Shown: in pieces, positions 1 through 64,000 of the stretch | How positions within the stretch are numbered: the first letter of the stretch is position 1 | Layout: every line of letters begins with the position of its first letter | Assembly: GCA_020161655.1 (NCBI GenBank) | Contig: JAIUPC010000024.1 | Coordinates: forward strand, 124,001 to 188,000 | DNA: 64,000 nt | From: Pseudomonadota bacterium | Lineage (GTDB): Bacteria > Pseudomonadota > Alphaproteobacteria > Rhodobacterales > Rhodobacteraceae | Direction: 5' to 3' | Translations under genes and position numbers: made by a program | Notes under the pieces: model-generated | Told to the model about the DNA's origin: nothing | Seen by the model: the letters and a program-made list of their open reading frames with translations, nothing else | Database searches by the model: none

Positions 1-1
1 G

Positions 2-892
2 TTCACGGGAACCGGGCTTCATTCGGGCCTCCGGGCGCGGATGACGATCAATCCGGCTTCGGCCGAATATGGTATCTGGTTCCGCCGCACCGATGTGATC
101 GGCAAGGACCCCCTGGTGCCGGCGCGCTGGGACGCGGTCCCGAATGCCCGGCTCTGCACCGTGATCGAGAATGCCGCCGGCGTTCAGGTCTCCACCATCG
201 AGCATGTCATGGCGGCGCTTGCCGGCTGCGGCATCCACAATGCGCTGATCGAGATCGACGGGCCGGAAGTGCCGATCCTTGATGGCTCCGCCGCGCCCTT
301 CGCCGCCGGCATCATGGCCCGCGGTATCCGCGTCTTCGACGCGCCGCTGCGCTGCTACGAAGTGCTGAAGCCGGTCGAGGTGCGCGAGGGCGAGGCCTTT
401 GCCCGTCTGGAACCGGCCGAGACGCTGGAGATCGACTTCGCCATCGACTTCACCGATGCCGCCATCGGCCACCAGCGCAAGCATCTGGTGATGGCGAACG
501 GCACCTTCCTGCGCGAGCTTTCCGACAGCCGCACCTTCTGCCGTCAGGCGGATGTTGATTTCATGCGCGACAATGGCCTTGCCCTTGGCGGCAGCTACGA
601 CAATGCCGTTGTCGTCGATGGCGACCGCGTGCTGAGCCCCGGCGGTTTCCGTCACCGTGACGAGCCGGTGCGCCACAAGATGCTCGACGCGCTTGGCGAC
701 CTCGCGCTCGCCGGGGCGCCGCTTCTGGGCCGCTATACCGGCAACCGCGCCGGCCATGCGATGACCAATAAGCTTCTGCGTGCCTTCTTCGCCATGCCGG
801 GGGCCTACCGGCTGGTCGAATGCGACGCCGCGCGACGCCGGCTGTTGCCCGGAAGCAGCATCAGCAAGGCTGACGTCCCGGCTGTCGCCTGA
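2..892 (+). CDS. lpxC: UDP-3-O-acyl-N-acetylglucosamine deacetylase LpxC (5' end cut by window edge)
   Basis: LpxC is the zinc-dependent deacetylase that commits UDP-3-O-acyl-GlcNAc to lipid A synthesis in the cytoplasm. The frame is already open at base 2, where it reads FTGTGLHSG, the conserved N-terminal stretch of LpxC. The true start therefore lies left of the window, and the ATG at 41 is internal. Counting from that ATG, the zinc ligands appear as H55 (TIEHVMAAL) and the H212/D216 pair (HKMLDALGD). The likely catalytic histidine is H239 (GHAMTNK). The length fits a family of about 300 residues with only the first dozen or so missing. It lies just upstream of bamD and recN, the order usual in Rhodobacterales. 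Confidence 0.97.
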   Translation, partial: FTGTGLHSGLRARMTINPASAEYGIWFRRTDVIGKDPLVPARWDAVPNARLCTVIENAAGVQVSTIEHVMAALAGCGIHNALIEIDGPEVPILDGSAAPFAAGIMARGIRVFDAPLRCYEVLKPVEVREGEAFARLEPAETLEIDFAIDFTDAAIGHQRKHLVMANGTFLRELSDSRTFCRQADVDFMRDNGLALGGSYDNAVVVDGDRVLSPGGFRHRDEPVRHKMLDALGDLALAGAPLLGRYTGNRAGHAMTNKLLRAFFAMPGAYRLVECDAARRRLLPGSSISKADVPAVA

Positions 893-1030
893 CTTCCCGA
901 ACGCAAGATTGCCGTTTTGCGCAGCCGATTTTTCTGTGCTAGGACGTGGCGAACCGCTCCGCGACGCAGGCCCATCGAGGCCATTGCGGGGAAGCGGATG
1001 ACTGAAGGCAGAGACGGGGGCGGGCAAGGA

Positions 1031-1876
1031 ATGGTGCGGGCGAAAGAAGCGGCAAAACTTGTCGGCGCCCTGGTGCTGGTTGCGTCTCTGACGGCCTGCG
1101 GCGGGGGTGCCCAGAACAAGGGACCCGACCTTGAGAAGATGGATGCCGAGCAGATCTACAAGCTTGGCGAGTTCGAGCTTGCGAACAACCGCAAGAGCGA
1201 CAGTGCCATCAAGTATTTCGCCGAGGTCGAACGGCTTTACCCCTATTCGGAATGGGCCAAGCGCGCGCTCATCATGCAGGCCTTCAGCTATCATCAGGGC
1301 CGCAAGTACGAGGAAAGCCGCTCGGCAGCGCAGCGCTACATCGACACCTATCCCGCCGACGAGGACGCGGCCTATGCCAAGTACCTTCTCGCGCTCAGCT
1401 ATTACGACCAGATCGACGATGTCGGCCGCGATCAGGGTCTGACCTTCCAGGCGCTGCAGGCCTTGCGCGCGGTGATCGAGGAATATCCCGACAGCGAATA
1501 TGCCCAGTCGGCGATCCTGAAGTTCGACCTCGCCTTCGACCATCTCGCGGCGAAGGAAATGGAGATCGGCCGCTACTACCTGAAGCGCCAGCACTATGCC
1601 GCCGCCATCAACCGCTTCCGCGTGGTGGTGGAACAGTACCAGACCACCAGCCACACGCCCGAGGCGCTTTACCGTCTGATCGAAGCCTATCTGTCCCTGG
1701 GCTTCACCGATGAGGCGCAGTCGGCGGGCGCGATCCTGGGCTACAACTTCCAGTCGACGGTCTGGTATCAGGATGCCTACAGGCTGCTGACCCAGAAGGG
1801 GCTGGCGCTGGAAGCCAAGGGCGACGGCTGGCTTGCCACCGTCTATCGCCAGGTCATCAAGGGCGAATGGCTGTGA
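1031..1876 (+). CDS. bamD: outer membrane protein assembly factor BamD (lipoprotein)
   Basis: BamD is the essential TPR-type lipoprotein partner of BamA in the beta-barrel assembly complex, anchored in the inner leaflet of the outer membrane. The ATG at 1031 gives a compact lipoprotein signal peptide with a basic N-region (MVRAKEAAK), a hydrophobic core and the lipobox LTAC. AAGGA lies directly upstream. In-frame ATGs at 917 and 998 only add hydrophilic residues before the signal and are less likely. Downstream come several TPR-like helices, such as EQIYKLGEFELANN and DSAIKYFAEVERLYP, and a C-terminal YRQVIKGEWL. The 281-aa length is typical for alphaproteobacteria. A REP-like palindrome begins 6 nt after the stop. 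Confidence 0.95.
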   Translation: MVRAKEAAKLVGALVLVASLTACGGGAQNKGPDLEKMDAEQIYKLGEFELANNRKSDSAIKYFAEVERLYPYSEWAKRALIMQAFSYHQGRKYEESRSAAQRYIDTYPADEDAAYAKYLLALSYYDQIDDVGRDQGLTFQALQALRAVIEEYPDSEYAQSAILKFDLAFDHLAAKEMEIGRYYLKRQHYAAAINRFRVVVEQYQTTSHTPEALYRLIEAYLSLGFTDEAQSAGAILGYNFQSTVWYQDAYRLLTQKGLALEAKGDGWLATVYRQVIKGEWL

Positions 1877-1882
1877 TCGGGG

Positions 1883-1909
1883 GATGGGCGCATCGCCCAT
1901 CCTACGGGG
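1883..1909 (+). repeat. REP-like palindrome, diverged copy (bamD/recN junction)
   Basis: The inverted repeat GATGGGCG-CAT-CGCCCATC is followed by CTACGGGG. It matches the right arm and tail (CCCATCCTACGGG) of the perfect palindromes at 11100, 11628 and 45817. It lacks the left GTAG and carries a different 3-nt loop. It sits between the bamD stop and the recN GTG, in the same orientation as the two copies that flank the RAYT gene. Confidence 0.8.
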
Positions 1910-1915
1910 TCGGGT

Positions 1916-3559
1916 GTGCTGCGCGCGCTTGAAATCCGCGACATGCTGCTGATCGACCGGCTGGACCTTCGGTTCCAGCCGGGTCTCAATGTGCTGACCG
2001 GAGAGACCGGGGCGGGCAAGTCGATCCTTCTCGATTGCCTCGGCTTCGTCCTTGGCTGGCGGGGGCGGGCGGAATTGGTCCGCGCGGGCGCCCAGCAGGG
2101 CGAGGTGACGGCGGTTTTCGATCTTTCCGGCGATCATCCGGCGCGGGCAGTGCTGGAGGAGGCGGGGCTTGAGGCCGGGGGCGAGTTGATCCTGCGCCGT
2201 GTCAATGCCGCCGATGGCCGTAAGACCGCCTGGGTCAACGACCGGCGCAGTTCGGGCGAGGTGCTGCGCGCCTTGTCGGATGTGCTGGTGGAGCTGCACG
2301 GCCAGCACGACGATCGCGGATTGCTTAACCCGCGTGGTCATCGGCAGTTGCTCGATGCCTTCGCCGGGGCCGATGTGGGTTCTGTGCGGGCGGCATGGGG
2401 CGGCGTTGCGGCGGCGCGGAAGGCCTTGGCCGAGGCCGAGGCGGCGCTCGCGGCGATGCGGGCCGAGGAAGATTACCTGCGCCATGCGGTCGGTGAACTG
2501 GACGCGCTTGACCCGAAGCCCGGCGAGGAGGCGGAGCTTGATGCCCGCCGCCGCCTGATGCAGGGCGCGCTGCGTATCCGCGAGGATGTGGCGCGGGCGT
2601 TTCAGGCTTTGGGGCCGGAGGGCGCGGAGGGCATGATGGGCGATGCCGCGCGCTGGCTCGACGGGGCGGCGGCGAAGGCCGAAGGCGCGCTCGACGAGGC
2701 GATCGGCGCGCTTGGCCGGGCGATCACCGAATTGGGCGAGGCGGCGGAGGGGGTCGAGCGGGCGCTCGATGTGTTGAGTTTTGATCCGCGTGAGTTGGAG
2801 CGGGTCGAGGAACGCCTGTTCGCGATCCGGGGGCTGGCGCGGAAGCATGGCGTTCTGGCCGATGATCTTGGCAGTTTTGCCGAGGGGATGCGGGTGAGGC
2901 TCGCGGCGCTGGATGGCGGGGTGGAGAATATCAAAGGCCTCAGGGCGGCGGTCGCGGCGGCGGAGGCGGGCTATGACCGCGCCGCTTCCGATCTGAGCGC
3001 GCTGCGTTTGGGGGCGGCGGGGCGGCTCGACACGGCCATCGCGGCGGAACTGGCGCCCCTGAAGATGGAGCGGGCGCATTTCGCCACCGTCATAACGCCC
3101 GGCGAGGCGGGGCCGGAGGGGCGTGACAGCGTCGAATTCACCGTCGCCACCAATCCGGGCGCGCCATCGGGGCCCCTGAACCGCATCGCCTCGGGTGGCG
3201 AGCTGTCGCGGTTCCTTCTGGCGCTGAAGGTCTGTCTCGCGCGCGGGCAGGCCGGGCAGACGCTGATCTTTGACGAGATCGACCGCGGCGTTGGCGGGGC
3301 CACGGCGGATGCCGTCGGGCGGCGGCTTGAGCGGCTGGCGGACGGGGCGCAGATCCTCGTCGTGACGCATTCACCGCAGGTCGCGGCCCGCGGCGCGCAT
3401 CACTGGCGGGTGGAAAAGCAGGTCGAGGACGGGATGACGACATCGACTGTTATCGCCTTGGGTGAGGCGGAACGGGTTGATGAGCTGGCGCGGATGCTGG
3501 CGGGCGAGAACGTGACGGATGCGGCGCGCGAGGCGGCGCGGGTGCTGCTGGCCGGGTAG
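1916..3559 (+). CDS. recN: DNA repair protein RecN
   Basis: RecN is an SMC-like ATPase that acts in double-strand break repair. The Walker A motif GETGAGKS is at residues 29-36. A long Ala/Glu-rich coiled-coil middle follows, then the ABC signature SGGELSRFLLALK, Walker B (LIFDEIDRGVGG) and the H-loop region VVTHSPQVAA. The start is a GTG at 1916, just after the REP-like element, giving 547 aa, normal for the family. It is the third gene of the lpxC-bamD-recN string. No LexA box was looked for in detail upstream. Confidence 0.96.
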   Translation: MLRALEIRDMLLIDRLDLRFQPGLNVLTGETGAGKSILLDCLGFVLGWRGRAELVRAGAQQGEVTAVFDLSGDHPARAVLEEAGLEAGGELILRRVNAADGRKTAWVNDRRSSGEVLRALSDVLVELHGQHDDRGLLNPRGHRQLLDAFAGADVGSVRAAWGGVAAARKALAEAEAALAAMRAEEDYLRHAVGELDALDPKPGEEAELDARRRLMQGALRIREDVARAFQALGPEGAEGMMGDAARWLDGAAAKAEGALDEAIGALGRAITELGEAAEGVERALDVLSFDPRELERVEERLFAIRGLARKHGVLADDLGSFAEGMRVRLAALDGGVENIKGLRAAVAAAEAGYDRAASDLSALRLGAAGRLDTAIAAELAPLKMERAHFATVITPGEAGPEGRDSVEFTVATNPGAPSGPLNRIASGGELSRFLLALKVCLARGQAGQTLIFDEIDRGVGGATADAVGRRLERLADGAQILVVTHSPQVAARGAHHWRVEKQVEDGMTTSTVIALGEAERVDELARMLAGENVTDAAREAARVLLAG

Positions 3560-3683
3560 GGCGTCGCCCGACACCAGCCTTGCGCGCCAAGCATGGCGGC
3601 TGCCCCCTTACGGCGGTTGCGCTGCCGTTGTGAGCTGCTTACCCTCCATGGAAGGGAGGCTGAACCAACGGAGTTTGGCCAAT

Positions 3684-3845
3684 ATGACGATCTTTTCCAA
3701 CCTTTTCAGAGTATTCAAAGTGCCGTCCGACGCCGAGCGGGAACGCAGCTATCTGGAAGGCGCGAGCGATCTGCTCGATCTGGAACACCGCCAGCGCGAG
3801 ATCGACCGCGGCCGCCTGCGCGCGCGCGAGCTACCCTACTACTGA
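3684..3845 (+). CDS. DUF3563 family mini-protein
   Basis: This 53-aa protein starts at ATG 3684 and reads MTIFSNLFRVFKVPSDAER, followed by a YLEGASDLLDLEHRQREIDRG segment. The pattern of a short amphipathic N-terminus and a charged YLxxAxDLxDLExRxRxID core is typical of DUF3563, a family of unknown function found mainly in proteobacteria. An in-frame extension to 3519 runs back into recN and has no ribosome-binding site, so I rejected it. CGGAG lies about 9 nt before the chosen ATG. It stands alone between recN and a convergent minus-strand pair. No function can be stated. Confidence 0.75.
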   Translation: MTIFSNLFRVFKVPSDAERERSYLEGASDLLDLEHRQREIDRGRLRARELPYY

Positions 3846-3853
3846 TCGGCATC

Positions 3854-4243
3854 TCAAGCCTCGGCGGTGAACTGCGCCGCCGCGACGGACCAGCCGCCCG
3901 GCCCTTCGACCAGCACCGCCGACAGGATCGCGCCGACGCGGCCCGCATCGCTGCCATCGGGGTTGAGGATGCCGGAGAGGACGAAGCGCTGCATCACTTG
4001 CGCCACACCGGGTGCGAGATCGCGGAGCTTGGCCTTGCCGGTCACGAGCTTGGCGCGCTGGAAGGCGCCCGCAAGTTCGCTCGCGAAGGTCTCGGCAATC
4101 TCTTTCCGGCCCTCGGCCCAATGGCCGGTCAGGGACAGAAGATCGGCATCCGCGGCGAAAAGGGCGGCGATCCTTTCGGCATCGCGCACCGCCCAGGCGG
4201 CGGCGAAGGCGCGGGGCAGGTGCTCAGGCGCGGCGACGGTCAT
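3854..4243 (-). CDS. SgcJ/EcaC-type NTF2-like protein
   Basis: This 129-aa single-domain protein has the NTF2-like (SnoaL/DUF4440) pattern: an N-terminal helix (FAAAWAVRDAERIAALFAADADLL), a central strand-loop (GHWAEGRKEI) and C-terminal strands ending near GGWSVAAAQFT. This is closest to the SgcJ/EcaC group, whose members are annotated as oxidoreductases or detoxifying proteins without firm biochemistry. Its ATG overlaps the stop of the upstream FAD-linked dehydrogenase (ATGA at 4240-4243), so the two are probably translationally coupled. A role related to the same small-molecule substrate is inference only. Confidence 0.75.
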   Translation of the reverse strand: MTVAAPEHLPRAFAAAWAVRDAERIAALFAADADLLSLTGHWAEGRKEIAETFASELAGAFQRAKLVTGKAKLRDLAPGVAQVMQRFVLSGILNPDGSDAGRVGAILSAVLVEGPGGWSVAAAQFTAEA

Positions 4244-5631
4244 TGCGACACCTCCGTCATGTTCTCGGGCACCACCTTGCCGGGGTTGAGAATGCCGTCG
4301 GGGTCGAGCGCGCGCTTGATCCGCGCCATCACCTCCCAAGCCTGCCCGTGTTCCATCGCCATCAGATCCTTCTTGCCCATTCCGACCCCATGTTCGCCCG
4401 TCATTGTTCCGCCGAGCCGGATGGCCCGTTCCGCCATGCGGCGGGCGAGCGCCTTGGCGGTTCTGAGTTCTGCCTGATTGTCCCGCTCGATCAGCAGGAT
4501 CGCGTGGAAATTGCCGTCGCCGACATGGCCGAGGATCGGGCCGGGGAGCCCCGAGGCCGCGATGTCGGCGCGGGTTTCGCGGACCGCTTCCGCCAGACGC
4601 GAGATCGGCACGCAAAGGTCGGTGACAAGGCCCATGGCGCCGGGGCGCGAGGCGATGGAGGCGGGATAGGCGCCGTGCCGCATCCGCCAGAGACGGTTCC
4701 GCGCTTCGGGCGTCGTGGCCCATTTGAAATCCGCGCCGCCCATTTCGGCCACGACCTCGCCAAAGCGCCGGACATCCTCGGCGGCGGAGGTTTCCGAGCC
4801 GTGGAACTCCACCATCAGATGCGGCTTTTCGGGCATCGTGGTGCCGTTCGCCGCGTTGAAGATCGACGCGACTGCCTCATCGACGAATTCGATGCGGGCC
4901 ATCGGAATGCCCATCTGGATCGTGGCGATGACGGTATCGACGGCGGCGGCGAAATCATCGAAGGCACAGACGGCGGCTGTGACGGCCTCGGGCTGGCCAT
5001 GCAGCTTCAGCGTCAGTTCGGTGATGATGCCAAGCGTGCCTTCGGAGCCGGTGAAAAGCCCGGTGAGGTCATAGCCGGCGGAGGATTTCCGCGCCCCCGA
5101 TCCGGTGCGGATGACGCTTCCATCGGCGAGGACCACCTCAAGCGCCATCACATTGTCGCGCATGGTGCCGTAGCGGACGGCGGTGGTGCCGGAGGCGCGG
5201 GTGGCGGCCATGCCGCCGAGTGAGGCATTGGCGCCGGGGTCGATGGGGAACATGAGGCCGGTGGCGCGGAGGTCGGTGTTCAGCGCCTCGCGCGTCACAC
5301 CCGGCTGGACCACGGCCTGCATGTCCTCGGCCCGGACCGCGAGGACGCGGTTCATGCGCATGAGGTCAAGCGTGATGCCGCCCCGGACCGCCAGCGCATG
5401 GCCTTCGAGCGAGGTGCCGGTGCCCCAGGCCGTCACCGGGCAATGGTGGCGGGCGCAGGTGGCGACGATGCGCGATACCTCTTCCGTCGTCTCCGGATAG
5501 GCGACGGCGTCGGGCAGGGTCGCGGGAAACCACGCCTCGCTCTGGCCATGCGCGGCAAGGTCGGCGCCTGCAAGGATCAGCCGGTCGCCGAGAATGGTCT
5601 GGAGTTCGGCAAGGGCCGCGTCATGGGCCAT
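4240..5631 (-). CDS. FAD-linked D-2-hydroxyacid dehydrogenase (D-lactate/glycolate oxidase GlcD-like)
   Basis: This 463-aa flavoprotein belongs to the vanillyl-alcohol-oxidase/GlcD fold. The N-terminal FAD-binding domain contains AYPETTEEVSRIV, WGTGTSLEGHA, NASLGGMAATRASGT and LFTGSEGTLGIITELTLK. The C-terminal oxidase domain has GHVGDGNFHAILL, GEHGVGMGKKDLM and ALDPDGILNPGKV, the hallmark end of D-lactate dehydrogenase (cytochrome) and glycolate oxidase subunit D proteins. It probably oxidises a D-2-hydroxyacid and passes electrons to the respiratory chain, but the substrate cannot be read from sequence. No glcE or glcF neighbour is present, which favours a stand-alone D-lactate dehydrogenase. 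A good ribosome-binding site (GGAGGATT) precedes the ATG. Confidence 0.88.
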   Translation of the reverse strand: MAHDAALAELQTILGDRLILAGADLAAHGQSEAWFPATLPDAVAYPETTEEVSRIVATCARHHCPVTAWGTGTSLEGHALAVRGGITLDLMRMNRVLAVRAEDMQAVVQPGVTREALNTDLRATGLMFPIDPGANASLGGMAATRASGTTAVRYGTMRDNVMALEVVLADGSVIRTGSGARKSSAGYDLTGLFTGSEGTLGIITELTLKLHGQPEAVTAAVCAFDDFAAAVDTVIATIQMGIPMARIEFVDEAVASIFNAANGTTMPEKPHLMVEFHGSETSAAEDVRRFGEVVAEMGGADFKWATTPEARNRLWRMRHGAYPASIASRPGAMGLVTDLCVPISRLAEAVRETRADIAASGLPGPILGHVGDGNFHAILLIERDNQAELRTAKALARRMAERAIRLGGTMTGEHGVGMGKKDLMAMEHGQAWEVMARIKRALDPDGILNPGKVVPENMTEVSQ

Positions 5632-5720
5632 GGAATCCTCCGGGCGGCTGGCGCGGCGACCCTAGGCGAAGCGGGCCATGGGCGAAAGGCCGGGGCGGCG
5701 TCCCCCGCGGAAATCTGCCG

Positions 5721-6062
5721 TCAGATGCGTTCGACCGTCGCCTTGTCCGGGTAGAAGGCGAGATGCCCGGCGATGGCCTGCGCTGCCGGGATCGGCGCCG
5801 GATAGCTCCATGCCGCGTCATGGATCGGGCCGCTTTTCGCGGCGACGGTGAAGTATTCCGCCGCGCCCTTGTAGGGGCAGGTGGAGGTGCGCGCGCTCTG
5901 GTCGAGAAGCGCCATCGCGATGTCCTCGCGCGGGAAGTAGATCACCGGGGGATAGCTGCCTTCGGTCAGTTCAAGGGCGCGGGTGGTTTCGCCGATGATG
6001 GCGCCGCCGGCGCGGACAGTCCAGGTGCCCTCGGCGGGGCGGATGCGGATGTGGTCGGCCAT
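5721..6062 (-). CDS. DUF427 domain protein
   Basis: This 113-aa protein matches DUF427: an N-terminal strand pair (GTWTVRAGGAIIGETTRAL), the motif PPVIYFPREDIAM, then TCPYKGAAEYF and a C-terminal AFYPDKATVE. The family is a small beta-barrel of unknown function that is very common in actinobacteria and Rhodobacteraceae. The start is the ATG at 6062, which gives a near-minimal single domain. A longer in-frame ORF upstream overlaps pepP and is not supported. The gene lies 31 nt downstream of pepP on the same strand and may be co-transcribed. Confidence 0.88.
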   Translation of the reverse strand: MADHIRIRPAEGTWTVRAGGAIIGETTRALELTEGSYPPVIYFPREDIAMALLDQSARTSTCPYKGAAEYFTVAAKSGPIHDAAWSYPAPIPAAQAIAGHLAFYPDKATVERI

Positions 6063-6093
6063 GGCGTTTCCTTTCGGGGGAGGCGGTTTCGGA

Positions 6094-7902
6094 TCAGAGG
6101 GGTGCCGTCGCGGCGGCAAGCCAGGCGCGGGTGGCCCCTGAGACGCGCGGGGCGATGAGGTCGAAGACCCAGGCGTGGTAGCCGTCAAGCCAGGCGCGTT
6201 CGTCCGGGGAAAGTGCGGCGGCGTCGATCAGGTTGCGGTCGATCGGCACCCAGGTCAGCGTCTCGAAACCGAGCATCTTGCGGTGGGCGTCACCGCCCGG
6301 CACCGCAGGCGCTTCCTGCACCAGAACGAGGTTCTCGATGCGGATACCGAAGGCGCCCTCGCGGTAGTAACCCGGCTCGTTCGACAGGATCATGCCGGGT
6401 TCAAGCGGCACGTCGGAGGTTCGGCTGATCCGCTGCGGGCCTTCGTGGACGGAAAGATAGCAGCCGACGCCGTGGCCGGTGCCGTGGTCGTAATCCTGCC
6501 CGGCGAGCCACAGGGGATAGCGCGCGACGGAATCAAGATGGCCGCCGGTGACGCCCTTGGGCCAGCGGAGCCGCGACACCGCGATCATGCCTTGCAAGAC
6601 GCGGGTGAAGGCGGCCTTCGCCTCGGGCTCAACAGGCCCGACCGAGACGGTGCGGGTGATGTCGGTGGTGCCGTCCTGATACTGGCCACCGGAATCGATG
6701 ACGACGATTTCGCCGGAGTGGACCGGGCGGTTGGTCTCGCGCGAGACGCGGTAATGGATCACCGCGCCATGCGGGCCGGCGCCGCAGATCGTCTCGAAGC
6801 TGATCTCCTTCAGCGCATTGGTCGCGCGGCGGAAACCTTCCAGCTTTTCGACCACGTCGATTTCCGTCAGCCCGCCCTTCGGCGCCTCGGCATCGAACCA
6901 GGCGAGGAATTCGACCATCGCGGCGGCGTCCCTCAGATGCGCGGTGCGCATCCCTTCGATCTCGGCCGGGTTCTTGCGCGCTTTTGGCAAAAGGCAGGGA
7001 TCGGGGCCGGCGGCGGTGGCGATCCCGGCCTCGGTCAACTCACGCGTGATCTCGATCGGCGCCGTCGCCGGATCGACCCTGACCGGGCCGTGCAGGGTGC
7101 GGAGCGCGGGCGCGAAGGCCGAGGGCGGGCGGATCGTCACATCGGGCCCAAGATGGGCGCGGACCTCCTCCGACAGCTTCTCGGGCGCGATGAAAAGCGT
7201 GACGCGACCGGTGTCGTGCAGGATCGCGAAGGCCTGCACCACCGGGTTCCGCTCGATGTCTGACCCGCGGATGTTGAGGAGCCAGGAGATGGAATCGGGC
7301 AGGGTCAGGATCGTCGCCGTCTGCCCGGCGGAGCGAAGTTCGTCGGCCAGACGGGCGCATTTGCTGGCGGCGGTTTCGCCGGCGAATTCAAGCGGCTGGA
7401 TGCTGACCGGCCCGGCGGGCGCGGCGGGACGGTCGGGCCAGATCCGGTCGACGGGGTTTTCGGAAGGCGCAAGCGTGATGCCCGTGTCCCGAAGGGCGGC
7501 CTCAAGATCGCCGATTTCCTTCGCGGTATGGAGCCAGGGATCGAAGCCGACACGGCCGCCGCCGGGAAGCTGCGCCTTCAGCCAGTCGGCGGGCTTCGTC
7601 TCGGGCCAATGGACAGGGGTGAAGGCGGCAAGGTCAACCTGATCCTTCACCTGCGTCCGGTAGCGCCCGTCGATGAAGACGCCGGCGATGGTGGGCAGGA
7701 CCATGGCGAAACCGGCCGAGCCGGTGAACCCCGTCAGCCAAGCGAGGCGCTGGTCGGCGGGGGCGACATATTCGCCCTGATGCGCATCGGCGCGGGGCAC
7801 GATGAAGCCGTCGAGACCGGCCTTGGCCAGTTCGGCCCGAAGTGCGGCGAGGCGCGGCGGCCCCTGGTCGGGGCGGGTCTCGGTTTCAAAGGTCTGGAAC
7901 AT
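6094..7902 (-). CDS. pepP: aminopeptidase P family protein (Xaa-Pro aminopeptidase)
   Basis: This 602-aa M24-family metallopeptidase predicted to release an N-terminal residue next to proline. Two creatinase-like N-terminal domains occupy roughly residues 1-310. The pita-bread catalytic domain follows with all five metal ligands visible in context: VIDSGGQYQDGTTDITRT (two Asp), GTGHGVGCYLSVHEGP (His), LSNEPGYY (Glu) and FGIRIENLV (Glu). The length matches the long three-domain form (about 600 aa) seen in Rhodobacteraceae and eukaryotes rather than the 440-aa E. coli PepP. The N-terminus MFQTFETETRPDQGPPRL is well placed, with no better start further in. Confidence 0.95.
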   Translation of the reverse strand: MFQTFETETRPDQGPPRLAALRAELAKAGLDGFIVPRADAHQGEYVAPADQRLAWLTGFTGSAGFAMVLPTIAGVFIDGRYRTQVKDQVDLAAFTPVHWPETKPADWLKAQLPGGGRVGFDPWLHTAKEIGDLEAALRDTGITLAPSENPVDRIWPDRPAAPAGPVSIQPLEFAGETAASKCARLADELRSAGQTATILTLPDSISWLLNIRGSDIERNPVVQAFAILHDTGRVTLFIAPEKLSEEVRAHLGPDVTIRPPSAFAPALRTLHGPVRVDPATAPIEITRELTEAGIATAAGPDPCLLPKARKNPAEIEGMRTAHLRDAAAMVEFLAWFDAEAPKGGLTEIDVVEKLEGFRRATNALKEISFETICGAGPHGAVIHYRVSRETNRPVHSGEIVVIDSGGQYQDGTTDITRTVSVGPVEPEAKAAFTRVLQGMIAVSRLRWPKGVTGGHLDSVARYPLWLAGQDYDHGTGHGVGCYLSVHEGPQRISRTSDVPLEPGMILSNEPGYYREGAFGIRIENLVLVQEAPAVPGGDAHRKMLGFETLTWVPIDRNLIDAAALSPDERAWLDGYHAWVFDLIAPRVSGATRAWLAAATAPL

Positions 7903-7998
7903 CTCGCCCCCGGTTCAGAGGCCCTGACGGGCCATGGCTCGGGCGAACCTAGCCTGCGGGCCGGACCTGTCCAAGCCGAAAGCGACCCATGCTGCCGG

Positions 7999-8797
7999 TC
8001 ACGGTGCCCGCGTCACCGTATCGTAGCGGATGCCGTAGCGCGTGCCGGGGCCGGATACGATGAGCCGGTCGCCGGGCGAGAGCGTCTCCCACAGATCGGC
8101 GGGGATGTTGCAGATCGTCGCCGGGGTACCGATCCCTCCGGTGATGGTGACGCTGGCTGTGTAGTCGCAGGCCCGTCTGCGGGTGGCATGGCCGCGCTCC
8201 GCCACCGTCACCTCGATTGAGGCCGGCGTCGTCGGAGCGCGGCCAAGCCATTGCCGCACCGACAAGCGCTCCACCAAGCGTCTTTTGCATGAGGCGTCTG
8301 GTCCTGCCGCCTCCGCGCTGGCCGCACTCCAGCCAGCCGATGATCGCACCGTAGATCGCGAATCCGGTGACGAGCGTAGCGTGCCATGTCGAAAGATAAG
8401 CCTGATACCCGGCCGAGGGCAGCCAGAGGGGATGCGAAAGGCCGAAAATGCCAAGGAATACCGCAACCACCCCGGGAATGGCGAGCAGTTTCGTCCATGG
8501 GCCGGGCTTCGCTGCCGGCGGGGACAGATCCGGTCCTCGCTGGATGCCATCCTCCCGCGAGGGCCAGTTGGCCGCCTCGGCGGCTGCCGAGGGCCAGCGG
8601 CCAGCATCCCTGCCGGGCTCGGCGGCGACGTCATGGCGCGCGAAGGCGGCTCCGGGAATGAGGAAGGCGTAGAAGTAAAGCAGCAGCCAGATCAGCGCGA
8701 ACACAAGGATCAGAGCCGGCGGGATGTAGGCGCGGAGCACGCTGATCGGCAGATGCAGAAGCAGTATCCAGACAAGAAGCGTGAGAAGACCGGTCAC
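7999..8797 (-). pseudogene. membrane protein gene interrupted by a frameshift
   Basis: Two overlapping frames together make one plausible protein. From GTG 8797 the first frame encodes four hydrophobic segments: LLTLLVWILLLHLPISV, a following ALILVFALIWLLLYFYAFL, AIPGVVAVFLGIFGL, and ATLVTGFAIYGAIIGWL with GGALVGAAMAW. After about 8245 that frame turns into Arg/His-rich junk. The frame shifted by one base instead reads PTTPASIEVTVAERGH and then NIPADLWETLSPGDRLIV to a stop at 7999. The switch lies near GGCTTGGCCGCGC (plus-strand about 8240-8256). I cannot tell a real mutation from an assembly error. The family is not recognised. The gene follows a small membrane gene on the same strand. Confidence 0.55.
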
Positions 8798-8833
8798 AAC
8801 AAAGCCGATGTCGCAGACCAGCCGGCTCAGCCC

Positions 8834-9085
8834 CTAGCGCATCCGGGCGAGGCTTCGGTCGAAGATGCCGGGGACGAGGAACCAGAGGCCGAAGACGGCG
8901 CAGAAGGCGAAAAGTCCGTAGTTGGCGGCGCTGGCGACAGAATAGGGATCGCGGATCGCGATGGTCACGAGATTGAGCCTGATCGTGAGAAAGCCGGCAA
9001 AGAGTGCCGCCACCGTCAGGTACTGCGCGAGGTAGGTTGAAAGCACCCCGACCCGGCTGGGTGGGTGATGATCCGTCACTGCCAC
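8834..9085 (-). CDS. small membrane protein of unknown function (two TM segments)
   Basis: This 83-aa ORF starts at GTG 9085 (MAVTDHHPPSRVG) and contains two hydrophobic segments, roughly residues 16-45 (YLAQYLTVAALFAGFLTI) and 54-76 (NYGLFAFCAVFGLWFLVPGIF), with an Arg-containing tail. I recognise no family. It lies 36 nt upstream of the frameshifted membrane gene on the same strand, so the two probably formed one transcription unit. Continuous hydrophobic character supports coding, but there is no conserved motif to confirm it. Confidence 0.5.
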   Translation of the reverse strand: MAVTDHHPPSRVGVLSTYLAQYLTVAALFAGFLTIRLNLVTIAIRDPYSVASAANYGLFAFCAVFGLWFLVPGIFDRSLARMR

Positions 9086-9157
9086 TGGACGACCCTAAGT
9101 CATTGTTGCCAATGACCGATCTCTACTGCGCGATTCCGGCGACAATGGGGCGAAGTA

Positions 9158-11029
9158 TCACCCCGCCCGCTTCATCCCCATCACCCGCGCCCTTGCCCGG
9201 GGATCGCTGTCGAAGAGGCTGGCGAGTTGTTCGGTCATGGCGCCGGCAAGCTGTTCGACATCGGTGATGGTCACGGCGCGCTGGTAGTAGCGGGTCACAT
9301 CATGGCCGATGCCGATGGCGATCAGCTCGACGATCTTCCGGCGCTCCACCATGGCGATCACGTCGCGGAGATGCTTTTCAAGGTAGTTGGCCGGGTTGAC
9401 GGAAAGGGTCGAATCGTCCACCGGCGCGCCGTCGGAAATCACCATCAGGATGCGGCGCTGTTCGGGACGGTTCAGCATCCGGCGATGCGCCCATTCCAAG
9501 GCCTCGCCGTCGATGTTTTCCTTCAAAAGCCCTTCCTTCATCATCAGCCCTAGGTTCGGCCTGACCCGCCGCCACGGCGCGTCGGCGGATTTGTAGATGA
9601 TGTGGCGGAGGTCGTTGAGCCGCCCCGGCTGCTGCGGGCGGCCCTGTGCCAGCCATTTCTCGCGGCTCTGGCCGCCCTTCCAGGCGCGGGTGGTGAAGCC
9701 GAGGATCTCCACCTTCACCTGGCAGCGTTCGAGCGTCCGCGCCAGCACATCGGCGCAGATAGCGGCGATGGAGATGGGGCGACCGCGCATGGAGCCGGAA
9801 TTGTCGAGAAGGAGCGTGACGACGGTATCGCGGAACTCGGTGTCCTTCTCGACCTTGAAGGACAAGGGCGTCGTCGGGTTGGCGACGACCCGGGCGAGAC
9901 GACCCGCGTCAAGAATGCCTTCCTCAAGATCGAACTCCCAGGACCGGTTCTGCTGCGCCTGCAACCGGCGCTGGAGCTTGTTGGCAAGGCGGCTGACGGC
10001 ACCCTTCAGCGGCTCAAGCTGCTGGTCGAGATAGGCGCGCAGGCGTTCCAGTTCAGCCGGTTCGGCGAGCTCCTCCGCCTTGATTTCCTCATCGAAATCC
10101 GTCGCATAGACGGTGTAGTTGGGGTCCGCGTCGGAATAGGGGGCAGGGGGCGGTGGCTCCAGGGGTGCCTCGCCCTCGGGCATCTCGGCCTCCTCGCCAT
10201 CCTCCATGTCCGAAAGCTCGTCCATGGAGACCTGGGCCTCGGACTGATCGTCCTGCTCTTCCTGGCTGCGCTCCGGCTGGGCGTCGCTGTCGTCCGGTTC
10301 CTCCTGGCCTTCCTGGCTTTCGGAATCGTTCTCCTGCTCCTCGCTTTCGGCGCTGTCGCCCTCATCCTCGTCCTGAAGGTCGGGGTCGTCGCCAAGCTGG
10401 TCGCCGTAGCCGAGGTCCTTGATGACCTGGCGGGCGAGGCGGGCGAAGGCGGTCTGGTCGGCGAGGACGTCCTTCACATGGTCGAGCGTGCCGCCCGCCT
10501 GTTCCTCCATGAAGGGCTTCCAGAGGTCCATGACATGCTGCGCCGCGCGCGGCAGGTCGCGCCCGGTGGCAAGGTGACGGACGAGATAGCCGGCGGCCTG
10601 CGGCAAGGGTGCGTCCTGCGCCTGCCGGATGGCGCCATAGCCGCGCCGTTCTGCCTCGGCGCCGATCTTGGCGTCGATATTGCCGAGCGTGCCGGGCATG
10701 TCGCGGGCGCCCACCGCCTCGCAGCGCGCGGTTTCCATGGCGTCGTAAAGATCGCGCGCCATCTGGCCCTGCGGCATGTATTTCGCGGCGATGGCGTCGT
10801 CGTGGAAGCGGTGGCGGAGCGCGAAGGCATCCGCCGTGCCGCGCGCGATCAGCACCTCATCCCGCGTCATCCGGCGCGAGACCTGCGGCAGCCGCATGGT
10901 GTCGCCGGCCATGCCGGGCGGATCGACCGAATAGGTGACGGTCAGCTCCGGGTCGTCGGCCATGGTCTTGGTGGCCTCGGCGAGGGCCTTCTTGAAGGGA
11001 TCTGCGGGGTTGTCGGAGGGGCGGGTCAT
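9158..11029 (-). CDS. cobT: aerobic cobaltochelatase subunit CobT
   Basis: CobT is the VWA-domain subunit of the ATP-dependent cobaltochelatase (CobNST), which inserts cobalt into hydrogenobyrinate a,c-diamide in aerobic B12 synthesis. This 623-aa product has an N-terminal helical part, a strongly acidic linker ([16 protein letters not shown] and similar runs, positions about 10205-10400), and a C-terminal von Willebrand A domain with the MIDAS motif DNSGSMRG. It ends with a helical tail ([17 protein letters not shown]). I chose ATG 11029 ([16 protein letters not shown]) over GTG 11044. CobS, its AAA+ partner, lies upstream on the same strand but is separated by a RAYT transposase. CobN is not in the window. 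Confidence 0.96.
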
Positions 11030-11071
11030 GTGCCGATAAATCACCCGGCGAGGGGGAAAGGCAAGGCGGAT

Positions 11072-11581
11072 TCAGCGCATTGGTGCGCTGGCGTTTTCGG
11101 TAGGATGGGCAATATTGCCCATCCTACGGGTGAAGCTGGAATAGGGCCAATGCTCCGGTTCGTGGACAAGCCCGTGCTTCACCGGGTTCATGTGGCAATA
11201 CTCCATCGCACGAATGAACTCGGCTTCGTCGCGCAGGGCGTGCTCCCAGAATCGGCGCTGCCAAAGCCCGCGTTCGCGTTTCGCCTGCTTGCTGGGGGAT
11301 GGTCGGAAATCGCCTGCGACCGAGTGCGAAAACCGCGCCTTGATGCGGCGCCAGCGTTCCGGAAAGTTCGCCTCGCCTTCGGGTTCGGTCCAGATGGCGT
11401 GGATATGGTCGGGAAGCACGACCATGGCGTGGCAGGTTACGGGAAATTCCAGAAGGGTGCGCCGGTAGGCTTCGCGGAGGTGGCCGATATGGTCGGTCAG
11501 CGTCCGGGTGCCGCGATCTTCGACGCAGACAGTGAAGAAATAGGTGGCGCCGGGCAGGCGCAGGCGGCGGTAGCTGGTCAT
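11072..11581 (-). CDS. REP-associated tyrosine transposase (RAYT, TnpA_REP / Y1_Tnp)
   Basis: RAYTs are single-strand-specific HUH nucleases related to IS200/IS605 TnpA that recognise REP hairpins. This 169-aa protein shows the N-terminal strand GATYFFTVCVEDRG, the HUH pair H59/H61 in LPDHIHAIW, the conserved block LWQRRFWEHALRDEAEF, and the catalytic tyrosine Y128 in MEYCHMNPVKHGLV, followed by HWPYSSF. All catalytic residues are present, so the enzyme could be active. The last 19 residues (from TRRMGNIAHPT on) are encoded by the downstream REP palindrome plus flank, not by a normal RAYT C-terminus. It lies between cobS and cobT in the same orientation. Confidence 0.93.
   Translation of the reverse strand: MTSYRRLRLPGATYFFTVCVEDRGTRTLTDHIGHLREAYRRTLLEFPVTCHAMVVLPDHIHAIWTEPEGEANFPERWRRIKARFSHSVAGDFRPSPSKQAKRERGLWQRRFWEHALRDEAEFIRAMEYCHMNPVKHGLVHEPEHWPYSSFTRRMGNIAHPTENASAPMR
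11100..11131 (+). repeat. REP palindrome, perfect copy (3' end of RAYT)
   Basis: This is a perfect 28-bp palindrome whose left half is GTAGGATGGGCAAT, followed by the asymmetric tail GGGT. It is identical over 32 bp to the copy at 11628-11659, and to the reverse complement of 45813-45844. The GTAG foot is the tetranucleotide typical of RAYT-recognised REPs. On the minus strand it is translated as part of the transposase C-terminus. Confidence 0.93.
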
Positions 11582-11627
11582 GCCGCCAGGCTGGAGGGGC
11601 CTTGGTTAAACCGGAGTTAACGAGGGC

Positions 11628-11659
11628 GTAGGATGGGCAATATTGCCCATCCTACGGGT
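11628..11659 (+). repeat. REP palindrome, perfect copy (3' side of cobS, upstream of RAYT)
   Basis: A second perfect GTAGGATGGGCAAT palindrome with tail GGGT lies in the same orientation as the copy at 11100. It begins 1 nt beyond the cobS TAA stop, so it would form a hairpin at the 3' end of the cobS mRNA. It may affect transcript ends or stability. Confidence 0.93.
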
Positions 11660-11660
11660 C

Positions 11661-12644
11661 TTAGCGAATGCTCTGGCTCGCAGCGCTCTCCGGCAGTTCC
11701 TCGTCAAAGCAGCGCTGGTAGAACTCGGCCACCGTCTGCCGCTCCAGTTCGTCGCATTTGTTGAGGAAGGTCAGGCGGAAGGCGTAGCCGATATTGCGGA
11801 AGATCTCGGCGTTCTGGGCCCAGTTGATGACCGTGCGGGGGCTCATGACGGTGGAAAGGTCGCCGTTCATGAAGGCGGTGCGCGTGAGATCCGCGACCGT
11901 CACCATCTGGGAGATCTGCTTCCGGCCCTTGTCGGTGTTGTAATGCGGGTTCTTCGCCAGAACGATGGCGGTCTCCGCATCGTGGGACAGGTAGTTCAGC
12001 GTCGCCACAAGGCTCCAGCGGTCCATCTGCGCCTGGTTGATCTGCTGGACGCCGTGATAAAGCCCGGTGGTGTCGCCAAGGCCCACGGTGTTCGAGGTCG
12101 CAAAGAGGCGGAAGGACGGGTGCGGGGTGATGATCTCGTTCTGGTCGAGAAGCGTCAGCTTGCCGTCATGCTCCAGCACGCGCTGGATCACGAACATCAC
12201 GTCCGCCCGCCCTGCGTCGTATTCGTCGAAAACGATGGCGACGGGATTGCGCAGCGCCCAAGGCAGGATGCCCTCGTGGAACTCCGTCACCTGCTTGCCG
12301 TCGCGGAGCTTGATCGCATCCTTGCCGATGAGGTCGATCCGGCTGATGTGGCTGTCGAGGTTCACGCGGACGCAGGGCCAGTTGAGATGGGCCGCGACCT
12401 GTTCGATATGGGTGGATTTCCCGGTGCCGTGATAGCCCTGGATCATGACGCGGCGGTTGTAGGCAAAACCAGCGAGGATGGCGAGCGTGGTGTCCGGGTC
12501 GAACTTGTAGGTCTGGTCGATCTCCGGCACGCGGTCGGTGCGGTCGGCGAACCCCTTCACCTTCATCTCGGTATCGATGCCGAACATCTCCCGGACGGAG
12601 ATTTCTTCGGTGGGTTTCGCGTGTTGATCGAGCATCTCAGTCAC
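11661..12644 (-). CDS. cobS: aerobic cobaltochelatase subunit CobS
   Basis: CobS is the AAA+ ATPase of the CobNST cobaltochelatase. The 327-aa product has Walker [11 protein letters not shown], Walker [12 protein letters not shown], a sensor-1-like [11 protein letters not shown] and an arginine-rich end ([22 protein letters not shown]). These match CobS, which is distinguished from other MoxR-like ATPases by SVREMFGID near the N-terminus and by its cobT neighbour. The start is taken at GTG 12644 ([14 protein letters not shown]), and ATG 12635 is a possible alternative. There is no strong Shine-Dalgarno for either. The gene would be first in a cobS-RAYT-cobT transcription unit. Confidence 0.94.
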
Positions 12645-12803
12645 CGTTCATCGGGGAGGACGTGCCATTCCTGCACCTCCGCTTGATGGAACATATCGGC
12701 GGGGGGTTCAAGGGGCCGGGCGGCGGTTCGCCCACGCAAGTTTTACCCCGCGTGATGCGCCGCTCTGGCATTCTGTCGGGGCATCGGCAGGGGAGGCGCC
12801 GTG

Positions 12804-13277
12804 ATGATGACCCGCAGGACGACGATGAGCCTTGGTGTCGCGCTGGCCGCCTTCGGCCTTTCCCGACGCGGGGCGGGGGCGGCGGAAGCCTTCGAAGTGA
12901 CGAAGACGGAAGCCGAATGGCGCAAGCTCCTGACGCCCGCGCAATACGCGGTCTTGCGCGAAGAGGATACCGAGCGCGCCTTCACCAGCCCGCTCAACGA
13001 CGAAAACCGCGCCGGGACCTATGCCTGCGCCGGCTGCGACCTGCCGCTTTATTCGTCGAAGGCGAAGTATGACAGCGGCACCGGCTGGCCCTCCTTCTGG
13101 GAGCCCTTGCCGAACGCGGTCGGGACAAAGGCCGACTGGGGCCTCCTCGGACGGCGGACCGAGGTTCACTGCCGGCGCTGCGGCGGGCATCTTGGCCATG
13201 TCTTCAATGACGGACCGAAGCCGACCGGCAAGCGCTACTGCCTGAACGGGGTGGCGCTGGTGTTCCGGGCGGCCTGA
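12804..13277 (+). CDS. msrB: peptide-methionine (R)-S-oxide reductase MsrB with Tat-like signal peptide
   Basis: MsrB reduces methionine-R-sulfoxide in proteins. The 157-aa product carries both CxxC zinc sites (C75-AGC78 and C123-RRC126), the GTGWPSFW active-site strand, the motif GGHLGHVF and the catalytic Cys146 (RYCLNG). The N-terminus MMTRRTTMSLGVALAAFGL looks like a twin-arginine signal, ending near GAGAAEA. This would place the enzyme in the periplasm, unlike the cytosolic E. coli MsrB. GGGAGG lies 7 nt before ATG 12804; GTG 12801 is an in-frame alternative. It is followed 6 nt later by a DCC-type redox gene. No cytoplasmic resolving Cys was checked. Confidence 0.93.
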   Translation: MMTRRTTMSLGVALAAFGLSRRGAGAAEAFEVTKTEAEWRKLLTPAQYAVLREEDTERAFTSPLNDENRAGTYACAGCDLPLYSSKAKYDSGTGWPSFWEPLPNAVGTKADWGLLGRRTEVHCRRCGGHLGHVFNDGPKPTGKRYCLNGVALVFRAA

Positions 13278-13283
13278 GGGGCG

Positions 13284-13745
13284 ATGCGCCGCATGGACGG
13301 GGGTGTTTTCCCCTGCTGGATCGGGGACATGGACCGCAAGGATGATATGCGGCAGGCGCCGCACGACCTGATCGTCTTCGACGCGGCTTGCGTCTTCTGC
13401 TCCGGTTTCGCCCGCTTCATGCACCGCCACGACCACGCCGGGCGCTTCCGCTTCGTCACCGCTCAATCGGCTTTCGGACAGGCGCTTTGCCTCCGCCACG
13501 GACTCGACCCCATGGCGATGACGACGAATATCGTCATCGCCGGCGGCGCGGCGCATGTGAAGATGCGGGCCTTTGCGGCGGCGATGGCGGCGCTCGGACC
13601 GCCGTGGCGCTGGCTGAGGCTCATGCGCTACCTGCCGGCGGGCGACTGGCTTTATGACCGGATCGCGCGGAACCGTTACCGGATCGCCGGGCGGCGGGAC
13701 TGTGCCGTGCCGCTGCCGGACCTCAGGGCGCGGCTGATTGAGTAG
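13284..13745 (+). CDS. DCC family protein (DUF393, predicted thiol-disulfide oxidoreductase)
   Basis: The family is named for the DxxCxxC motif, which appears here as DAACVFCSGF, followed by RHDHAGRFRFVTAQS and a conserved helical part (WRWLRLMRYLPAGDWLYDRIARNRYRI). Members are predicted thioredoxin-like redox proteins without a proven substrate. It begins 6 nt after msrB, which suggests a redox-repair pair. The N-terminal start is uncertain: ATGs at 13284, 13293, 13329 and 13347 are all in frame, and the conserved domain starts only around HDLIVFDA. The ORF is listed from the first ATG. Its 3' end abuts a Rossmann-fold gene remnant. Confidence 0.85.
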   Translation: MRRMDGGVFPCWIGDMDRKDDMRQAPHDLIVFDAACVFCSGFARFMHRHDHAGRFRFVTAQSAFGQALCLRHGLDPMAMTTNIVIAGGAAHVKMRAFAAAMAALGPPWRWLRLMRYLPAGDWLYDRIARNRYRIAGRRDCAVPLPDLRARLIE

Positions 13746-13902
13746 TCGTGTCCTTGTCATCGGCGGCACCGGGGTTTTCGGATCACGCCTTTGCTTCGCC
13801 CTCGCGCGGGAGCCGGGGGTCGACCTGATCGTCGGTGGTGCGGGTGCATTTCAACACCACCCTCCCGGCAAAGATCTCAGCAAAGGCCGCGAACATAAAT
13901 AG
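13738..13902 (+). pseudogene. remnant of a saccharopine-dehydrogenase-like / NAD(P)-binding gene (N-terminus only)
   Basis: Starting inside the last codons of the DCC gene, a short open frame reads SSRVLVIGGTGVFGSRLCF and continues to about LIVGGAG. This is a clear Rossmann-fold N-terminus with the GGTGVFG nucleotide-binding loop, as in saccharopine-dehydrogenase-like proteins. After about 13850 the similarity stops and the frame closes at TAG 13900-13902, immediately before an AT-rich promoter-like stretch. A full protein would need hundreds more residues. I read this as the stub of a gene deleted when the neighbouring haem peroxidase segment was joined to it. A TTGACA at 13903 may belong to that next gene. 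Confidence 0.6.
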
Positions 13903-13964
13903 TTGACAAATTATATCGGATTTAGTTCTGTCGCCAAAACTTTCGTGTCGGTAGGGGGACATTC

Positions 13965-15239
13965 ATGAAGCTTGCAGCCGCATCATTCGCAGCGGTTCTT
14001 GGGGCGTCGGTCGCAGTTGCGGCGCCGCTCGACCCGGTCGAGTCGCTGGGCAAGAGCCTCTTTTTCGACGCGGACCTGTCGGTCAACGGCAACCAGTCCT
14101 GTTCCTCCTGCCATGAGCCGGAGCAGGGCTTTTCCAGCCCGATGTCGGAGATCAACGCGGCGGGGGCGGTGATCGAAGGCTCGGTGCCGGGCCGTTTCGG
14201 CAACCGCAAGCCGCCGAGTGTTGCCTATGCCAGCCCCGGCCCGGTCTTTCACCACACCTATGAGGACGGCGAGATCCTTTTCGTCGGCGGGGCCTTCCAT
14301 GACGGCCGCGCCACCGGGCACCAGCTTGGCTCGGTCGTCGCCGATCAGGCGCTCGGTCCCTTCGTCAACCCGGCGGAAATGGCGCTGCCGAGCCTCGCCT
14401 GTGTCGTCGAGCGCGTCTGCGGCGGCGACCAGAAGGATGAGATGGAGGCGGTCTGGGGCAAGGACATCTGCGAGATTTCCTTCCCCACCAACCTTGCGCA
14501 GCAATGCGCCGACCCGGACGCCAAGATCGAGATCACGGATGAGGATCTGAACGCCCGGCTCGACACGGCCATGGCGGCCATCGCCAAGTCGATCGCCGCC
14601 TATGAGGCCTCACCGGAGGTCAACCGCTACAGCTCGCGCTTCGACGGCTGGCAGGCCGGCACGGTGGAGTTCACCGAAGAGGAAAAGCGCGGCTTTGCGC
14701 TGTTCGAGGACAAGGCGCTTTGCGCCGAATGCCACGTCCTTGACCGCGGGCCGAATGGCGAGCCGCCGCTTCTGACCGATTTCACCTTCGACAACCTCGG
14801 CGTGCCGAAAAACCCCGATGTGCCCTGGTACACGCAAGCCGCCTTCAACCCGGACGGCAAGGCCTGGATCGACCCCGGCCTTGGCGGGATGCTGAGGGGT
14901 GATCCGACCTATGCCGCCTATGCCGCCGACCTGATGGGGGCGCAGAAGGTGCCGACCCTGCGCAACATCAACAAGCGCCTCGCGCCGGATGTGGCGCGGT
15001 CCTACATGCACAACGGCTACTTCAAGACGCTGGAAGAGGTCGTCCACTTCTACAACACGCGCGACACGCTGCCGCGCTGCGAGGGGGAGATGAAGGCGGC
15101 CGATGCGATGGCGGCGAAATGCTGGCCCGCGCCCGAGGTCGAGGCGACGATGAACAAGGACGAGCTTGGCAACCTCAAGATGACGCCCGAGGAAGAGGCC
15201 GATCTGGTGGCCTTCCTGAAGACGCTGGATGACGAATAG
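13965..15239 (+). CDS. di-haem cytochrome c peroxidase / MauG family protein
   Basis: This 424-aa periplasmic protein has a clean signal peptide (MKLAAASFAAVLGASVAVAA). It has two haem-binding motifs, C46-SSCH50 and C253-AECH257, the arrangement of bacterial CCP/MauG enzymes. Other family marks are LGKSLFFDADLSVNG, KPPSVAYAS, FVGGAFHDGRATG and KVPTLRNINKR. Two additional Cys-containing insertions (CVVERVCGG with DICEISF, and CEGEMKAADAMAAKC) probably form disulfides. There is no neighbouring methylamine dehydrogenase, MbnP-like or electron-donor gene, so peroxidase versus substrate-modifying function cannot be decided. The region upstream is AT-rich, with TTGACA at 13903 but no convincing -10. 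Confidence 0.88.
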   Translation: MKLAAASFAAVLGASVAVAAPLDPVESLGKSLFFDADLSVNGNQSCSSCHEPEQGFSSPMSEINAAGAVIEGSVPGRFGNRKPPSVAYASPGPVFHHTYEDGEILFVGGAFHDGRATGHQLGSVVADQALGPFVNPAEMALPSLACVVERVCGGDQKDEMEAVWGKDICEISFPTNLAQQCADPDAKIEITDEDLNARLDTAMAAIAKSIAAYEASPEVNRYSSRFDGWQAGTVEFTEEEKRGFALFEDKALCAECHVLDRGPNGEPPLLTDFTFDNLGVPKNPDVPWYTQAAFNPDGKAWIDPGLGGMLRGDPTYAAYAADLMGAQKVPTLRNINKRLAPDVARSYMHNGYFKTLEEVVHFYNTRDTLPRCEGEMKAADAMAAKCWPAPEVEATMNKDELGNLKMTPEEEADLVAFLKTLDDE

Positions 15240-15280
15240 GGCCCGCGCCCGTTCAATCCGGCAGGCGGTGATCGCAGACA

Positions 15281-15309
15281 AAACCCGGGGGTCTAGACCC
15301 ACGGGTTTT
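15281..15309. terminator. bidirectional rho-independent terminator
   Basis: A long inverted repeat pairs AAACCC and GGGTC with GACCC and GGGTTTTT across the short loop TCTAGA. An A-run on the left and a T-run on the right let it act on both strands. It lies between the convergent ends of the peroxidase gene (15239) and the J-domain gene (15310), exactly where a shared terminator is expected. Confidence 0.85.
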
Positions 15310-15936
15310 TCATGTGTCCCTGAAGTTGCGGCTGTCCTTGATCTGGTCCCAGGCCCAGACCACTTCCTGCAAGCGGTCCTCGTCCGAGCGGTCGCCGCCG
15401 TTCATGTCGGGGTGCAGGTCCTTCACCAGCGACTTGTACTGCTTGCGGATCTCGATCTTGGTCCAGCTGTCCTTGGCCTCGAGGATGTCGAGCGCCTTGC
15501 GCTCGGTCGGCGGCAGTTTGCGGCCCATGGAGCGACCGGGGTTCTGGGTGGCGTTGCCGCCAAGGATTTCCATCGGGTCGGCGACGCCAAGCCGCGCCCA
15601 GGCGCGATCCTCGGCATCGCGCTTGAAGGGTTTCGTCTCGCGGCCCCAGACGCGGTCCTTGTCGAGGAACTTCTGGAAATCGTCCTCGCTCGTCCCTTGG
15701 AAGAAGTTCCATTTGAGGTTGTATTCGCGGACATGGTCCTTGCAGAACCAGAAATACTCGTCGAGGTGGTCGGGCGATTTCGGCGCGCGGTACTGGCCGG
15801 CATTCTCGCAGCCGGGATGGTCGCAGGCGCGCGTCGAGGTTTCGAACGCACCCGACATGCCACGGCGGCCCTTGGTCCGCTTCTTCTTGTCGGTCGCAGC
15901 GGAAATGTCGAATCCGAAGGGGTCGGGTCGTGTCAT
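15310..15936 (-). CDS. J-domain (DnaJ-like) protein
   Basis: This 208-aa protein has its J domain at the C-terminus. The helix II/HPD region is visible as IRKQYKSLVKDLHPDMNGGD, preceded by a helix-I-like KALDILEAKDSW and followed by LQEVVWAWDQIKDS. The N-terminal half carries cysteines and histidines (CDHPGCENAG, WFCKDHVREYN), suggestive of a small metal site. This architecture is common in alphaproteobacteria and is annotated only as a DnaJ-domain co-chaperone. I use ATG 15936 (MTRPDPFGFDISAATD). The longer frame to 16017 has no supporting features. Confidence 0.9.
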   Translation of the reverse strand: MTRPDPFGFDISAATDKKKRTKGRRGMSGAFETSTRACDHPGCENAGQYRAPKSPDHLDEYFWFCKDHVREYNLKWNFFQGTSEDDFQKFLDKDRVWGRETKPFKRDAEDRAWARLGVADPMEILGGNATQNPGRSMGRKLPPTERKALDILEAKDSWTKIEIRKQYKSLVKDLHPDMNGGDRSDEDRLQEVVWAWDQIKDSRNFRDT

Positions 15937-16077
15937 GCTCTGGCCTCTTCCGTGGTCGTTCCGACTCGGGGCGGCCAGTTTAGGGCATTTCGCGGCGCTT
16001 TGAAGGGGGCAAGGCAAAATTGCCGCGCATCGACGGGATGCGCGGGCGTGATGCCGATGGTGCGGGGTGCCGTAGTC

Positions 16078-16422
16078 TCAGGCCAGCGCGCCGCCGGGGC
16101 GCGAAGTGGCGTGGCCACGCGCCTGAACCCGGCGCGGACGCACGCCGACGTCGGCGAGCGCGGCGACGGGCTGCGGCACCACGGGGCGTTCCGCCTCGGT
16201 GACAGGCCGGCGGAAAACCATGAAATCCTGCTGCCGCGTGACCGGAAGGAAGAACCACGTCCCCTTGACCGGCAGCCGTTCGGTGCGCACGAAATCCCAG
16301 CCGGTGCCGAGGATCATCTTGATCTCGCTGTCGAGCGTCCGCGTCAGCGCATCCGGCCCGTTGAGCGTTTCACCGCCTCGCCGCACCTGTTTCGGCGTCG
16401 GCACGAATTTGTATTCGAACAT
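16078..16422 (-). CDS. DUF4177-like protein, copy 1
   Basis: This 114-aa protein begins MFEYKFVPTPKQVRRG and continues through LGTGWDFVRTERLPVKG to QDFMVFRRPV. This is a strand-helix-strand pattern resembling DUF4177 (small proteins of the form YEYKVV...LNELGxEGWE...FKR). The C-terminal 40 residues are Pro/Arg-rich and probably disordered. A paralogue with the same pattern lies at 16657-17028. Two TTGCGGCAA/TGTGGCG motif pairs sit 45-100 nt upstream of its start. Function is unknown. Confidence 0.65.
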   Translation of the reverse strand: MFEYKFVPTPKQVRRGGETLNGPDALTRTLDSEIKMILGTGWDFVRTERLPVKGTWFFLPVTRQQDFMVFRRPVTEAERPVVPQPVAALADVGVRPRRVQARGHATSRPGGALA

Positions 16423-16466
16423 GATTGCCCCACCACGTTATCCGGGCAATCTCGGCGCGGCGTTTC

Positions 16467-16522
16467 GTTGCGGCAAGTGAAATGTGGCGACAACGTGGCG
16501 GGCTTGCGGCAAGGGTGTGGCG
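16467..16522 (-). promoter_or_regulatory. paired TTGCGGCAA/TGTGGCG motifs upstream of the DUF4177-like gene
   Basis: Two copies of the same composite are present. GTTGCGGCAA (16467-16476) is followed after 6 nt by TGTGGCGA (16483-16490). TTGCGGCAA (16504-16512) is followed after 3 nt by TGTGGCG (16516-16522). TTGCGGCAA is itself an odd palindrome (TTGC-G-GCAA). A third copy lies upstream of the VPLPA-CTERM gene at 51462-51480. They probably bind a shared regulator; its identity is unknown. Confidence 0.4.
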
Positions 16523-16572
16523 CGAGGGCTTCAAAGCCTCACGCTACCCACATGAAATAAAACGATAAAACA

Positions 16573-16612
16573 GGAGACTGGCCGGCGGTTTCGAGCCGCC
16601 GGCGCTCCCGTC
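16573..16612 (-). terminator. possible terminator after DUF4177-like copy 2
   Basis: A hairpin with stem GCCGGCGG/CCGCCGGC (16581-16603) lies 54 nt past the stop of the minus-strand gene at 16657. On that strand it is followed after about 10 nt by the T-rich run TTTTATCGTTTTATTT. The gap between stem and T-run makes this a weak call. Confidence 0.35.
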
Positions 16613-16656
16613 GGGAACGCGCAACGATCCGAACCATGGCGCGGAACTGTTGCCGA

Positions 16657-17028
16657 TCAGGCCTTGTCGTCATCCCGGGCGTCGGCGGCACCGGCATCGG
16701 CAGGGACCACGGCCGGGCTTTCGAGCCGTGGCGCGTTGCCCACGGGGGCATCGGCCGTCAGCCGGCGCGGCGCGGCGGGCGCATCGGGCCTTTCGGCGAG
16801 CGTCCGGCGGAAGACCAGCATGTGGTGATAGACCGTGGTGCGCCGGGTAAGCCCCGTGCGCTCTTCCGACGGCAGCATGTCGGCGCGGACATAGTCCCAG
16901 CCTTCGCGCGCCATCCGGTTGAGGAGCGAGGTCATGGCCTGCGCGTAGCGGTCGCCGGCGGTCTTGGCGCCACGGGTCTTTTCGCCCCGGTCAGGCGCCG
17001 GGACAACCTTGTACTCATACTCTTGCAT
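16657..17028 (-). CDS. DUF4177-like protein, copy 2
   Basis: This 123-aa paralogue of the gene at 16078 shares its layout: MQEYEYKVVPAPDRG, then a helix ALTSLLNRMAREGWDYVRA-like segment (here AMTSLLNRMAREGWDYVRA), and a closing strand YHHMLVFRRTL, followed by a Pro/Ala-rich tail ending DARDDDKA. The EYEYKVV start and GWDYVRADMLPSEER match the DUF4177 pattern better than copy 1. I start at ATG 17028. The longer frame to 17184 has no ribosome-binding site and overlaps the promoter of the divergent hydrolase gene. Function is unknown. Confidence 0.68.
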   Translation of the reverse strand: MQEYEYKVVPAPDRGEKTRGAKTAGDRYAQAMTSLLNRMAREGWDYVRADMLPSEERTGLTRRTTVYHHMLVFRRTLAERPDAPAAPRRLTADAPVGNAPRLESPAVVPADAGAADARDDDKA

Positions 17029-17182
17029 GGCGCGTCCCAGCCCGTTCCTGTGCGCGCCCGCATACAGGAACGCGACCATCCCGGCAAGCGCGGCGGGGTC
17101 GAACCAGCGGTGGTCCGCGCTTTTCCTGTTTACCCTCGCGCTTACCCGCCCGACAGTGCGCTGGTCAGGGCAGGAGGCGGGC

Positions 17183-18289
17183 ATGGCGACGGGATTCTAC
17201 TTCGACGAACGTTGCCTTTGGCATTCGGCAGGCGAACAGGTGCTGTTCCTGCCGATCGGCGGCTTTCTTCAGCCGCTCGTGACGGGGGGCGCGGCTGAGG
17301 CGCCGGAAACCAAGCGCCGCCTGAAGAACCTTGTGGAAGTCTCGGGCCTGATTGATCATCTCGACCGGATGTCTGCGCCGCCGCTGGGCAGAGAGGATCT
17401 GCTGCGCATCCATCCGCCGGCCTATCTCGACCGGTTCAAGGCGCTGTCGGACGGGGCCGGTGGCGACATGGGCGAAGAGGCGGTCTTTGGCCGTGGCGGG
17501 TTCGAGATTGCCTGCCTGTCGGCGGGATTGGCCCGGCGCGGCCTTGCCGATGTGATGGCCGGACGTATCGAGAATGCCTATGTCCTGTCGCGCCCGCCGG
17601 GGCATCACTGCCTTCCGGACAAGGGCATGGGTTTCTGCCTTCTGGCCAATATCCCCCTCGCGCTCGAAGCGCTGAGGGCTGATGTCGGGCCGGTCAGGGC
17701 GGCGGTGATCGACTGGGACGTGCATCACGGCAATGGCACCGAAGCGATCTATGCCGGGCGGTCCGACACCCTGACGATCTCGCTGCATCAGGAGCGGTGC
17801 TATCCGGTGGACACCGGCGCCGCGACAGATCGCGGGACCGGCGACGGGGTGGGCGCCAACCTCAACATCCCGCTTCTGCCGGGCGGTGGGCATCAGGCCT
17901 ATCTCGACGCGTTCGAGCTTCTGGTCGAACCGGAGGTACGGAAATTCCGGCCCGACATTATCGTCATCGCCTGCGGGCTGGATGCCAATGCCTTCGACCC
18001 GCTGGCGCGAATGCAGGCCCATTCCGGCACGTTCCGCGAGATGACGCGGCGTGCCAGGGTGCTGGCCGGCGACCTTTGTGGCGGGCGTATCGTCGCGGTG
18101 CATGAGGGCGGCTATTCCGAGGCCTATGTGCCCTTCTGCGGCCTCGCGGTCATCGAGGAACTGGCGGGTCACCGGACGGAGGTTCAGGACCCCTTTGCCG
18201 CAGTCATCGACTTGCAGCAGCCCGGCGCGGACATGGTCCACCTCCAGCGGCAGCGGCTTGAAGCTCAGGCGCGGGCGCTGGCTGGATAG
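17183..18289 (+). CDS. histone-deacetylase-like hydrolase (class II HDAC/AcuC/AphA superfamily)
   Basis: This 368-aa zinc hydrolase has the arginase/deacetylase fold. Family marks are RPPGHHCLPDKGMGFCLLAN, the metal-binding strand VIDWDVHHGNGTEAIY, SLHQERCYP, GDGVGANLNIPLLPG, VIACGLDANAFDPLARM and the C-terminal VHEGGYSEAYVPFCG. Bacterial members deacetylate acetylpolyamines or acetoin-related substrates. The substrate here is unknown, though the WHSAGEQ N-terminal motif is often seen in the acetylpolyamine/class II group. A very good AGGAGG lies upstream of ATG 17183. It is convergent with gatB. Confidence 0.93.
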   Translation: MATGFYFDERCLWHSAGEQVLFLPIGGFLQPLVTGGAAEAPETKRRLKNLVEVSGLIDHLDRMSAPPLGREDLLRIHPPAYLDRFKALSDGAGGDMGEEAVFGRGGFEIACLSAGLARRGLADVMAGRIENAYVLSRPPGHHCLPDKGMGFCLLANIPLALEALRADVGPVRAAVIDWDVHHGNGTEAIYAGRSDTLTISLHQERCYPVDTGAATDRGTGDGVGANLNIPLLPGGGHQAYLDAFELLVEPEVRKFRPDIIVIACGLDANAFDPLARMQAHSGTFREMTRRARVLAGDLCGGRIVAVHEGGYSEAYVPFCGLAVIEELAGHRTEVQDPFAAVIDLQQPGADMVHLQRQRLEAQARALAG

Positions 18290-18298
18290 CGTCCGGCC

Positions 18299-19810
18299 TC
18301 AGAGGCCGAGCTTTTTCGCCACCATCTGGTTGACGACCGCCGGGTTGGCCTTGCCGCCGGTGGACTTCAGCACCTGACCGGTGAACCAGCCGGCGAGCTT
18401 GGCATTGACCTTGGCTTTCTCGACCTGTTCGGGGTTCGCGGCGATCAGGTCATCCAGCGCCTTCTCGATGGCGCCGGTATCCGTCACCTGCTTCATGCCG
18501 TGCTTCGCCGCAATCTCCGCCGGGTCGCCGCCCTCGGTCCAGAGAATCTCGAAAAGATCCTTGGCCATCTTGCCGGAAATCTCGCCCTTGGCGATGAGGT
18601 CAAGGACGCCGCCAAGCTGCGCCGCCGAAACCGGCGTCGTCTCGACCGACAGGCCTTCCTTGTTGAGCCGCCCGAACAACTCGTTGATGACCCAGTTGGC
18701 GGCCTGCTTGCCGTCGCGGCCCCGTGCCACTTCCTCGAAGAAGGTGGCATTCTCGACTTCGGCGGTCAGGACGTTCGCGTCATATTCGGTCATGCCGTAG
18801 TCGCCGACGAACCGCGCCTTCTTGGCATCGGGGAGTTCCGGCATCGACGTCGCGATGTCATCAACCCAGGCCTGCTCGATCTCCAAGGGCAGAAGGTCGG
18901 GGCAGGGGAAGTAGCGGTAGTCATGCGCCTCTTCCTTCGAGCGCATCGACCGCGTCTCGCCCTTGTCGGGATCGTAAAGGCGGGTTTCCTGCGTGACCTT
19001 GCCGCCATCCTCGACAATGGCGATCTGGCGGCGCGCCTCATATTCGATGGCGGCCTGGATGAACCGCATGGAGTTCATGTTCTTGATCTCGCAGCGCGTG
19101 CCGAGGATGGTGAAATCCCCGGTCGCCTGGAACCGTTCATAGTCGCCCGGCCGGCAGATGGAGACGTTGACGTCCGCCCGCAGGTTGCCGTTCTGCATGT
19201 TGCCGTCGCAGGTGCCAAGGTAGCGCATGATCTGGCGCAGCTTCGCCACATAGGCCGCCGCCTCTTCCGGCCCGCGAATGTCGGGGCGCGAGACGATCTC
19301 CATCAGCGCGACGCCGGTGCGGTTGAGGTCGACGAAGGACATGGTCGGGTCAAGGTCGTGGATCGACTTGCCGGCGTCCTGCTCCATATGGATGCGCTCG
19401 ATCCGGACGCGGCGGGCGACGCCCGGTCCCATGTCGACGATCACCTCGCCCTCGCCGACGATCGGGTGGTAGAGCTGCGAGATCTGGTAGCCCTGCGGCA
19501 GGTCGGGGTAGAAGTAGTTCTTGCGGTCGAAGGCGGAGCGGAGGTTGATCGCTGCCTTGAGGCCAAGGCCGGTCTTGACCGCTTGCGCCACGCAAAACTC
19601 GTTGATGACCGGCAGCATCCCCGGCATCGCCGCATCGACGAAGGCGACGTTGGAATTGGGCTCCGCCCCGAAGGTGGTCGAGGCGCCCGAGAAGAGCTTG
19701 GCGTTCGACGCCACCTGCGCGTGAACCTCAAGGCCGATCACAAGCTCCCAGTCGGATTTCGCGCCGGAAATCACCTTGGGCTTCGGGGCTTCAAAGGTCA
19801 GGTCGAGCAT
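18299..19810 (-). CDS. gatB: Asp-tRNA(Asn)/Glu-tRNA(Gln) amidotransferase subunit B
   Basis: GatB binds mischarged tRNA and activates it for amidation by GatCAB. The 503-aa product has the signature [20 protein letters not shown], the [14 protein letters not shown] kinase-like core, IGRGPEE-type context ([13 protein letters not shown]), and a C-terminal YqeY-like tail ([28 protein letters not shown]). I start at ATG 19810 ([14 protein letters not shown]), as in Rhodobacteraceae, not the upstream GTG at 19825. It is unlinked from gatC-gatA at 35.4-37.2 kb in this window. It is convergent with the HDAC-like gene and only 9 nt from it. Confidence 0.97.
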
Positions 19811-19939
19811 GGGACGGTCCTTCACGATAACGCCTGCTTTCTAAGGGAGGTGCCGTCAGGGGGCAAGCGGATCGGCGCGGCTTTCCATCCCCGGCCTGCT
19901 CTGGCATGGTCGCCGGGCAGTTTGAAAGGGACGCCGCCG

Positions 19940-20737
19940 ATGAAGAACCTCGAAAGCCTTGATCTGACGCAGATTCTTCTGGAGGTGGATGCGGCCGGCA
20001 TCGCCACGGTGACGCTGAACCGCGAGGCCAAGCGCAATGCGCTTGATACCCGCACGGTTGAGGAACTGGTCAATCTTTTCTCCACGATTCCGCGCGCCGG
20101 GGTCCGCGCCGTGGTGCTGAGGGGTGAAGGCGCGCATTTCTGCGCCGGGCTCGATCTTGTCGAGCATTTCAAGGAAGACCGCAGCCCGGCGGAGTTCATG
20201 CACCTCTGCCTTCGCTGGCATGAGGCCTTCAACAAGATGGAATATGGCGGCGTGCCGATCATTGCCGCGCTGAAGGGCGCGGTCGTCGGCGGCGGGCTGG
20301 AACTGGCCTCATCGGCCCATATCCGGGTGGCCGACCGGACGACCTATTTCGCCCTGCCCGAAGGCCAGCGCGGGCTTTTCACTGGCGGCGGCGCCACGAT
20401 CCGGGTCGCCGATCTTGTCGGCAAGGCGCGGATGATCGACATGATGCTGACGGGCCGGGTCTATCAGGGTGAAGAGGCGATGGCGGTCGGGCTTTGCCAG
20501 TATCTTGTCGATGACAGCGAGGCCAAGGCGATGGAGATCGCCCGCGCGGCGGCGGCGCATCCACCCCTGACCAACTTCGCCATCTGCTCGGCGATCAGCC
20601 ACATGCAGAACATGTCCGCGCTCGATGCCGCCTATGCCGAGGCGGTGGTGGCGGGGATCGTCAACACGCAACCCGACGCGCGCGGGCGGCTGGAGGCCTT
20701 CGCCAACAAGACCGCCGCGAGAGTCCGCCCGAAGTGA
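19940..20737 (+). CDS. crotonase/enoyl-CoA hydratase family protein
   Basis: This 265-aa protein of the crotonase superfamily. The oxyanion-hole strands are visible as [13 protein letters not shown] and the second Gly-rich segment [20 protein letters not shown], followed by [20 protein letters not shown]. The family holds a CoA thioester enolate, but the actual reaction (hydratase, isomerase or other) cannot be inferred. The catalytic Glu pair of true enoyl-CoA hydratase is not obvious: the second Gly-rich helix has GGGLELA, and the later PEGQ glutamate could serve. ATG 19940 is supported by GAAAGGG upstream. The stop overlaps the GTG of the following exporter gene. Confidence 0.9.
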
Positions 20738-21675
20738 ACGACCTGAGAGACGAGACGCCGCTGAAGGGCATCGGCTTCAAGCTGATCTCGGTCGCGATCT
20801 TCATGGCGATGGCGTCGCTCATCAAGGCCACGGCGGATGAGGTGCCGCCGGGCGAGGCGGTGTTCTTCCGGTCCTTCTTCGCCATCCCGGTGATCCTCGT
20901 CTGGCTTTACGCCACGCATGAGTTCGGCGCGGGGCTTCGGACCTCGAACCCGCTTGGTCATTTCTGGCGCGGGCTTCTGGGAACGACGGCGATGGGCCTC
21001 GGCTTCGCCGGCCTCGGCCTTCTTCCCTTGCCGGAGGTCACGGCCATCGGCTATGCCGCACCGCTTCTCACCGTCATCTTCGCGGCGATGTTTCTGGGCG
21101 AAGAGGTCCGGGCCTTCCGCATCACCACGGTCGGCCTCGGGCTTGCCGGGGTTCTCATCATCCTGTCGCCACGATTTTCGGCGCTCGGCACCGGCGGGAT
21201 CGGAGCGACCGAGACGCTCGGCGCGATGCTCGTCCTTGTCGGCGCGGTCTTTTCGGCACTGGCGCAGGTATTTGTGAGGAAACTGGTGATGGAGGAGCGG
21301 ACGACGGCGATCGTCTTCTATTTCTCCGTCACCTCCGCCTGCCTGTCGCTGGTGACGCTGCCTTTTGGCTGGGCCTGGCCGTCGCCTTCCGCAGCGGCGA
21401 TGCTGGTCGGCGCGGGTCTGCTCGGCGGCCTCGGGCAGGTGTTCCTGACCTCCTCCTACCGCTATGCCGATGCCTCGGTCGTGGCCCCGTTCGAGTACGC
21501 CTCGATGATCCTTGCACTGGGCGTCGGCTATTTCGCCTTTGACGAGGTGCCGACCTTGAGGGTGCTGGCGGGCGCCGCCGTGGTCGTGGCGGCGGGAATC
21601 GCCATCATCTGGCGCGAACGGCAACTCGGGCTGCAACGCGACAAGCAGCGAAAGTCGATGACGCCGCAGGGTTAG
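20734..21675 (+). CDS. DMT superfamily transporter (EamA domain)
   Basis: This 313-aa protein contains about ten hydrophobic segments arranged as two EamA repeats. Repeat 1 includes [27 protein letters not shown] and [25 protein letters not shown]. Repeat 2 includes [19 protein letters not shown] and [27 protein letters not shown]. The family exports small metabolites such as amino acids, but the substrate is unknown. It starts at GTG 20734 in a GTGA overlap with the crotonase gene, so the two are translationally coupled. Two further DMT exporters lie at 52463 and 59546. Confidence 0.92.
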
Positions 21676-21683
21676 GGCGGGAC

Positions 21684-22127
21684 CTATCCCGCCGTATCGA
21701 GCCAGATCGTCACCGGCCCCTGATTGACCAGCGCCACATCCATGTCGGCGCCGAATTCTCCGTTCTCGACCGTGATGCCTTCGGCCCTGAGCCGGTCGGA
21801 GAAATAGCGGTAGAGCCTTTCGCCCTCATCCGGCGGGGCGGCGGGGGAAAAGCCGGGCCGGTTGCCGCGCGAGGTATCGGCGGCCAGCGTGAACTGGCTG
21901 ACGACCAAGGCCGCGCCACCGGTATCGCGGAGCGAGAGGTTCATCTTGTCCTCGGCGTCGCGGAAGATGCGGAGCTTGACGATCTTCGCCGCCAGTTGGT
22001 CGGCTTCGGCCTCGGAATCGCCGCGCATCGCGCAGATCAGGATCAGAAGGCCCGGCCCGATCTCACCCGTCAGCCGCCCGGCGACAGTGACACTTGCGGA
22101 ACTGACGCGCTGAAGGAGCGCCCTCAC
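21684..22127 (-). CDS. dtd: D-aminoacyl-tRNA deacylase
   Basis: Dtd hydrolyses D-aminoacyl-tRNAs (and Gly-tRNA(Ala)) as a translation proofreading factor. The 147-aa product is full length. It has the N-terminal [15 protein letters not shown], the conserved [17 protein letters not shown] active-site segment and the C-terminal Gly-cisPro motif [11 protein letters not shown]. Its ATG overlaps the stop of the PfkB-type kinase gene (ATGA, 22124-22127), so the two share a transcript. It is convergent with the DMT exporter and 8 nt from it. Confidence 0.96.
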
Positions 22128-23047
22128 AACTCGTTTGCCCAGGGCGGGTTCGCGCCGGGGCGCGACACGGTGACGGCGGCGGCGCGGTTGCCAAGGGTCG
22201 CGGCAGCCTTCAGCGCGTCGGCATCGATCCCGGCAATGGCGGCCTTGGTCAGAAGCCCGGCCTGATGCAGGGCGGCAAGCACGCCCGCGTTGAAAGTGTC
22301 GCCCGCGCCGACGGTATCGGCGACCTTGACCTTCTGTGCAGGCACGAAGACCGCGTCGCGGGTGGTGAAGGCATGGGCGCCCTTCGCGCCTTCGGTCACG
22401 AAGACAACTTTCGGCCCCCGGCCAAGAAGGCCGGCGGCGAGATCGCCGATCTCGCCGGTCCCCTCAAGCCAGCGCAGGTCTTCATCGGAAAGCTTCACGA
22501 TGTCGGCCATGGCCATCATGCGGCCAATGCGGGCGCGGTAGGTTGCTTCGTCCGAGATGAAGGACGGGCGGATGTTGGGGTCGATCATGATGACGCGCCC
22601 CGAGCCGGCGCCGCGCTGCATCAGCGCTTCATAGGTGGCGCCCCCCGGTTCGACCATCAGGCTGATGCCGCCGAAAAAGAGCGTCTGGATATGGTCGGGC
22701 AGGTCTGGCAGGTCGGCGGCAGTGATCATCCGCCCGGCGGTGTTTTCGTCATAGAAGGCGTAGGTGGCATGGCCGTCCACCAGCTTGACGAAGGCGAGCG
22801 TGGTCGGGCGCGAGGACCGGATCGCGAGCGAGGCATCGACCTTCGAGGCATGAAGCGTCTCGATCAGGATCTCGCCGAAAAGATCGGTGGAGATGCCGCA
22901 GAGAAAGCCCGATGGCGCGCCGAGGCGGCCAAGCGCGATCGCGGTGTTGAAGACCGCGCCGCCGGCATAGGGCGCGAAGGCCCCTTCGCCCTCGGTCGAT
23001 TGCCGCGGCAGCATGTCGACCAGCGCCTCGCCACAACTCAGGATCAT
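22124..23047 (-). CDS. PfkB family carbohydrate kinase (fructokinase/ribokinase-like)
   Basis: This 307-aa sugar kinase has an N-terminal [11 protein letters not shown] strand, the first PfkB-type glycine motif [21 protein letters not shown], and the second signature [21 protein letters not shown] with the catalytic Asp in GAGDTF. The GE(A/V)L(V/I)DML start and the DLFGEIL segment resemble fructokinases more than ribokinases. The substrate is not proven. GGGAGGAAG precedes ATG 23047. No sugar transporter or regulator is adjacent. The downstream dtd gene overlaps by 4 nt. Confidence 0.92.
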
Positions 23048-23143
23048 CGCTTCCTCCCGTTAGCGGTAACAAACATCCTCTAGCGGATGCCGCCCCTTGC
23101 ATCAATCACCTTGCGGCGCTTTCGGGCCGGGTCAAGGGCGCGC

Positions 23144-24280
23144 TCAGTCGAACTGGAAATCGATCCCGGCAGTATCGGCATTCTGCGACAGCCAGACAAG
23201 GCCGGCCCCGACGATCAGGCCAAGGAGCACCGCAAAGGCGATCTTCCACGGCGACCACGGGCGTTCGCCCTGAACCTTTCCGGTCTGGCCGTTCACGACG
23301 AAGCGGAAGCTCTGGCCGCGGAAGCGGTAGGCGGCGGTCCAGACCGGCAGAAGGATATGCTTGAAGGTCACGTCCGACACTTCGGTGTTGATGCTATGCA
23401 CTTCCTGCCGGTCGCCGCCGATGTCGAAGCGCACGTCACGCTCGATCATCGCATCCATATAGGCGCGGGCTTCGGTCAGCCCGTCCTGAAGCGAGACGGT
23501 GTAGCCCTCGGCCCGGAAGCCCGCGAGAAATTCGGGTTGGTAGGGCTCCAGCCGCGTCAGGTCCCAGGGCAGAAGCGCGTCGGTATGCGACTTCGGCAGC
23601 GACCGCGCGGCAAGGACGAGGACATCATCGAAGAACCGCGCGACCCGGCCCGAAACCGGGGTCCAGCGGATGCGCGGCACCTGCCGCATTTCGGTCCTGA
23701 CCCGGCCCTTTGGGTCGCGGACCTGCACCGCCTGGGTCTCATAGTAGATCGTGCCGCGCTGGCCGGAATAGCTCGACCGGGTATCCGCGTCGAAGGTCCA
23801 GTAGGGGACATAGATGCCCTGCAAGGCGCGGCCCTTCCGGGCATAGTCCTGCAACCCCGACGGCGCAAACCAGCGCGAGCCGAGCCATTGGTTCATCGCC
23901 GCGCGCGCCTGCGCGTCGGTGATGTCGAAGGGGGCCACGCCCTTCGGCTTGATGTGGCGGCTTTCGCCGGTGTCGGCGACGACGGGCGTGGCGCAGAACG
24001 GGCATTCGGTCGAGTGGACGGCCGGGTCGAACTCCACCTCCGCGCCGCAGTTCGGGCAGCGCGATATGCGGGAGACTTCCATTTCCGTATCCGGCAGCGC
24101 GGCTTCGAGACCACGCCTGAGGTCAAGCTCCTGGATCGGCTGGGTCCGGGTCCGCTGGGCCGACAAGGGTTCGGTATGGCCGCAAAAGTCGCAGACAAGC
24201 TTTCCCTCGCCCGGCGAAAAGCGCAGGTCGGCGCCGCATTGCGGGCAGGGAAAGCGGCGGTCCTTGGTGTCTTCGGTCAT
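23144..24280 (-). CDS. double zinc-ribbon membrane-anchored protein (last gene of XpaC-TelA operon)
   Basis: This 378-aa protein has two zinc-ribbon motifs: CPQCGADLRFSPGEGKLVCDFCG at the N-terminus and CPNCGAEVEFDP with CPFCATPVV about 60 residues later. A long middle domain follows (WLGSRWFAPSGLQDYARKGR, GIYVPYWTFDADT, VSGRVARFFDDVLVLAARSLP). One C-terminal transmembrane segment is present (FAVLLGLIVGAGLVWLS). Homologues are often mis-annotated as TFIIB-type zinc-ribbon or primosomal-helicase-like proteins. Nothing here looks like a helicase. It lies 19 nt behind the SPFH-GYF gene and closes the six-gene operon. Its function is unknown, and a regulatory or scaffold role at the membrane is inference. 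Confidence 0.8.
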   Translation of the reverse strand: MTEDTKDRRFPCPQCGADLRFSPGEGKLVCDFCGHTEPLSAQRTRTQPIQELDLRRGLEAALPDTEMEVSRISRCPNCGAEVEFDPAVHSTECPFCATPVVADTGESRHIKPKGVAPFDITDAQARAAMNQWLGSRWFAPSGLQDYARKGRALQGIYVPYWTFDADTRSSYSGQRGTIYYETQAVQVRDPKGRVRTEMRQVPRIRWTPVSGRVARFFDDVLVLAARSLPKSHTDALLPWDLTRLEPYQPEFLAGFRAEGYTVSLQDGLTEARAYMDAMIERDVRFDIGGDRQEVHSINTEVSDVTFKHILLPVWTAAYRFRGQSFRFVVNGQTGKVQGERPWSPWKIAFAVLLGLIVGAGLVWLSQNADTAGIDFQFD

Positions 24281-24299
24281 GCCGGGGCTGCCTTGCCCG

Positions 24300-25406
24300 T
24301 CAGGTACCGGGCGGGGGTGGCGGCATCACAGTGAAAAGCTGGGCAAGTTCGGCGACCTCGCCCGCCGGTTTCCAGCCGTCCATGCCCTGCGCCCAGACCA
24401 GCGTTTCGCGCGTGAGGCTGCCGTCCGCCACCAGCCGCCCCAGATGGCCACGCCCATATGGCCCCTCGGCCGCGCCTTCCTTCGCGATGTGCCAGACCTT
24501 CTCGACCGGCGGCGGAGGCGGGGGCGGAGGTGCTGCGGCAGCCTCGGGCGCCGTGCCCCACGGACCCATCCGCGCGCCCATCGCCATGCCGATCCCGGCG
24601 CCCATGCCCGCGCCCATCGCGGCCCCTGCCGCGCCACCGTCACCACGCGCCAGCGCCTCGGCGGCATTGAACTGCGTGTACCGGTTGAGGTCGCCGACGA
24701 TGCCCATCGAAGTCCGCTTGTCCAGGGCGGCTTCGACCGCTTCCGGCAGGCTGATGTTCTCGACGTAGAATTCCGGGATCGTCAGGCCGTATGCCGCAAC
24801 CGCGGGCGTGATCGCCGTGGCGACGATCTTGCCCAGATCCTGCGTGTTTGCCGCCATGTCGAGAATCGGAATGCCGGACGAGGCGATGACGCGCGAAAAC
24901 TCCTGCACGATGATGTTGCGGATCTGGAAGCTGATCTCGTCCGCCGTGAATTCGCCATCCGTGCCGACGATTTCCGACAGGAACTTCCCCGGATCGGCGA
25001 CACGCATGACATAGGTGCCATAGGCGCGCAGGCGCACCGGCCCGAATTCGGGGTCGCGGGCGATGATCGGGTTCTTCGTCCCCCATTTCTGGTCGGTGAA
25101 CCGCGTCGTGTTGACGAAGTAGACTTCCGACTTGAAGGGCGACTTGAAGCCGTGGTCCCAATTCTGGAGCGTTGTCAGGATCGGCATGTTGTTGGTCTCG
25201 AGCATGTAGAGACCGGGGGTGAAGACATCGGCGATCTGGCCTTCGTGGACAAAGACCGCCGCCTGGCCTTCGCGCACCGTCAGCTTCGCGCCGTATTTGA
25301 TCGCATAGCCCTCGCGCTCGAACCGCCAGACCATGGTGTCGCGGGTATCGTCCGTCCAGTGGATGACGTCGATGAATTCGCCGGTGAGGAAATCGAGAAT
25401 ACCCAT
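24300..25406 (-). CDS. SPFH-domain protein with C-terminal GYF_2 domain (YdjI/virion-core-like)
   Basis: This 368-aa protein. Residues about 1-250 match the SPFH/virion-core-like family: MGILDFLTGEFIDVIHW, AAVFVHEGQIADVFTPGLYML, YGTYVMRVADPGKFLSEIVG and YGLTIPEFYVENISLPEAVE. A Gly/Ala/Met-rich and polyproline linker follows, then a GYF_2-type domain (VWHIAKEGAAEGPYGRGHL, VWAQGMDGWKPAGEV). SPFH proteins form membrane-associated rings or scaffolds, and GYF_2 domains probably bind proline-rich peptides. In the operon it lies between a DUF2927 lipoprotein and the zinc-ribbon protein, with 24-nt and 19-nt spacings. Confidence 0.88.
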   Translation of the reverse strand: MGILDFLTGEFIDVIHWTDDTRDTMVWRFEREGYAIKYGAKLTVREGQAAVFVHEGQIADVFTPGLYMLETNNMPILTTLQNWDHGFKSPFKSEVYFVNTTRFTDQKWGTKNPIIARDPEFGPVRLRAYGTYVMRVADPGKFLSEIVGTDGEFTADEISFQIRNIIVQEFSRVIASSGIPILDMAANTQDLGKIVATAITPAVAAYGLTIPEFYVENISLPEAVEAALDKRTSMGIVGDLNRYTQFNAAEALARGDGGAAGAAMGAGMGAGIGMAMGARMGPWGTAPEAAAAPPPPPPPPVEKVWHIAKEGAAEGPYGRGHLGRLVADGSLTRETLVWAQGMDGWKPAGEVAELAQLFTVMPPPPPGT

Positions 25407-25430
25407 AACACTCTCCCTGTTTGTCGGGCG

Positions 25431-26351
25431 TCAGCTTTCGCCGCCCATGAGACCTGCCGCGATCACCTCCACGATGGGCCGCGCCTCGGCCAGCGTCATG
25501 CCGGGCCTCAGGCGCGGATCGTAGAGCATCTTCAGCATCAGTTCGTCCTGCCGCGTCAGCAGCGCGAATTCCTCGTTGTCGTTGAAGATCGAGGGGCGCG
25601 CGCGCGGGCTGTCGTTGATGAGGCCCATGCTCTGGGCGAGTTCCTCGTGGATGCAGAGCGCCCTGAGCTTCGGCGTCAGCTCGGCCCGGATCACGGAGGC
25701 CGCACGGTCGATCACCGCGCCCTTGCCGGTCGTGAAGGTGAAGGCGGTGCAATAGATGTCGGGCTGCATCTCTTCGACCGAACGGATGGCGGCGGCGCTC
25801 GTCTGGGGCGCCGCGGCGCGGATCAGGGCGCCAGCGCCGGCCCGCTCTTCGGGGTTGAGGATGAAGACGGTGTGATTGGGATTGCGGTCGGTCAGCACGA
25901 CGGGGTGACCGGTGATCCGGGCGAGGCGGCGGGTGAATTCGCCCAAGGCCGCACGGTCGGCGGTTTGCTGGTCTTCGGGGACCGATGCGCCGAAGCTCAA
26001 GGCCACGCGCATCGGCGCCTGCCAGCGGTGGAGCGTGCTTTCACCGCCACCGGCAACCAAAGCGCCGTTCGTCTCGGTGAACTCGTCGTAAAAGGCGATG
26101 GCGATGAAGTTCTCGACAAGATCGCGGGTGGTGAAGGGCGTATCCGGCCCGCCGCCATCCTCGCGCATCCGCCCTTGCCCGAGGTAGTTGGCCTCGACCT
26201 TCCGGTAATAGTCCTGCCCCGCCTTGGTCGCGGCCGAAGGCTCCGGCGCGGGCGGGGGCAGGGCCGGCGGCGGCGGCAAAGGCGCAGTGCTGACACAGGC
26301 GCCGAGAAGCGCCGTCAGGATCAAGGCTGGAAGGGGGGAGCCTGTGCGCAT
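25431..26351 (-). CDS. DUF2927 lipoprotein
   Basis: This 306-aa protein has a lipoprotein signal (LPALILTALLGAC) and then a proline-rich stretch. The DUF2927 core contains TPFTTRDLVENFIAIAFYDEF, GHPVVLTDRNPNHTVFIL and the conserved end CIHEELAQSMGLINDSP with SIFNDNEEFALLT. The CxHEELAQ segment resembles a metalloprotease HExxx-type site, but the spacing is not the classical HExxH, so catalytic activity is only a possibility. It should be anchored in the periplasm by lipid. It is the only extracytoplasmic soluble member of the operon. Confidence 0.85.
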   Translation of the reverse strand: MRTGSPLPALILTALLGACVSTAPLPPPPALPPPAPEPSAATKAGQDYYRKVEANYLGQGRMREDGGGPDTPFTTRDLVENFIAIAFYDEFTETNGALVAGGGESTLHRWQAPMRVALSFGASVPEDQQTADRAALGEFTRRLARITGHPVVLTDRNPNHTVFILNPEERAGAGALIRAAAPQTSAAAIRSVEEMQPDIYCTAFTFTTGKGAVIDRAASVIRAELTPKLRALCIHEELAQSMGLINDSPRARPSIFNDNEEFALLTRQDELMLKMLYDPRLRPGMTLAEARPIVEVIAAGLMGGES

Positions 26352-26367
26352 GATGCCCGATGCCGCC

Positions 26368-27552
26368 TCAGACGCTGCCGCCGATATTGGCGCCGCTGCC
26401 CGTCGCCCGCGCCTTCGCGGCGGCGAGCGTGTCGCGAAGGTCGGCCTCCATCTTCTTCAGGTCGACCTCGGCGGCGGCGCGCTTGCGCTTGCCCTCGTCG
26501 GCGATCCTGAGGCTGTCCTCGATGGTGCCGATGAGGTCGGCATTGGCCGCCTTCACCGCCTCGATGTCGAAAACGCCACGCTCCATCTCGGTCCTGACGA
26601 CCTCATTCGCCTGACGAAGGTTCTTGGCATTCGCCGTCAGAAGCTCATTCGTCAGGTCGTTCGCCTCGCGCACGGCACTTGCCGCCTCGGAGGAGCGCTG
26701 GATCGTCACCGCCTGCGCAAGCTGGGTTTCCCAGAGCGGGACGGTGTTGACGAGGGTGGAGTTGATCTTGGTGACAAGGCTCTTGTCGTTTTCCTGTACC
26801 AGCCGGATCGAGGGCAGCGACTGCATCGTCACCTGCCGTGTCAGCTTCAGGTCATGCACCCGCCGTTCCAGATCGTCGCGGGCCGACCGGATGTCGCGCA
26901 GTTCCTGCGCCTTCATCACCTTGTCGGCCTCGGGGGCGGCATTGACCGCCGCCTCCCGTGCCGGGATCACGGTCGCGTCGATTTCGCGGAGCTTCTCCTC
27001 GCCCGCGGCGATGTAGAGCGCCAATTCATCGTAGAAATTCAGCGTCTTCGCATAAAGGATGTCCAGAGACTTGATATCCTTCAGCAATTTATGCTCATGG
27101 CCAAGAAGGTCGCCGGTGATCTTGTCGATCTGGTCCTGCACCTCTTCGAAGCGCGCGACGAACTTGGCGAAAGGCGCGGTGCGGCCCAGAAGCTTTTCCC
27201 ACCACGAAAGCTTGCGCCGCACGTCAAGCTCGGAGACGGAAAACCCCCGGATCGTCGTGACGATGTTGCGAAGGCTGTCGCCCGCCGGGCCAACGTCCTT
27301 GTTGCGCACATCGGCCAGCATCGCCTGGCTGATCTGCTGCAATTCCGCCTGTGCGGCAGAGCCGAAATTGACGATCGACCCGGTGTCGGTCATGTCGAGC
27401 TCCGCCATCCGCTTGCGGATTTCGGCGGCGACGGGGGCCGGAGCCTCGGGCAGGGCCACGACCTCCTTGCCGGGTTCGGGCAGGACCACGGCGGTCACTT
27501 CCTCGACGGCGGCCAGCGCCTTTGCGGCTTCCTTGCGGGTAGCGTCGGACAT
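26368..27552 (-). CDS. TelA-like toxic anion resistance family protein
   Basis: This 394-aa, mostly helical protein of the TelA family. Conserved blocks seen are SVSELDVRRKLSWWEKLLGRTAPFAKF-type text (here SELDVRRKLSWWEKLLGR), LLGHEHKLLKDIKSLD, LYIAAGEEKL, QLAQAVTIQRSSEAASAVREA and the Glu/Lys-rich C-terminus. TelA proteins were named for tellurite resistance, but their direct role is unproven. They are usually next to XpaC, as here, where only 1 nt separates the genes. The protein is soluble and probably peripheral, and a role with the SPFH partner at the membrane is inference. Confidence 0.9.
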   Translation of the reverse strand: MSDATRKEAAKALAAVEEVTAVVLPEPGKEVVALPEAPAPVAAEIRKRMAELDMTDTGSIVNFGSAAQAELQQISQAMLADVRNKDVGPAGDSLRNIVTTIRGFSVSELDVRRKLSWWEKLLGRTAPFAKFVARFEEVQDQIDKITGDLLGHEHKLLKDIKSLDILYAKTLNFYDELALYIAAGEEKLREIDATVIPAREAAVNAAPEADKVMKAQELRDIRSARDDLERRVHDLKLTRQVTMQSLPSIRLVQENDKSLVTKINSTLVNTVPLWETQLAQAVTIQRSSEAASAVREANDLTNELLTANAKNLRQANEVVRTEMERGVFDIEAVKAANADLIGTIEDSLRIADEGKRKRAAAEVDLKKMEADLRDTLAAAKARATGSGANIGGSV

Positions 27553-27553
27553 G

Positions 27554-28450
27554 TCAGGCCTCTCCTTCAGGCTTGGAGTTCAGGTCGAGTACAACGCCCT
27601 CGCGCTGCAACCGTTCACGCAGGACCGAAATTTCCACATCGAGGTCGCTGCGGTTGTCGGACAGAAGCGCGCGGGTGCGCTGGGCGAAATTGGTCTCAAG
27701 ATCGGTCAGGAGCGCCTCATAGTCGGCGCGGGCCGCGGTGTCCTTCTCGCGCCGCCAGAGGTCGGCAAACTTGATCGTCGCGTCGCGGGCGCCCATCAGG
27801 TAGATGCCAAGATAGCGCCGCGCGGCAGTAAGGTCGCGGGGGTCATCCTCGACGGTGCGGAAAAGCGTGCGGGCGGCGGCGGCAAAGCTGTCGATCCGGT
27901 CGGAAAGCTGGCGGTCGGCGAGGGGCAGGGCGGCGGCGCGCATCTCTGTCAGGTAGCCTTCGCCTTCGGCGACGATCCTTGCGGCGCGGTCCTGCTGGTA
28001 GGTGTCTACCCCCTCCATGCCCTTGTCCTTCATCGGATCGGGTCCGAAGGCAAGGAAGTGCAGCGCCGCCCCGGCAAGGCCGGTCAGGACGGGCAGGACC
28101 ATCCCGGCACCGGTGCTCGCGGCGGCGAGCCCGAGGCCGAGGCCGGTCAGGACAGAGCCGAAGATCTTCCGGGGGAAGGCGGGGCGGCGGGCGGTGCGCC
28201 TTTCGTCATAGGCCTCCTTGGCGCGGATACCCTCGCGCGTCAGCCAGGTGGCGAGGAGGAGCGCTGCAAAGGCCAGAAGAAACCGCAGCATGTCGGCGGG
28301 ATCCTGCACGAAGGCCTTTGCCGCGAAGAGGAGGCTGAGGAGAAAGACCATCCGCGTCCAGCGTTCCGCCCTGCTCGGTATCCGGCGGGTGGGGCGTCCG
28401 GGGTCGGCGGAAGCGTCCGGGCTGTAGCGTCCGCGGTAGCGTTCGGCCAT
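27554..28450 (-). CDS. XpaC-like (5-bromo-4-chloroindolyl phosphate hydrolysis family) membrane protein
   Basis: This 298-aa protein has two pairs of hydrophobic segments near the N-terminus (MVFLLSLLFAAKAFV, MLRFLLAFAALLLATWL, then GSVLTGLGLGLAAASTGAGMVLPVLTGLAGAALHFLAF). A cytoplasmic helical domain follows (YQQDRAARIVAEGEGYLTEMR, DRIDSFAAAARTLFRTVEDDP, ARRYLGIYLMGARDAT). This matches the XpaC family that always accompanies TelA. The family name reflects a historical phosphatase-like phenotype rather than a shown enzyme. Its ATG overlaps the stop of a 27-aa membrane peptide gene (TGATG). Confidence 0.85.
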   Translation of the reverse strand: MAERYRGRYSPDASADPGRPTRRIPSRAERWTRMVFLLSLLFAAKAFVQDPADMLRFLLAFAALLLATWLTREGIRAKEAYDERRTARRPAFPRKIFGSVLTGLGLGLAAASTGAGMVLPVLTGLAGAALHFLAFGPDPMKDKGMEGVDTYQQDRAARIVAEGEGYLTEMRAAALPLADRQLSDRIDSFAAAARTLFRTVEDDPRDLTAARRYLGIYLMGARDATIKFADLWRREKDTAARADYEALLTDLETNFAQRTRALLSDNRSDLDVEISVLRERLQREGVVLDLNSKPEGEA

Positions 28451-28533
28451 CAGACGCCCCCCGTGACGGCGACATAGATCATCAGCCCCAGGAGAAGCAC
28501 GTAGGCTATCCGCTGCAAGCCGCCTTCAGTCAT
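28450..28533 (-). CDS. 27-aa single-TM peptide, first gene of the XpaC-TelA operon
   Basis: A short ORF from ATG 28533 encodes MTEGGLQRIAYVLLLGLMIY followed by VAVTGGV and a TGA that overlaps the XpaC start codon (TGATG, 28452-28448). It is a single hydrophobic helix with a short polar N-terminus. The translational coupling and clean composition argue that it is real. It is below the size cutoff of most gene callers. It may be a small membrane partner or leader for XpaC. No family is recognised. Confidence 0.62.
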   Translation of the reverse strand: MTEGGLQRIAYVLLLGLMIYVAVTGGV

Positions 28534-28677
28534 GCACTCGCCCCCAAATCACGGGCCCCAGATTACGGGCCGAAGACTGGCACGTTGCCATGCCGAGGCC
28601 AAGCCCTTCCGCAGGGGGAATTGTCACGGTTTCGGCCCCCGAAATGTCGCAGGGCGGGTTCCCGCCGCCACGGTTCG

Positions 28678-30333
28678 TCAGCCCTTGCGCGGCGGCCCCT
28701 TGCGCGGCCCGCCAGGTCCGGAGCGCTGCGGCCGGTCGCCACCCTCGCGCGGCTTGCCGGCATAGGGCTTGCGGTCACCGGCGGGCTTGCCAGCGTAGGG
28801 CTTGCGGTCGCCAGAGGGCTTGCCGGCGTAAGGTTTGCGATCACCGGCGGGCTTTCCGGCGCGGAAGGGACGCTCGCCATCCTCGGTCCGCTCGCGCGGC
28901 GCGCGGGGCCGGTCGCCATCCTCACGCGGCTTGCCGTAAGGCTTGCGGTCGCCGGAGGGCTTGCCGGCATAGGGTTTGCGGTCGCCATCCTCGCGCGGCT
29001 TGCCGTAGGGCTTGCGGTCACCGGCGGGTTTGCCGGCATAGGGCTTGCGATCACCCGCAGGCTTGCCGGCGCGGTAGGGACGCTCGCCATCCTCCGTCCG
29101 CTCGCGCGGCGCGCGGGGGCGGTCGCCATCCTCACGCGGCTTGCCGTAAGGCTTCCGGTCGCCGGCGGGCTTGCCGGCATAGGGCTTGCGATCACCATCC
29201 TCGCGCGGCTTGCCGTAGGGCTTGCGGTCGCCAGAGGGCTTGCCGGCATAGGGCTTGCGGTCGCCATCCTCGCGCGGCTTGCCGCGATAGGGCCTCTCGG
29301 CGCGGGTCTCGCCACCTTCCTCGGCACGGACGGGCCGGGGACGGGGACGGTCGTCGCCGCTCCGGGCGCCGCCGGAATAGGGTTTCCTGTCACCCGCAGG
29401 CTTGCCGCTGCGCGGCGGGCGGCTGTCGCCGTCCTCGCCCCGCGCGGGACGCGGGCGGTCGGAGCGCGGCCCATGCGACTTGGCGCCGAAGCTGCGGGCT
29501 GGGCGGTCGCCGCCCTTGTCCGCCGGGCGCCCGCGCGGTTTTCTTTCGGGCTTGGCTTCGGCGTCGGTCTCGCCGCCGGTGCCCAACTGTTCGCGAAGGA
29601 CGCGCTGCTTCACTTCGACGACATCGCCCGGCTTCATGGTATTCAGCCGGAACGGCCCGTAGCTGACCCGGATCAGCCGGTTCACGGTCAGCCCGACCTC
29701 GGACATGGCGCGGCGGATTTCGCGGTTCTTGCCCTCGCGGATACCCACCGTCAGCCAGGCATTGGCGCCCTGCTGCTTGTCGAGCGAAACCTCCATCGGC
29801 TGGAAATCCTCGCCCTCGATGGTGATGCCGCGCCGGAGGGGGTCGAAGGTCGCCTCGTTCGGGCGGCCATTGACGCGGACCCGGTATTTCCTGAGCCAGC
29901 CGGTCGTCGGCAGTTCGAGCTTGCGCTTCAGCTCGCCGTCATTGGTCAGAAGGAGAAGCCCCTCGGAGGTGAGGTCGAGCCGCCCGACAGACATCACGCG
30001 GGGCATCCCTTCGGGCATGGTGTCGAACACCGTCTGGCGGCCCTTTTCGTCCTTGGCCGAAGTCACGAGGCCGACGGGCTTGTAGTAAAGCCAGAGCCGG
30101 GCCGCCTGCGGCGCGTCGATAGGCTTGCCGTCGAGCGTGACCTTGTCGGTGGGCAGGACGTCGAGCGCGGGGCTTTCGGCCTTGACGCCGTTCACCGTGA
30201 CCCGACCCTCGATCACCATCTTCTCGGCATCCCGGCGCGAGGCGATGCCGGCGCGGGCCATGACCTTGGCGATGCGTTCACCTTTAGGCTCGGCGCCCTT
30301 CGGCTCGGCGCCCTTCGGTTCTTCATCACTCAT
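28678..30333 (-). CDS. RluB/RsuA-type 23S rRNA pseudouridine synthase with a 290-residue repetitive tail
   Basis: Residues about 15-260 form a normal RluB-like enzyme: an S4 RNA-binding domain (RIAKVMARAGIASRRDAEK, VTVNG), LYYKPVGLVTS, and the catalytic Asp120 in GRLDLTSEGLLLLTNDG, then KNREIRRAM and the VLREQLG end. The predicted target is a uridine in helix 89 of 23S rRNA. The tail (262-551) is almost entirely charged low-complexity sequence built from GDRKPYAGKP and GKPREDGDR units. The N-terminus also has PKGAE repeated three times. I start at ATG 30333; extension to 30558 is antisense to tadA. The tail is in frame throughout, which argues that it is kept by selection. Confidence 0.93.
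   Translation of the reverse strand: MSDEEPKGAEPKGAEPKGERIAKVMARAGIASRRDAEKMVIEGRVTVNGVKAESPALDVLPTDKVTLDGKPIDAPQAARLWLYYKPVGLVTSAKDEKGRQTVFDTMPEGMPRVMSVGRLDLTSEGLLLLTNDGELKRKLELPTTGWLRKYRVRVNGRPNEATFDPLRRGITIEGEDFQPMEVSLDKQQGANAWLTVGIREGKNREIRRAMSEVGLTVNRLIRVSYGPFRLNTMKPGDVVEVKQRVLREQLGTGGETDAEAKPERKPRGRPADKGGDRPARSFGAKSHGPRSDRPRPARGEDGDSRPPRSGKPAGDRKPYSGGARSGDDRPRPRPVRAEEGGETRAERPYRGKPREDGDRKPYAGKPSGDRKPYGKPREDGDRKPYAGKPAGDRKPYGKPREDGDRPRAPRERTEDGERPYRAGKPAGDRKPYAGKPAGDRKPYGKPREDGDRKPYAGKPSGDRKPYGKPREDGDRPRAPRERTEDGERPFRAGKPAGDRKPYAGKPSGDRKPYAGKPAGDRKPYAGKPREGGDRPQRSGPGGPRKGPPRKG
28744..29295 (-). repeat. nested coding repeats in the RluB-like tail
   Basis: Short units encoding GDRKPYAGKP and GDRKPYGKPRE alternate, and a larger block also repeats. 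The block ending in the unit RAPRERTEDGERP occurs twice (near 28870-28920 and 29060-29120), with the surrounding units conserved. Repeat length is always a multiple of three, so this is protein-level repetition rather than a CRISPR or intergenic array. Confidence 0.85.
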
Positions 30334-30430
30334 GGCGGCCCCCGGCTGGATTTGAAGCGTGGCTTCTAGCGCCAAACCGCGCGGTAGGGAAGGACTTGCA
30401 TGGGGCGGTCCGGGCGGGGCATGAGAGGGC

Positions 30431-30892
30431 ATGGGCGAATTCACCAGCCATATGGATGCGGCACTGGCCGAGGCGCGGGCCGCGGGCGCGCGGGGCGAGG
30501 TGCCGGTCGGCGCCGTGGTCGTGGCCCCCGACGGGCGCATCGTGTCGCGGGCCGGCAACCGGACGCGGGAGTTGAGCGATCCGACGGCCCATGCCGAGGT
30601 GCTGGCGCTTCGTGCTGCGTGCCTCGCCGCCGGGTCGGAGCGGCTGCCGGGGCATGACCTTTACGTGACGCTCGAACCCTGCCCGATGTGCGCGGCCGCG
30701 ATTTCCTTCGCGCGGGTGGCGCGGCTTTATTTCGGGGCTGAGGACCCGAAGTCGGGCGGCGTGCTGCACGGGGCGCGGGTCTTTGCGCATCCCCAGTGCC
30801 ATCATGTGCCGGAGGTCTATGACGGGATCGGCGAGGGGGAGGCAGCGGCGCTGCTGAAGGCGTTTTTCGGCGGGCGGCGCGACGGCGGATAG
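30431..30892 (+). CDS. tadA: tRNA-specific adenosine deaminase TadA
   Basis: TadA converts A34 to inosine in tRNA(Arg) ACG. The 153-aa product has the zinc deaminase motif H54-A-E56 (PTAHAEVLAL) and P83-C84-PMC87, with Glu56 as the proton shuttle. VPVGAVVV and LEPCPMCAAAISFARVARLYFGA complete the family pattern, and the C-terminal HHVPEVYDGIGEGEA is typical for TadA rather than cytosine deaminase. It is divergent from the RluB-like gene (97 nt between the starts) and ends exactly at a Rhodobacteraceae-type intergenic repeat. Confidence 0.95.
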   Translation: MGEFTSHMDAALAEARAAGARGEVPVGAVVVAPDGRIVSRAGNRTRELSDPTAHAEVLALRAACLAAGSERLPGHDLYVTLEPCPMCAAAISFARVARLYFGAEDPKSGGVLHGARVFAHPQCHHVPEVYDGIGEGEAAALLKAFFGGRRDGG

Positions 30893-30941
30893 GCCGGGGG
30901 TTCCACCCCCGGACCCCGGGGGTATTTGGACAACGAAGAAG
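30892..30941 (+). repeat. GGGxGTATTT-type intergenic repeat, copy 1
   Basis: The sequence GGCCGGGGGTTCCACCCCCGG forms a hairpin and is followed by ACCCCGGGGGTATTTGGACA and ACGAAGAAG. It sits between the convergent 3' ends of tadA and epmA. The block matches the reverse complement of 47283-47310 around GGGxGTATTT...GGACA. I recall similar hairpin-GGAGTATTT blocks between genes of many Rhodobacteraceae. Function is unknown. Confidence 0.6.
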
Positions 30942-30953
30942 CTGTGAGGGTTT

Positions 30954-31997
30954 TCAGGCGAGCGGGGTCCAGAGGACGTCGTCGATCCGGGGCGCGCCGG
31001 TCGCGAGCATGACGAGGCGGTCGAAGCCGAGGGCGATGCCGCTGGCGGGCGGCATATGGGCGAGGGCGGCGAGGAAATCCTCGTCGAGCGGGTAGCGTTC
31101 GCCGTAGATGCGCTCTTTTTCCGCCATGTCATCCTCGAACCGGCGGCGCTGCTCGGCGGGGTCGGTAAGCTCGCCGAAGCCGTTGGCAAGCTCCACGCCG
31201 CAGGCATAGAGCTCGAACCGTTCGGCGGTGCGGGGATCGTCCGGGGTGCGGCGGGCGAGGGCGGCCTCGGCAGCGGGGTAGCGGTCGAGGATGGTCATTC
31301 GGCCGATCCCGAGATGCGGTTCGACCTTCGCGACGAGGATGCGGGACAGGAGGTCGGACCAGGTGTCATCGGCGAAGGTGCTGAGGCCGGCGGCGCGGGT
31401 CGCAGAGGCGAGGGCCTCGCGGTCGGTGGTGCCATCGGGGCGGATCGTGGCGAGAAGGTCAATGGCTGAATGTTTCGCGAGGGCCTCGGCGACGGAGAGC
31501 CGCTCCGGCTCGGCGAAGGCATCGCAGGTAAGGTCGCCGTGGCGGAGGAGCGTGCCGCCTGCCGTCCGGGCGGCGAGGCCGAGGAGCGTGTGGCAGTCCG
31601 CCATCAGCTGCGCATAGGGTTCCTCCGCCCGGTACCATTCGAGCATGGTGAATTCCGGGCTGTGGCGGGCCCCGCGTTCGCGGTTGCGCCAGACGTGGGA
31701 GAAGGCGGCGATCCGGCGTTCGCCTGCCGCCAGAAGCTTCTTCATCGCGAATTCGGGCGAGGTGTGGAGATACATCGGCCGCGCTGCGCCGTCATTGCCG
31801 ATGGCATGGGTGGCGAAGGCGTGAAGATGGGTCTCATTGCCGGGGCTGATCTGGAGGGCCGCCGGGTCGACCTCGATGAAATCCGCTGCCGCAAACCAGC
31901 CCCGGAAGGCCGCGAGAATACGGTTCCGGGTCAGGAGCAGGGGGCGCCGGTCGGCGTGGAAGCCGGGGGTCCACCAGGGCGTTGACGTGGGTTCCAT
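30954..31997 (-). CDS. epmA: EF-P lysine aminoacylase EpmA (PoxA/GenX)
   Basis: EpmA is a truncated class II lysyl-tRNA-synthetase-like enzyme that attaches beta-lysine (made by EpmB) to EF-P. The 347-aa product lacks an anticodon-binding domain. It shows FIEVDPAALQISPGNETHL, YLHTSPEFAMKKLLAAG (motif 2 region), FSHVWRNRERGARHSPEFTMLEWY, and the C-terminal motif 3 area ELANGFGELTDP with ASGIALGFDRLVMLATG. It is divergent from efp, its substrate gene, with 115 nt between the starts. EpmB is not in the window. Confidence 0.95.
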   Translation of the reverse strand: MEPTSTPWWTPGFHADRRPLLLTRNRILAAFRGWFAAADFIEVDPAALQISPGNETHLHAFATHAIGNDGAARPMYLHTSPEFAMKKLLAAGERRIAAFSHVWRNRERGARHSPEFTMLEWYRAEEPYAQLMADCHTLLGLAARTAGGTLLRHGDLTCDAFAEPERLSVAEALAKHSAIDLLATIRPDGTTDREALASATRAAGLSTFADDTWSDLLSRILVAKVEPHLGIGRMTILDRYPAAEAALARRTPDDPRTAERFELYACGVELANGFGELTDPAEQRRRFEDDMAEKERIYGERYPLDEDFLAALAHMPPASGIALGFDRLVMLATGAPRIDDVLWTPLA

Positions 31998-32112
31998 GGC
32001 TGCGCTTTCGGCTGGCGAAGTCGGGCAAGATCGGCTAAGGCAGCGCGATCCCGATCAACGGATGAGATGGCCGGAGCACTAGCCGAGGCCTCGTAAGACC
32101 GCAAGGAATGCC

Positions 32113-32682
32113 ATGGTTAAAGTCATCGCCTCGTCGCTGCGCAAGGGCAATGTCGTCGACATCGACGGCCGCCTTTATGCGGTGCTTTCCGCCACCAACT
32201 TCCACCCCGGCAAGGGCACGCCGACGACCTCCGTCGACATGCGCCGCATCTCGGACGGGGTGAAGGTCTCCGAACGCTGGAAGACCACCGACCAGGTGGA
32301 AAAGGCCACGGTGGATGAGCGGGAATATGACTTCCTTTATGAGGACGGCGAGGGGTTCCACTTCATGAACCCCGAGAATTACGAGCAGGTCGCCGTGCAT
32401 CCCGACGTGATGGGCGACAACAAGGTCTACCTCCAGGAGGGGATGCGCTGCTATCTCAAGACCTTCGACGGAGCGGCCATCGCCGTCGAAGTGCCGCAGA
32501 AGATCACCGTCGAGATCACCGAGACCGAGCCGGTGGTGAAGGGGCAGACGGCGTCGTCCTCCTACAAGCCGGCGATGACCTCGAACGGGCTCCGCATCAT
32601 GGTGCCGCCACATATCGGGGCGGGGACACGGGTTGTCATCAACACCGACGACAACAGCTATCAGGAACGCGCGCGGGATTGA
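32113..32682 (+). CDS. efp: elongation factor P
   Basis: EF-P relieves ribosome stalling at polyproline stretches. The 189-aa product has the N-terminal KOW-like domain with the modification loop FHPGKGTPT. The modified residue is Lys34, as in E. coli, which fits with epmA being next door. It also contains [22 protein letters not shown] and the C-terminal OB domain [14 protein letters not shown] and [18 protein letters not shown] precedes ATG 32113. An in-frame upstream ATG is absent. A strong terminator follows at 32706. Confidence 0.97.
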
Positions 32683-32705
32683 GTGCGGTTGACGCTTGTG
32701 CTCTG

Positions 32706-32738
32706 AAAGGCCGCGCCGAAAGGTCGCGGCCTTTTTTG
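32706..32738 (+). terminator. rho-independent terminator of efp
   Basis: A hairpin with stem AAGGCCGCGCC/GGTCGCGGCCTT, loop GAAA and a T6 run directly after lies 24 nt past the efp stop. There is one mismatch in the stem. Confidence 0.88.
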
Positions 32739-32892
32739 TTAGTTTCGGTGGATGGTGGAGGGCCCGTCGAGGGTGTCCCGTTCGTGCCGCCGGCAGTAAC
32801 TGTCGATTGCAGTTTCATCGTGACCGGTGGATGATGCCATGAAATTATCGCATTGGGTCGGCAGGTTAGCAGTCAACCCAAGGGATGGCACA

Positions 32893-34350
32893 ATGCCCAG
32901 GCTTTTGATTTTTGTTCTCGGTTTTATGGTTCTTTTCGCAAGCGAGTTGCGCGCGATAGGTGACGACTGGCTTTTCGATCCTTTTGATGCGGACAGATTG
33001 AGTTGGGGCGATCGTCGGTTCATCCAGATGGCACTTTCGATGAACGGAGATTACGTCGGGATGCTGGACGGGGATTGGGGAGGCTCCAGTCAAAGTGCGT
33101 TGGAAGTCTATGCCAATCGCGAGCTTTCGTCTGGATATGCCAGCTATATCGACGTTGGAGCGCTGGTGCTTGGAGTGATTGGTCGAGTATCGGATGAGGG
33201 GTGGGATTACAGCTATAATCGGACGCTGGATATCTCGATGCTCACTCCTGCCGGGAAAACCACACCTCCGAAGACATCTTCCAGCGGAAACTTCGTCGAT
33301 TTCAGCATGATCGGAGAGTCGCTGGGATATTCGCTTACCATCGGTGACACCTCCTTCACCGCGCGGTTGCACGAATACACGCTCGAGCAGATTTCGGGCC
33401 GAGGCGAGCCCTATACCGTGCGCAAGCCGCGCCTTGTCATCACTTCGGGTGAGACCGCCGCAGGCAAGGGCTTCTATACGCGATCCGACTGGCGCAAGAA
33501 CGGATGGGTGACAGTCATGCTGTCGGCCGACACACAAGATCGGGTCCTGGTGACCTTGGTGGCAGGCTCGATCCGGAACGGGCGCACACCGCCGTTGATG
33601 TTTGAGCCGGACGGAGAACTTGTGAGGATAGTTCGCGCAACCGTGTCCGCGCTGGAGGAATCCGAGCGGAAGGGCGACGTCCCGTTGCCGGCGGCGCCTG
33701 ACCCCAACGTTGCATCGCGCAAGGAACCCGCCACAGATGATGGTCCGCGAGGCAGCGGCACTGGGTTTGTTGTCGGTGAAAACGGCGAGGTTCTCAGCAA
33801 CGCGCATGTCGTGCGAGGCTGCGCGGCGATCACCGTCGATGGCCTGCCGGCGACTGTCCGCACGTCCAACGATGACTTCGATCTCGCGCTGATCGATACC
33901 GGCTCGCCGAGGCCTGACTTTGCCACATTTGCACCGGGGCTCGCTCCATTGAACTCGGATGTCACGGTGATCGGCTACCCCCTGTCGGGGCTGCTTGGCG
34001 GATTGAACGTGACGCGCGGTGCGGTGTCCAGCCTGACCGGAATTGGTGGCGATGCGACCAGAATGCAAATATCTGCGCCGGTTCAGCCGGGGAACTCCGG
34101 AGGGCCAGTAGTAAATGCGCGTGGAGCTGTGGTCGGGGTTGTCGTCTCGAAACTGGACGCACAGTACCTTGCGTCAAAAATCGGCGATATTCCCCAGAAC
34201 GTGAACTTTGCCATTCGCGGAGAGATCGCCAAGTTATTCCTGTCGATGCATGGTGTCGAACCATCGATAGCAGTGGAAGAGCAGGCACTGCCGCCGGAAG
34301 AACTGGCGGCTCGCATGAAGAAGGTGACGACGTTCATCGAATGCCACTAG
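32893..34350 (+). CDS. secreted trypsin-like serine protease with N-terminal peptidoglycan-binding-like segment
   Basis: This 485-aa exported protein has a signal peptide MPRLLIFVLGFMVLFASELRA, a short segment resembling a PG_binding_1 repeat (FIQMALSMNGDYVGMLDGDW, then SQSALEVYANREL), a central domain of unknown type, and a DegP-like protease domain. The catalytic triad is visible as His305 (LSNAHVVRG), Asp330 (NDDFDLALID) and Ser402 (PVQPGNSGGPVV). I choose ATG 32893, because AGGGA is upstream and the signal peptide begins there; the frame is open to 32827. Base composition is clearly less G+C-rich than the neighbours, which suggests horizontal acquisition. There is no PDZ domain. Confidence 0.85.
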   Translation: MPRLLIFVLGFMVLFASELRAIGDDWLFDPFDADRLSWGDRRFIQMALSMNGDYVGMLDGDWGGSSQSALEVYANRELSSGYASYIDVGALVLGVIGRVSDEGWDYSYNRTLDISMLTPAGKTTPPKTSSSGNFVDFSMIGESLGYSLTIGDTSFTARLHEYTLEQISGRGEPYTVRKPRLVITSGETAAGKGFYTRSDWRKNGWVTVMLSADTQDRVLVTLVAGSIRNGRTPPLMFEPDGELVRIVRATVSALEESERKGDVPLPAAPDPNVASRKEPATDDGPRGSGTGFVVGENGEVLSNAHVVRGCAAITVDGLPATVRTSNDDFDLALIDTGSPRPDFATFAPGLAPLNSDVTVIGYPLSGLLGGLNVTRGAVSSLTGIGGDATRMQISAPVQPGNSGGPVVNARGAVVGVVVSKLDAQYLASKIGDIPQNVNFAIRGEIAKLFLSMHGVEPSIAVEEQALPPEELAARMKKVTTFIECH

Positions 34351-34354
34351 GGCA

Positions 34355-35047
34355 TCACACCTCAATCACCCCCATCACCTCCGGCTCCACCACATTCACC
34401 CCCGGCAGGCCCGCCTTCAGGTCCTCCGCTGACTGGGCGAGGATCGGGAAGGTCTTGTAGTGGCAGGGGATCACGGTCTTGAAGTCGAAGTATTTCTTCG
34501 CGGCCCAGGCCGCCATCTTCATGTCCATCGTGTATTGGCCGCCGGCGCACAGGATGCCGATGTCGGGCCGGTAGTATTCGCCCATCCAAGCCATGTCGGC
34601 CATGATCGTGGTGTCGCCCGAGACGTAGATCATGTGGCCTTCGCCGCCGATCATGAACCCCGCCTCGGACCCGGCAACGCCGAGGGGAAAGCCCCGGTAG
34701 TCGAGCGATGCCGAATGGCAGGCGTTGACCAGCGACACTTTCGCGCCCGCAAGGTCGATGGTGCCGCCCTTGCCGAAGCCGATCGTCGTGGCGCCGTCGG
34801 CGGAGAAGATTTCCGAAAGCTCGTGGATGCAGGCGATGGGGATGCCCCGCTTCTTCGCGATGGCCAGCGCATTGGCGGCATGGTCGCCGTGGCCGTGGGT
34901 GACGAGGATATGCGTGGCGCCCGCCACCGCCTCATCCTCGCGCCCCTTCGGGAACATCGGGTTGCCCTCGAACCACGGGTCGATCAGCAGGACCGCGCCT
35001 TCGATCTCGATGCGGAAGCCGGAATGGCCGAGCCAGATGATCTTCAT
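34355..35047 (-). CDS. metallo-beta-lactamase-fold metal-dependent hydrolase (UPF0173-like)
   Basis: This 230-aa MBL-fold protein starts at MKIIWLGHSGFRIEIEGAVL. The metal-binding motif HxHxDH appears as THGHGDHAANAL. Further ligands are in GILCAGGQYTMDM and VIPCHYKTFPIL, and a conserved SGDTTIMADMAWMGEYY follows the second His region. This is the UPF0173 pattern, whose substrate is unknown. The ATG 35047 has GGGAGGA upstream; longer frames extend only into hydrophilic nonsense. It is convergent with the protease gene, with only 4 nt between their ends. Confidence 0.9.
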   Translation of the reverse strand: MKIIWLGHSGFRIEIEGAVLLIDPWFEGNPMFPKGREDEAVAGATHILVTHGHGDHAANALAIAKKRGIPIACIHELSEIFSADGATTIGFGKGGTIDLAGAKVSLVNACHSASLDYRGFPLGVAGSEAGFMIGGEGHMIYVSGDTTIMADMAWMGEYYRPDIGILCAGGQYTMDMKMAAWAAKKYFDFKTVIPCHYKTFPILAQSAEDLKAGLPGVNVVEPEVMGVIEV

Positions 35048-35120
35048 TGGGTCCTCCCTTTGCCTTGGCACAAGTCTGCGCGATCGGTATGTGATGGCAA
35101 GGACTAACCGGAGGGTTCCC

Positions 35121-35396
35121 GTGGCTGACCTATTCCTTGCGCAACTGACCGACCCGTTCCGCATCGTGCTGGCCATCGGGCTGGTGCTGACGATGCTCAG
35201 GACAAGGGCCGCGAGCGGGACCTGGATTCCCTTGGGCGCAGGCGTCGTTTTCATCGCCGTCCTGATCCCGATGACGATGGGCGCGCCCGAGGCCGACCGG
35301 ATGCAGGCGATCATCGCCGGGGTTTTCTCGACCAGCGTCATCGTCGCCGTCGTGCTTGGGCTGCGCGCCCTTGTCCTGAAGGCGATGGGGCGCTAA
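35121..35396 (+). CDS. small membrane protein (three TM segments), unknown function
   Basis: This 91-aa protein starts at GTG 35121 (GGAGGG 12 nt upstream) and reads MADLFLAQLTDPFRIV. It has hydrophobic segments around residues 13-26, 35-52 and 65-85 and an Arg-containing end. I do not recognise a family. It is divergent from the MBL hydrolase and lies 30 nt upstream of gatC on the same strand, so it may be co-transcribed with gatCA. Confidence 0.6.
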   Translation: MADLFLAQLTDPFRIVLAIGLVLTMLRTRAASGTWIPLGAGVVFIAVLIPMTMGAPEADRMQAIIAGVFSTSVIVAVVLGLRALVLKAMGR

Positions 35397-35426
35397 ACCG
35401 CCCCCGTTCCAAGGACGGAGTTTCCA

Positions 35427-35714
35427 ATGTCCATCAACTCTGAGACCGCCCGCAAGGTGGCCCATCTCGCGCGGATCGCCGTGAAGGAAGAAAACCTGCC
35501 GGCGCTGGCGGGGGAGCTTTCGGCGGTGCTCGCCTTCATGGAGCAGCTGAACGAGGTGAATGTCGACGGGATCGAGCCGATGACCTCGGTCACGCCGATG
35601 CGGCTGGCGCGCAGGAAGGACGTGGTGACGGACGGGAACATCCAGCGCGAGGTGCTCGCCAATGCGCCCGATGCGCGGGAAGGGTTCTTTGCGGTGCCGA
35701 AGGTGGTCGAATGA
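35427..35714 (+). CDS. gatC: Asp-tRNA(Asn)/Glu-tRNA(Gln) amidotransferase subunit C
   Basis: This 95-aa small subunit stabilises GatA and wraps GatAB. Typical sequence: [40 protein letters not shown] and the C-terminal [19 protein letters not shown]. Its last bases overlap the gatA ATG (ATGA, 35711-35714), giving the usual coupled gatC-gatA pair. GGACGGAG lies upstream of ATG 35427. Confidence 0.97.
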
Positions 35715-37198
35715 CGAAGCTGAATGAACTGACCATCGCGGCGGCGCGGGATGCGCTGCGGAAGGGCGATGCGACCTCTGCCGAGCTGACCGAGGCCTGC
35801 CTGGCGGCCATCGGCGGGGCAGGGGCGCTGAACGCCTTTGTCCACCATACGCCCGAGATCGCGCGGGAACGGGCGGCGGCGGCGGACAAGAGGATCAAGG
35901 CCGGGGATGCGGCGGCGATGTGCGGCATTCCGGTCGGGATAAAGGACCTTTTCTGCACCAAGGGCGTGCCCTCGCAGGCGGCATCGAACATCCTGAAGAA
36001 CTTCAAGCCCGAATACGAATCCACCGTCAGCCAGAAACTGGCCGATGCGGGCGCGGTCATGCTCGGCAAGCTCAACATGGACGAGTTCGCCATGGGCTCG
36101 TCGAACGAGACCTCCTGCTACGGCAATGCCGTCAACCCCTGGCGGCGGAAAGGCTCCGACGCGGCGCTGACGCCGGGCGGATCGTCGGGCGGCTCGGCCT
36201 CGGCGGTGGCGGCGGACCTCTGCCTTGCGGCGACGGGGACCGACACCGGCGGCTCGATCCGCCAGCCTGCGGCCTTCACCGGCATCACCGGGATCAAGCC
36301 GACCTATGGGCGCTGCTCGCGCTGGGGCATCGTCGCCTTTGCCTCCTCGCTCGACCAGGCCGGGCCGATGACCAAGGATGTGCGCGACGCGGCGATCATG
36401 CTTCAAGCGATGTGCGGCCATGACCCGAAGGATTCGACCTCTGCCGACCTCGCCGTGCCGGATTTCGAGGCGGCGCTGACCGGCGACATCCGCGGCAAGA
36501 AGATCGGCATCCCGCGCGAATACCGCATGGACGGCATGCCGGATGAGATCGAGGCGCTCTGGAAACAGGGCACTGCGATGCTGAAGGATGCCGGCGCCGA
36601 GATCGTCGACATCAGCCTGCCGCATACGAAATACGCGCTGCCGGCCTATTACGTCGTGGCCCCGGCCGAGGCTTCGTCGAACCTCGCCCGCTATGACGGC
36701 GTGCGCTATGGCCACCGGGCGAAGCTCGGGCAGGGCGACGGCATCACCGAGATGTATGAAAAGACCCGGGCCGAGGGCTTCGGCCATGAGGTCCAGCGCC
36801 GGGTGATGATCGGGACCTATGTGCTGAGCGCCGGCTTCTACGACGCCTATTACAACCGCGCCCGCAAGGTCCGCGCCCTCATCAAGCGCGACTTCGAGAC
36901 GGTCTTCGCCGACGGCATCGACGCGATCCTGACGCCTGCCACGCCTTCCGCCGCTTTCGGTCTGGGCGAGATGGCCGAGGCCGATCCGATCGCCATGTAC
37001 CTCAACGACGTCTTCACGGTGACGGTGAATCTTGCCGGCCTGCCGGGGGTCGCGGTGCCGACCGGGCTTGACGCGCAGGGCCTTCCCCTTGGCCTCCAGC
37101 TTATCGGGCGGCCCTGGGAAGAGGGCGACCTGCTGAATCACGCCTATGTGCTTGAGCGTGCCGCCGGGTTTGTTTCCAAACCCGCGAAATGGTGGTAG
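35711..37198 (+). CDS. gatA: Asp-tRNA(Asn)/Glu-tRNA(Gln) amidotransferase subunit A
   Basis: GatA is the amidase-signature subunit that releases ammonia from glutamine for transfer on GatB. The 495-aa product has the Ser-cisSer-Lys triad: Lys78 ([14 protein letters not shown]), Ser158 ([13 protein letters not shown]) and Ser182 ([13 protein letters not shown]). The C-terminal [19 protein letters not shown] is conserved. It is coupled to gatC. With gatB at 18.3 kb, the window holds the entire GatCAB enzyme, implying an indirect route to Gln-tRNA(Gln) and/or Asn-tRNA(Asn). Confidence 0.97.
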
Positions 37199-37224
37199 TT
37201 CGCGCGGTCAAACGAAAAGGGCGA

Positions 37225-38034
37225 ATGAGAGCGATGCGTTATATCCTGCCGGTCATCAGTCTTGCAGCACTTGCGGCATGCCAGCCGCCGGTGCCGAATG
37301 ACGCTGCGGGCGGCGTCGGCTTTGGCGACTATGCGACCTACCAGCAGCAGCGCGAGGCGCAGCTGAACGCTGAGCGTAACAGCCAGATGCAGACGGTCCA
37401 GTCGCCCCTGGCCGAAAACGCCAATCCCTATGCCGCTGCCGGAGCCGGCGCGACCGGTGCGCCCTCGGCCAGCGAGTTGGCGCAGGCCGGGATCGGCGGC
37501 GGGCAGCTTGCGACGGCACCGATGACCGCGATGCCGCCAGCGGCTTCTGCCCCGATCGGCGAACTGCCGTCTGAAACCGCCGCAGCGCCATTGCCGGTCG
37601 CCCCGCTGCCGGATGCCACCGGCGCCGCACCCGAAAGCCATAGCGGCATCTCCGATGAGCAGGATTTCTCGGCCGTTGCCTCGCGTGAGACGATCGAATC
37701 CGACAAGGCGCGGATGGAACAGAACAAGGCGCAGTACCAGCAGGTGCAGCCGACCGAACTGCCCGAACGCACTGACGAGGCTGGCGCGGCGGTTGACCTT
37801 GTGCAATATGCGCTGAATGCACCGAACCGGAAGGGTGAGACGATCTATCCGCGTTCCCGTATTGCGCTGGCGAATTCGGAACGTGCCTGCGGTCGCTATG
37901 ACACGCCCGAGGCGGCACAGCAGGCCTTCATGCGGTCGGGCGGGCCGCAGCGGGATTCGAGGAACCTTGATCCCGATGGTGATGGTTTCGCCTGTTTCTG
38001 GGACCCGACGCCGTTCCAGAAAGCCAAGCAATAA
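37225..38034 (+). CDS. lipoprotein with Excalibur-like C-terminal motif
   Basis: This 269-aa protein has a lipobox in MRYILPVISLAALAACQPP. The middle is low-complexity Ala/Pro/Gln-rich sequence. The C-terminal domain YPRSRIALANSERACGRYDT ends with DPDGDGFACFWDP, which resembles the calcium-binding Excalibur end motif (DxDxDGxxC). I start at ATG 37225, because AAAAGGG is upstream; ATG 37234 is nearly as good. It is followed 2 nt later by an AmpD-like amidase, so a cell-wall related role is possible but inferred from context only. Confidence 0.78.
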   Translation: MRAMRYILPVISLAALAACQPPVPNDAAGGVGFGDYATYQQQREAQLNAERNSQMQTVQSPLAENANPYAAAGAGATGAPSASELAQAGIGGGQLATAPMTAMPPAASAPIGELPSETAAAPLPVAPLPDATGAAPESHSGISDEQDFSAVASRETIESDKARMEQNKAQYQQVQPTELPERTDEAGAAVDLVQYALNAPNRKGETIYPRSRIALANSERACGRYDTPEAAQQAFMRSGGPQRDSRNLDPDGDGFACFWDPTPFQKAKQ

Positions 38035-38036
38035 GG

Positions 38037-38705
38037 GTGACGGGGGCTTTCCCCTCGCCGAACTTCGGGCCGCGCCGGGAGGGCGCGGTGCCGGGGCTGA
38101 TCGTCCTTCACTACACCGCCATGCCGAGCTGCGCCGAGGCGCGGGACCGGCTTTGCGACCCCACTGCCGAGGTGTCCGCCCACTGGCTCATCGCCGAGGA
38201 TGGGACGGTCGAGCAACTGGTGGATGAGACCTTGCGCGCCTGGCATGCCGGGGCAGGGGGCTGGGGCGGGGTGACGGATGTCAACTCCCGCTCCATCGGC
38301 ATCGAACTGGCGAACGCCGGCGACGCACCCTTCCCCGAGCCGCAGATGGCGGCGCTGGAGCGGCTTCTCAACGGCATCATGACCCGCTGGGGGATTCCGC
38401 CCGAAGCTGTCATCGCCCATTCCGACATGGCGCCCGAAAGAAAGCGCGACCCCGGCCCGCGGTTCGACTGGCAGAGGCTGGCGCTTCAGGGCCTGTCGAT
38501 CTGGCCGGGCGCCGCCGAACCTGTTGATTTCGCAGGCTCTCTGCGCCGGATCGGCTATCCGGAGGCTGCCCCGGAAACCCTGCTCGCCGCCTTCCGCCTG
38601 CGGTTCCGGCCCGGTGCCGCCGGTCCCGAGGATGATACCGACCGGGCGCTCGCGGCAGACCTTGCCGCCCGCTTTCCCGTTGACGGGCGGGCCGGCACGG
38701 CCTAA
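38037..38705 (+). CDS. N-acetylmuramoyl-L-alanine amidase, AmpD/amidase_2 type
   Basis: This 222-aa zinc amidase cleaves the bond between MurNAc and the L-Ala stem. Zinc ligands are His25 (IVLHYTAM), His128 (VIAHSDMAPERK) and Asp138 (RDPGPRFDW), with Lys136-Arg137 upstream as in AmpD. VSAHWLIAEDGTVEQLVDE and WHAG complete the family pattern. There is no signal peptide, which argues for a cytosolic recycling enzyme. The start is a GTG at 38037, 3 nt after the lipoprotein stop. The RNase P RNA gene begins right behind it. Confidence 0.92.
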   Translation: MTGAFPSPNFGPRREGAVPGLIVLHYTAMPSCAEARDRLCDPTAEVSAHWLIAEDGTVEQLVDETLRAWHAGAGGWGGVTDVNSRSIGIELANAGDAPFPEPQMAALERLLNGIMTRWGIPPEAVIAHSDMAPERKRDPGPRFDWQRLALQGLSIWPGAAEPVDFAGSLRRIGYPEAAPETLLAAFRLRFRPGAAGPEDDTDRALAADLAARFPVDGRAGTA

Positions 38706-38713
38706 CTCCACCC

Positions 38714-39118
38714 TCGCGCGGATGGCTGGATGGCCGCGGCGGGCAACCGTCGAGGAAAGTCCGGACTCCATGAAGCAGCGGTGCCGGGTAACGCCCGGCC
38801 GGGGCAACCCGAGGGAAAGCGCCACAGAGAAGAGACTACCCCGGTCCGCCGGGGAAAAGGTGAAACGGTGGGGTAAGAGCCCACCGCGGTCCCGGCAACG
38901 GGAACGGCATGGCAAGCCCCACCGGGAGCAATGCCAAATAGGGGCCTCGCGCGGGCTGATCCCGGATCACGGTCCGGGATATCGCCGCAGGGACGCTTCA
39001 GCCCGAGAGGCCCGGGTTGGCAGCTTGATCCCGTCGGTAACGGCGGGGCGAGAGGAATGGTCATCCACGGGGGCCTCGGCCACCGGGACAGAATCCGGCT
39101 TACAGGCCGTCCGCGCAT
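38714..39118 (+). ncRNA. rnpB: RNase P RNA (bacterial class A)
   Basis: The catalytic RNA of RNase P, about 405 nt. The P4 5' strand and CR-I show as GAGGAAAGTCCGGACTCC (near 38752), and the matching CR-V end as ACAGAATCCGGCTTACAGGCC-type sequence near 39089-39107. P1 pairs GCGCGGATGG (38716-38725) with CCGTCCGCGC (39107-39116), with one G-U. Internal GAAACGGTGGGGTAAGAG and GCAATGCCAAATAGGG are also typical of alphaproteobacterial rnpB. A T-rich stretch follows. Confidence 0.96.
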
Positions 39119-39374
39119 TTTTGGCCATTCGGGGGGCAACCCCCTGATCCGCAAGGAAAACCGGCGTCGGATCGGCGTCGGTTTCGCGTCGGGCATCCGT
39201 CCCGACACGCGTCGGGCAAATGTGGGTTGCCGGGACTGCGTCTGCGGGAAATGCCGTCGCGGGCAGCCCAGCATCAACGGAACCTTGCCGAGGCGGAGCG
39301 CGGCCCTCAAACTTTCGCTGCGCTCGGAGATTCCCGCGCTATGATCGGCCCCGAGTCATCTCAGGAGGTTTAAG

Positions 39375-40073
39375 ATGAGTTTCGTCAGGACGCTTGCCAC
39401 GCTCGCCATTGGCTTTGCCGCCGCGAAGGGGTTCGACAAGTACAAGAAGGCCGGCGGCATGACGGGCGTGCAGGATGCGCTCAGGAAAGCCGGGGAGCCG
39501 GGCGGCATCACCGACCAGATCGGCGAGATGGCCGAGAAGATGGGCGTTCCCGGCGGCAAGGACGCCGTGCGCGACATGATGGGCAGGTACGGCAAGGCGG
39601 CCGCCGATGCCACCGAGGCCGGGCAGGCCGGGCTTGGCAACCTCATCACCGCGATGACCACGGCGGCGACGGCGGGCAGCAAGCAGATGACCGACATGAT
39701 GGGGGCCGTCGTGGGCGGCACGCCGGCCAATGCGGCGATGGAGGAGAATGCGCGGCTGATGATCCGTGCGATGATCCAGGCCGCCAAGGCGGATGGCGAG
39801 ATCGACGCTGACGAGCGCGCGAAGATCATGGATCACCTCAAGGACGCAAGCGACGAGGAGATTGCCTTCGTCGAGGCGGAGCTTTCGGCGCCGGTCGATG
39901 TCATGGCGCTTGCTGCTGCCGCCGGCGACGGCGCCAAGGCGCAGGTCTATGCCGCTGCGCGGATGGCGATCCGGGTCGATAACCCGCAGGAAAACGCCTA
40001 TCTGAACCAGCTTGCCACCGCCCTGAGCCTGGACGCGGAGACCCGTGCGCGGCTGGATTCCGGCATGGCCTGA
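39375..40073 (+). CDS. DUF533 / TerB-like protein
   Basis: This 232-aa protein has an N-terminal amphipathic or weak TM segment (MSFVRTLATLAIGFAAAKGF), a Gly-rich middle, and a TerB-like helical domain with the acidic motif MIQAAKADGEIDADERAKIMDHL, then NPQENAYLNQLATALSL. DUF533 proteins are tellurite-resistance-TerB relatives of unknown role, and the DGEIDxxER segment resembles a metal-binding helix pair. A perfect AGGAGG precedes the ATG. The 255-nt gap to rnpB has GCGTCGG-rich repeats but no gene that I can identify. Confidence 0.88.
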   Translation: MSFVRTLATLAIGFAAAKGFDKYKKAGGMTGVQDALRKAGEPGGITDQIGEMAEKMGVPGGKDAVRDMMGRYGKAAADATEAGQAGLGNLITAMTTAATAGSKQMTDMMGAVVGGTPANAAMEENARLMIRAMIQAAKADGEIDADERAKIMDHLKDASDEEIAFVEAELSAPVDVMALAAAAGDGAKAQVYAAARMAIRVDNPQENAYLNQLATALSLDAETRARLDSGMA

Positions 40074-40080
40074 TTGCTTC

Positions 40081-40119
40081 GGCGGCCTTCGGGGAAATTC
40101 CGGGAAGGCCGCCGGTTTT
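40081..40119 (+). terminator. rho-independent terminator of the DUF533 gene
   Basis: The hairpin GGCGGCCTTCGG/GGGAAGGCCGCC has loop GGAAATTCC and is followed by GGTTTTG. It lies 8 nt past the DUF533 stop and upstream of the rpmG promoter region. The T-run is short. Confidence 0.6.
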
Positions 40120-40123
40120 GCGG

Positions 40124-40151
40124 TTGACTCCGCTCGGCGGGCGGTTAAAAG
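40124..40151 (+). promoter_or_regulatory. candidate sigma-70-type promoter of rpmG
   Basis: TTGACT at 40124-40129 is followed after 16 nt by TAAAAG (40146-40151), an acceptable -35/-10 pair about 55 nt before the rpmG ATG. It is in the short space after the DUF533 terminator, where a separate promoter is expected. Unproven. Confidence 0.4.
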
Positions 40152-40205
40152 GCGGGCTTCAAGGATTTCGCGGGCGGCCAGCCGTCCGGCAAGTGGAGAA
40201 CGACT

Positions 40206-40373
40206 ATGGCGAAGCCGACGACGATCAAGATCCGTCTGAACTCGACGGCGGGCACCGGGCACTTCTACGTGACCAAGAAGAATGCCCGCACCATGACCGA
40301 GAAGATGGTTGTGCGGAAGTACGACCCGGTCAAGCGTGAGCATGTCGAATACAAGGAAGGCAAGATCAAGTAA
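40206..40373 (+). CDS. rpmG: 50S ribosomal protein L33
   Basis: This 55-aa ribosomal protein begins [20 protein letters not shown] and continues [29 protein letters not shown] and KEGKIK. It is the zinc-free (Cys-minus) form of L33, lacking the CxxC pairs. It is too short for a 60-aa ORF cutoff. A strong terminator follows at 40397. There is no adjacent ribosomal protein gene. Confidence 0.97.
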
Positions 40374-40396
40374 GATCTGCCGATCCTGAGGGATGG

Positions 40397-40428
40397 AAGG
40401 GCCGCGCTTTGCGCGGCCTTTTGCTTTT
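40397..40428 (+). terminator. rho-independent terminator of rpmG
   Basis: The stem AAGGGCCGCGC/GCGCGGCCTT has loop TTT and is followed by a T-rich tail TTTTGCTTTT, 24 nt downstream of the rpmG stop. Confidence 0.9.
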
Positions 40429-40474
40429 GGGGTGGGGCGGGGCGGCGGACGCCTTCACTCAACGGCGGAACCCG

Positions 40475-40658
40475 CAGAATTTCGGCGATATGACGAAATT
40501 CTGATGTGCCCGCCCCCCGGCGGCGGGCACATTCGTGCCCCCCTGGGCGGACCCATCAGAATTTGGCACCGTCCGGCGCTGCGGAAAACCCCTTGCCCTT
40601 CGGCTTGCGCCTACGGGCAACGGCGCGGGTGGCTTGCCACTGGCAAGCCACCCGCGCC
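40475..40658. repeat. array of three perfect inverted repeats in an intergenic region
   Basis: This otherwise gene-free stretch has three perfect hairpins. The first is CAGAATTTCG-N9-CGAAATTCTG (40475-40503). The second is TGTGCCCGCC-N7-GGCGGGCACA (40505-40531). The third is an 18-bp stem GGCGCGGGTGGCTTGCCA with a 1-nt spacer and its exact complement (40622-40658). CAGAATTT recurs near 40556. It lies between the rpmG terminator and the 3' end of the SRPBCC gene. No T-run follows any stem, so these are not simple terminators. Confidence 0.8.
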
Positions 40659-40674
40659 GAAGGAGGGCCCCGTC

Positions 40675-41088
40675 TCACCGCGCCCGCTTCGCCTCCACAT
40701 GGCGCGCGAAGCTGTCAAGGATGGCCTGCCAGCCTTGGCGCTGCATCTCTTCGGGATATTCGTTTTCCGCGTCGAAGGTCTCGCGGACATGGACGCCGGT
40801 GCCTGTTTCCTTGAACTCGACACTTAGGTCGCGGTCGCCGAAGCGGGCCTCGATCAGCCGCATCGGTTCGACCCGCGTATAGGTGCCGGCGAAGTCGAAA
40901 CCCATGCTGCCGTCCTTCGCCTCCATCCGCGAGGTGAAGGCGCCGCCCTCGCGCAAGTCGACGCTTGCCGCGGTAGTGTGCCAGTCGTCCGAGGCGGCGT
41001 TCCAGGCCATGATATCCTCGGGCGTCGTCCAGCAGCGCCAGACATGGGCGAGCGGCGCCTCGACGCGGGTTTCCACGGTGATCTTCAT
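40675..41088 (-). CDS. SRPBCC / AHSA1 (activator of Hsp90 ATPase-like) domain protein
   Basis: This 137-aa START-like fold protein begins MKITVETRVEAPLAHVWRCW and has WNAASDDWHTTAASVDLREGG, FDFAGTYTRVEP and the C-terminal GWQAILDSFARHVEAK helix, all typical of the AHSA1-like SRPBCC group. These bind hydrophobic ligands or act as stress proteins; the ligand is unknown. It is monocistronic, with the hairpin array downstream of its stop. Confidence 0.9.
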   Translation of the reverse strand: MKITVETRVEAPLAHVWRCWTTPEDIMAWNAASDDWHTTAASVDLREGGAFTSRMEAKDGSMGFDFAGTYTRVEPMRLIEARFGDRDLSVEFKETGTGVHVRETFDAENEYPEEMQRQGWQAILDSFARHVEAKRAR

Positions 41089-41163
41089 GATGCGGCCTCC
41101 TCTGTCCTGAGGAAGTTTTGACCGGGCAGGGGGCAGAGGTCAAATCCGGAGCGGCGCGCAAGG

Positions 41164-41195
41164 AAAAAGGGCCGGGGAAATCCCCGGCCCTTCGT
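41164..41195 (-). terminator. rho-independent terminator of the Bax-inhibitor-1 gene
   Basis: Read on the minus strand, AAGGGCCGGGGA/TCCCCGGCCCTT forms a 12-bp stem directly followed by TTTTTCC, 19 nt past the stop at 41214. Confidence 0.9.
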
Positions 41196-41213
41196 CGTTT
41201 AAGCCAGCCCTGC

Positions 41214-41987
41214 TTATTCGCGGTTGCCCATGAACTGCAGCAGGAAGGTGAAGAGGTTGATGAAGTCGAGATAGAGGTTCAGCGCCCCCATGATCGCAGC
41301 TTTCCCCAGCCACTCCGTATCGCCCTGCTGGGCATGGGCGATATAGGTGTTCTTGATGTTCTGCGTGTCATAGGCGGTCAGGCCGGCGAAGATCAGGACA
41401 CCGATCGCCGAAATCGCGAACATCATCGCCGGCGACTGCAGCCAGATGTTGACGATCGAAGCGACGAGGATGCCGATCACGCCCATGATGAGGAACGAAC
41501 CCCAGCCCGAGATGTCGCGCTTGGTCGTGTAGCCCCAGAGCGACAGGCCAGCGAAGGCGATCGCCGTCACGAGGAAGGTCTGCACGATCGACATGCCGGT
41601 GAAGACGAGGAAGATCGACGACAGCGACAGACCCATCGCCGCAGCGAAGGCGTAGAAGAACAGCTGCGCCCCGGCGGTCGACAGACGGTTGATCATCGCG
41701 CCGAAGGCAAAGACCATGCCGAGCGGCAGGAGCATCACGACCCATTTCAGCGGCGAGGCATAAAGCGCATAGCCGAGATCGGTCAGGTATTTGTCGGCGC
41801 CGATCTGGTATTGGGTCGGCACATCGGAGACGGAAAGACCGGCAACCGCCCAGGCGGCCGCAGCGGTGATCACCATGGCCACGGACATGAGGCCGTAGAC
41901 CTTGTTCATATGGGCGCGGAGCCCCTCGTCGATCGCGAGCGTCCGGGTGCCTGCCCGGCCGGCCTGGATCGTGTTGTAGTCAGCCAT
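41214..41987 (-). CDS. Bax inhibitor-1 / YccA family membrane protein
   Basis: This 257-aa protein with seven hydrophobic segments, including VYGLMSVAMVITAAAAWAVAG, WVVMLLPLGMVFAFG, FFYAFAAAMGLSLSSIFLV and FLVTAIAFAGLSLWGY. It ends with the conserved AYDTQNIKNTY and GALNLYLDFINLFTFLLQFMG. The BI-1 family includes pH-sensitive calcium leak channels, and the bacterial role is poorly known. I start at ATG 41987 (MADYNTIQAGRAG), because GGAGGC is upstream; the TTG at 41990 is not needed. Confidence 0.95.
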   Translation of the reverse strand: MADYNTIQAGRAGTRTLAIDEGLRAHMNKVYGLMSVAMVITAAAAWAVAGLSVSDVPTQYQIGADKYLTDLGYALYASPLKWVVMLLPLGMVFAFGAMINRLSTAGAQLFFYAFAAAMGLSLSSIFLVFTGMSIVQTFLVTAIAFAGLSLWGYTTKRDISGWGSFLIMGVIGILVASIVNIWLQSPAMMFAISAIGVLIFAGLTAYDTQNIKNTYIAHAQQGDTEWLGKAAIMGALNLYLDFINLFTFLLQFMGNRE

Positions 41988-42108
41988 CAAAGCCTCCAGT
42001 TGGTTTCAAGGCGGATCGGCATGGTTCCGCCCGCTTCCGAAGAAATATCGTGAAGCGGGCGTGTGATTTCAAGCGCCAAGGCCAGCTTTTGCGGCTGAAT
42101 GGCCACCT

Positions 42109-42327
42109 TTATCGCAGCCAATGCGACGGGACGTCCCAAACCGGCCGCTCTGCCTCCAGTCGCGCCTCGGTTTCGCTGAGGCCGATGTCCTTCAGGAGAT
42201 GCCGGTCGAGCCCGCCAAGCGCGCGGCGATGGCGCTTGAGGGTGAGGGCGAGCCTGAGCCAGGCGAGGACCCCGATGCGGGGACGTTCGTGGCGGAGCGT
42301 CAGGGCTTTTGCGTGGTCCATGTTCAT
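42109..42327 (-). CDS. DUF1127 small protein
   Basis: This 72-aa protein has the DUF1127 (YjiS-like) signature: a basic helix WLRLALTLKRHRRALGGLD, then HLLKDIGLSETEARLEAERPVWD. Short DUF1127 proteins in alphaproteobacteria (e.g. in Agrobacterium and Rhodobacter) bind RNA and affect phosphate or sRNA metabolism. A specific role here is not shown. AAGGGATG precedes ATG 42327. It is divergent from a LysR-type regulator, with 111 nt between the starts. Confidence 0.88.
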   Translation of the reverse strand: MNMDHAKALTLRHERPRIGVLAWLRLALTLKRHRRALGGLDRHLLKDIGLSETEARLEAERPVWDVPSHWLR

Positions 42328-42438
42328 CCCTTTCCGTGATGAAGGATGCCAGTTGCATCATCTGTCTTGATTTATATGGCCAAAGGCTTCATGATGAAAA
42401 ATGAACAATTGATGCGACTCTCATCACAGAATTTGAAC
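42328..42438. promoter_or_regulatory. divergent promoter region, DUF1127/LysR
   Basis: This AT-richer, 111-nt intergenic stretch contains the small inverted repeat TTCAT-G-ATGAA (42388-42398) and TGATG...CATCA around 42337-42361. These could be LysR operator elements controlling both divergent genes. No clear -35/-10 pair stands out. Confidence 0.35.
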
Positions 42439-43359
42439 ATGGCCCGGAACCTCGACCTCACCGCGCTGCGCGCGCTTGTCACCATCGCCGAAGTCGGCGG
42501 CGTCACCCGCGCGGCGGGGCTCCTGAACCTCACCCAGTCGGCGGTCTCGATGCAGATCAAGCGGCTGGAGGAAAGCCTCGGGATCGAGCTGTTCAGCCGG
42601 GCGCAGCGGCGGCTGATCCTGACGCCCGAGGGCGAGAAGCTGGTGCAGTATTCGCGCCGGATGCTCGACCTCAACGACGAGGCCTTGGCGCGGCTGACCG
42701 ATTCCGCCTATGAGGGCGAGATCCGCGTTGGCGTGCCGCATGACATCGTCTATCCGCAGTTCCCGCGCATCCTGAAGGAAATGGCGCTGGATTTCCCGCG
42801 GATGCGCATCAACCTCGTCGCCTGCTATACGGTCAACCTGAAGCAGGAGTTTGCGCAAGGCCGCTTCGACGCGATCATGACGACCGAGATGCAGCCCGCC
42901 GAGCGCGGCGAACGCATCGCCAGCCGCAAGCTCCACTGGGTCGGCGCGCCGGGCGGGCAGGCCTGGATGCAGCGGCCCCTGCGGCTTGCCTTCGTCGAAC
43001 GCTGCATCTTCCGCCCCATCGCCCAGAATGCGCTGTCGGAGGCGGGTATCCCCTGGGAACTGGCGGTGAGCGGCCAGTCCGAACAGATCGAGGCCGCCAT
43101 CGCCGCCGCCGACCTTGCCGTCAGCGTGCGGATGGACGGGGCGATTTCGGAACAGTTGCAGCCGGTTGGTGGGGCCAACACTTTGCCCGACCTTGGCGAG
43201 CTCAGCATCTGCCTTTACACCGCCGCGACCCTGAAGGGGCCGGTGGCGGACCGGCTGACGGGCCTCATCCGCGCCGCCTATGGCACGGCCTGCTGCGAGA
43301 CCCCGGCGATGTCAGGTCGTCACGACGATCTTGCCCGTGGACTTGCGGCTGCGGAGTAG
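42439..43359 (+). CDS. LysR-type transcriptional regulator
   Basis: This 306-aa regulator starts at ATG 42439 (MARNLDLTALRALVTIAEVG). The HTH is GGVTRAAGLLNLTQSAVSMQIKRLEESLG, with the effector domain after GEIRVGVPHDIVYPQF. The frame is open to 42346, but starts upstream would add about 30 residues unusual for LysR; family length supports 42439. Its 3' end overlaps the convergent quinone-oxidoreductase gene by 48 nt. Divergent from DUF1127, which it may control. The effector is unknown. Confidence 0.92.
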   Translation: MARNLDLTALRALVTIAEVGGVTRAAGLLNLTQSAVSMQIKRLEESLGIELFSRAQRRLILTPEGEKLVQYSRRMLDLNDEALARLTDSAYEGEIRVGVPHDIVYPQFPRILKEMALDFPRMRINLVACYTVNLKQEFAQGRFDAIMTTEMQPAERGERIASRKLHWVGAPGGQAWMQRPLRLAFVERCIFRPIAQNALSEAGIPWELAVSGQSEQIEAAIAAADLAVSVRMDGAISEQLQPVGGANTLPDLGELSICLYTAATLKGPVADRLTGLIRAAYGTACCETPAMSGRHDDLARGLAAAE

Positions 43360-44271
43360 CTCAAGCCCCGCCGCCGCTTCGGCGAAGGGCAGGACGTGGG
43401 AGACATGCGGCCTGAGGCTGCCCTCGCCGTACCAGCCAAGCAGCGTGGCGAGGCTGCCGGTCAGAACCTCGGGCGCAAAGTCGAGATAGGCGCCCCAGTA
43501 CAGGCCCATCACGGTGATGTTCTTCACCAGAAGATGGTTCGCCGGGATCTGCTGGACCCGGCCGCCGGCAAAGCCGACCACGATGACCCGCCCGTCGGGA
43601 CGGGTCGCGCGCAGGGCCGCGTCGAACTGGTCGCCGCCGACCGGATCATAGACCACATCGGCGCCGCCAAGGGCCTTCAACTCCGCCCGGATGTCGGCAG
43701 TGTCGCTGTCGATCAGGTGGTGGGCGCCCGCCGCTTCGGCAATCTTCAGCTTGTCGGGTCCCCGTGCGCAGGCGATGACCCGCGCACCCATCTTGCGGCC
43801 GATCTCCACTGCCGTCAGCCCGACACCGCCCGCAGCCCCGAGAACCAGCAGCGTCTCGCCGGGCTGAAGCCGGGCGCGATGGTCGAGCGCGACATGGCTG
43901 GTGCCATAGGCGATCGGGAAACCGGCGGCGACTTCGAGGCTCATCGCGTCGGGAATGGGCAGGCAGCGGCGTGCATCGAAGCAGCCGAACTCCGCCAGCC
44001 CGCCGCCATTGGTGTAGACCGCCACCCTTGTTCCGGGGGCAGGGCCGTCCGTTCCGGGGCCAAGCGCCTCCACGATCCCCGCCGCCTCCATCCCGAGGGT
44101 CACGGGCGGCGCGGGCCGCACCTGATATTTTCCTTCAATCATAAGGAGATCGGCGAAGTTCAGCCCGCAAGCCATGATCCGCATGCGAACCTCGCCCGGC
44201 CCCGGTTCCGGTACAGGACGAGTTCCGAACGCCGGCGTCTGACCGTAGTCTTCTATGCCGAAAACCTGCAT
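43312..44271 (-). CDS. NADPH:quinone oxidoreductase (zinc-free MDR family)
   Basis: This 319-aa medium-chain dehydrogenase/reductase of the quinone-oxidoreductase type. The N-terminal GroES-like domain has PGPGEVRMRIMACGLNFADLLMIEGKYQ and PVTLGMEAAGIVEALG. The Rossmann domain has VLGAAGGVGLTAVEIGRKMGARVIA and ADVVYDPVGGDQFDAALR. The NFADLL pattern, rather than the Cys-His zinc ligands of alcohol dehydrogenases, fits quinone reductases. The final residues (LLRSRKSTGKIVVTT) are normal for the family, so its 3' overlap with the LysR gene is probably real. Confidence 0.92.
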   Translation of the reverse strand: MQVFGIEDYGQTPAFGTRPVPEPGPGEVRMRIMACGLNFADLLMIEGKYQVRPAPPVTLGMEAAGIVEALGPGTDGPAPGTRVAVYTNGGGLAEFGCFDARRCLPIPDAMSLEVAAGFPIAYGTSHVALDHRARLQPGETLLVLGAAGGVGLTAVEIGRKMGARVIACARGPDKLKIAEAAGAHHLIDSDTADIRAELKALGGADVVYDPVGGDQFDAALRATRPDGRVIVVGFAGGRVQQIPANHLLVKNITVMGLYWGAYLDFAPEVLTGSLATLLGWYGEGSLRPHVSHVLPFAEAAAGLELLRSRKSTGKIVVTT

Positions 44272-44549
44272 CGGGGCCCTCCCATCGCCATTCGCACGCT
44301 AATAGGCGTGCCAACGAGTTTCCATCCCGTCACTCGCGCGGCAATTGCATTTTGCGACAAAACCTCGCCGGGATGCGTTGCATTTTGCAAATCAGATTGC
44401 AACGTGCATTTCGGGCGAGTTGGCGCACCTGTATTTTCGTATAGGTGGATTGTTTCGTGGCGCCACACGTTTTCGGAGAGTCTCGAGCGGTTGTACATCT
44501 TATCAGGCATTTAGAATATTTTTAGGCAAATGGCTCGCATCCGGTCGGT
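44272..44549 (+). promoter_or_regulatory. long AT-rich upstream region with direct and inverted repeats (candidate activator sites)
   Basis: The 327-nt gap upstream of the XRE gene is unusually AT-rich for this window. It has a perfect direct repeat TTGCATTTTGC at 44345-44355 and 44378-44388, 33 bp apart (about three helical turns). It also has palindromic TTGCAA elements near 44385-44402 and the 10-bp palindrome GTGGCGCCAC at 44457-44466. The last lies about 90 bp before the sigma-54 -24 box, where enhancer-binding proteins typically sit. No ORF in this gap looks real. Confidence 0.45.
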
Positions 44550-44567
44550 TTGGCACGTATCTTGCTT
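44550..44567 (+). promoter_or_regulatory. near-perfect sigma-54 (RpoN) -24/-12 promoter
   Basis: TTGGCACGTATCTTGCTT matches the RpoN consensus TGGCACG-N4-TTGCW. GG (44552-44553) and GC (44564-44565) are separated by exactly 10 nt. Transcription should begin about 44577, some 22 nt before the XRE start codon and just before its AAGGAG. The match is much better than chance for an 11-base pattern, but a start-site map would be needed. Confidence 0.72.
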
Positions 44568-44598
44568 GTATATGTGTGACGAGTGCAAGGAGTTCATT

Positions 44599-44961
44599 AT
44601 GAAACACCCCGTTGATGTCCATGTTGGTAAGCGCGTGCGGCACCGCCGCTGGATGGTCGGCATGACCCAGCAGCAGCTTGCTGACAAGGTCGGGATCAAA
44701 TTTCAACAGATCCAGAAGTATGAGACCGGCATGAACCGGGTTTCGGCCTCGCGGCTCTGGGACATTTCCGAGGCTCTGAGCGTGCCGATCAGCTTCTTCT
44801 TCGAAGGGCTCGATTCCCGCAGCCCGGTGATCGAGGATCATGAAGGCGACATCCTTGCGGACAAGGAAGCGCTGATGCTGGTGCGGTCCTATTACGCGAT
44901 CCCCGAGGCACAGCGCCGCCGGCTCTTCGATCTTGCCAAGGTCCTGTCCGACGCGGCCTGA
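44599..44961 (+). CDS. XRE/Cro-type transcriptional regulator
   Basis: This 120-aa protein has an N-terminal HTH_3 domain (RVRHRRWMVGMTQQQLADKV and QQIQKYETGMNRVSASRLWD), the segment ISEALSVPISFFFEG, and a C-terminal helical tail LADKEALMLVRSYYAIPEAQ with LFDLAKVLSDAA. Such regulators are universal in Rhodobacterales and their targets are mostly unknown. AAGGAG lies 7 nt before ATG 44599. Control by a sigma-54 promoter is indicated directly upstream. A longer frame to 44530 begins upstream of the predicted transcript start and can be excluded if the promoter is real. Confidence 0.93.
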   Translation: MKHPVDVHVGKRVRHRRWMVGMTQQQLADKVGIKFQQIQKYETGMNRVSASRLWDISEALSVPISFFFEGLDSRSPVIEDHEGDILADKEALMLVRSYYAIPEAQRRRLFDLAKVLSDAA

Positions 44962-45019
44962 GGGTTATTGACCCAAGCGGGGGAGGGCGGTACCGCTGGC
45001 GCAGCCAAAAGGGGTGCCC

Positions 45020-45820
45020 ATGTCCGTCCTCTCCGACGCCGAACGATCTGAAATCATTGCAACAGCCCACGCGCTCGCCGATGCGGCGCGCGTGGAGACG
45101 CTGAAGCATTTCCGCAGCGACGGCCTGTCCGCCGACAACAAGGAAACCCACCGCTTCGATCCGGTGACGGTGGCCGACCGCGCCTCTGAAAAGGCGATGC
45201 GGGCGATCCTTGCCGCGCGCCGGCCCCTGGACGCGATTTACGGCGAGGAATTCGGGGCAACCTCCGGCACTAGCGGCCTGACCTGGGTGCTCGACCCGAT
45301 CGACGGCACGCGGGGCTATCTCTCGGGCACGCCGACCTGGGGTGTCCTGATCTCGGTCGCCGATGAAAGGGGGCCGGTCTTCGGATTGATCGACCAGCCC
45401 TATATCGGCGAGCGCTTCATCGGCGGCTTCGGTCTGGCGGAAGTCACGGGCCCGATGGGCCGCCACGCGCTCCGCTGCCGCGCCGCAAGACCCCTCTCCG
45501 AGGCGATCCTCTTTTCCACCTTCCCCGAGGTCGGCACCGATGAGGAAGGGGCCGCCTTTCGCCGCGTCGTGCCGAAGGTGCGGCTGACGCGCTACGGCAT
45601 GGATTGCTACGGCTATGCCCTCGTCGCCGCCGGCCAGATCGACCTCGTGATCGAGGCCGGGCTGCAGGCCTATGACGTGCAGGCGCCGATCGCCGTCATC
45701 GAGGCGGCGGGCGGCGTGGTCACCGACTGGCAGGGCCGCCCGGCGCCGCAGGGGGGCCGCATCCTCGCCGCCGCGAACCGGGAAGTTCATGCCGAGGCGA
45801 TGGCGCTTTTGAACCCGTAG
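45020..45820 (+). CDS. hisN: inositol-monophosphatase family protein, likely histidinol-phosphatase HisN
   Basis: This 266-aa Mg2+/Li+-sensitive phosphatase fold protein. The metal site is visible in YGEEFGATSG, WVLDPIDGTRGYLSG and YDVQAPIAVIEAAGGVVTDW. The combination DPIDGTRGY and the C-terminal INREVHAEA-like tail (ILAANREVHAEAMALL) match alphaproteobacterial histidinol-phosphatases (HisN-type) better than SuhB. Inositol monophosphatase activity cannot be excluded. The TAG stop (45818-45820) lies inside a REP palindrome, so the last codons and the repeat overlap. ATG 45020 is used, although the GTG at 45014 is in frame. Confidence 0.85.
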   Translation: MSVLSDAERSEIIATAHALADAARVETLKHFRSDGLSADNKETHRFDPVTVADRASEKAMRAILAARRPLDAIYGEEFGATSGTSGLTWVLDPIDGTRGYLSGTPTWGVLISVADERGPVFGLIDQPYIGERFIGGFGLAEVTGPMGRHALRCRAARPLSEAILFSTFPEVGTDEEGAAFRRVVPKVRLTRYGMDCYGYALVAAGQIDLVIEAGLQAYDVQAPIAVIEAAGGVVTDWQGRPAPQGGRILAAANREVHAEAMALLNP

Positions 45821-45844
45821 GATGGGCAATATTGCCCATCCTAC
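45813..45844 (-). repeat. REP palindrome, perfect copy (hisN 3' end), reverse orientation
   Basis: The same 28-bp palindrome as at 11100 and 11628 (half-site GTAGGATGGGCAAT), with the conserved tail on the left here (ACCC at 45813-45816), so it is inverted relative to those copies. The hisN stop codon TAG is the second to fourth base of the repeat. It lies about 34 kb from the RAYT gene. Confidence 0.93.
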
Positions 45845-45944
45845 CCCCGCCGTGTAGCCTCACCCGCGCCGGACCCGAGTCCTTCCCCCTTCTGTCGCCC
45901 GGCCGTTCCCGTTCCACCGAAGGGGTGGCACAAGGGGAACAACC

Positions 45945-47276
45945 ATGCCCGACATCCTGATCCGCAACGCCACCATCGCCACGATGGACGAGACCCGCCG
46001 CGAGATTGCCGGCGATATCCTGATCCGCGGCGGCACCATCGCCGCCCTCGGGCGGGGGCTTCAAACAAGGGGCGAGGTCATCGACGCGACCGGCTGCGTG
46101 GTCACGCCCGGTTTGGTCAACACCCACCATCACCTCTACCAGAGCCTGACCCGCGCCGTCCCCGGCGGCCAGGATGCGCTCCTCTTCGGCTGGCTGAAGA
46201 CGCTCTACCCGATCTGGGCGCGCTTCGGACCGGAGGAGATGCGGGTTTCGGCCCTGACCGGCCTCGCCGAACTGGCGCTTTCGGGCTGCACCCTGACCTC
46301 GGACCACCTCTACCTCTACCCGAACGGCGCAAGGCTTGAGGATACGATCGACGCCGCGCGGGAAATCGGCCTCAGGTTCCATCCGACACGCGGCGCCATG
46401 TCAATTGGGGAAAGCGCCGGAGGCCTGCCGCCCGACAGCCTCGTCGAGGACGAAGCCGCGATCCTGAAGGACATGGGCCGCGTCGTCGATGCCTTCCACG
46501 ACCCGAAGGACGGCGCCATGGTCCGCGTCGGCCTCGCCCCCTGTTCGCCCTTCTCCGTCAGCCGCGACCTGATGCGCGAGGCGGCGATTCTCGCCCGCGA
46601 CAAGGGCGTGATGCTCCACACCCACCTTGCCGAGAATGACGAGGACATTGCCTATTCGCTGGAGAAATTCGGCTGCCGCCCCGGCCAGTATGCCGAGGAT
46701 CTGGGTTGGACCGGCGCCGATGTCTGGCACGCCCATTGCGTGAAACTGGACGAGGGGGAGATCGGCCTCTTCGCCCGCTCCCGCACCGGCGTCGCGCATT
46801 GCCCCTGCTCGAACTGCCGCCTCGGATCGGGCATCGCGCCGATCCGCCGGATGCGCGATGCCGGCGTCAAGGTCGGCCTCGGCGTCGACGGCTCGGCCTC
46901 CAACGATGCCGGCAACCTTGTCGGCGAAGCCCGTCAGGCGATGCTCCTGCAACGGGTGGCGAATGGCGCCGATGCGTTGAGCGCGCGCGAGGCGCTGGAG
47001 ATTGCCACGCTCGGCGGCGCAAGGGTGCTCGGGCGCAGCGACTGCGGCTCGATCGAACCCGGCAAGCGCGCCGACCTCGCCATCTGGGACATGCGCGGCA
47101 TCGAAGCCGCCGGTGCCTGGGACCCGGTCGCAGCCCTCCTCCTCGCCGGCCCGACGCGGGTGCGCGACCTTTTCGTCGAAGGCCGACAAGTAGTGCGCGA
47201 TGGCCATATCACCACTATCGACCTCCCCCGGTTCATCGAGGACCAGAACCGCCTCGCGCGCCGGCTGATGGCCTGA
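45945..47276 (+). CDS. 8-oxoguanine deaminase (amidohydrolase family)
   Basis: This 443-aa amidohydrolase converts 8-oxoguanine to urate, probably as an oxidised-guanine salvage step. Metal-binding elements are GLVNTHHHLYQSLTRAVPGG, the DHLYLYPNG loop, MLHTHLAEN, WHAHCVKLD and the final Asp in GLGVDGSASNDAGNLV. The NTHHHLYQSLTR motif with CPCSNCRLGSGI is diagnostic of 8-oxoguanine/atrazine-type deaminases. It starts at ATG 45945 with AGGGGAAC upstream. A guanine deaminase lies convergently downstream, so both genes probably serve purine salvage. Confidence 0.9.
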   Translation: MPDILIRNATIATMDETRREIAGDILIRGGTIAALGRGLQTRGEVIDATGCVVTPGLVNTHHHLYQSLTRAVPGGQDALLFGWLKTLYPIWARFGPEEMRVSALTGLAELALSGCTLTSDHLYLYPNGARLEDTIDAAREIGLRFHPTRGAMSIGESAGGLPPDSLVEDEAAILKDMGRVVDAFHDPKDGAMVRVGLAPCSPFSVSRDLMREAAILARDKGVMLHTHLAENDEDIAYSLEKFGCRPGQYAEDLGWTGADVWHAHCVKLDEGEIGLFARSRTGVAHCPCSNCRLGSGIAPIRRMRDAGVKVGLGVDGSASNDAGNLVGEARQAMLLQRVANGADALSAREALEIATLGGARVLGRSDCGSIEPGKRADLAIWDMRGIEAAGAWDPVAALLLAGPTRVRDLFVEGRQVVRDGHITTIDLPRFIEDQNRLARRLMA

Positions 47277-47281
47277 CCCCC

Positions 47282-47318
47282 CACACTTTCTGTCCGAAAA
47301 TACTCCCGCCGGAGGCAA
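47282..47318 (-). repeat. GGGxGTATTT-type intergenic repeat, copy 2
   Basis: The reverse complement of 47283-47310 reads GGCGGGAGTATTTTCGGACA followed by GAAAG, matching the block at 30892-30941 in the GGGxGTATTT...GGACA core. A short CCGCGCC-C-CGGCGCGG hairpin follows. It lies between the convergent ends of the two deaminase genes. Confidence 0.55.
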
Positions 47319-47380
47319 GCGGAGCCGCGCCCCGGCGCGGCGACATAAAAAGCGTGGCGCCGGAAGGCGCCTCCTCTGGA

Positions 47381-48670
47381 TTACGTCGTCACCCGCGCGC
47401 CGCCGGTCCAGACCTCGCGGATCGCCCGGTCGTCGCCCATCATGATCGTCGGGAACACCGCCTCCCAGATGTCGCCCGCCCGCTTCGCCCGCTGGGCGAT
47501 GGCAGGCGTCGAGGCGAGGTCAACCGCGACGATATCGGCCTCCATCCCCGGCGCGAGGTTGCCGATCCGGTCATCGGCGCGAAGGCTCCGTGCCGCGCCT
47601 TGCGTCGCGAGCCACCAAAGCTCCGCCGGATGGAGCGCGCGGCCGCGAAGCTGCGCCACCTCATAGGCGGCGGCCATGGTCCTGAGCATGGAAAAGGACG
47701 ACCCGCCGCCGGTGTCGGTGGCAAGCCCGATCCGGTGGCCGGCGCGCGAAAGCCCGTCCATGTCGAAAAGCCCTGAGCCGATGAAGGTGTTCGAGGTCGG
47801 GCAATGCACAAGGCTCGCATCCACCTCGCGCAGGCGGTCGCGCTCGCGCGGCTCAAGGTAGATCGCATGACCAAAGACCGCGCCGGGGCCGAGAAGCCCG
47901 TGGCTTTCGTAGGTATCGAGATAGTCGCGCGCCGAAGGGTAAAGCCCCTTCACCCAGGCGACCTCATCGGTCTGTTCGGAAAGATGCGTCTGCATCAGGC
48001 AGTCGGGATGCCTGGCCCAGAGTGCGCCGAGTGCCTCAAGCTGTTCCGGCGTCGAGGTCGGCGAAAAGCGGGGGGTGATGACGTAGGAGAGGCGGTCCTT
48101 GCCATGCCAGCGGGAAAGAAGCCGGGCGCTGTCGTCATGGGCCGACTGCGCGGTGTCGCGCAGGCCATCGGGTGCAGTGTCGCGGTCCATGCAGGTCTTG
48201 CCGGCATAGGCGCGAAGGCCCCGCCGCGCGGCCTCGGTAAAGAAGGCATCAACGCTTTCGGGGTGGATGGTGCAGTAGGAACATACCGTCGTCGTGCCGT
48301 TCGCCAGCACCAGATCGAAGTAGCGCGTGGCGATCTCGGCCGCATAGTCCGGGTCGCCGAAGCGCATTTCCTCGGGGAAGGTGTAGCTCTGCAGCCAGTC
48401 GATCAGCCGCTTGCCCCAGCTCGCGATGATTGCCGTCTGCGGATAATGCGCATGGGCATCGACGAATCCGGCCGAGATGAGCGCATCGCCGTAATCGGTC
48501 ACGCGCGCCGATGGATGGGCGCGCCTCAGGTCGTCCGCCTCGCCGACCGCCACGATCATGCCGCCCTCGATCAGGACGCCGCCGCGGGCGCTGACCCGTG
48601 CCGCGCCCGGCCCGTGGGTCATCGGGTTGGCTGCGAAGCCAAGCGTCTGGCCCAGAAGAAGCTCGCCCAT
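47381..48670 (-). CDS. guaD: guanine deaminase
   Basis: This 429-aa zinc amidohydrolase converts guanine to xanthine. Features: FVDAHAHYPQTAIIASWG, CSYCTIHPESVDAFF, MQTHLSEQTDEVAWVK, FGHAIYLEPRERDRL, HCPTSNTFIGSG and ATDTGGGSSFSML, all matching GuaD. I start at ATG 48670 (MGELLLGQTLGFAANP), because AAGGA lies 6 nt upstream; ATG 48688 is a weaker alternative. It converges on the 8-oxoguanine deaminase. There are no xanthine dehydrogenase genes in this window. Confidence 0.93.
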   Translation of the reverse strand: MGELLLGQTLGFAANPMTHGPGAARVSARGGVLIEGGMIVAVGEADDLRRAHPSARVTDYGDALISAGFVDAHAHYPQTAIIASWGKRLIDWLQSYTFPEEMRFGDPDYAAEIATRYFDLVLANGTTTVCSYCTIHPESVDAFFTEAARRGLRAYAGKTCMDRDTAPDGLRDTAQSAHDDSARLLSRWHGKDRLSYVITPRFSPTSTPEQLEALGALWARHPDCLMQTHLSEQTDEVAWVKGLYPSARDYLDTYESHGLLGPGAVFGHAIYLEPRERDRLREVDASLVHCPTSNTFIGSGLFDMDGLSRAGHRIGLATDTGGGSSFSMLRTMAAAYEVAQLRGRALHPAELWWLATQGAARSLRADDRIGNLAPGMEADIVAVDLASTPAIAQRAKRAGDIWEAVFPTIMMGDDRAIREVWTGGARVTT

Positions 48671-48796
48671 GTCCGTCCTTTCCGCCATCCGTCGCAGCCT
48701 AGTCTAAGCCCATGTGCGGCGCGGGCAAATCCGCCCGTTGCCCCTGTTTCTTTGAAACTCTTTCCGATACTGTCCCGGTAATCGAACGGGGGCGGG

Positions 48797-50182
48797 ATGA
48801 GCGAGACCGAGGACGACATCGCGACGCGCGAAGAGGACGAATACAGCCTCGATCCGCGGCTCGTCGAGGCGATTCTCGACGCCGTCGAACAGGGTGATGC
48901 CGGTTCTGTCGACGCTCTGATGGAGCCGCTTCACGCGGCCGATATCGCCGACCTTCTCGAACAGATCGGCGGGTCGGAGCGTCAGGCGCTGGTCAAGCTC
49001 TGGCCGCAGGGGTTCGACGGCGAGATCCTGTCGGAGCTTGACGAATCCATCCGCGAAGAGGTGATCGAGGCGCTGCCGCATGACGTTCTCTCCGAGGCGG
49101 TGCGCGAACTTGATTCCGACGATGTCGTCGACCTGATCGAAGACCTTGAGGAGCCGGTCCAGGAACGCATCCTCGACGCGCTTGAGGACAGCGACCGCGC
49201 CGCCGTCGAACAGTCGCTGACCTATCCGGAATATTCCGCCGGCCGCCTCATGCAGCGCGAGGTGGTGACGGCGCCCGAACACTGGACGGTGGGCGAGGCG
49301 ATCGACTACCTGCGGGGCGCCGAGGAACTGCCCGACCAGTTCTACCACGTGATCCTTGTCGATCCGCGCTGGCATCCGACGGGCTATGTGACGCTTGGCA
49401 AGCTTCTGTCGTCCAAGCGCAACATCGCGCTGAAGGACATCACCGAAGACAGCTTCCGCCCCATTGACGTGCTGGATGAGGAAGGCGACGTCGCCTACGC
49501 CTTCAACCAGTACCACCTGATCTCGGCCCCCGTGGTCGATGAGAACGACCGGCTCGTCGGCGTCATCACCATCGACGACGCCATGGCGGTTCTTGACGAG
49601 GAGCATGAGGAAGACGTCCTCCACCTCGCCGGTGTGCGCGGTGAAACCTCGGTCGCCGACGGTCCGGTCGACACGGCGCGGCAGCGGCTGCCGTGGCTCG
49701 TCGTGAACCTTTTCACCGCCTCGCTGTCGGCCATCGTCATCTCGCAGTTCGAGGCGACGATCACGACGCTGGTGGCGCTGGCGGCGCTGATGCCCATCGT
49801 CGCCTCGACCGGCGGCATCGCCGGAACCCAGTCGCTGGCGGTTTCGGTTCGGGCGCTGGCGACGCGCGACCTCACCCGGTCGAACGCCCGCCGCGTGGTG
49901 CTGCGCGAGCTTGGGGCCGGGATGCTGAACGGGATCGGGCTGGCGCTGATCCTCGGCATCGCCGGATCGCTGATCTTCGGCCAGCCGCTTCTGGGGCTGG
50001 TCCTCGGCCTTGCCATGGTGGTCAATCAGGTCGTTGCGGCGCTGGCCGGCGTGCTGGTGCCGCTGACGCTCGACAAGCTTGGGCTTGATCCGGCGCTGGC
50101 CTCGGGCACATTTGTAACCACCATGACCGACGTGATGGGGTTCTTTGCCTTCCTCGGCCTTGCCACGGTGATCCTGCTGTGA
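48797..50182 (+). CDS. mgtE: magnesium transporter MgtE
   Basis: This 461-aa Mg2+ channel. The N-terminal acidic MgtE_N domain (LVEAILDAVEQGDAG, LHAADIADLLEQIG) senses cytosolic Mg2+. A tandem CBS pair follows (YPEYSAGRLMQREVVTAPEHW to VVDENDRLVGVITIDDAM), with the DEEHEEDVLHLAG plug helix region, then five hydrophobic segments (LVVNLFTASLSAIVI, MPIVASTGGIAGTQSLAV, GMLNGIGLALILGIAGSLIF). The pore GGIAGTQ is conserved. Full length. The stop overlaps the GTG start of the folate cyclo-ligase gene. Confidence 0.96.
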   Translation: MSETEDDIATREEDEYSLDPRLVEAILDAVEQGDAGSVDALMEPLHAADIADLLEQIGGSERQALVKLWPQGFDGEILSELDESIREEVIEALPHDVLSEAVRELDSDDVVDLIEDLEEPVQERILDALEDSDRAAVEQSLTYPEYSAGRLMQREVVTAPEHWTVGEAIDYLRGAEELPDQFYHVILVDPRWHPTGYVTLGKLLSSKRNIALKDITEDSFRPIDVLDEEGDVAYAFNQYHLISAPVVDENDRLVGVITIDDAMAVLDEEHEEDVLHLAGVRGETSVADGPVDTARQRLPWLVVNLFTASLSAIVISQFEATITTLVALAALMPIVASTGGIAGTQSLAVSVRALATRDLTRSNARRVVLRELGAGMLNGIGLALILGIAGSLIFGQPLLGLVLGLAMVVNQVVAALAGVLVPLTLDKLGLDPALASGTFVTTMTDVMGFFAFLGLATVILL

Positions 50183-50739
50183 CCCTGCCCGAGGTCAAGG
50201 CGGCGGCGCGGACGGCGGCCTATGCACGGCGGAAGGTGGCCTTCGCGGCGCGAGCCACAAGCGATTCCGGGTTGTTGCGTGAGGTTCTTCGCGATCATGC
50301 TGAAACGGTTCTCGCCGGTTACATGCCGATGCGGACGGAGATTGACTGTCTGCCGGCAATGGCCGCGCATCGGGGCGTGGTCGGGGTGCCGGTCATTCCC
50401 GGCCCGGCGATGCCGCTTCTCTTCCACCGCTGGTCCCCGGAGGCGCGCATGGTCCCCGGTGCCTTCGGCGCGCTGATCCCCGAAGGTGGCGAGGCTGTCG
50501 ATCCCGATGTCCTGATCGTGCCGCTTCTGGCCTTCGACCGGCACGGCTTCCGGCTGGGTTATGGCGGCGGGTTCTATGACCGGACGCTTGAGGGTCTGCG
50601 CGCCAGAAAATCCATACTGGCCATAGGTTTTGCCTATGAATCTCAGGAAATGGATGAAGTACCGATCGAGCCGACGGACCAGCCGCTCGACCTCATCGTG
50701 ACCGAGCGCGAGGTTTTCGCGCCCGGTTTGCGGCGGTAG
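50179..50739 (+). CDS. 5-formyltetrahydrofolate cyclo-ligase
   Basis: This 186-aa protein of the MTHFS (YgfA) family converts 5-formyl-THF to 5,10-methenyl-THF with ATP. Characteristic text: TRTEIDC-like GYMPMRTEID, PVIPGPAMPLLFHRW, DPDVLIVPLLAFDRHGFRLGYGGGFYDRTLE and AIGFAYESQEMDEVPIE. The GYGGGFYDR nucleotide motif is conserved. It starts with GTG 50179 in a GTGA overlap with mgtE. It is followed by a convergent VPLPA-CTERM gene; ymdB lies beyond. Confidence 0.93.
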   Translation: MTLPEVKAAARTAAYARRKVAFAARATSDSGLLREVLRDHAETVLAGYMPMRTEIDCLPAMAAHRGVVGVPVIPGPAMPLLFHRWSPEARMVPGAFGALIPEGGEAVDPDVLIVPLLAFDRHGFRLGYGGGFYDRTLEGLRARKSILAIGFAYESQEMDEVPIEPTDQPLDLIVTEREVFAPGLRR

Positions 50740-50745
50740 CTTGCG

Positions 50746-51381
50746 CTAGGCCCGCCGCCGCCGGCCCATCAGCCACATCCCGCCCGCGGCAAGGCCGAGT
50801 AGCAGGCCCGAGGCGGGCAGGGGCACCGGCACCGGGCCGACGCCGTTGAAGCTTACGCTGTCCAGATCGAGATGGCCGCAGGGGGCATCGCACCAGGCCT
50901 CGGTATTCGGGTAGAGGACTTCGATGGTGAAGGCGTCAAGACCGCTGAAGGCACTGTCGAGATTGATGTTCTGCACGGTCCCAAGCACCGGAGACATGCT
51001 GACGCGGTCCCGGACCACCTCTACCCCGTTGAGAAAGCCCCGGATCAGGATGTTGCCGATTACCTCCGGCGCTTCGTCGAAGAAGGTGAACCCAAGGGAG
51101 ATGAACGAAAAGCCGAGAACGTCGAAGATGCTACCGGTGGTGAACCGGGCGCCCGCGGCAAGGCCGGTTCCGGCATCGTCGAGATGCAGCGCTCCGGGCG
51201 TGAACTCACTCGCCAGCGCTTCGCCAGGGTTGGTCGCATCAACCCTTACGCCGTTTTCGAAATAGGGCTGGTCGACCAGGTAGTCTGTCAGATTGTCGAA
51301 GGTGACCGTCGTCGCCATCGCCGGGGCAATCTGGCCCAGAAGCATCGCCGCAGCAATTGCCGTGCCGGAAATCATCTTCAT
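50746..51381 (-). CDS. VPLPA-CTERM (PEP-CTERM-like) sorting-signal exoprotein
   Basis: This 211-aa protein has a signal peptide (MKMISGTAIAAAMLLGQIAPAMA), a beta-rich secreted body (TVTFDNLTDYLVDQPYF, FTFFDEAPEVIGNILIRGFL, CDAPCGHLDLDSVSFNGV), and the tripartite C-terminal signal: VPLPAS motif, hydrophobic helix (LLLGLAAGGMWLM) and the basic tail GRRRRA. Such proteins are substrates of an exosortase and usually belong to biofilm matrix or the cell surface. I start at ATG 51381; ATG 51393 is also in frame. No exosortase is within the window. Upstream lies a motif shared with the DUF4177-like gene. Confidence 0.87.
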   Translation of the reverse strand: MKMISGTAIAAAMLLGQIAPAMATTVTFDNLTDYLVDQPYFENGVRVDATNPGEALASEFTPGALHLDDAGTGLAAGARFTTGSIFDVLGFSFISLGFTFFDEAPEVIGNILIRGFLNGVEVVRDRVSMSPVLGTVQNINLDSAFSGLDAFTIEVLYPNTEAWCDAPCGHLDLDSVSFNGVGPVPVPLPASGLLLGLAAGGMWLMGRRRRA

Positions 51382-51461
51382 GTCAATCTCCACCCTTTAC
51401 CTCTGGGCCCCTCAGGCCGGAGCCGCTTCCGAAGATGCCCCACATCCACAATCCAGGCATT

Positions 51462-51501
51462 GTTGCGGCAATTGTGGCGAAACTGCGGCGGTATCGCCAC
51501 A
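51462..51501 (-). promoter_or_regulatory. TTGCGGCAA/TGTGGCGA motif with TGTGGCGA...TCGCCACA inverted repeat
   Basis: GTTGCGGCAA (51462-51471) plus TGTGGCGA (51473-51480) is the composite seen at 16467-16522. TGTGGCGA also pairs with TCGCCACA (51494-51501) across 13 nt, a perfect 8-bp inverted repeat. It lies 80-120 nt upstream of the VPLPA-CTERM start. The rest of the 269-nt gap (51382-51650) shows no ORF I can support. Confidence 0.42.
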
Positions 51502-51650
51502 TTTTCTTTCCTCAACCCCAAGGCGAGCGAAGGTTTGCCTGTTGGTCGTGGAAAGGAAGGCGCGCGGTTTCAGGTGATGCCGCCCGTTCGCTCGGCCTCT
51601 CCGCCGCGCGGGTGCTTGCCTTGGCCGGAGCCGCAGCTTACGCAGGAGGC

Positions 51651-52466
51651 ATGAAGCTTCTTTTCCTCGGCGATGTCATGGGACGCTCGGGCCGGGCCGC
51701 GGTGACCGCGCGCCTGCCGAAGCTGCGTGCCGACTGGGCGCTCGATTTCGTCGTGGTCAACGGCGAGAATGCAACCTCGGGCGCGGGGCTTTCGGCAGAG
51801 CACGCGAAGGCGATCCTTGCCGCCGGCGCCGATTGCATCACGCTTGGCGATCATGCCTTCGACCAGAAGGACATGATGAGCTTTATCGAGACCGAGCCGC
51901 GCATCCTCCGCCCCCTCAACTTCGCCAGAACCGCCCCCGGCAAGGGTTCGAGGGTCTATACCGCGCCCGGCGGACGCAAGGTGCTGGTGGCGCAGGTGCT
52001 GGGCCAGGTCTTCATGAAACGGCCCTTCGACGATCCCTTTTCGGCCATCGACGGCGCCCTGCGCGCCCACCCATTGGGAGGTGCCGTGCAGGCCACCATC
52101 GTCGACATCCACTGCGAGGCGACGAGCGAGAAGATGGGTATGGGCCATTGGTGCGACGGGCGGGCGAGCCTTGTCGTCGGCACCCATACCCATGTGCCGA
52201 CGGCGGACGCGATGATCCTGACCGGCGGCACCGCCTATCTCAGCGATGCCGGCATGTGCGGCGATTACAATTCCATCATCGGCATGGAAAAGCTGGAACC
52301 GATGCGGCGCTTCGTGACCGGGATGGCGAAGGATCGCTTCACCCCGGCGGCGGGCGAGGCGACGCTGTCCGGCGTCTATGTCGAAACCGACGACGCCACC
52401 GGGCGGGCGACTAAGCTCAGGATGGTCAGGCTTGGCGGGCGGCTAGAGCAAGCGGCCCCGCAATGA
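51651..52466 (+). CDS. YmdB-like metallophosphoesterase (TIGR00282 family)
   Basis: This 271-aa calcineurin-like phosphoesterase. The di-metal site is visible in LLFLGDVMGRSGR, VVVNGENATSGAG, DCITLGDHAFDQ and VVGTHTHVPTADAMI, with the ending YLSDAGMCGDYNSIIGM. Bacillus YmdB has 2',3'-cyclic nucleotide phosphodiesterase activity and affects biofilm; the role here is unproven. AGGAGG precedes ATG 51651. It overlaps the following DMT exporter gene (ATGA). Confidence 0.94.
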   Translation: MKLLFLGDVMGRSGRAAVTARLPKLRADWALDFVVVNGENATSGAGLSAEHAKAILAAGADCITLGDHAFDQKDMMSFIETEPRILRPLNFARTAPGKGSRVYTAPGGRKVLVAQVLGQVFMKRPFDDPFSAIDGALRAHPLGGAVQATIVDIHCEATSEKMGMGHWCDGRASLVVGTHTHVPTADAMILTGGTAYLSDAGMCGDYNSIIGMEKLEPMRRFVTGMAKDRFTPAAGEATLSGVYVETDDATGRATKLRMVRLGGRLEQAAPQ

Positions 52467-53422
52467 CGGCGCAGTCGCGCGGTCTTTTCACCGTTCTCAT
52501 CGTGACGGGCGTGGCCTGGGGGCTGACCATGCCCATGTCGAAGACAATCGTCTCGGCAGGCTACCGGCATTTCGGCATCATCTTCTGGCAGTCGGTCATC
52601 TGTACCGCGATCCTTCTTGCCGCGCTGGTGGTCATGCGAAAGCCGCTGCCGCTGACCCCGCCAGCACTTTGGCGGTATCTTTTCGTGGCGCTTTTCGGAA
52701 CGATCCTGCCCAACGCAGGGTCCTACATCGCGCAGGAGGCGGTTCCCGCCGGCCTGATCTCTGTCTGCTTCGCGCTGATCCCGATGCTCGCGCTGCCGCT
52801 CGCCCTTGCCGCCGGACTGGAGCGGGCCGAGCCGCTGCGCGTGCTGGGGCTTGCGGCTGGTCTTGCCGGTGTTCTCCTGATCGTGGTGCCGGATGCGAGC
52901 TTGCCGGACCGATCCGCGCTGCCCTACCTCGCGCTCGGGATTGCTGCCGCTCTTTGCTATGCCATCGAGGGCGTCGGCCTTGGCCGGTTTGGCGCCGCCG
53001 GGCTAGAGCCGGTTCAGCTTGTTGCGGGTGCCACTGTCGTGGCGCTTGTACTGTCCGTGCCGCTTGCCCAGATCACCGGCAGCTGGATCACCCCGGGGCA
53101 GGGCGGGGTCGCGATCGACCTCACGCTTGTTGCCATGTCGGCGATCCATGTCGGCTGCTATGCCGGCTACATCTGGATCGTCGGCAAAGGCGGGGCGGTC
53201 TTTGCCGCGCAGGTCAGCTACATTGTGACCGGTTCGGCCGTCTTCTGGTCGATGGTGCTCCTTGGCGAGCGCTATTCGATCTGGGTCTGGCTGGCGATTG
53301 CGGTGGTTTTCATCGGCCTCTTCCTTGTCCAGCCGCGCCCCGTGCGGAACCAGAACCGCGCTGAGGCGGTTTCCCCTTCTGAGGCCAAAGACTTTACCGC
53401 CGATCAGTCCCGGGTACCCTGA
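52463..53422 (+). CDS. DMT superfamily transporter (EamA domain)
   Basis: This 319-aa protein with about ten hydrophobic segments in two EamA repeats: VLIVTGVAWGLTMPMSKTIVS, WQSVICTAILLAALVV, GSYIAQEAVPAGLISVCFALIPMLALPLALA, and in the second half SAIHVGCYAGYIWIVGKGG and SYIVTGSAVFWSMVLLGERYS. A predicted metabolite exporter of unknown substrate. It overlaps ymdB at the start and the SLC13-like gene at its stop (TGATG), so the three are probably one operon. Confidence 0.92.
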   Translation: MTAQSRGLFTVLIVTGVAWGLTMPMSKTIVSAGYRHFGIIFWQSVICTAILLAALVVMRKPLPLTPPALWRYLFVALFGTILPNAGSYIAQEAVPAGLISVCFALIPMLALPLALAAGLERAEPLRVLGLAAGLAGVLLIVVPDASLPDRSALPYLALGIAAALCYAIEGVGLGRFGAAGLEPVQLVAGATVVALVLSVPLAQITGSWITPGQGGVAIDLTLVAMSAIHVGCYAGYIWIVGKGGAVFAAQVSYIVTGSAVFWSMVLLGERYSIWVWLAIAVVFIGLFLVQPRPVRNQNRAEAVSPSEAKDFTADQSRVP

Positions 53423-55200
53423 TGATCGAGCTTCCCCTGTCGCCCGATGGCAAGGCCATCCTGACGCTGCTCATCGTGGTGGTGATGTTCGTCATGTTCG
53501 TGCGGGAGCGGTTTCCGACCGAGGTGGTCGCGATCTTTGGTGCCGCGACCTGCCTTGCCCTTGGCCTTCTGCCCTATGACCTCGCCCTTGAGGCGCTGAC
53601 CAATTCCGCGCCCTGGACCATCACGGCGATGTTTCTCATCATGGGGGCGCTGGTTCGGACAGGCGTGCTTGATCGGCTGACACAAGAGGCGGAGCGGCAT
53701 GTCGGCCACCGGCCGGTGGTGACGCTGGTGATCCTTCTTGGCTTCGTCGCCTTCGCCTCGGCCTTCCTCAACAACACGCCGGTCGTCGTGGTGATGATCC
53801 CGGTCATGGTGTCGCTGGCGCGAAAGCTGAACATCGCCGCGTCAAAGCTTCTGATCCCGCTGTCCTATGCCGCGATCCTTGGCGGCACGGTGACGCTGAT
53901 CGGCACCTCGACCAACCTTCTGGTCGATGGTGTCGCCAGAAAGCAGGGGTTCGAGCCGTTTTCCATCTTCGAGATCTCGCCCCTCGGCCTCATCCAGGTC
54001 GTGGTCGGCATGATCTACCTTGCCACCATTGGCCGCCATCTCCTGCCTGACCGCCAGTCGATGGCGACGATGCTCGGCGACCGCAGCAAGATGAAGTTCT
54101 TCACCGAGGTCGCGGTTCCCGAAAACTCCAAGCTCATCGGCCAGAGGGTGGCGGACGTCGAGATATTCCACCATTCCGGGGTGCGGGTCGTCGATGTGCT
54201 GCGCGGGGACGAGTCCCTGCGCCGCGACCTTCAGCCGGTCACGCTTGCGGCCGGCGACCGGGTGGTTCTCAGGACCGAGATGGCAGAGCTTCTGGGGATG
54301 CAGGAAAACCCCGATGTCCGCCTTGTCGACAAGCTGTCCTCGGTCGAGACCGAGACGGTCGAGGTTCTCATCACCCCCGGTTGCCGGATGATCGGGCGGG
54401 CGCTGGGTGAGCTGCGCCTGCGCCGCCGCTACGGCGTCTATGTGCTTGCCGTCCATCGCCGCAATCAGAACATCGGTCGCCAGTTGGACGACCTCGTGGT
54501 CGTGGTGGGCGATACGCTGCTGCTGGAAGGCGCGCCGCAGGATATCCAGCGGCTTGCGGCGGACATGGACCTTGTCGATGTCTCGCGCCCGACGGTGAAG
54601 GCCTATCGTCGCAACAAGGCGCCGATCGCCTTTGCGGTGCTGGTCGGGATCGTCGCACTTTCCGGGATCGGGGTCGCGCCCATCCTCCTCCTGTCGGTCG
54701 TCGGCGTGGCGGTGGTGCTGCTGACCCGCTGCATCGACAGTGACGAGGCTTTCGGCTTCATCGAAGGCCGGCTCCTCGCGCTCATCTTCGCCATGCTGGC
54801 GGTCGGGGCGGCGCTTGACCATTCCGGCGCGGCGCGGCTGCTCGTCAGCTGGATCAGCCCGGCCCTGACCAACCTGCCGCCGCAGCTTGTGGTCCTTGCC
54901 GTCTATCTCATCGCCATGGTCCTGACCGAGATCGTGTCGAACAATGCTGTCGGCGTCATCTTCACCCCCGTCGCCATTGAGCTTGGCCTGTCGCTTGGGC
55001 TTGATCCGCGCGGGCTGGTGGTCGCCGTCATGTTCGCGGCCTCGGCGGCCTTTTCGACGCCGATCGGCTATCAGACCAACACGCTGGTCTATGGGCCGGG
55101 CGGCTATCGCTTCACCGATTATCTCAAGGTCGGCATCCCCCTGAACCTTATCCTTGCTGTGACGGCGAGCGTGATGATCCCGCTTCTCTGGCCGCTCTGA
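53422..55200 (+). CDS. SLC13/DASS-family permease with TrkA-C domains, copy 1
   Basis: This 592-aa anion/sodium symporter-type protein. N-terminal membrane segments include ILTLLIVVVMFVMFVRERFPT and AFASAFLNNTPVVVVMIPVMVSL, with the family motif LGGTVTLIGTSTNLLVDG. Two TrkA-C regulatory domains occupy the middle (FFTEVAVPENSKLIGQRV, VEVLITPGCRMIGRALGEL). The C-terminal membrane block has the second signature AVGVIFTPVAIEL and SAAFSTPIGYQTNTLVYGPGGYRFTDYL. Substrate unknown (sulfate, dicarboxylate or sodium-linked). It is followed 79 nt later by a close paralogue. Confidence 0.92.
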   Translation: MIELPLSPDGKAILTLLIVVVMFVMFVRERFPTEVVAIFGAATCLALGLLPYDLALEALTNSAPWTITAMFLIMGALVRTGVLDRLTQEAERHVGHRPVVTLVILLGFVAFASAFLNNTPVVVVMIPVMVSLARKLNIAASKLLIPLSYAAILGGTVTLIGTSTNLLVDGVARKQGFEPFSIFEISPLGLIQVVVGMIYLATIGRHLLPDRQSMATMLGDRSKMKFFTEVAVPENSKLIGQRVADVEIFHHSGVRVVDVLRGDESLRRDLQPVTLAAGDRVVLRTEMAELLGMQENPDVRLVDKLSSVETETVEVLITPGCRMIGRALGELRLRRRYGVYVLAVHRRNQNIGRQLDDLVVVVGDTLLLEGAPQDIQRLAADMDLVDVSRPTVKAYRRNKAPIAFAVLVGIVALSGIGVAPILLLSVVGVAVVLLTRCIDSDEAFGFIEGRLLALIFAMLAVGAALDHSGAARLLVSWISPALTNLPPQLVVLAVYLIAMVLTEIVSNNAVGVIFTPVAIELGLSLGLDPRGLVVAVMFAASAAFSTPIGYQTNTLVYGPGGYRFTDYLKVGIPLNLILAVTASVMIPLLWPL

Positions 55201-55279
55201 CCTGACGCAGAAGAAATTTCTATGACTCCGGCCGATAAATCGAGTAACCCGGTCGTGTTTAACGACACCGGAGAACTTG

Positions 55280-57058
55280 ATGTTCGGCATAGCGATTCCC
55301 GAGCCCGCGCAGCCCTATGTCGCACTGGCCATCGTCGCGATCATGTTCATCCTGTTCCTGAGGGAGACGATTGCCACCGAAGTCGTGGCGATGGCCGGTG
55401 CGGCGCTGATGATCGTGCTCGGGCTTCTGCCGGTGAAGGAAGCGACCAGCGTCCTGTCGAACTCCGCGCCCTGGACCATCGTTTTCATGTTCCTCATCAT
55501 GGGGGCGATGCTCAGGACCGGCGCGCTTGAGACCATGTCGAAGATCGCCGAGGCGCGGGTGGAATCGAACCCGAAGGCCACCATCGTCGGCCTGTTCCTC
55601 TTCGTCGTCGTCGCCTCGGCCTTCATGAACAACACGCCCGTCGTGGCGGTGATGATCCCGGTCTTCATCCGTGTCGCACAGAAGATCGGCACGCCGGCCT
55701 CGCGCTTCCTGATGCCGCTTTCGTATTTCACCATCCTCGGCGGGATGATCACCCTGATCGGCACCTCGACCAACATCCTTGTCGATGGCGTCGTGCAAAA
55801 GCAGGGTGGCGCGCATTTCCCGATCTTCGAGATCGCGCCGGTGGGCATCGCCGTCACCATCGCCGGCGGCCTCTTCATGGCGCTTTTCGCGCGGAAGCTG
55901 GTGCCCGACCGGCAGTCGATGGGCACCTTCCTGACCGACCAGCGCAAGATCAAGTTCTTCACCGAAGTTGCGGTGCCTGAGGATTCGAGCCTCATCGGCC
56001 GCAAGGTGCTGGATGTGGAGATCTTCAAGCGCGACGGGGTCCGGGTGGTTGACGTCCTCAGGGGCGATGCCTCGCTCCGCCGCGATCTGGCCCCGGTGAC
56101 GATCGAGGCCGGCGACCGCGTCGTTCTCAGGACCCAGATGGCAGAGCTTTTGAACCTCCAGCAGCACAAGGACGTGCGCATGGTGGACAAGCTCTCCTCG
56201 GTCCAGACCGAGACGGTGGAGGTGCTGATCACCCCCGGCTGCCGGCTGATCGGCCGGTCTTTGGGTGAGTTGCGCCTGCGCCGGCGCTACGGCGTCTACG
56301 TGCTGGCCGCGCACCGGCGCGACCAGAACATCGGCCGCCAGTTGGACGATCTTGTTGTCCATGTCGGCGACACGCTGCTGATCGAGGGCGCGGCAGAGGA
56401 CATCCAGCGCCTCGCCGCCGATGTCGATCTCGTCAACGTCAGCAAGCCTTCGGAACGACCTTTCCGGCGCGGGCTGATGCCGGTGGCGCTCGGCTCGCTT
56501 CTGGCGGTCGTCGTGCTGTCGGCCATGGACGTGGCGCCGATCCTTGTGCTGTCGATGATCGCGGTGACACTTCTCCTCGTCTCGCGCTGCATCGATCCGG
56601 ATGAGGCTTTCGGCATGGTCGATGGCCGGCTGATCGCCATGATCTTCGCCATGCTCGCCGTCGGCGAGGCGCTGGATCAGGCCGGCGCGGTCGCGCTGAT
56701 CGTCGATGCGGTGGCGCCCTGGCTCCAGGGGATGCCGCCCTTCGTGGCGCTGGCGGCGGTCTATTTCATCGGCCTTGTCCTGACGGAGTTTCTGTCGAAC
56801 AACGCCGTCGCGGTGATCTTCACGCCCATCGCGATGCAACTGGCGATCAGCCTTGGCCTTGACCCGCGCCCCTTCGCGGTCGCCGTCATGTTCTCCGCCT
56901 CGGTCGCCTTCGCCACGCCCATCGGCTACCAGACCCACATGATGGTCTACGGTCCGGGCGGCTACCGCTTTGCCGACTTCATGCGCCTTGGCATCCCGCT
57001 CGACATCGTCACCGGGATCACGGCGGTCATTGCCATCGCGGTCTATTACGGCGTCTGA
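55280..57058 (+). CDS. SLC13/DASS-family permease with TrkA-C domains, copy 2
   Basis: This 592-aa paralogue of the preceding gene, nearly identical in length and colinear throughout: AVMIPVFIRV after FMNNTPVVAVM, LGGMITLIGTSTNILVDG, FFTEVAVPEDSSLIGRKV, VEVLITPGCRLIGRSLGEL and ATPIGYQTHMMVYGPGGYRFADF. Within the TrkA-C core the two copies are almost identical. I start at ATG 55280 (MFGIAIPEPAQPYVAL), because GGAG lies 6 nt upstream; TTG 55277 is not needed. Tandem duplication is the simplest explanation. The 79-nt gap between them contains no other gene. Confidence 0.92.
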   Translation: MFGIAIPEPAQPYVALAIVAIMFILFLRETIATEVVAMAGAALMIVLGLLPVKEATSVLSNSAPWTIVFMFLIMGAMLRTGALETMSKIAEARVESNPKATIVGLFLFVVVASAFMNNTPVVAVMIPVFIRVAQKIGTPASRFLMPLSYFTILGGMITLIGTSTNILVDGVVQKQGGAHFPIFEIAPVGIAVTIAGGLFMALFARKLVPDRQSMGTFLTDQRKIKFFTEVAVPEDSSLIGRKVLDVEIFKRDGVRVVDVLRGDASLRRDLAPVTIEAGDRVVLRTQMAELLNLQQHKDVRMVDKLSSVQTETVEVLITPGCRLIGRSLGELRLRRRYGVYVLAAHRRDQNIGRQLDDLVVHVGDTLLIEGAAEDIQRLAADVDLVNVSKPSERPFRRGLMPVALGSLLAVVVLSAMDVAPILVLSMIAVTLLLVSRCIDPDEAFGMVDGRLIAMIFAMLAVGEALDQAGAVALIVDAVAPWLQGMPPFVALAAVYFIGLVLTEFLSNNAVAVIFTPIAMQLAISLGLDPRPFAVAVMFSASVAFATPIGYQTHMMVYGPGGYRFADFMRLGIPLDIVTGITAVIAIAVYYGV

Positions 57059-57147
57059 TCGCCTTGCATGACGGTCCCCGGCTTGCGGGCCGGGGGTCGG
57101 CTGGCATATAGAGACGCCGATTTACCGATACGGGGACGGAGAGGGTC

Positions 57148-57888
57148 ATGGCAGGCCATTCGAAATGGGCAAACATCCAGCACCGCAAGGGCAAGCAGGA
57201 CAAGGCGCGCTCGGCGATGTTCTCGAAGCTGGCGAAGGAGATCACCGTCGCCGCCAAGATGGGGATGCCGGACCCTGACATGAACCCGCGCTTGCGGCTG
57301 GCGGTCAAGGCAGCGAAGTCGCTGTCGATGCCCAAGGACGTGATCGACCGGGCGATCAAGAAAAGCCAGATGGGCGACGCGGCGGATTACACCGAGATCC
57401 GTTATGAAGGCTACGGCGCCGGCGGCATAGCGATCATCGTGGAGGCGCTGACCGACAACCTCAACCGCACCGCGTCGAACGTGCGGAGCTACTTTTCCAA
57501 GTTCGGCGGCAACCTCGGCCAGACCGGCTCGGTCAGCCACAGCTTCGACCGGGTGGGCGAGATTTCCTATCCGGTCGCTGCGGGCGATGCCGATGCGGTG
57601 ATGATGGCGGCGCTTGAGGCCGGTGCCGAGGACGTCGAAAGCGACGAGGACGGCCACTGGATCTATTCCTCGGTCGAGGCGCTTTCGGAAACCTCCGATG
57701 CCCTGGAAAAGGCGCTGGGCGAGTCGACCGAAGCCAAGCTGATCTGGAAGCCGCAATCGCGCACCGAGGTCGATCTTGAGACGGCGCAGAAACTGATGCG
57801 CCTTATTGACGCCTTGGAAGAGGATGACGACGTGCAGACCGTCACCCATAATTTCGACGTGCCGGAAGAGATCGCGGCGCAGCTCTGA
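57148..57888 (+). CDS. yebC: YebC/PmpR family DNA-binding regulator or translation factor
   Basis: This 246-aa YebC-type protein begins [19 protein letters not shown] and contains [56 protein letters not shown] and the C-terminal [14 protein letters not shown]. The family has been described as regulators (PmpR) and, more recently, as ribosome-associated factors for polyproline stalling. The second role would parallel efp in this window. It has its own strong terminator. Confidence 0.96.
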
Positions 57889-57907
57889 GGGGCTGGCAGC
57901 AGGACAG

Positions 57908-57935
57908 AGGCCGCCTTCGGGCGGCCTTTTCTTTT
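57908..57935 (+). terminator. rho-independent terminator of yebC
   Basis: The stem GGCCGCC/GGCGGCC with tetraloop TTCG is followed by TTTTCTTTT, 20 nt after the yebC stop. It may also serve the convergent argP gene from the other side. Confidence 0.93.
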
Positions 57936-57939
57936 GCGC

Positions 57940-58818
57940 TCAGGTTGCCACCAATACGCCCCTTGCCGCCTGCCGGATCGCCTTCGTCAGCCGGGGCAGC
58001 GCCGCGCCGGGGAGGCGGCTTACCTGCCAGTGGAGCGGCACGTCGAGCGGGGTGCCGGGGACGAGCGGCACGATGCGCCCGGCCGCAAGGTCATCGCCGA
58101 TCATCGCCTCGGGCAGCATGCCCCAGCCAAGTGACAGGCGTGTGGCGGTGACGAAGCCTTCGGCCGAGGCGATCATGTGGCCGCGAAAGGCGACGCGCTG
58201 GCCCAATGCCGCCCTGGCCCATCGCCCTTGGAGCTTGTCCTTGCTGTTGAAGATCAGCGCCGGCGCGGCACCTAAGTGTTCCGCCGTCACCCCGCCCGGA
58301 AACCAGCGCGCCATGAAGGCGGGCGCGGCGCAGGCGAGGTAGCGGAGCGCGCCGAGCGGGTGGGCATCGCAGCCCGCGATGAGGCCGCCGTGGGCGGTGA
58401 CGGCGGCCATCACCTCGCCGCGCTTCAGCCATTCGGCGGAATGGTCCTGATCGTCGATGACGAGGTCGAAGAGGAACCCGTCGAGCGTGGCGAGCGCGGG
58501 CAGGACCCAGGTCGCGAGGCTGTCGGCATTGACGGCAAGGCGGATCACCGGGCGGTCGCCTTCGGCCTGTCCGGCGCCGTCGAGAAGGTCACTCTCCATC
58601 AGCGCCACATCCTCGGCATGGCGGGCGAGCCGCGCGCCCATGTCGGTCGCGGTGGCGGGCGGGCCACGGCGGACAAGCGTGGTGCCAAGCCTCTCCTCCA
58701 GCGCGCGGATGCGCTGCGACACGGCTGAGGGCGTGACGCCAAGCCGGGCGGCGGCCTCCTCGAAGCTGCCGGTGCGCAGAACCTCGGCGAGGGTCGCAAG
58801 ATGGGTGTAGTCGAGCAT
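57940..58818 (-). CDS. ArgP/LysG-type LysR transcriptional regulator
   Basis: This 292-aa LysR regulator of the ArgP/LysG branch begins MLDYTHLATLAEVLRTGSFEE. The HTH is AAARLGVTPSAVSQRIRALEERLG, followed by VRRGPPATATDMGARL, and the C-terminus LPRLTKAIRQAAR. Its divergent partner is a LysE-type exporter, the normal arrangement in which ArgP senses lysine or arginine and activates export. I start at ATG 58818; the frame to 58881 overlaps the promoter region. Confidence 0.9.
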   Translation of the reverse strand: MLDYTHLATLAEVLRTGSFEEAAARLGVTPSAVSQRIRALEERLGTTLVRRGPPATATDMGARLARHAEDVALMESDLLDGAGQAEGDRPVIRLAVNADSLATWVLPALATLDGFLFDLVIDDQDHSAEWLKRGEVMAAVTAHGGLIAGCDAHPLGALRYLACAAPAFMARWFPGGVTAEHLGAAPALIFNSKDKLQGRWARAALGQRVAFRGHMIASAEGFVTATRLSLGWGMLPEAMIGDDLAAGRIVPLVPGTPLDVPLHWQVSRLPGAALPRLTKAIRQAARGVLVAT

Positions 58819-58904
58819 TAGGAAATCTTCATCAGGCGAAGCAATATTAAATTGTCTTGATCCGTCTTGCGCCGTAGTCAAGCCCTGTCTTCAAGGGGTT
58901 TGCC
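58819..58904. promoter_or_regulatory. argP-lysE divergent promoter region
   Basis: This is an 86-nt intergenic space between divergent start codons, with an AT-rich centre (GCAATATTAAATTGTC) suited to two overlapping promoters. LysG/ArgP bind T-N11-A motifs in such gaps. I cannot single out one site. Confidence 0.45.
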
Positions 58905-59507
58905 ATGCATTCGGTCTTTCTCGCCGGTTTCGGATTGTCGCTGAGCCTGATCGCTGCCATCGGCGCGCAGAATGCCTTCGTGCTGCGTCAGGGGCTGAAG
59001 CGCGAACATGTGCTGCCGGTCGCGCTTTTCTGCGCCGTTTCCGACGCGGTGCTGATCGCCGCAGGCATCGCCGGGATCGGCATCGCCACCGACCGCCTGC
59101 CGATGCTGCTGCCGATCCTGAAATGGGGCGGGGTGGCCTTCCTCGCCGTCTACGGCGCCAAGGCCTTTCGGGCGGCGTGGAAGGGTGGGGAGGCCATGGA
59201 CGCGGGCAAGACCGGCGCCGCTCCCCTTGGCCGCATCCTTCTGACGCTGGCGGCGATCACCTGGCTCAACCCGCATGTCTACCTCGACACGGTCGTGCTT
59301 CTGGGGTCCATCGCCAACCAGTATCCGGGCCAGGAATGGACCTTCGGCCTGGGGGCGGCGCTCGGCTCATTCGCCTTCTTCTTCACGCTGGCTTACGGCG
59401 CGCGGCTTCTGTCGCCGCTCTTTGCGCGGCCTGCGGCCTGGCGGGTGCTCGACGGTTTCGTCGCCGCCGTGATGTGGTCCATCGCGCTCGGGCTGGCCGC
59501 CCGTTAG
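58905..59507 (+). CDS. LysE/ArgO amino acid exporter
   Basis: This 200-aa inner-membrane exporter with about six hydrophobic segments. Family motif: SLSLIAAIGAQNAFVLRQGLKREHV near the N-terminus, then LKWGGVAFLAVYGAKAFRAAW and AAITWLNPHVYLDTVVLLGSIANQY (the conserved LNPHVYLDT). Exports lysine/arginine or analogues and is activated by the divergent ArgP-type regulator. ATG 58905. Confidence 0.95.
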   Translation: MHSVFLAGFGLSLSLIAAIGAQNAFVLRQGLKREHVLPVALFCAVSDAVLIAAGIAGIGIATDRLPMLLPILKWGGVAFLAVYGAKAFRAAWKGGEAMDAGKTGAAPLGRILLTLAAITWLNPHVYLDTVVLLGSIANQYPGQEWTFGLGAALGSFAFFFTLAYGARLLSPLFARPAAWRVLDGFVAAVMWSIALGLAAR

Positions 59508-59545
59508 GGGTTGCAGGCCTCGGCCCGATCGGCTTCTGTCCCGGC

Positions 59546-60451
59546 ATGGAAAGCCAATCGCAGAACCGACCGATTGCCGGTATTCTCTGGATGCTGGCGA
59601 CGGGCTTGAGCTTCGTCGCCGTCACCGGCACCGTGCGCCATCTCGGCACTGCGCTGCCCTCGGCCGAAGCCGCCTTCCTGCGTTTCGTGATCGGCCTTGT
59701 GTTCCTTCTCCCTGCGCTTGTCGTGGCGCTGCGCGCAGGCCTGCCCGAGGGCACGCCGAAGCTCATCCTCGGGCGCGGTGTCCTCCATGTGATCGCGGTG
59801 ATCCTCTGGTTCTACGCAATGGCGCGGCTGCCGGTCGCGGAGGTGACGGCGATCGGCTATCTCAACCCCATCGTGGTGACGGTCGGTGCTGCGGTATTCC
59901 TTGGTGAGAAGCTCGCCTTCCGGCGGATCGCGGCCATCGTCGTCGCGCTGATCGGGGCGCTGGTGATCCTGCGGCCGGGGGTGCGCGAGATCTCGGACGG
60001 GCAACTGGCGCAATTGGGTGCCGCGACCTGCTTCGGCCTGTCGTACCTTATCGCCAAGCGCCTCTCCTCGGTCATGTCGGCGGGCGCGCTGGTGGCGCTG
60101 CTGTCGCTGACCGTCACCATAGGCCTTGCGCCCTTCGCCATCGCCTCTTGGGTCCAGCCGACACTGACGCAGCTTGGCCAGCTGGCGGTGGTCGCGGCCT
60201 TTGCGACGCTTGGCCACTATTCCATGGCCCGAGCCTTTGCCGCCGCCCCCCTGACCGTGACCCAGCCGGCGACGTTCCTGCAACTGGTCTGGGCCACGCT
60301 TCTGGGCGTGATCGCCTTTCGCGAACCGGTCGATCCTTACATCCTGATCGGCGGCGCCATGATCATCGCCGCCATCAGCTACATGACCTGGCGCGAGGCA
60401 CAGGTCAGGCGGCGGGCGGTAACGCCCTCTGCCGTCGCAACCAAGGTCTGA
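59546..60451 (+). CDS. DMT superfamily transporter (EamA domain)
   Basis: This 301-aa exporter with two EamA repeats: GILWMLATGLSFVAVTGTVRHLG and EVTAIGYLNPIVVTVGAAVFLGE in the first, LGAATCFGLSYLIAKRLSS and TVTQPATFLQLVWATLLGVIAF in the second. Starts at ATG 59546 (MESQSQNRPIAG); the frame further upstream is antisense-like shadow of the lysE gene. It follows lysE by 38 nt and may be co-expressed with it. Substrate unknown. It is the third DMT exporter in the window. Confidence 0.92.
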   Translation: MESQSQNRPIAGILWMLATGLSFVAVTGTVRHLGTALPSAEAAFLRFVIGLVFLLPALVVALRAGLPEGTPKLILGRGVLHVIAVILWFYAMARLPVAEVTAIGYLNPIVVTVGAAVFLGEKLAFRRIAAIVVALIGALVILRPGVREISDGQLAQLGAATCFGLSYLIAKRLSSVMSAGALVALLSLTVTIGLAPFAIASWVQPTLTQLGQLAVVAAFATLGHYSMARAFAAAPLTVTQPATFLQLVWATLLGVIAFREPVDPYILIGGAMIIAAISYMTWREAQVRRRAVTPSAVATKV

Positions 60452-60581
60452 CAGGGTAGGGAATACCCGCAACTGGCGCGTGTGGAAATTTCGCGCAACT
60501 TGTGATAGATTGATCGCGTTCATTTTCCTGAAGTCCTGTTTTCGAAGCCCAGTTTTCAGACCGCGCCCGAGAGGTGTAGCC

Positions 60582-60800
60582 GTGGCACATTCCAGAGCCA
60601 TATCCGTCGTCTTGCGCATCGTCCTTCCCATCGCCGCCCTCTCCCTCGCGGCGGCGGCTTTTGCGCAGGTTCCCCCCCATTCCCCCGGGACCATCTGCCA
60701 GACCCCCGAATACTGGTGCTGGGCCGCGCAACCCGGCGCGCCCGGCGATCCCTGTGGCTGCGCCACGCCCTGGGGCTGGCAGTATGGAACCCTGATCTAG
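60582..60800 (+). CDS. small secreted Cys-rich protein of unknown function
   Basis: This 72-aa ORF starts at GTG 60582 (GAGGTG upstream). A signal peptide (AISVVLRIVLPIAALSLAAAAFA) is followed by a short mature part with four cysteines: TICQTPEYWCWAAQPGAPGD and PCGCATPWGWQYGTLI. The CxTPxxWCW...PxxPCxCxTPxG pattern looks like a conserved periplasmic mini-protein that I associate with Rhodobacteraceae, without known function. It lies 22 nt upstream of an unknown membrane gene. Confidence 0.65.
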   Translation: MAHSRAISVVLRIVLPIAALSLAAAAFAQVPPHSPGTICQTPEYWCWAAQPGAPGDPCGCATPWGWQYGTLI

Positions 60801-60822
60801 CGGTGCCGAGGAGAGACGTCCG

Positions 60823-62091
60823 ATGGCCGAACCGACGCAATCCTACCTGACGGAGCTTTTCGAGGACGCCGACCGGGTGCTCCACTACGGGCATTCGACC
60901 GGACGGCTGAAGGATTCCTCGCTGGCGGTGGCGCTTGCGAAGATGCGCGGGGAGGGGCCGCAGGAAAGCGCCACCGCGATCATGGAGTTGCAGACGGCGA
61001 TGGCGCAGGCGGTACGCGATATCCGCCCCGTCACCATCGCCGATCTGCGCGCCGGTCATGACCCCTGCGACCCGAAACGGGCGCGGACGATCACGCCCCT
61101 GCGTGGGGTCTTCTTCCTTCTGCTGCTCGGCCTGCTCTGGACGACCTTCTATTATTCGACCTGGGAACGCCACGGCGTCCGGCTCGTCGAAAGCATGCGG
61201 CAGAACCAGATCGAAAAGCAGGACGCGATCCTGCAGGAACTGATCCTTGGCTATGTCGCCGACGCGGCCCAGTCCGAAGCCCGCGACAGCATCCGCGCCA
61301 GTGCCGCGCTCTATGAACGGACCCGCGAGTTGCAGGGGATCGAGGACCGGATCAACGCCGACAACGCCCAGTATGTCGAACTGCTGCAAGGCTGGGTGCC
61401 GTTTCGCGGGCTCTACCTTCGCCTCGCGCCGGCCGCCCTGCCGCGGCAGGCAACGGCCGTCCCGGTGAAGGCGACGCAGGCCTCCGTCGATCACTTCACG
61501 AGGTGCCTGAACATCGGGACGTTCCGGGTTGAAGCCGGGACTGAGCCGAGCACCCTGATCGCCTTTCCCGACCCGCGTGCCGCCGAACATGTCTCGCAGG
61601 TCTTTGCCGGGGACATCCGCCAGCAGATGAAGATGCTGCAGACCTTCCGCTGTGTCCTCAGCCTGCCGATCACCTCCGGCTTCATTGACGGAAGCTCCCA
61701 GCCGGTCCGCGCCCTCGGGTCCGATGTCTCGAGCATCGACAAGCTGGACGAGCGTATCGTGACGCTCAACCTCTGGATCCTGCCCGCACTTTACGGGGCG
61801 CTTGGGGCGATGATCTACTTCGGGCGCGGCTTTTTGAACCCCGACATCCCCGACCCGCACTGGATGTTCTTCTTCGCGCGCCTAAGCGTCGCAGCGTTTG
61901 CCGGCATCGCTGTCGGCTGGTTCTTCGAGAACGGCATCAAGATCGAGGGCATCACCACTTCGGGCGGGTCGCCCGGCGTGCTGCTTCTCGCCTTTCTCTT
62001 CGGCTTCGCGCTCGATGTGTTCTTTGCGCTACTCGAGCGGCTGGTCAGGGTCAGCACCGACGCGGTGAACCGGATCGGGGCCGGGACCTGA
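60823..62091 (+). CDS. membrane protein of unknown function, follows the Cys-rich mini-protein
   Basis: This 422-aa protein has an N-terminal cytoplasmic part (SYLTELFEDADRVLHYGHST), a first hydrophobic segment LRGVFFLLLLGLLWTTFYY, a long helical domain (SMRQNQIEKQDAILQELILG), and three C-terminal hydrophobic segments (LNLWILPALYGALGAMIYFG, ARLSVAAFAGIAVGWFF, GVLLLAFLFGFALDVFFALL). I recognise no family. Its ATG is 22 nt after the Cys-rich mini-protein, so both may work at the same membrane. It ends only 3 nt from the convergent choV stop. Confidence 0.75.
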   Translation: MAEPTQSYLTELFEDADRVLHYGHSTGRLKDSSLAVALAKMRGEGPQESATAIMELQTAMAQAVRDIRPVTIADLRAGHDPCDPKRARTITPLRGVFFLLLLGLLWTTFYYSTWERHGVRLVESMRQNQIEKQDAILQELILGYVADAAQSEARDSIRASAALYERTRELQGIEDRINADNAQYVELLQGWVPFRGLYLRLAPAALPRQATAVPVKATQASVDHFTRCLNIGTFRVEAGTEPSTLIAFPDPRAAEHVSQVFAGDIRQQMKMLQTFRCVLSLPITSGFIDGSSQPVRALGSDVSSIDKLDERIVTLNLWILPALYGALGAMIYFGRGFLNPDIPDPHWMFFFARLSVAAFAGIAVGWFFENGIKIEGITTSGGSPGVLLLAFLFGFALDVFFALLERLVRVSTDAVNRIGAGT

Positions 62092-62094
62092 GGC

Positions 62095-63126
62095 CTACCC
62101 CCTTGGCCCGATCAGCCGCGCGATGACCGTCTTGCGCGAGACCTGGCCGACCACGGCGCCGTTCTCCACCACTTCCAGCGCGCGGGTCTCGTCCTTCAGC
62201 TTCTCCATCACCGCCTTGATCGGCGTGTCGATGTCGGTCTGGCCGGTGGTGGGCGTGACGTTCGGCGTCGGTTCTACCGCATCGCGTGCGGTCAGCACCG
62301 ACAGCGGGTTCATGTGGTTGACGAAATCGGCCACATAGTCGCTGACCGGGTTGGCGATGATCTCGCGCGCGGTGCCGCATTGGACGATGCGGCCGCCCTC
62401 CATCAGGGCGATGCGGTTGCCAAGCTTGAAGGCCTCGTCAAGGTCGTGGCTCACGAAGATGATGGTGCGCCTGAGCTTGGCCTGAAGCTCCAGAAGCTCA
62501 TCCTGGAGCCTCGTGCGGATCAGGGGGTCGAGCGCGGAGAAGGGCTCGTCCATCAGAAGGATCGGCGCTTCGGTCGCGAAGGCGCGGGCGAGGCCGACGC
62601 GCTGCTGCATGCCGCCGGAAAGTTCGCCGACCTTGCGATCGGCCCAGTCGGAAAGCCCGACGAGCGCCAGTTGCTGATCGACCTTGGCGCGGCGCGCGGC
62701 GGGGTCCATGCCGGCAAGCTCAAGCCCAAGGCCGACGTTTTCGCGCACCGACCGCCAGGGCAGGAGGCCGAACTGCTGGAAGACCATCGCCACGCATTCG
62801 CGCCGGACCCTGAGAAGATCGGGGGCGGAGGCGCTGCCGACCTCGCAGTTCCAGCCTTCCTCATGCACCGTCACCTTGCCCCGGCAGACCGGGTTCAGCC
62901 CGTTCACGGCGCGCAGAAGCGTCGATTTGCCCGAACCCGAGAGGCCCATAAGGACGAGGATTTCGCCCTTCTCGACCGTCAGAGAGCAATCGTGGACGCC
63001 CAGAACCTGACCGGTGGCCTTCTGGATCTCGGCCCGGCTCATGCCCTTGTCCATCAGCGGCAGGGCTTTCTCGGGATGATCGCCGAAGACGATGTTGACC
63101 TTGTCGAACGCGACCGCGACCGTCAT
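62095..63126 (-). CDS. choV: choline/glycine betaine ABC transporter ATP-binding protein
   Basis: This 343-aa ATPase of the OpuA/ProV/ChoV type. Walker A GLSGSGKST (61-69), Q-loop VFQQFGLLPW, signature LSGGMQQRVGLARA, Walker B ILLMDEPFSALDPL, H-loop FVSHDLDEAF, plus a C-terminal CBS-type region (ADFVNHMNPLSVLTARDA ... VVGQVSRKTVIARLI). It energises uptake of choline or betaine for osmoprotection. It overlaps the permease gene by 4 nt. The substrate (choline versus betaine/proline) is inferred from the ChoV-like start TVAVAFDKVNIVFG. Confidence 0.93.
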   Translation of the reverse strand: MTVAVAFDKVNIVFGDHPEKALPLMDKGMSRAEIQKATGQVLGVHDCSLTVEKGEILVLMGLSGSGKSTLLRAVNGLNPVCRGKVTVHEEGWNCEVGSASAPDLLRVRRECVAMVFQQFGLLPWRSVRENVGLGLELAGMDPAARRAKVDQQLALVGLSDWADRKVGELSGGMQQRVGLARAFATEAPILLMDEPFSALDPLIRTRLQDELLELQAKLRRTIIFVSHDLDEAFKLGNRIALMEGGRIVQCGTAREIIANPVSDYVADFVNHMNPLSVLTARDAVEPTPNVTPTTGQTDIDTPIKAVMEKLKDETRALEVVENGAVVGQVSRKTVIARLIGPRG

Positions 63127-63980
63127 TTCGCTTCTCCGATCCGAAGCATCCGGTCCAGCACGATGGCGACGACCACGATGATGAAGCCCGATTCAAAGCC
63201 AAGCGCTGTGTTGACCGAGTTGAGCGCCCGGACGACCGGCACCCCAAGCCCGTTGGCACCGACGAGGGCGGCGATGACCACCATCGACAGCGACAGCATG
63301 ATGGTCTGGTTCAGCCCCGCCATGATCTGCGGCAGGGCATAGGGCAGCTCCACCTTCCAGAGCGTCTGCCGCCCGGTGCCGCCAAAGGCCTTCACTGCCT
63401 CAAGAAGCGTCTGCGGCGTCGAAGAGACGCCAAGATGCGTGAGCCGGATCGGCGCCGGCAGGACGAAGATCACCGTGGCGATCAGCCCCGGCACCATGCC
63501 GATGCCGAAGAAGACGATGGCCGGGATCAGGTACACGAAGGTCGGCAGCGTCTGCATCAGGTCGAGGATCGGGCGCATCGCCGCGAAAAGCCTTGGACGG
63601 TGCGCGGCGGCAATGCCGATCGGCACGCCGATCGCCATGCAGACGACGCAGGCCGAAAGGACCAGAGTCAGGCTTTCCATCGTCTCTTTCCAGTAGCCCT
63701 GGTTGAGGATGAAGAGAAAGCCGAGGATCACCAGAACGCAGGTCTTCCAGCTGCGCTGGAGATACCAGGTGAGCGCGACAAAAAGCGCAATGATGACCAG
63801 CGGATGCGGACTTTGCAGCAGCCAGAGGATGCCGTCGATCAGCCCTTGCAGGATATCCGACAGCGCGTCGAAGAAGCCGCGCCCGTTTTCCTTCAGCCAG
63901 TCGAACATTTGTTTGGCGGTCTTGCCGACAGGTATCTTGTTGTCTGTCAGCCAGCCCATAGCGCCGGAATGCTCGGTCAT
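63123..63980 (-). CDS. choW: choline/glycine betaine ABC transporter permease
   Basis: This 285-aa permease with about six hydrophobic segments and the binding-protein-dependent transport signature near AFGGTGRQTLWKVELPYALPQIMAGLNQTIMLSL. The N-terminus (WLTDNKIPVGKTAKQMFDWL) matches ChoW/ProW proteins that begin before the first TM segment. Upstream on the minus strand would lie the substrate-binding protein gene, beyond 64000. It shares ATGA with choV. Confidence 0.93.
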   Translation of the reverse strand: MTEHSGAMGWLTDNKIPVGKTAKQMFDWLKENGRGFFDALSDILQGLIDGILWLLQSPHPLVIIALFVALTWYLQRSWKTCVLVILGFLFILNQGYWKETMESLTLVLSACVVCMAIGVPIGIAAAHRPRLFAAMRPILDLMQTLPTFVYLIPAIVFFGIGMVPGLIATVIFVLPAPIRLTHLGVSSTPQTLLEAVKAFGGTGRQTLWKVELPYALPQIMAGLNQTIMLSLSMVVIAALVGANGLGVPVVRALNSVNTALGFESGFIIVVVAIVLDRMLRIGEAK

Positions 63981-64000
63981 CCCTGTCCCCCGAAGATGAT

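Follow-up and report, generated by a model that had tools for sequence, protein, structure and literature searches.

The 64,000-nt stretch of Rhodobacteraceae DNA analysed here (the window) very probably carries a resident RAYT–REP pair, in which a REP-associated tyrosine transposase (RAYT) is fixed behind cobS and would handle a 28-nt palindrome. This reading is carried by observations on the anatomy of the locus, the clade to which its RAYT belongs, the history of the cobS site, and the association of palindrome copies with one RAYT branch.

The RAYT gene and its neighbours

The window contains a RAYT open reading frame flanked by the vitamin B12 genes cobS and cobT, the three being transcribed in the order cobS, RAYT, cobT (Table 1). 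The first-pass annotation had recognized the RAYT from H59, H61, and Y128 in this ORF, and both a profile and a structure match agree with it. The protein scores 178.5 bits against the NCBIfam profile REP_Tyr_transpos (NF047646; cut-off 80), which covers residues 4-148 and leaves the final 21 residues outside the match, and it can be aligned over residues 1-162 with TnpArep (PDB: 4er8; E 3.8e-33). We find all residues expected of a RAYT/TnpAREP protein, namely the HUH histidines, the catalytic tyrosine, and an asparagine after the tyrosine, with H59 and H61 unchanged across 33 aligned RAYT sequences. Similarly, GT[AG]G-footed REPs both adjoin the gene and are dispersed through the genome. The separation of cobS from cobT by the RAYT, also claimed at first pass, is confirmed by the coordinates and the profile-named neighbours.

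The window RAYT falls below the cut-offs of the IS200/IS605 profiles (PF01797, 20.2 bits with a cut-off of 23; NF033573, 14.9 bits with a cut-off of 55). Multiple transposed copies, a trait of IS200/IS605 elements, were not found in its genome, which holds this one copy and one further RAYT at 47-49% identity. We note that the reading frame of this second RAYT (L019; C8:126140-126700) includes, between HuH and Tyr, two GTAGGTCGGGG REPs in inverted arrangement. In-frame REP pairs of this kind, which has been published (PMC6006769), are present in 7 of the 16 genus RAYT loci scanned. With at most 1 mismatch, the GTAGGTCGGGG REP itself has 11 copies in the genome of the window, and 8 of the 22 genus genomes contain it. 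At another locus (L161), the RAYT is followed by seven hairpins that bear foot tags and share one sequence type, in steps of ~54 nt, ~460-810 nt from the RAYT start.

Table 1. Features of the RAYT locus and REP copies in the window
Feature	Coordinates	Strand	Remarks
RAYT / TnpAREP gene	11072..11581	-	169 aa; H59, H61, Y128, N132; from ORF list, profile and PDB matches
cobS (site neighbour)	11661..12644	-	CobS_N and AAA_5 profiles
cobT (site neighbour)	9158..11044	-	CobT and CobT_C profiles
Downstream 28-nt double-foot REP	11100..11127		in RAYT frame, encodes RRMGNIAHPT
Upstream 28-nt double-foot REP	11628..11655		between cobS stop and RAYT start, 6 nt past cobS stop
Third REP copy in window	45817..45844		foot is the TAG stop of ORF 45014-45820(+)

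The 28-nt palindrome

The same perfect 28-nt palindrome, GTAGGATGGGCAATATTGCCCATCCTAC, is found at both sides of the RAYT. With GTAG/CTAC at both of its ends, it corresponds to the "double foot" REP type of PMC6006769 (as far as the available text of that study defines it). In single-stranded form it adopts a hairpin whose stem has 12 bp and whose loop has 4 nt (-12.7 kcal/mol, z -7.47). When up to 3 mismatches are allowed, the 4.08-Mb genome of the window yields 31 copies, of which 11 are exact, and the reversed control pattern 0; together with the z score of the fold, these counts rule out chance. The genome-wide count proposed at first pass thus places copies of the palindrome well beyond the RAYT locus.

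The two identical 32-nt stretches reported earlier are indeed present (11100-11131 and 11628-11659), but the GGGT tail that distinguishes them from the palindrome is not a feature of the REP. The flanks of all 31 copies reveal no conservation past the 28 nt, and GGGT is found on either side in 3 of the 31 copies, 2 of which are the RAYT pair (by eye); the conserved unit is the 28-nt palindrome. The "direct orientation" ascribed to the pair has to be abandoned as well, as a perfect palindrome has none. With regard to the inverted REPs of a REPtron, the window palindrome is perfect and hence orientation-free, and its flanks are unconserved, while the REP pair of a relative (G003) would count as inverted if judged by its short flanks. 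Finally, the REPs had been said to bracket the RAYT: one is located on each side, but the downstream copy lies inside the gene, where its reading, RRMGNIAHPT, forms a segment near the RAYT C-terminus.

Association of the palindrome with one RAYT branch

We surveyed 22 genomes of the genus and 12 genomes of other relatives for the palindrome, a count of zero referring to this 28-nt sequence only. In the genus, it is abundant in three genomes (31 copies in that of the window, 12 in G003, 20 in G011), present as a single copy in G010 and G013, and absent from 17. Among the other relatives, L088 (34 copies), L089 (12), and L091 (23) carry the palindrome on both sides of their RAYT at 1 mismatch or fewer. 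At up to 2 mismatches, five genomes have it on both RAYT sides (that of the window, G003, L088, L089, and L091), with 12-34 copies each. The G003 RAYT, located behind cobS, is 75% identical to that of the window. Both palindromes occupy the same two positions in L018, L051, L088, L089, and L091, the proteins being 64-75% identical to the window RAYT.

Other relatives hold fewer copies or different REPs. L090 has 2 copies, and the REPs beside its RAYT carry another loop; L094 and L096 have 5 and 10 copies, with 2-3 mismatches where listed, which are of the GTAGGGTGGGC type that adjoins their RAYTs. The palindrome search returned 0 copies in L093 and in L092, L109, L111, L115, and L117, that is, in 5/5 sampled cobS-site genomes whose RAYT lacks the catalytic tyrosine. 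The REPs of L092 share the GTAGGATGGGC half-site and have a longer loop, which the 28-nt pattern would miss.

Palindrome copy number follows this RAYT branch, an association and not proof of handling. Some genomes speak against the pairing. No RAYT of the cobS-site clade (described below) was found in G010, G013, or the 84% complete assembly of G011 with its 20 copies; the cobS–cobT site of G011 is not visible because its contig breaks off within cobS and cobT turned up only as a fragment. In L091, whose RAYT bears Asp in place of the catalytic residue, the genome nevertheless contains 23 copies, so that REP copies either persist after RAYT activity is lost or are independent of it.

REP copies at gene ends

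The position of REP copies relative to genes was determined using a gene finder with a simple codon-usage model, trained on seven window genes. In the genome of the window, 14 of the 31 copies give a neighbouring gene its TAG stop from their own foot and 14 are located <20 nt past a stop, while 2 are read through (one being the RAYT's own) and 1 is far from a stop. In five genomes, where counts outside the training genome are rough, 90 of the 109 counted copies were examined: 29 supply a stop, 47 lie 2-19 nt past one, 4 are read through, and 10 are far. Of the 19 copies left out, 11 belong to G011 and six are RAYT-flanking ones (the pairs of G003, G315, and G316); the other two are a G003 copy lying at the end of a contig and a further copy of G315. 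Supplying a stop or lying 2-19 nt past one thus applies to 76/90 copies, compared with 225 of 17,000 random 28-nt sites in the same loci.

Neither in-frame REPs within RAYT genes nor REP feet as stop codons are new, as both have been published (PMC6006769, PMC3733652). The accessible text of the latter reports REP termini as TAG stops of flanking ORFs, and that of PMC12306157 reports REPs shortly behind stop codons. In the genome of the window, two genes running toward each other on opposite strands both take their TAG stop from a single double-foot REP (L008; C23:44068-44095). The third REP of the window (45817), compared across 19 genomes, is present in that of the window, decayed in G011, and missing from 17. 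Exact insertion ends sought at this REP across the 19 genomes were not obtained, the gaps being too diverged.

This enrichment is what one would expect if the RAYT and the REPs were unrelated neighbours, the palindromes gathering at gene ends and acting as mRNA 3′-end hairpins instead of RAYT substrates. We consider such a coincidence quite unlikely, since the five loci L018 to L091 named above agree in where their two palindromes lie, including the one read in frame at the C-terminus, and since copy number tracks this RAYT branch. Moreover, one and the same palindrome could serve at mRNA ends and also be copied by a RAYT.

Age and history of the cobS site

Screening of 132 loci with RAYT hits for their position relative to cobS and cobT reveals a RAYT between the two genes in 8 loci (the window, G003, L089, L090, L109, L111, L115, and L117). 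In L088, G303 (L167), and G097 (L168), the RAYT is located behind cobS with no cobT within the stretch covered, which for L088 includes the following 4 kb; in L168, ~0.8 kb lies between cobS and the RAYT. The contig of L092 shows the cobT side only and brings the cobS-site total to 12 loci. In a tree of 30 RAYTs, these 12 loci and L091 form one clade (100/99), which a quick tree of 118 RAYTs recovers with a support of 99. Identity to the window RAYT within the cobS-site loci ranges from 75% down to 50%. Since one clade holds the site in 12 loci and down to 50% identity, we conclude that the RAYT is an old and mostly immobile resident.

In a family sample of 295 genomes, 64 contain a RAYT at E 1e-30 or better, and four of the 30 best-hit loci of this sample are at cobS (the genome of the window, G003, G303, and G097). 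Within the genus, 19 of 22 cobS–cobT junctions were readable: 2 have a RAYT, 7 are short (39-104 bp), and the other 10 are longer (355 bp to >1.5 kb) and without RAYT, several of them holding an ORF that resembles an Asp/Glu racemase (by eye). RAYT-free sites in relatives, for which the first-pass annotation had suggested a search, thus exist. In a CobS tree of 15 chosen rows, RAYT presence requires five changes. A single ancient entry with repeated loss is the simplest account, and the segment may also have been exchanged between lineages.

We note three further observations at this site. In G014 (L043), which has no RAYT behind cobS, a lone GGATGGGC...GCCCATCC palindrome directly follows cobS, and in G019 (L024), likewise without RAYT there, an inverted pair of a different REP (GTAGGGCGGGG) is found; the gap behind cobS may draw REPs, or the G014 palindrome may be a relic. 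The third concerns the record of L088 (CP059262.1), titled Exiguobacterium profundum, which encodes a CobS 94% identical to that of the window together with a RAYT of this alphaproteobacterial clade, and whose name looks wrong.

Probable relocation of one RAYT

The L091 RAYT is a member of the cobS-site clade that is located between lpxB and mnmA (gene names assigned to the translations by eye). Its two palindromes occupy their usual places, and the cobS–cobT gap of its genome is ~145 bp long and RAYT-free. CobS of L091 groups with CobS of L090 (97/93), and the L091 RAYT with those of L088 and L090 (86/90). These groupings favour a move within the lineage, which would explain the position of the L091 RAYT better than a horizontal origin. 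An AU test of the arrangement in which the 12 cobS-site RAYTs exclude L091 gives p 0.058, so that nesting of L091 is likely and not certain. In any case, L091 demonstrates that a REP–RAYT–REP unit can move; with Asp in place of Tyr, its present RAYT may no longer cut.

The view at first pass, that the REP–RAYT–REP segment of the window is a whole mobile unit recently landed between cobS and cobT, draws on the REPs on both its sides, on the RAYT-free gaps in the genus, and on the L091 unit with the RAYT-free cobS–cobT gap of its genome, but is highly unlikely in view of same-clade RAYTs at the site in 12 loci (50-75% identical to that of the window), the single copy of this RAYT in the genome, and one move among 13 members. 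Part of this view survives, namely a RAYT with REPs on both sides and a unit capable of moving, while a separate landing event in this genome does not. Recent insertion as the main account was accordingly rejected on the cobS–cobT junctions, the 12-locus clade, and the 50% divergence.

A branch without the catalytic tyrosine

Of the 132 loci, nine were dropped for lack of a readable ORF of 140-259 codons, and the remaining 123 aligned RAYTs are a sample biased to intact genes, with 5/123 being identical duplicates. At position 128, 105 of these have Tyr, 10 have His, and 5 have Phe, with single occurrences of Asp, Arg, and Cys, while His is found in 123/123 at position 59 and in 122/123 at position 61. 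Six of the ten His RAYTs form one branch within the cobS-site clade, a sister to the branch with the palindrome (L092, L168, L109, L111, L115, and L117; 100/99). In this branch the Asn is kept in 6/6 and the ORFs are intact. No REP was seen in the inspected RAYT flanks of L109, L111, L115, and L117, and L092 and L168 retain palindromes or remnants with the GTAGGATGGGC half-site.

Pairwise dN/dS amounts to 0.14-0.40 in the His branch (15 pairs, six members) and to 0.17-0.37 among the other seven RAYTs of the clade including L091 (21 pairs), rough values in both cases as dS reaches 2. In a neutral simulation without indels, the chance of remaining stop-free is 1-5% per lineage. A scan for REP-like hairpins beside RAYTs detects them in 60/105 Tyr, 4/10 His, and 8/8 other RAYTs, and in 0/220 control stretches; loss of the tyrosine alone is therefore not coupled to loss of REPs. 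The 118-protein tree requires 13 changes between Tyr and non-Tyr and 5 between His and non-His. Tyr-to-His replacements are also found outside the cobS-site clade (L099, L100, L112, and L171), with REP-like hairpins still beside 3/4.

One tentative interpretation of the His branch, judged from sequence, is a RAYT domesticated away from REP processing: after one Tyr-to-His swap, the presumed metal ligands (HUH His, Asn) would have been kept and the gene selected at the same site, with REPs invisible in 4/6. Such a protein would be a binder of single-stranded DNA or hairpins, perhaps acting on cob genes, or else an enzyme with a His nucleophile. We take the branch as a pointer to a domesticated RAYT that may have lost cleavage. 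In the literature, Y-to-F forms serve as catalytic mutants (PMC8266576), and PMC6006769, by its available text, retained only proteins bearing both motifs (722/924). Our literature search found no paper on a Tyr-to-His branch, although publication elsewhere is possible, and a search combining cobS, cobT, transposase, and REP found no paper on this locus by title.

Proposed mechanism and implications

By analogy with characterized relatives, we propose that binding, cleavage, and copying take place at this locus and that the palindrome would be the window RAYT's own substrate. The RAYT, a TnpAREP-family HUH endonuclease acting on single-stranded DNA, would (I) bind the hairpin of the 28-nt palindrome in such DNA, (II) cut near the GTAG foot through Y128, and (III) thereby cause the palindrome to be copied or moved to new places, where new copies would persist chiefly at gene ends. 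An ancestral RAYT would have entered the gap behind cobS, with later retention there, numerous losses, and one or more moves. The downstream palindrome additionally encodes the end of the RAYT.

According to PMC8049555, RAYTs are domesticated transposases that occur in single copy, pass on vertically, and have an exact function yet to be found. The cobS site offers a natural series in this respect, comprising a Tyr RAYT with REPs, RAYT-free sites, a relocated RAYT, and RAYTs that lack the tyrosine, some with REP remnants and others without. This series allows one to ask what a host retains of a RAYT after the REPs vanish, and the L091 genome whether REP copies persist beside a Tyr-less RAYT. 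The most unexpected finding is a branch in which the gene is retained although its tyrosine and, in some members, its REPs have gone, and it merits another look.

Comparison with known systems

Like the E. coli TnpAREP (PDB: 4er8) and its REPtron, the window locus combines a HUH and Tyr core with REPs beside the gene. However, E. coli REPs have bulged stems and an unpaired GTAG (PMC8266576, from the text available), whereas the window REP is a perfect palindrome in which GTAG can pair with CTAC, and the window RAYT, unlike the E. coli TnpAREP, has a REP-encoded C-terminus. The arrangement of Nunvar 2010 (PMC2817692, in part) similarly consists of two REPs flanking a RAYT and copies dispersed in the genome, but with an inverted REP orientation that is undefined for the perfect palindrome of the window.

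Subclass 2.4 of TnpAREP (Quentin 2018, PMC6006769), as characterized in the accessible portion of that work, shares with the window double-foot REPs and REPs in frame in the transposase gene. In contrast to the window RAYT with its in-frame REP at the C-terminus, the subclass has this REP between HuH and Y, and of its motifs NH[IFV]H, WQ, and YIxNNP, only WQ fits the window protein (DHIH, WQ, YCHMNP). Rhodobacter and Paracoccus are absent from the main text of Di Nocera 2013 (PMC3733652), which in the part available describes, as in the window, REPs that overlap the 3′ end of the transposase gene ("3′ov") and TAG stops provided by REP termini. In sum, the window locus belongs to a known type: its resident RAYT is accompanied by double-foot REPs, and one of these encodes the end of the protein.
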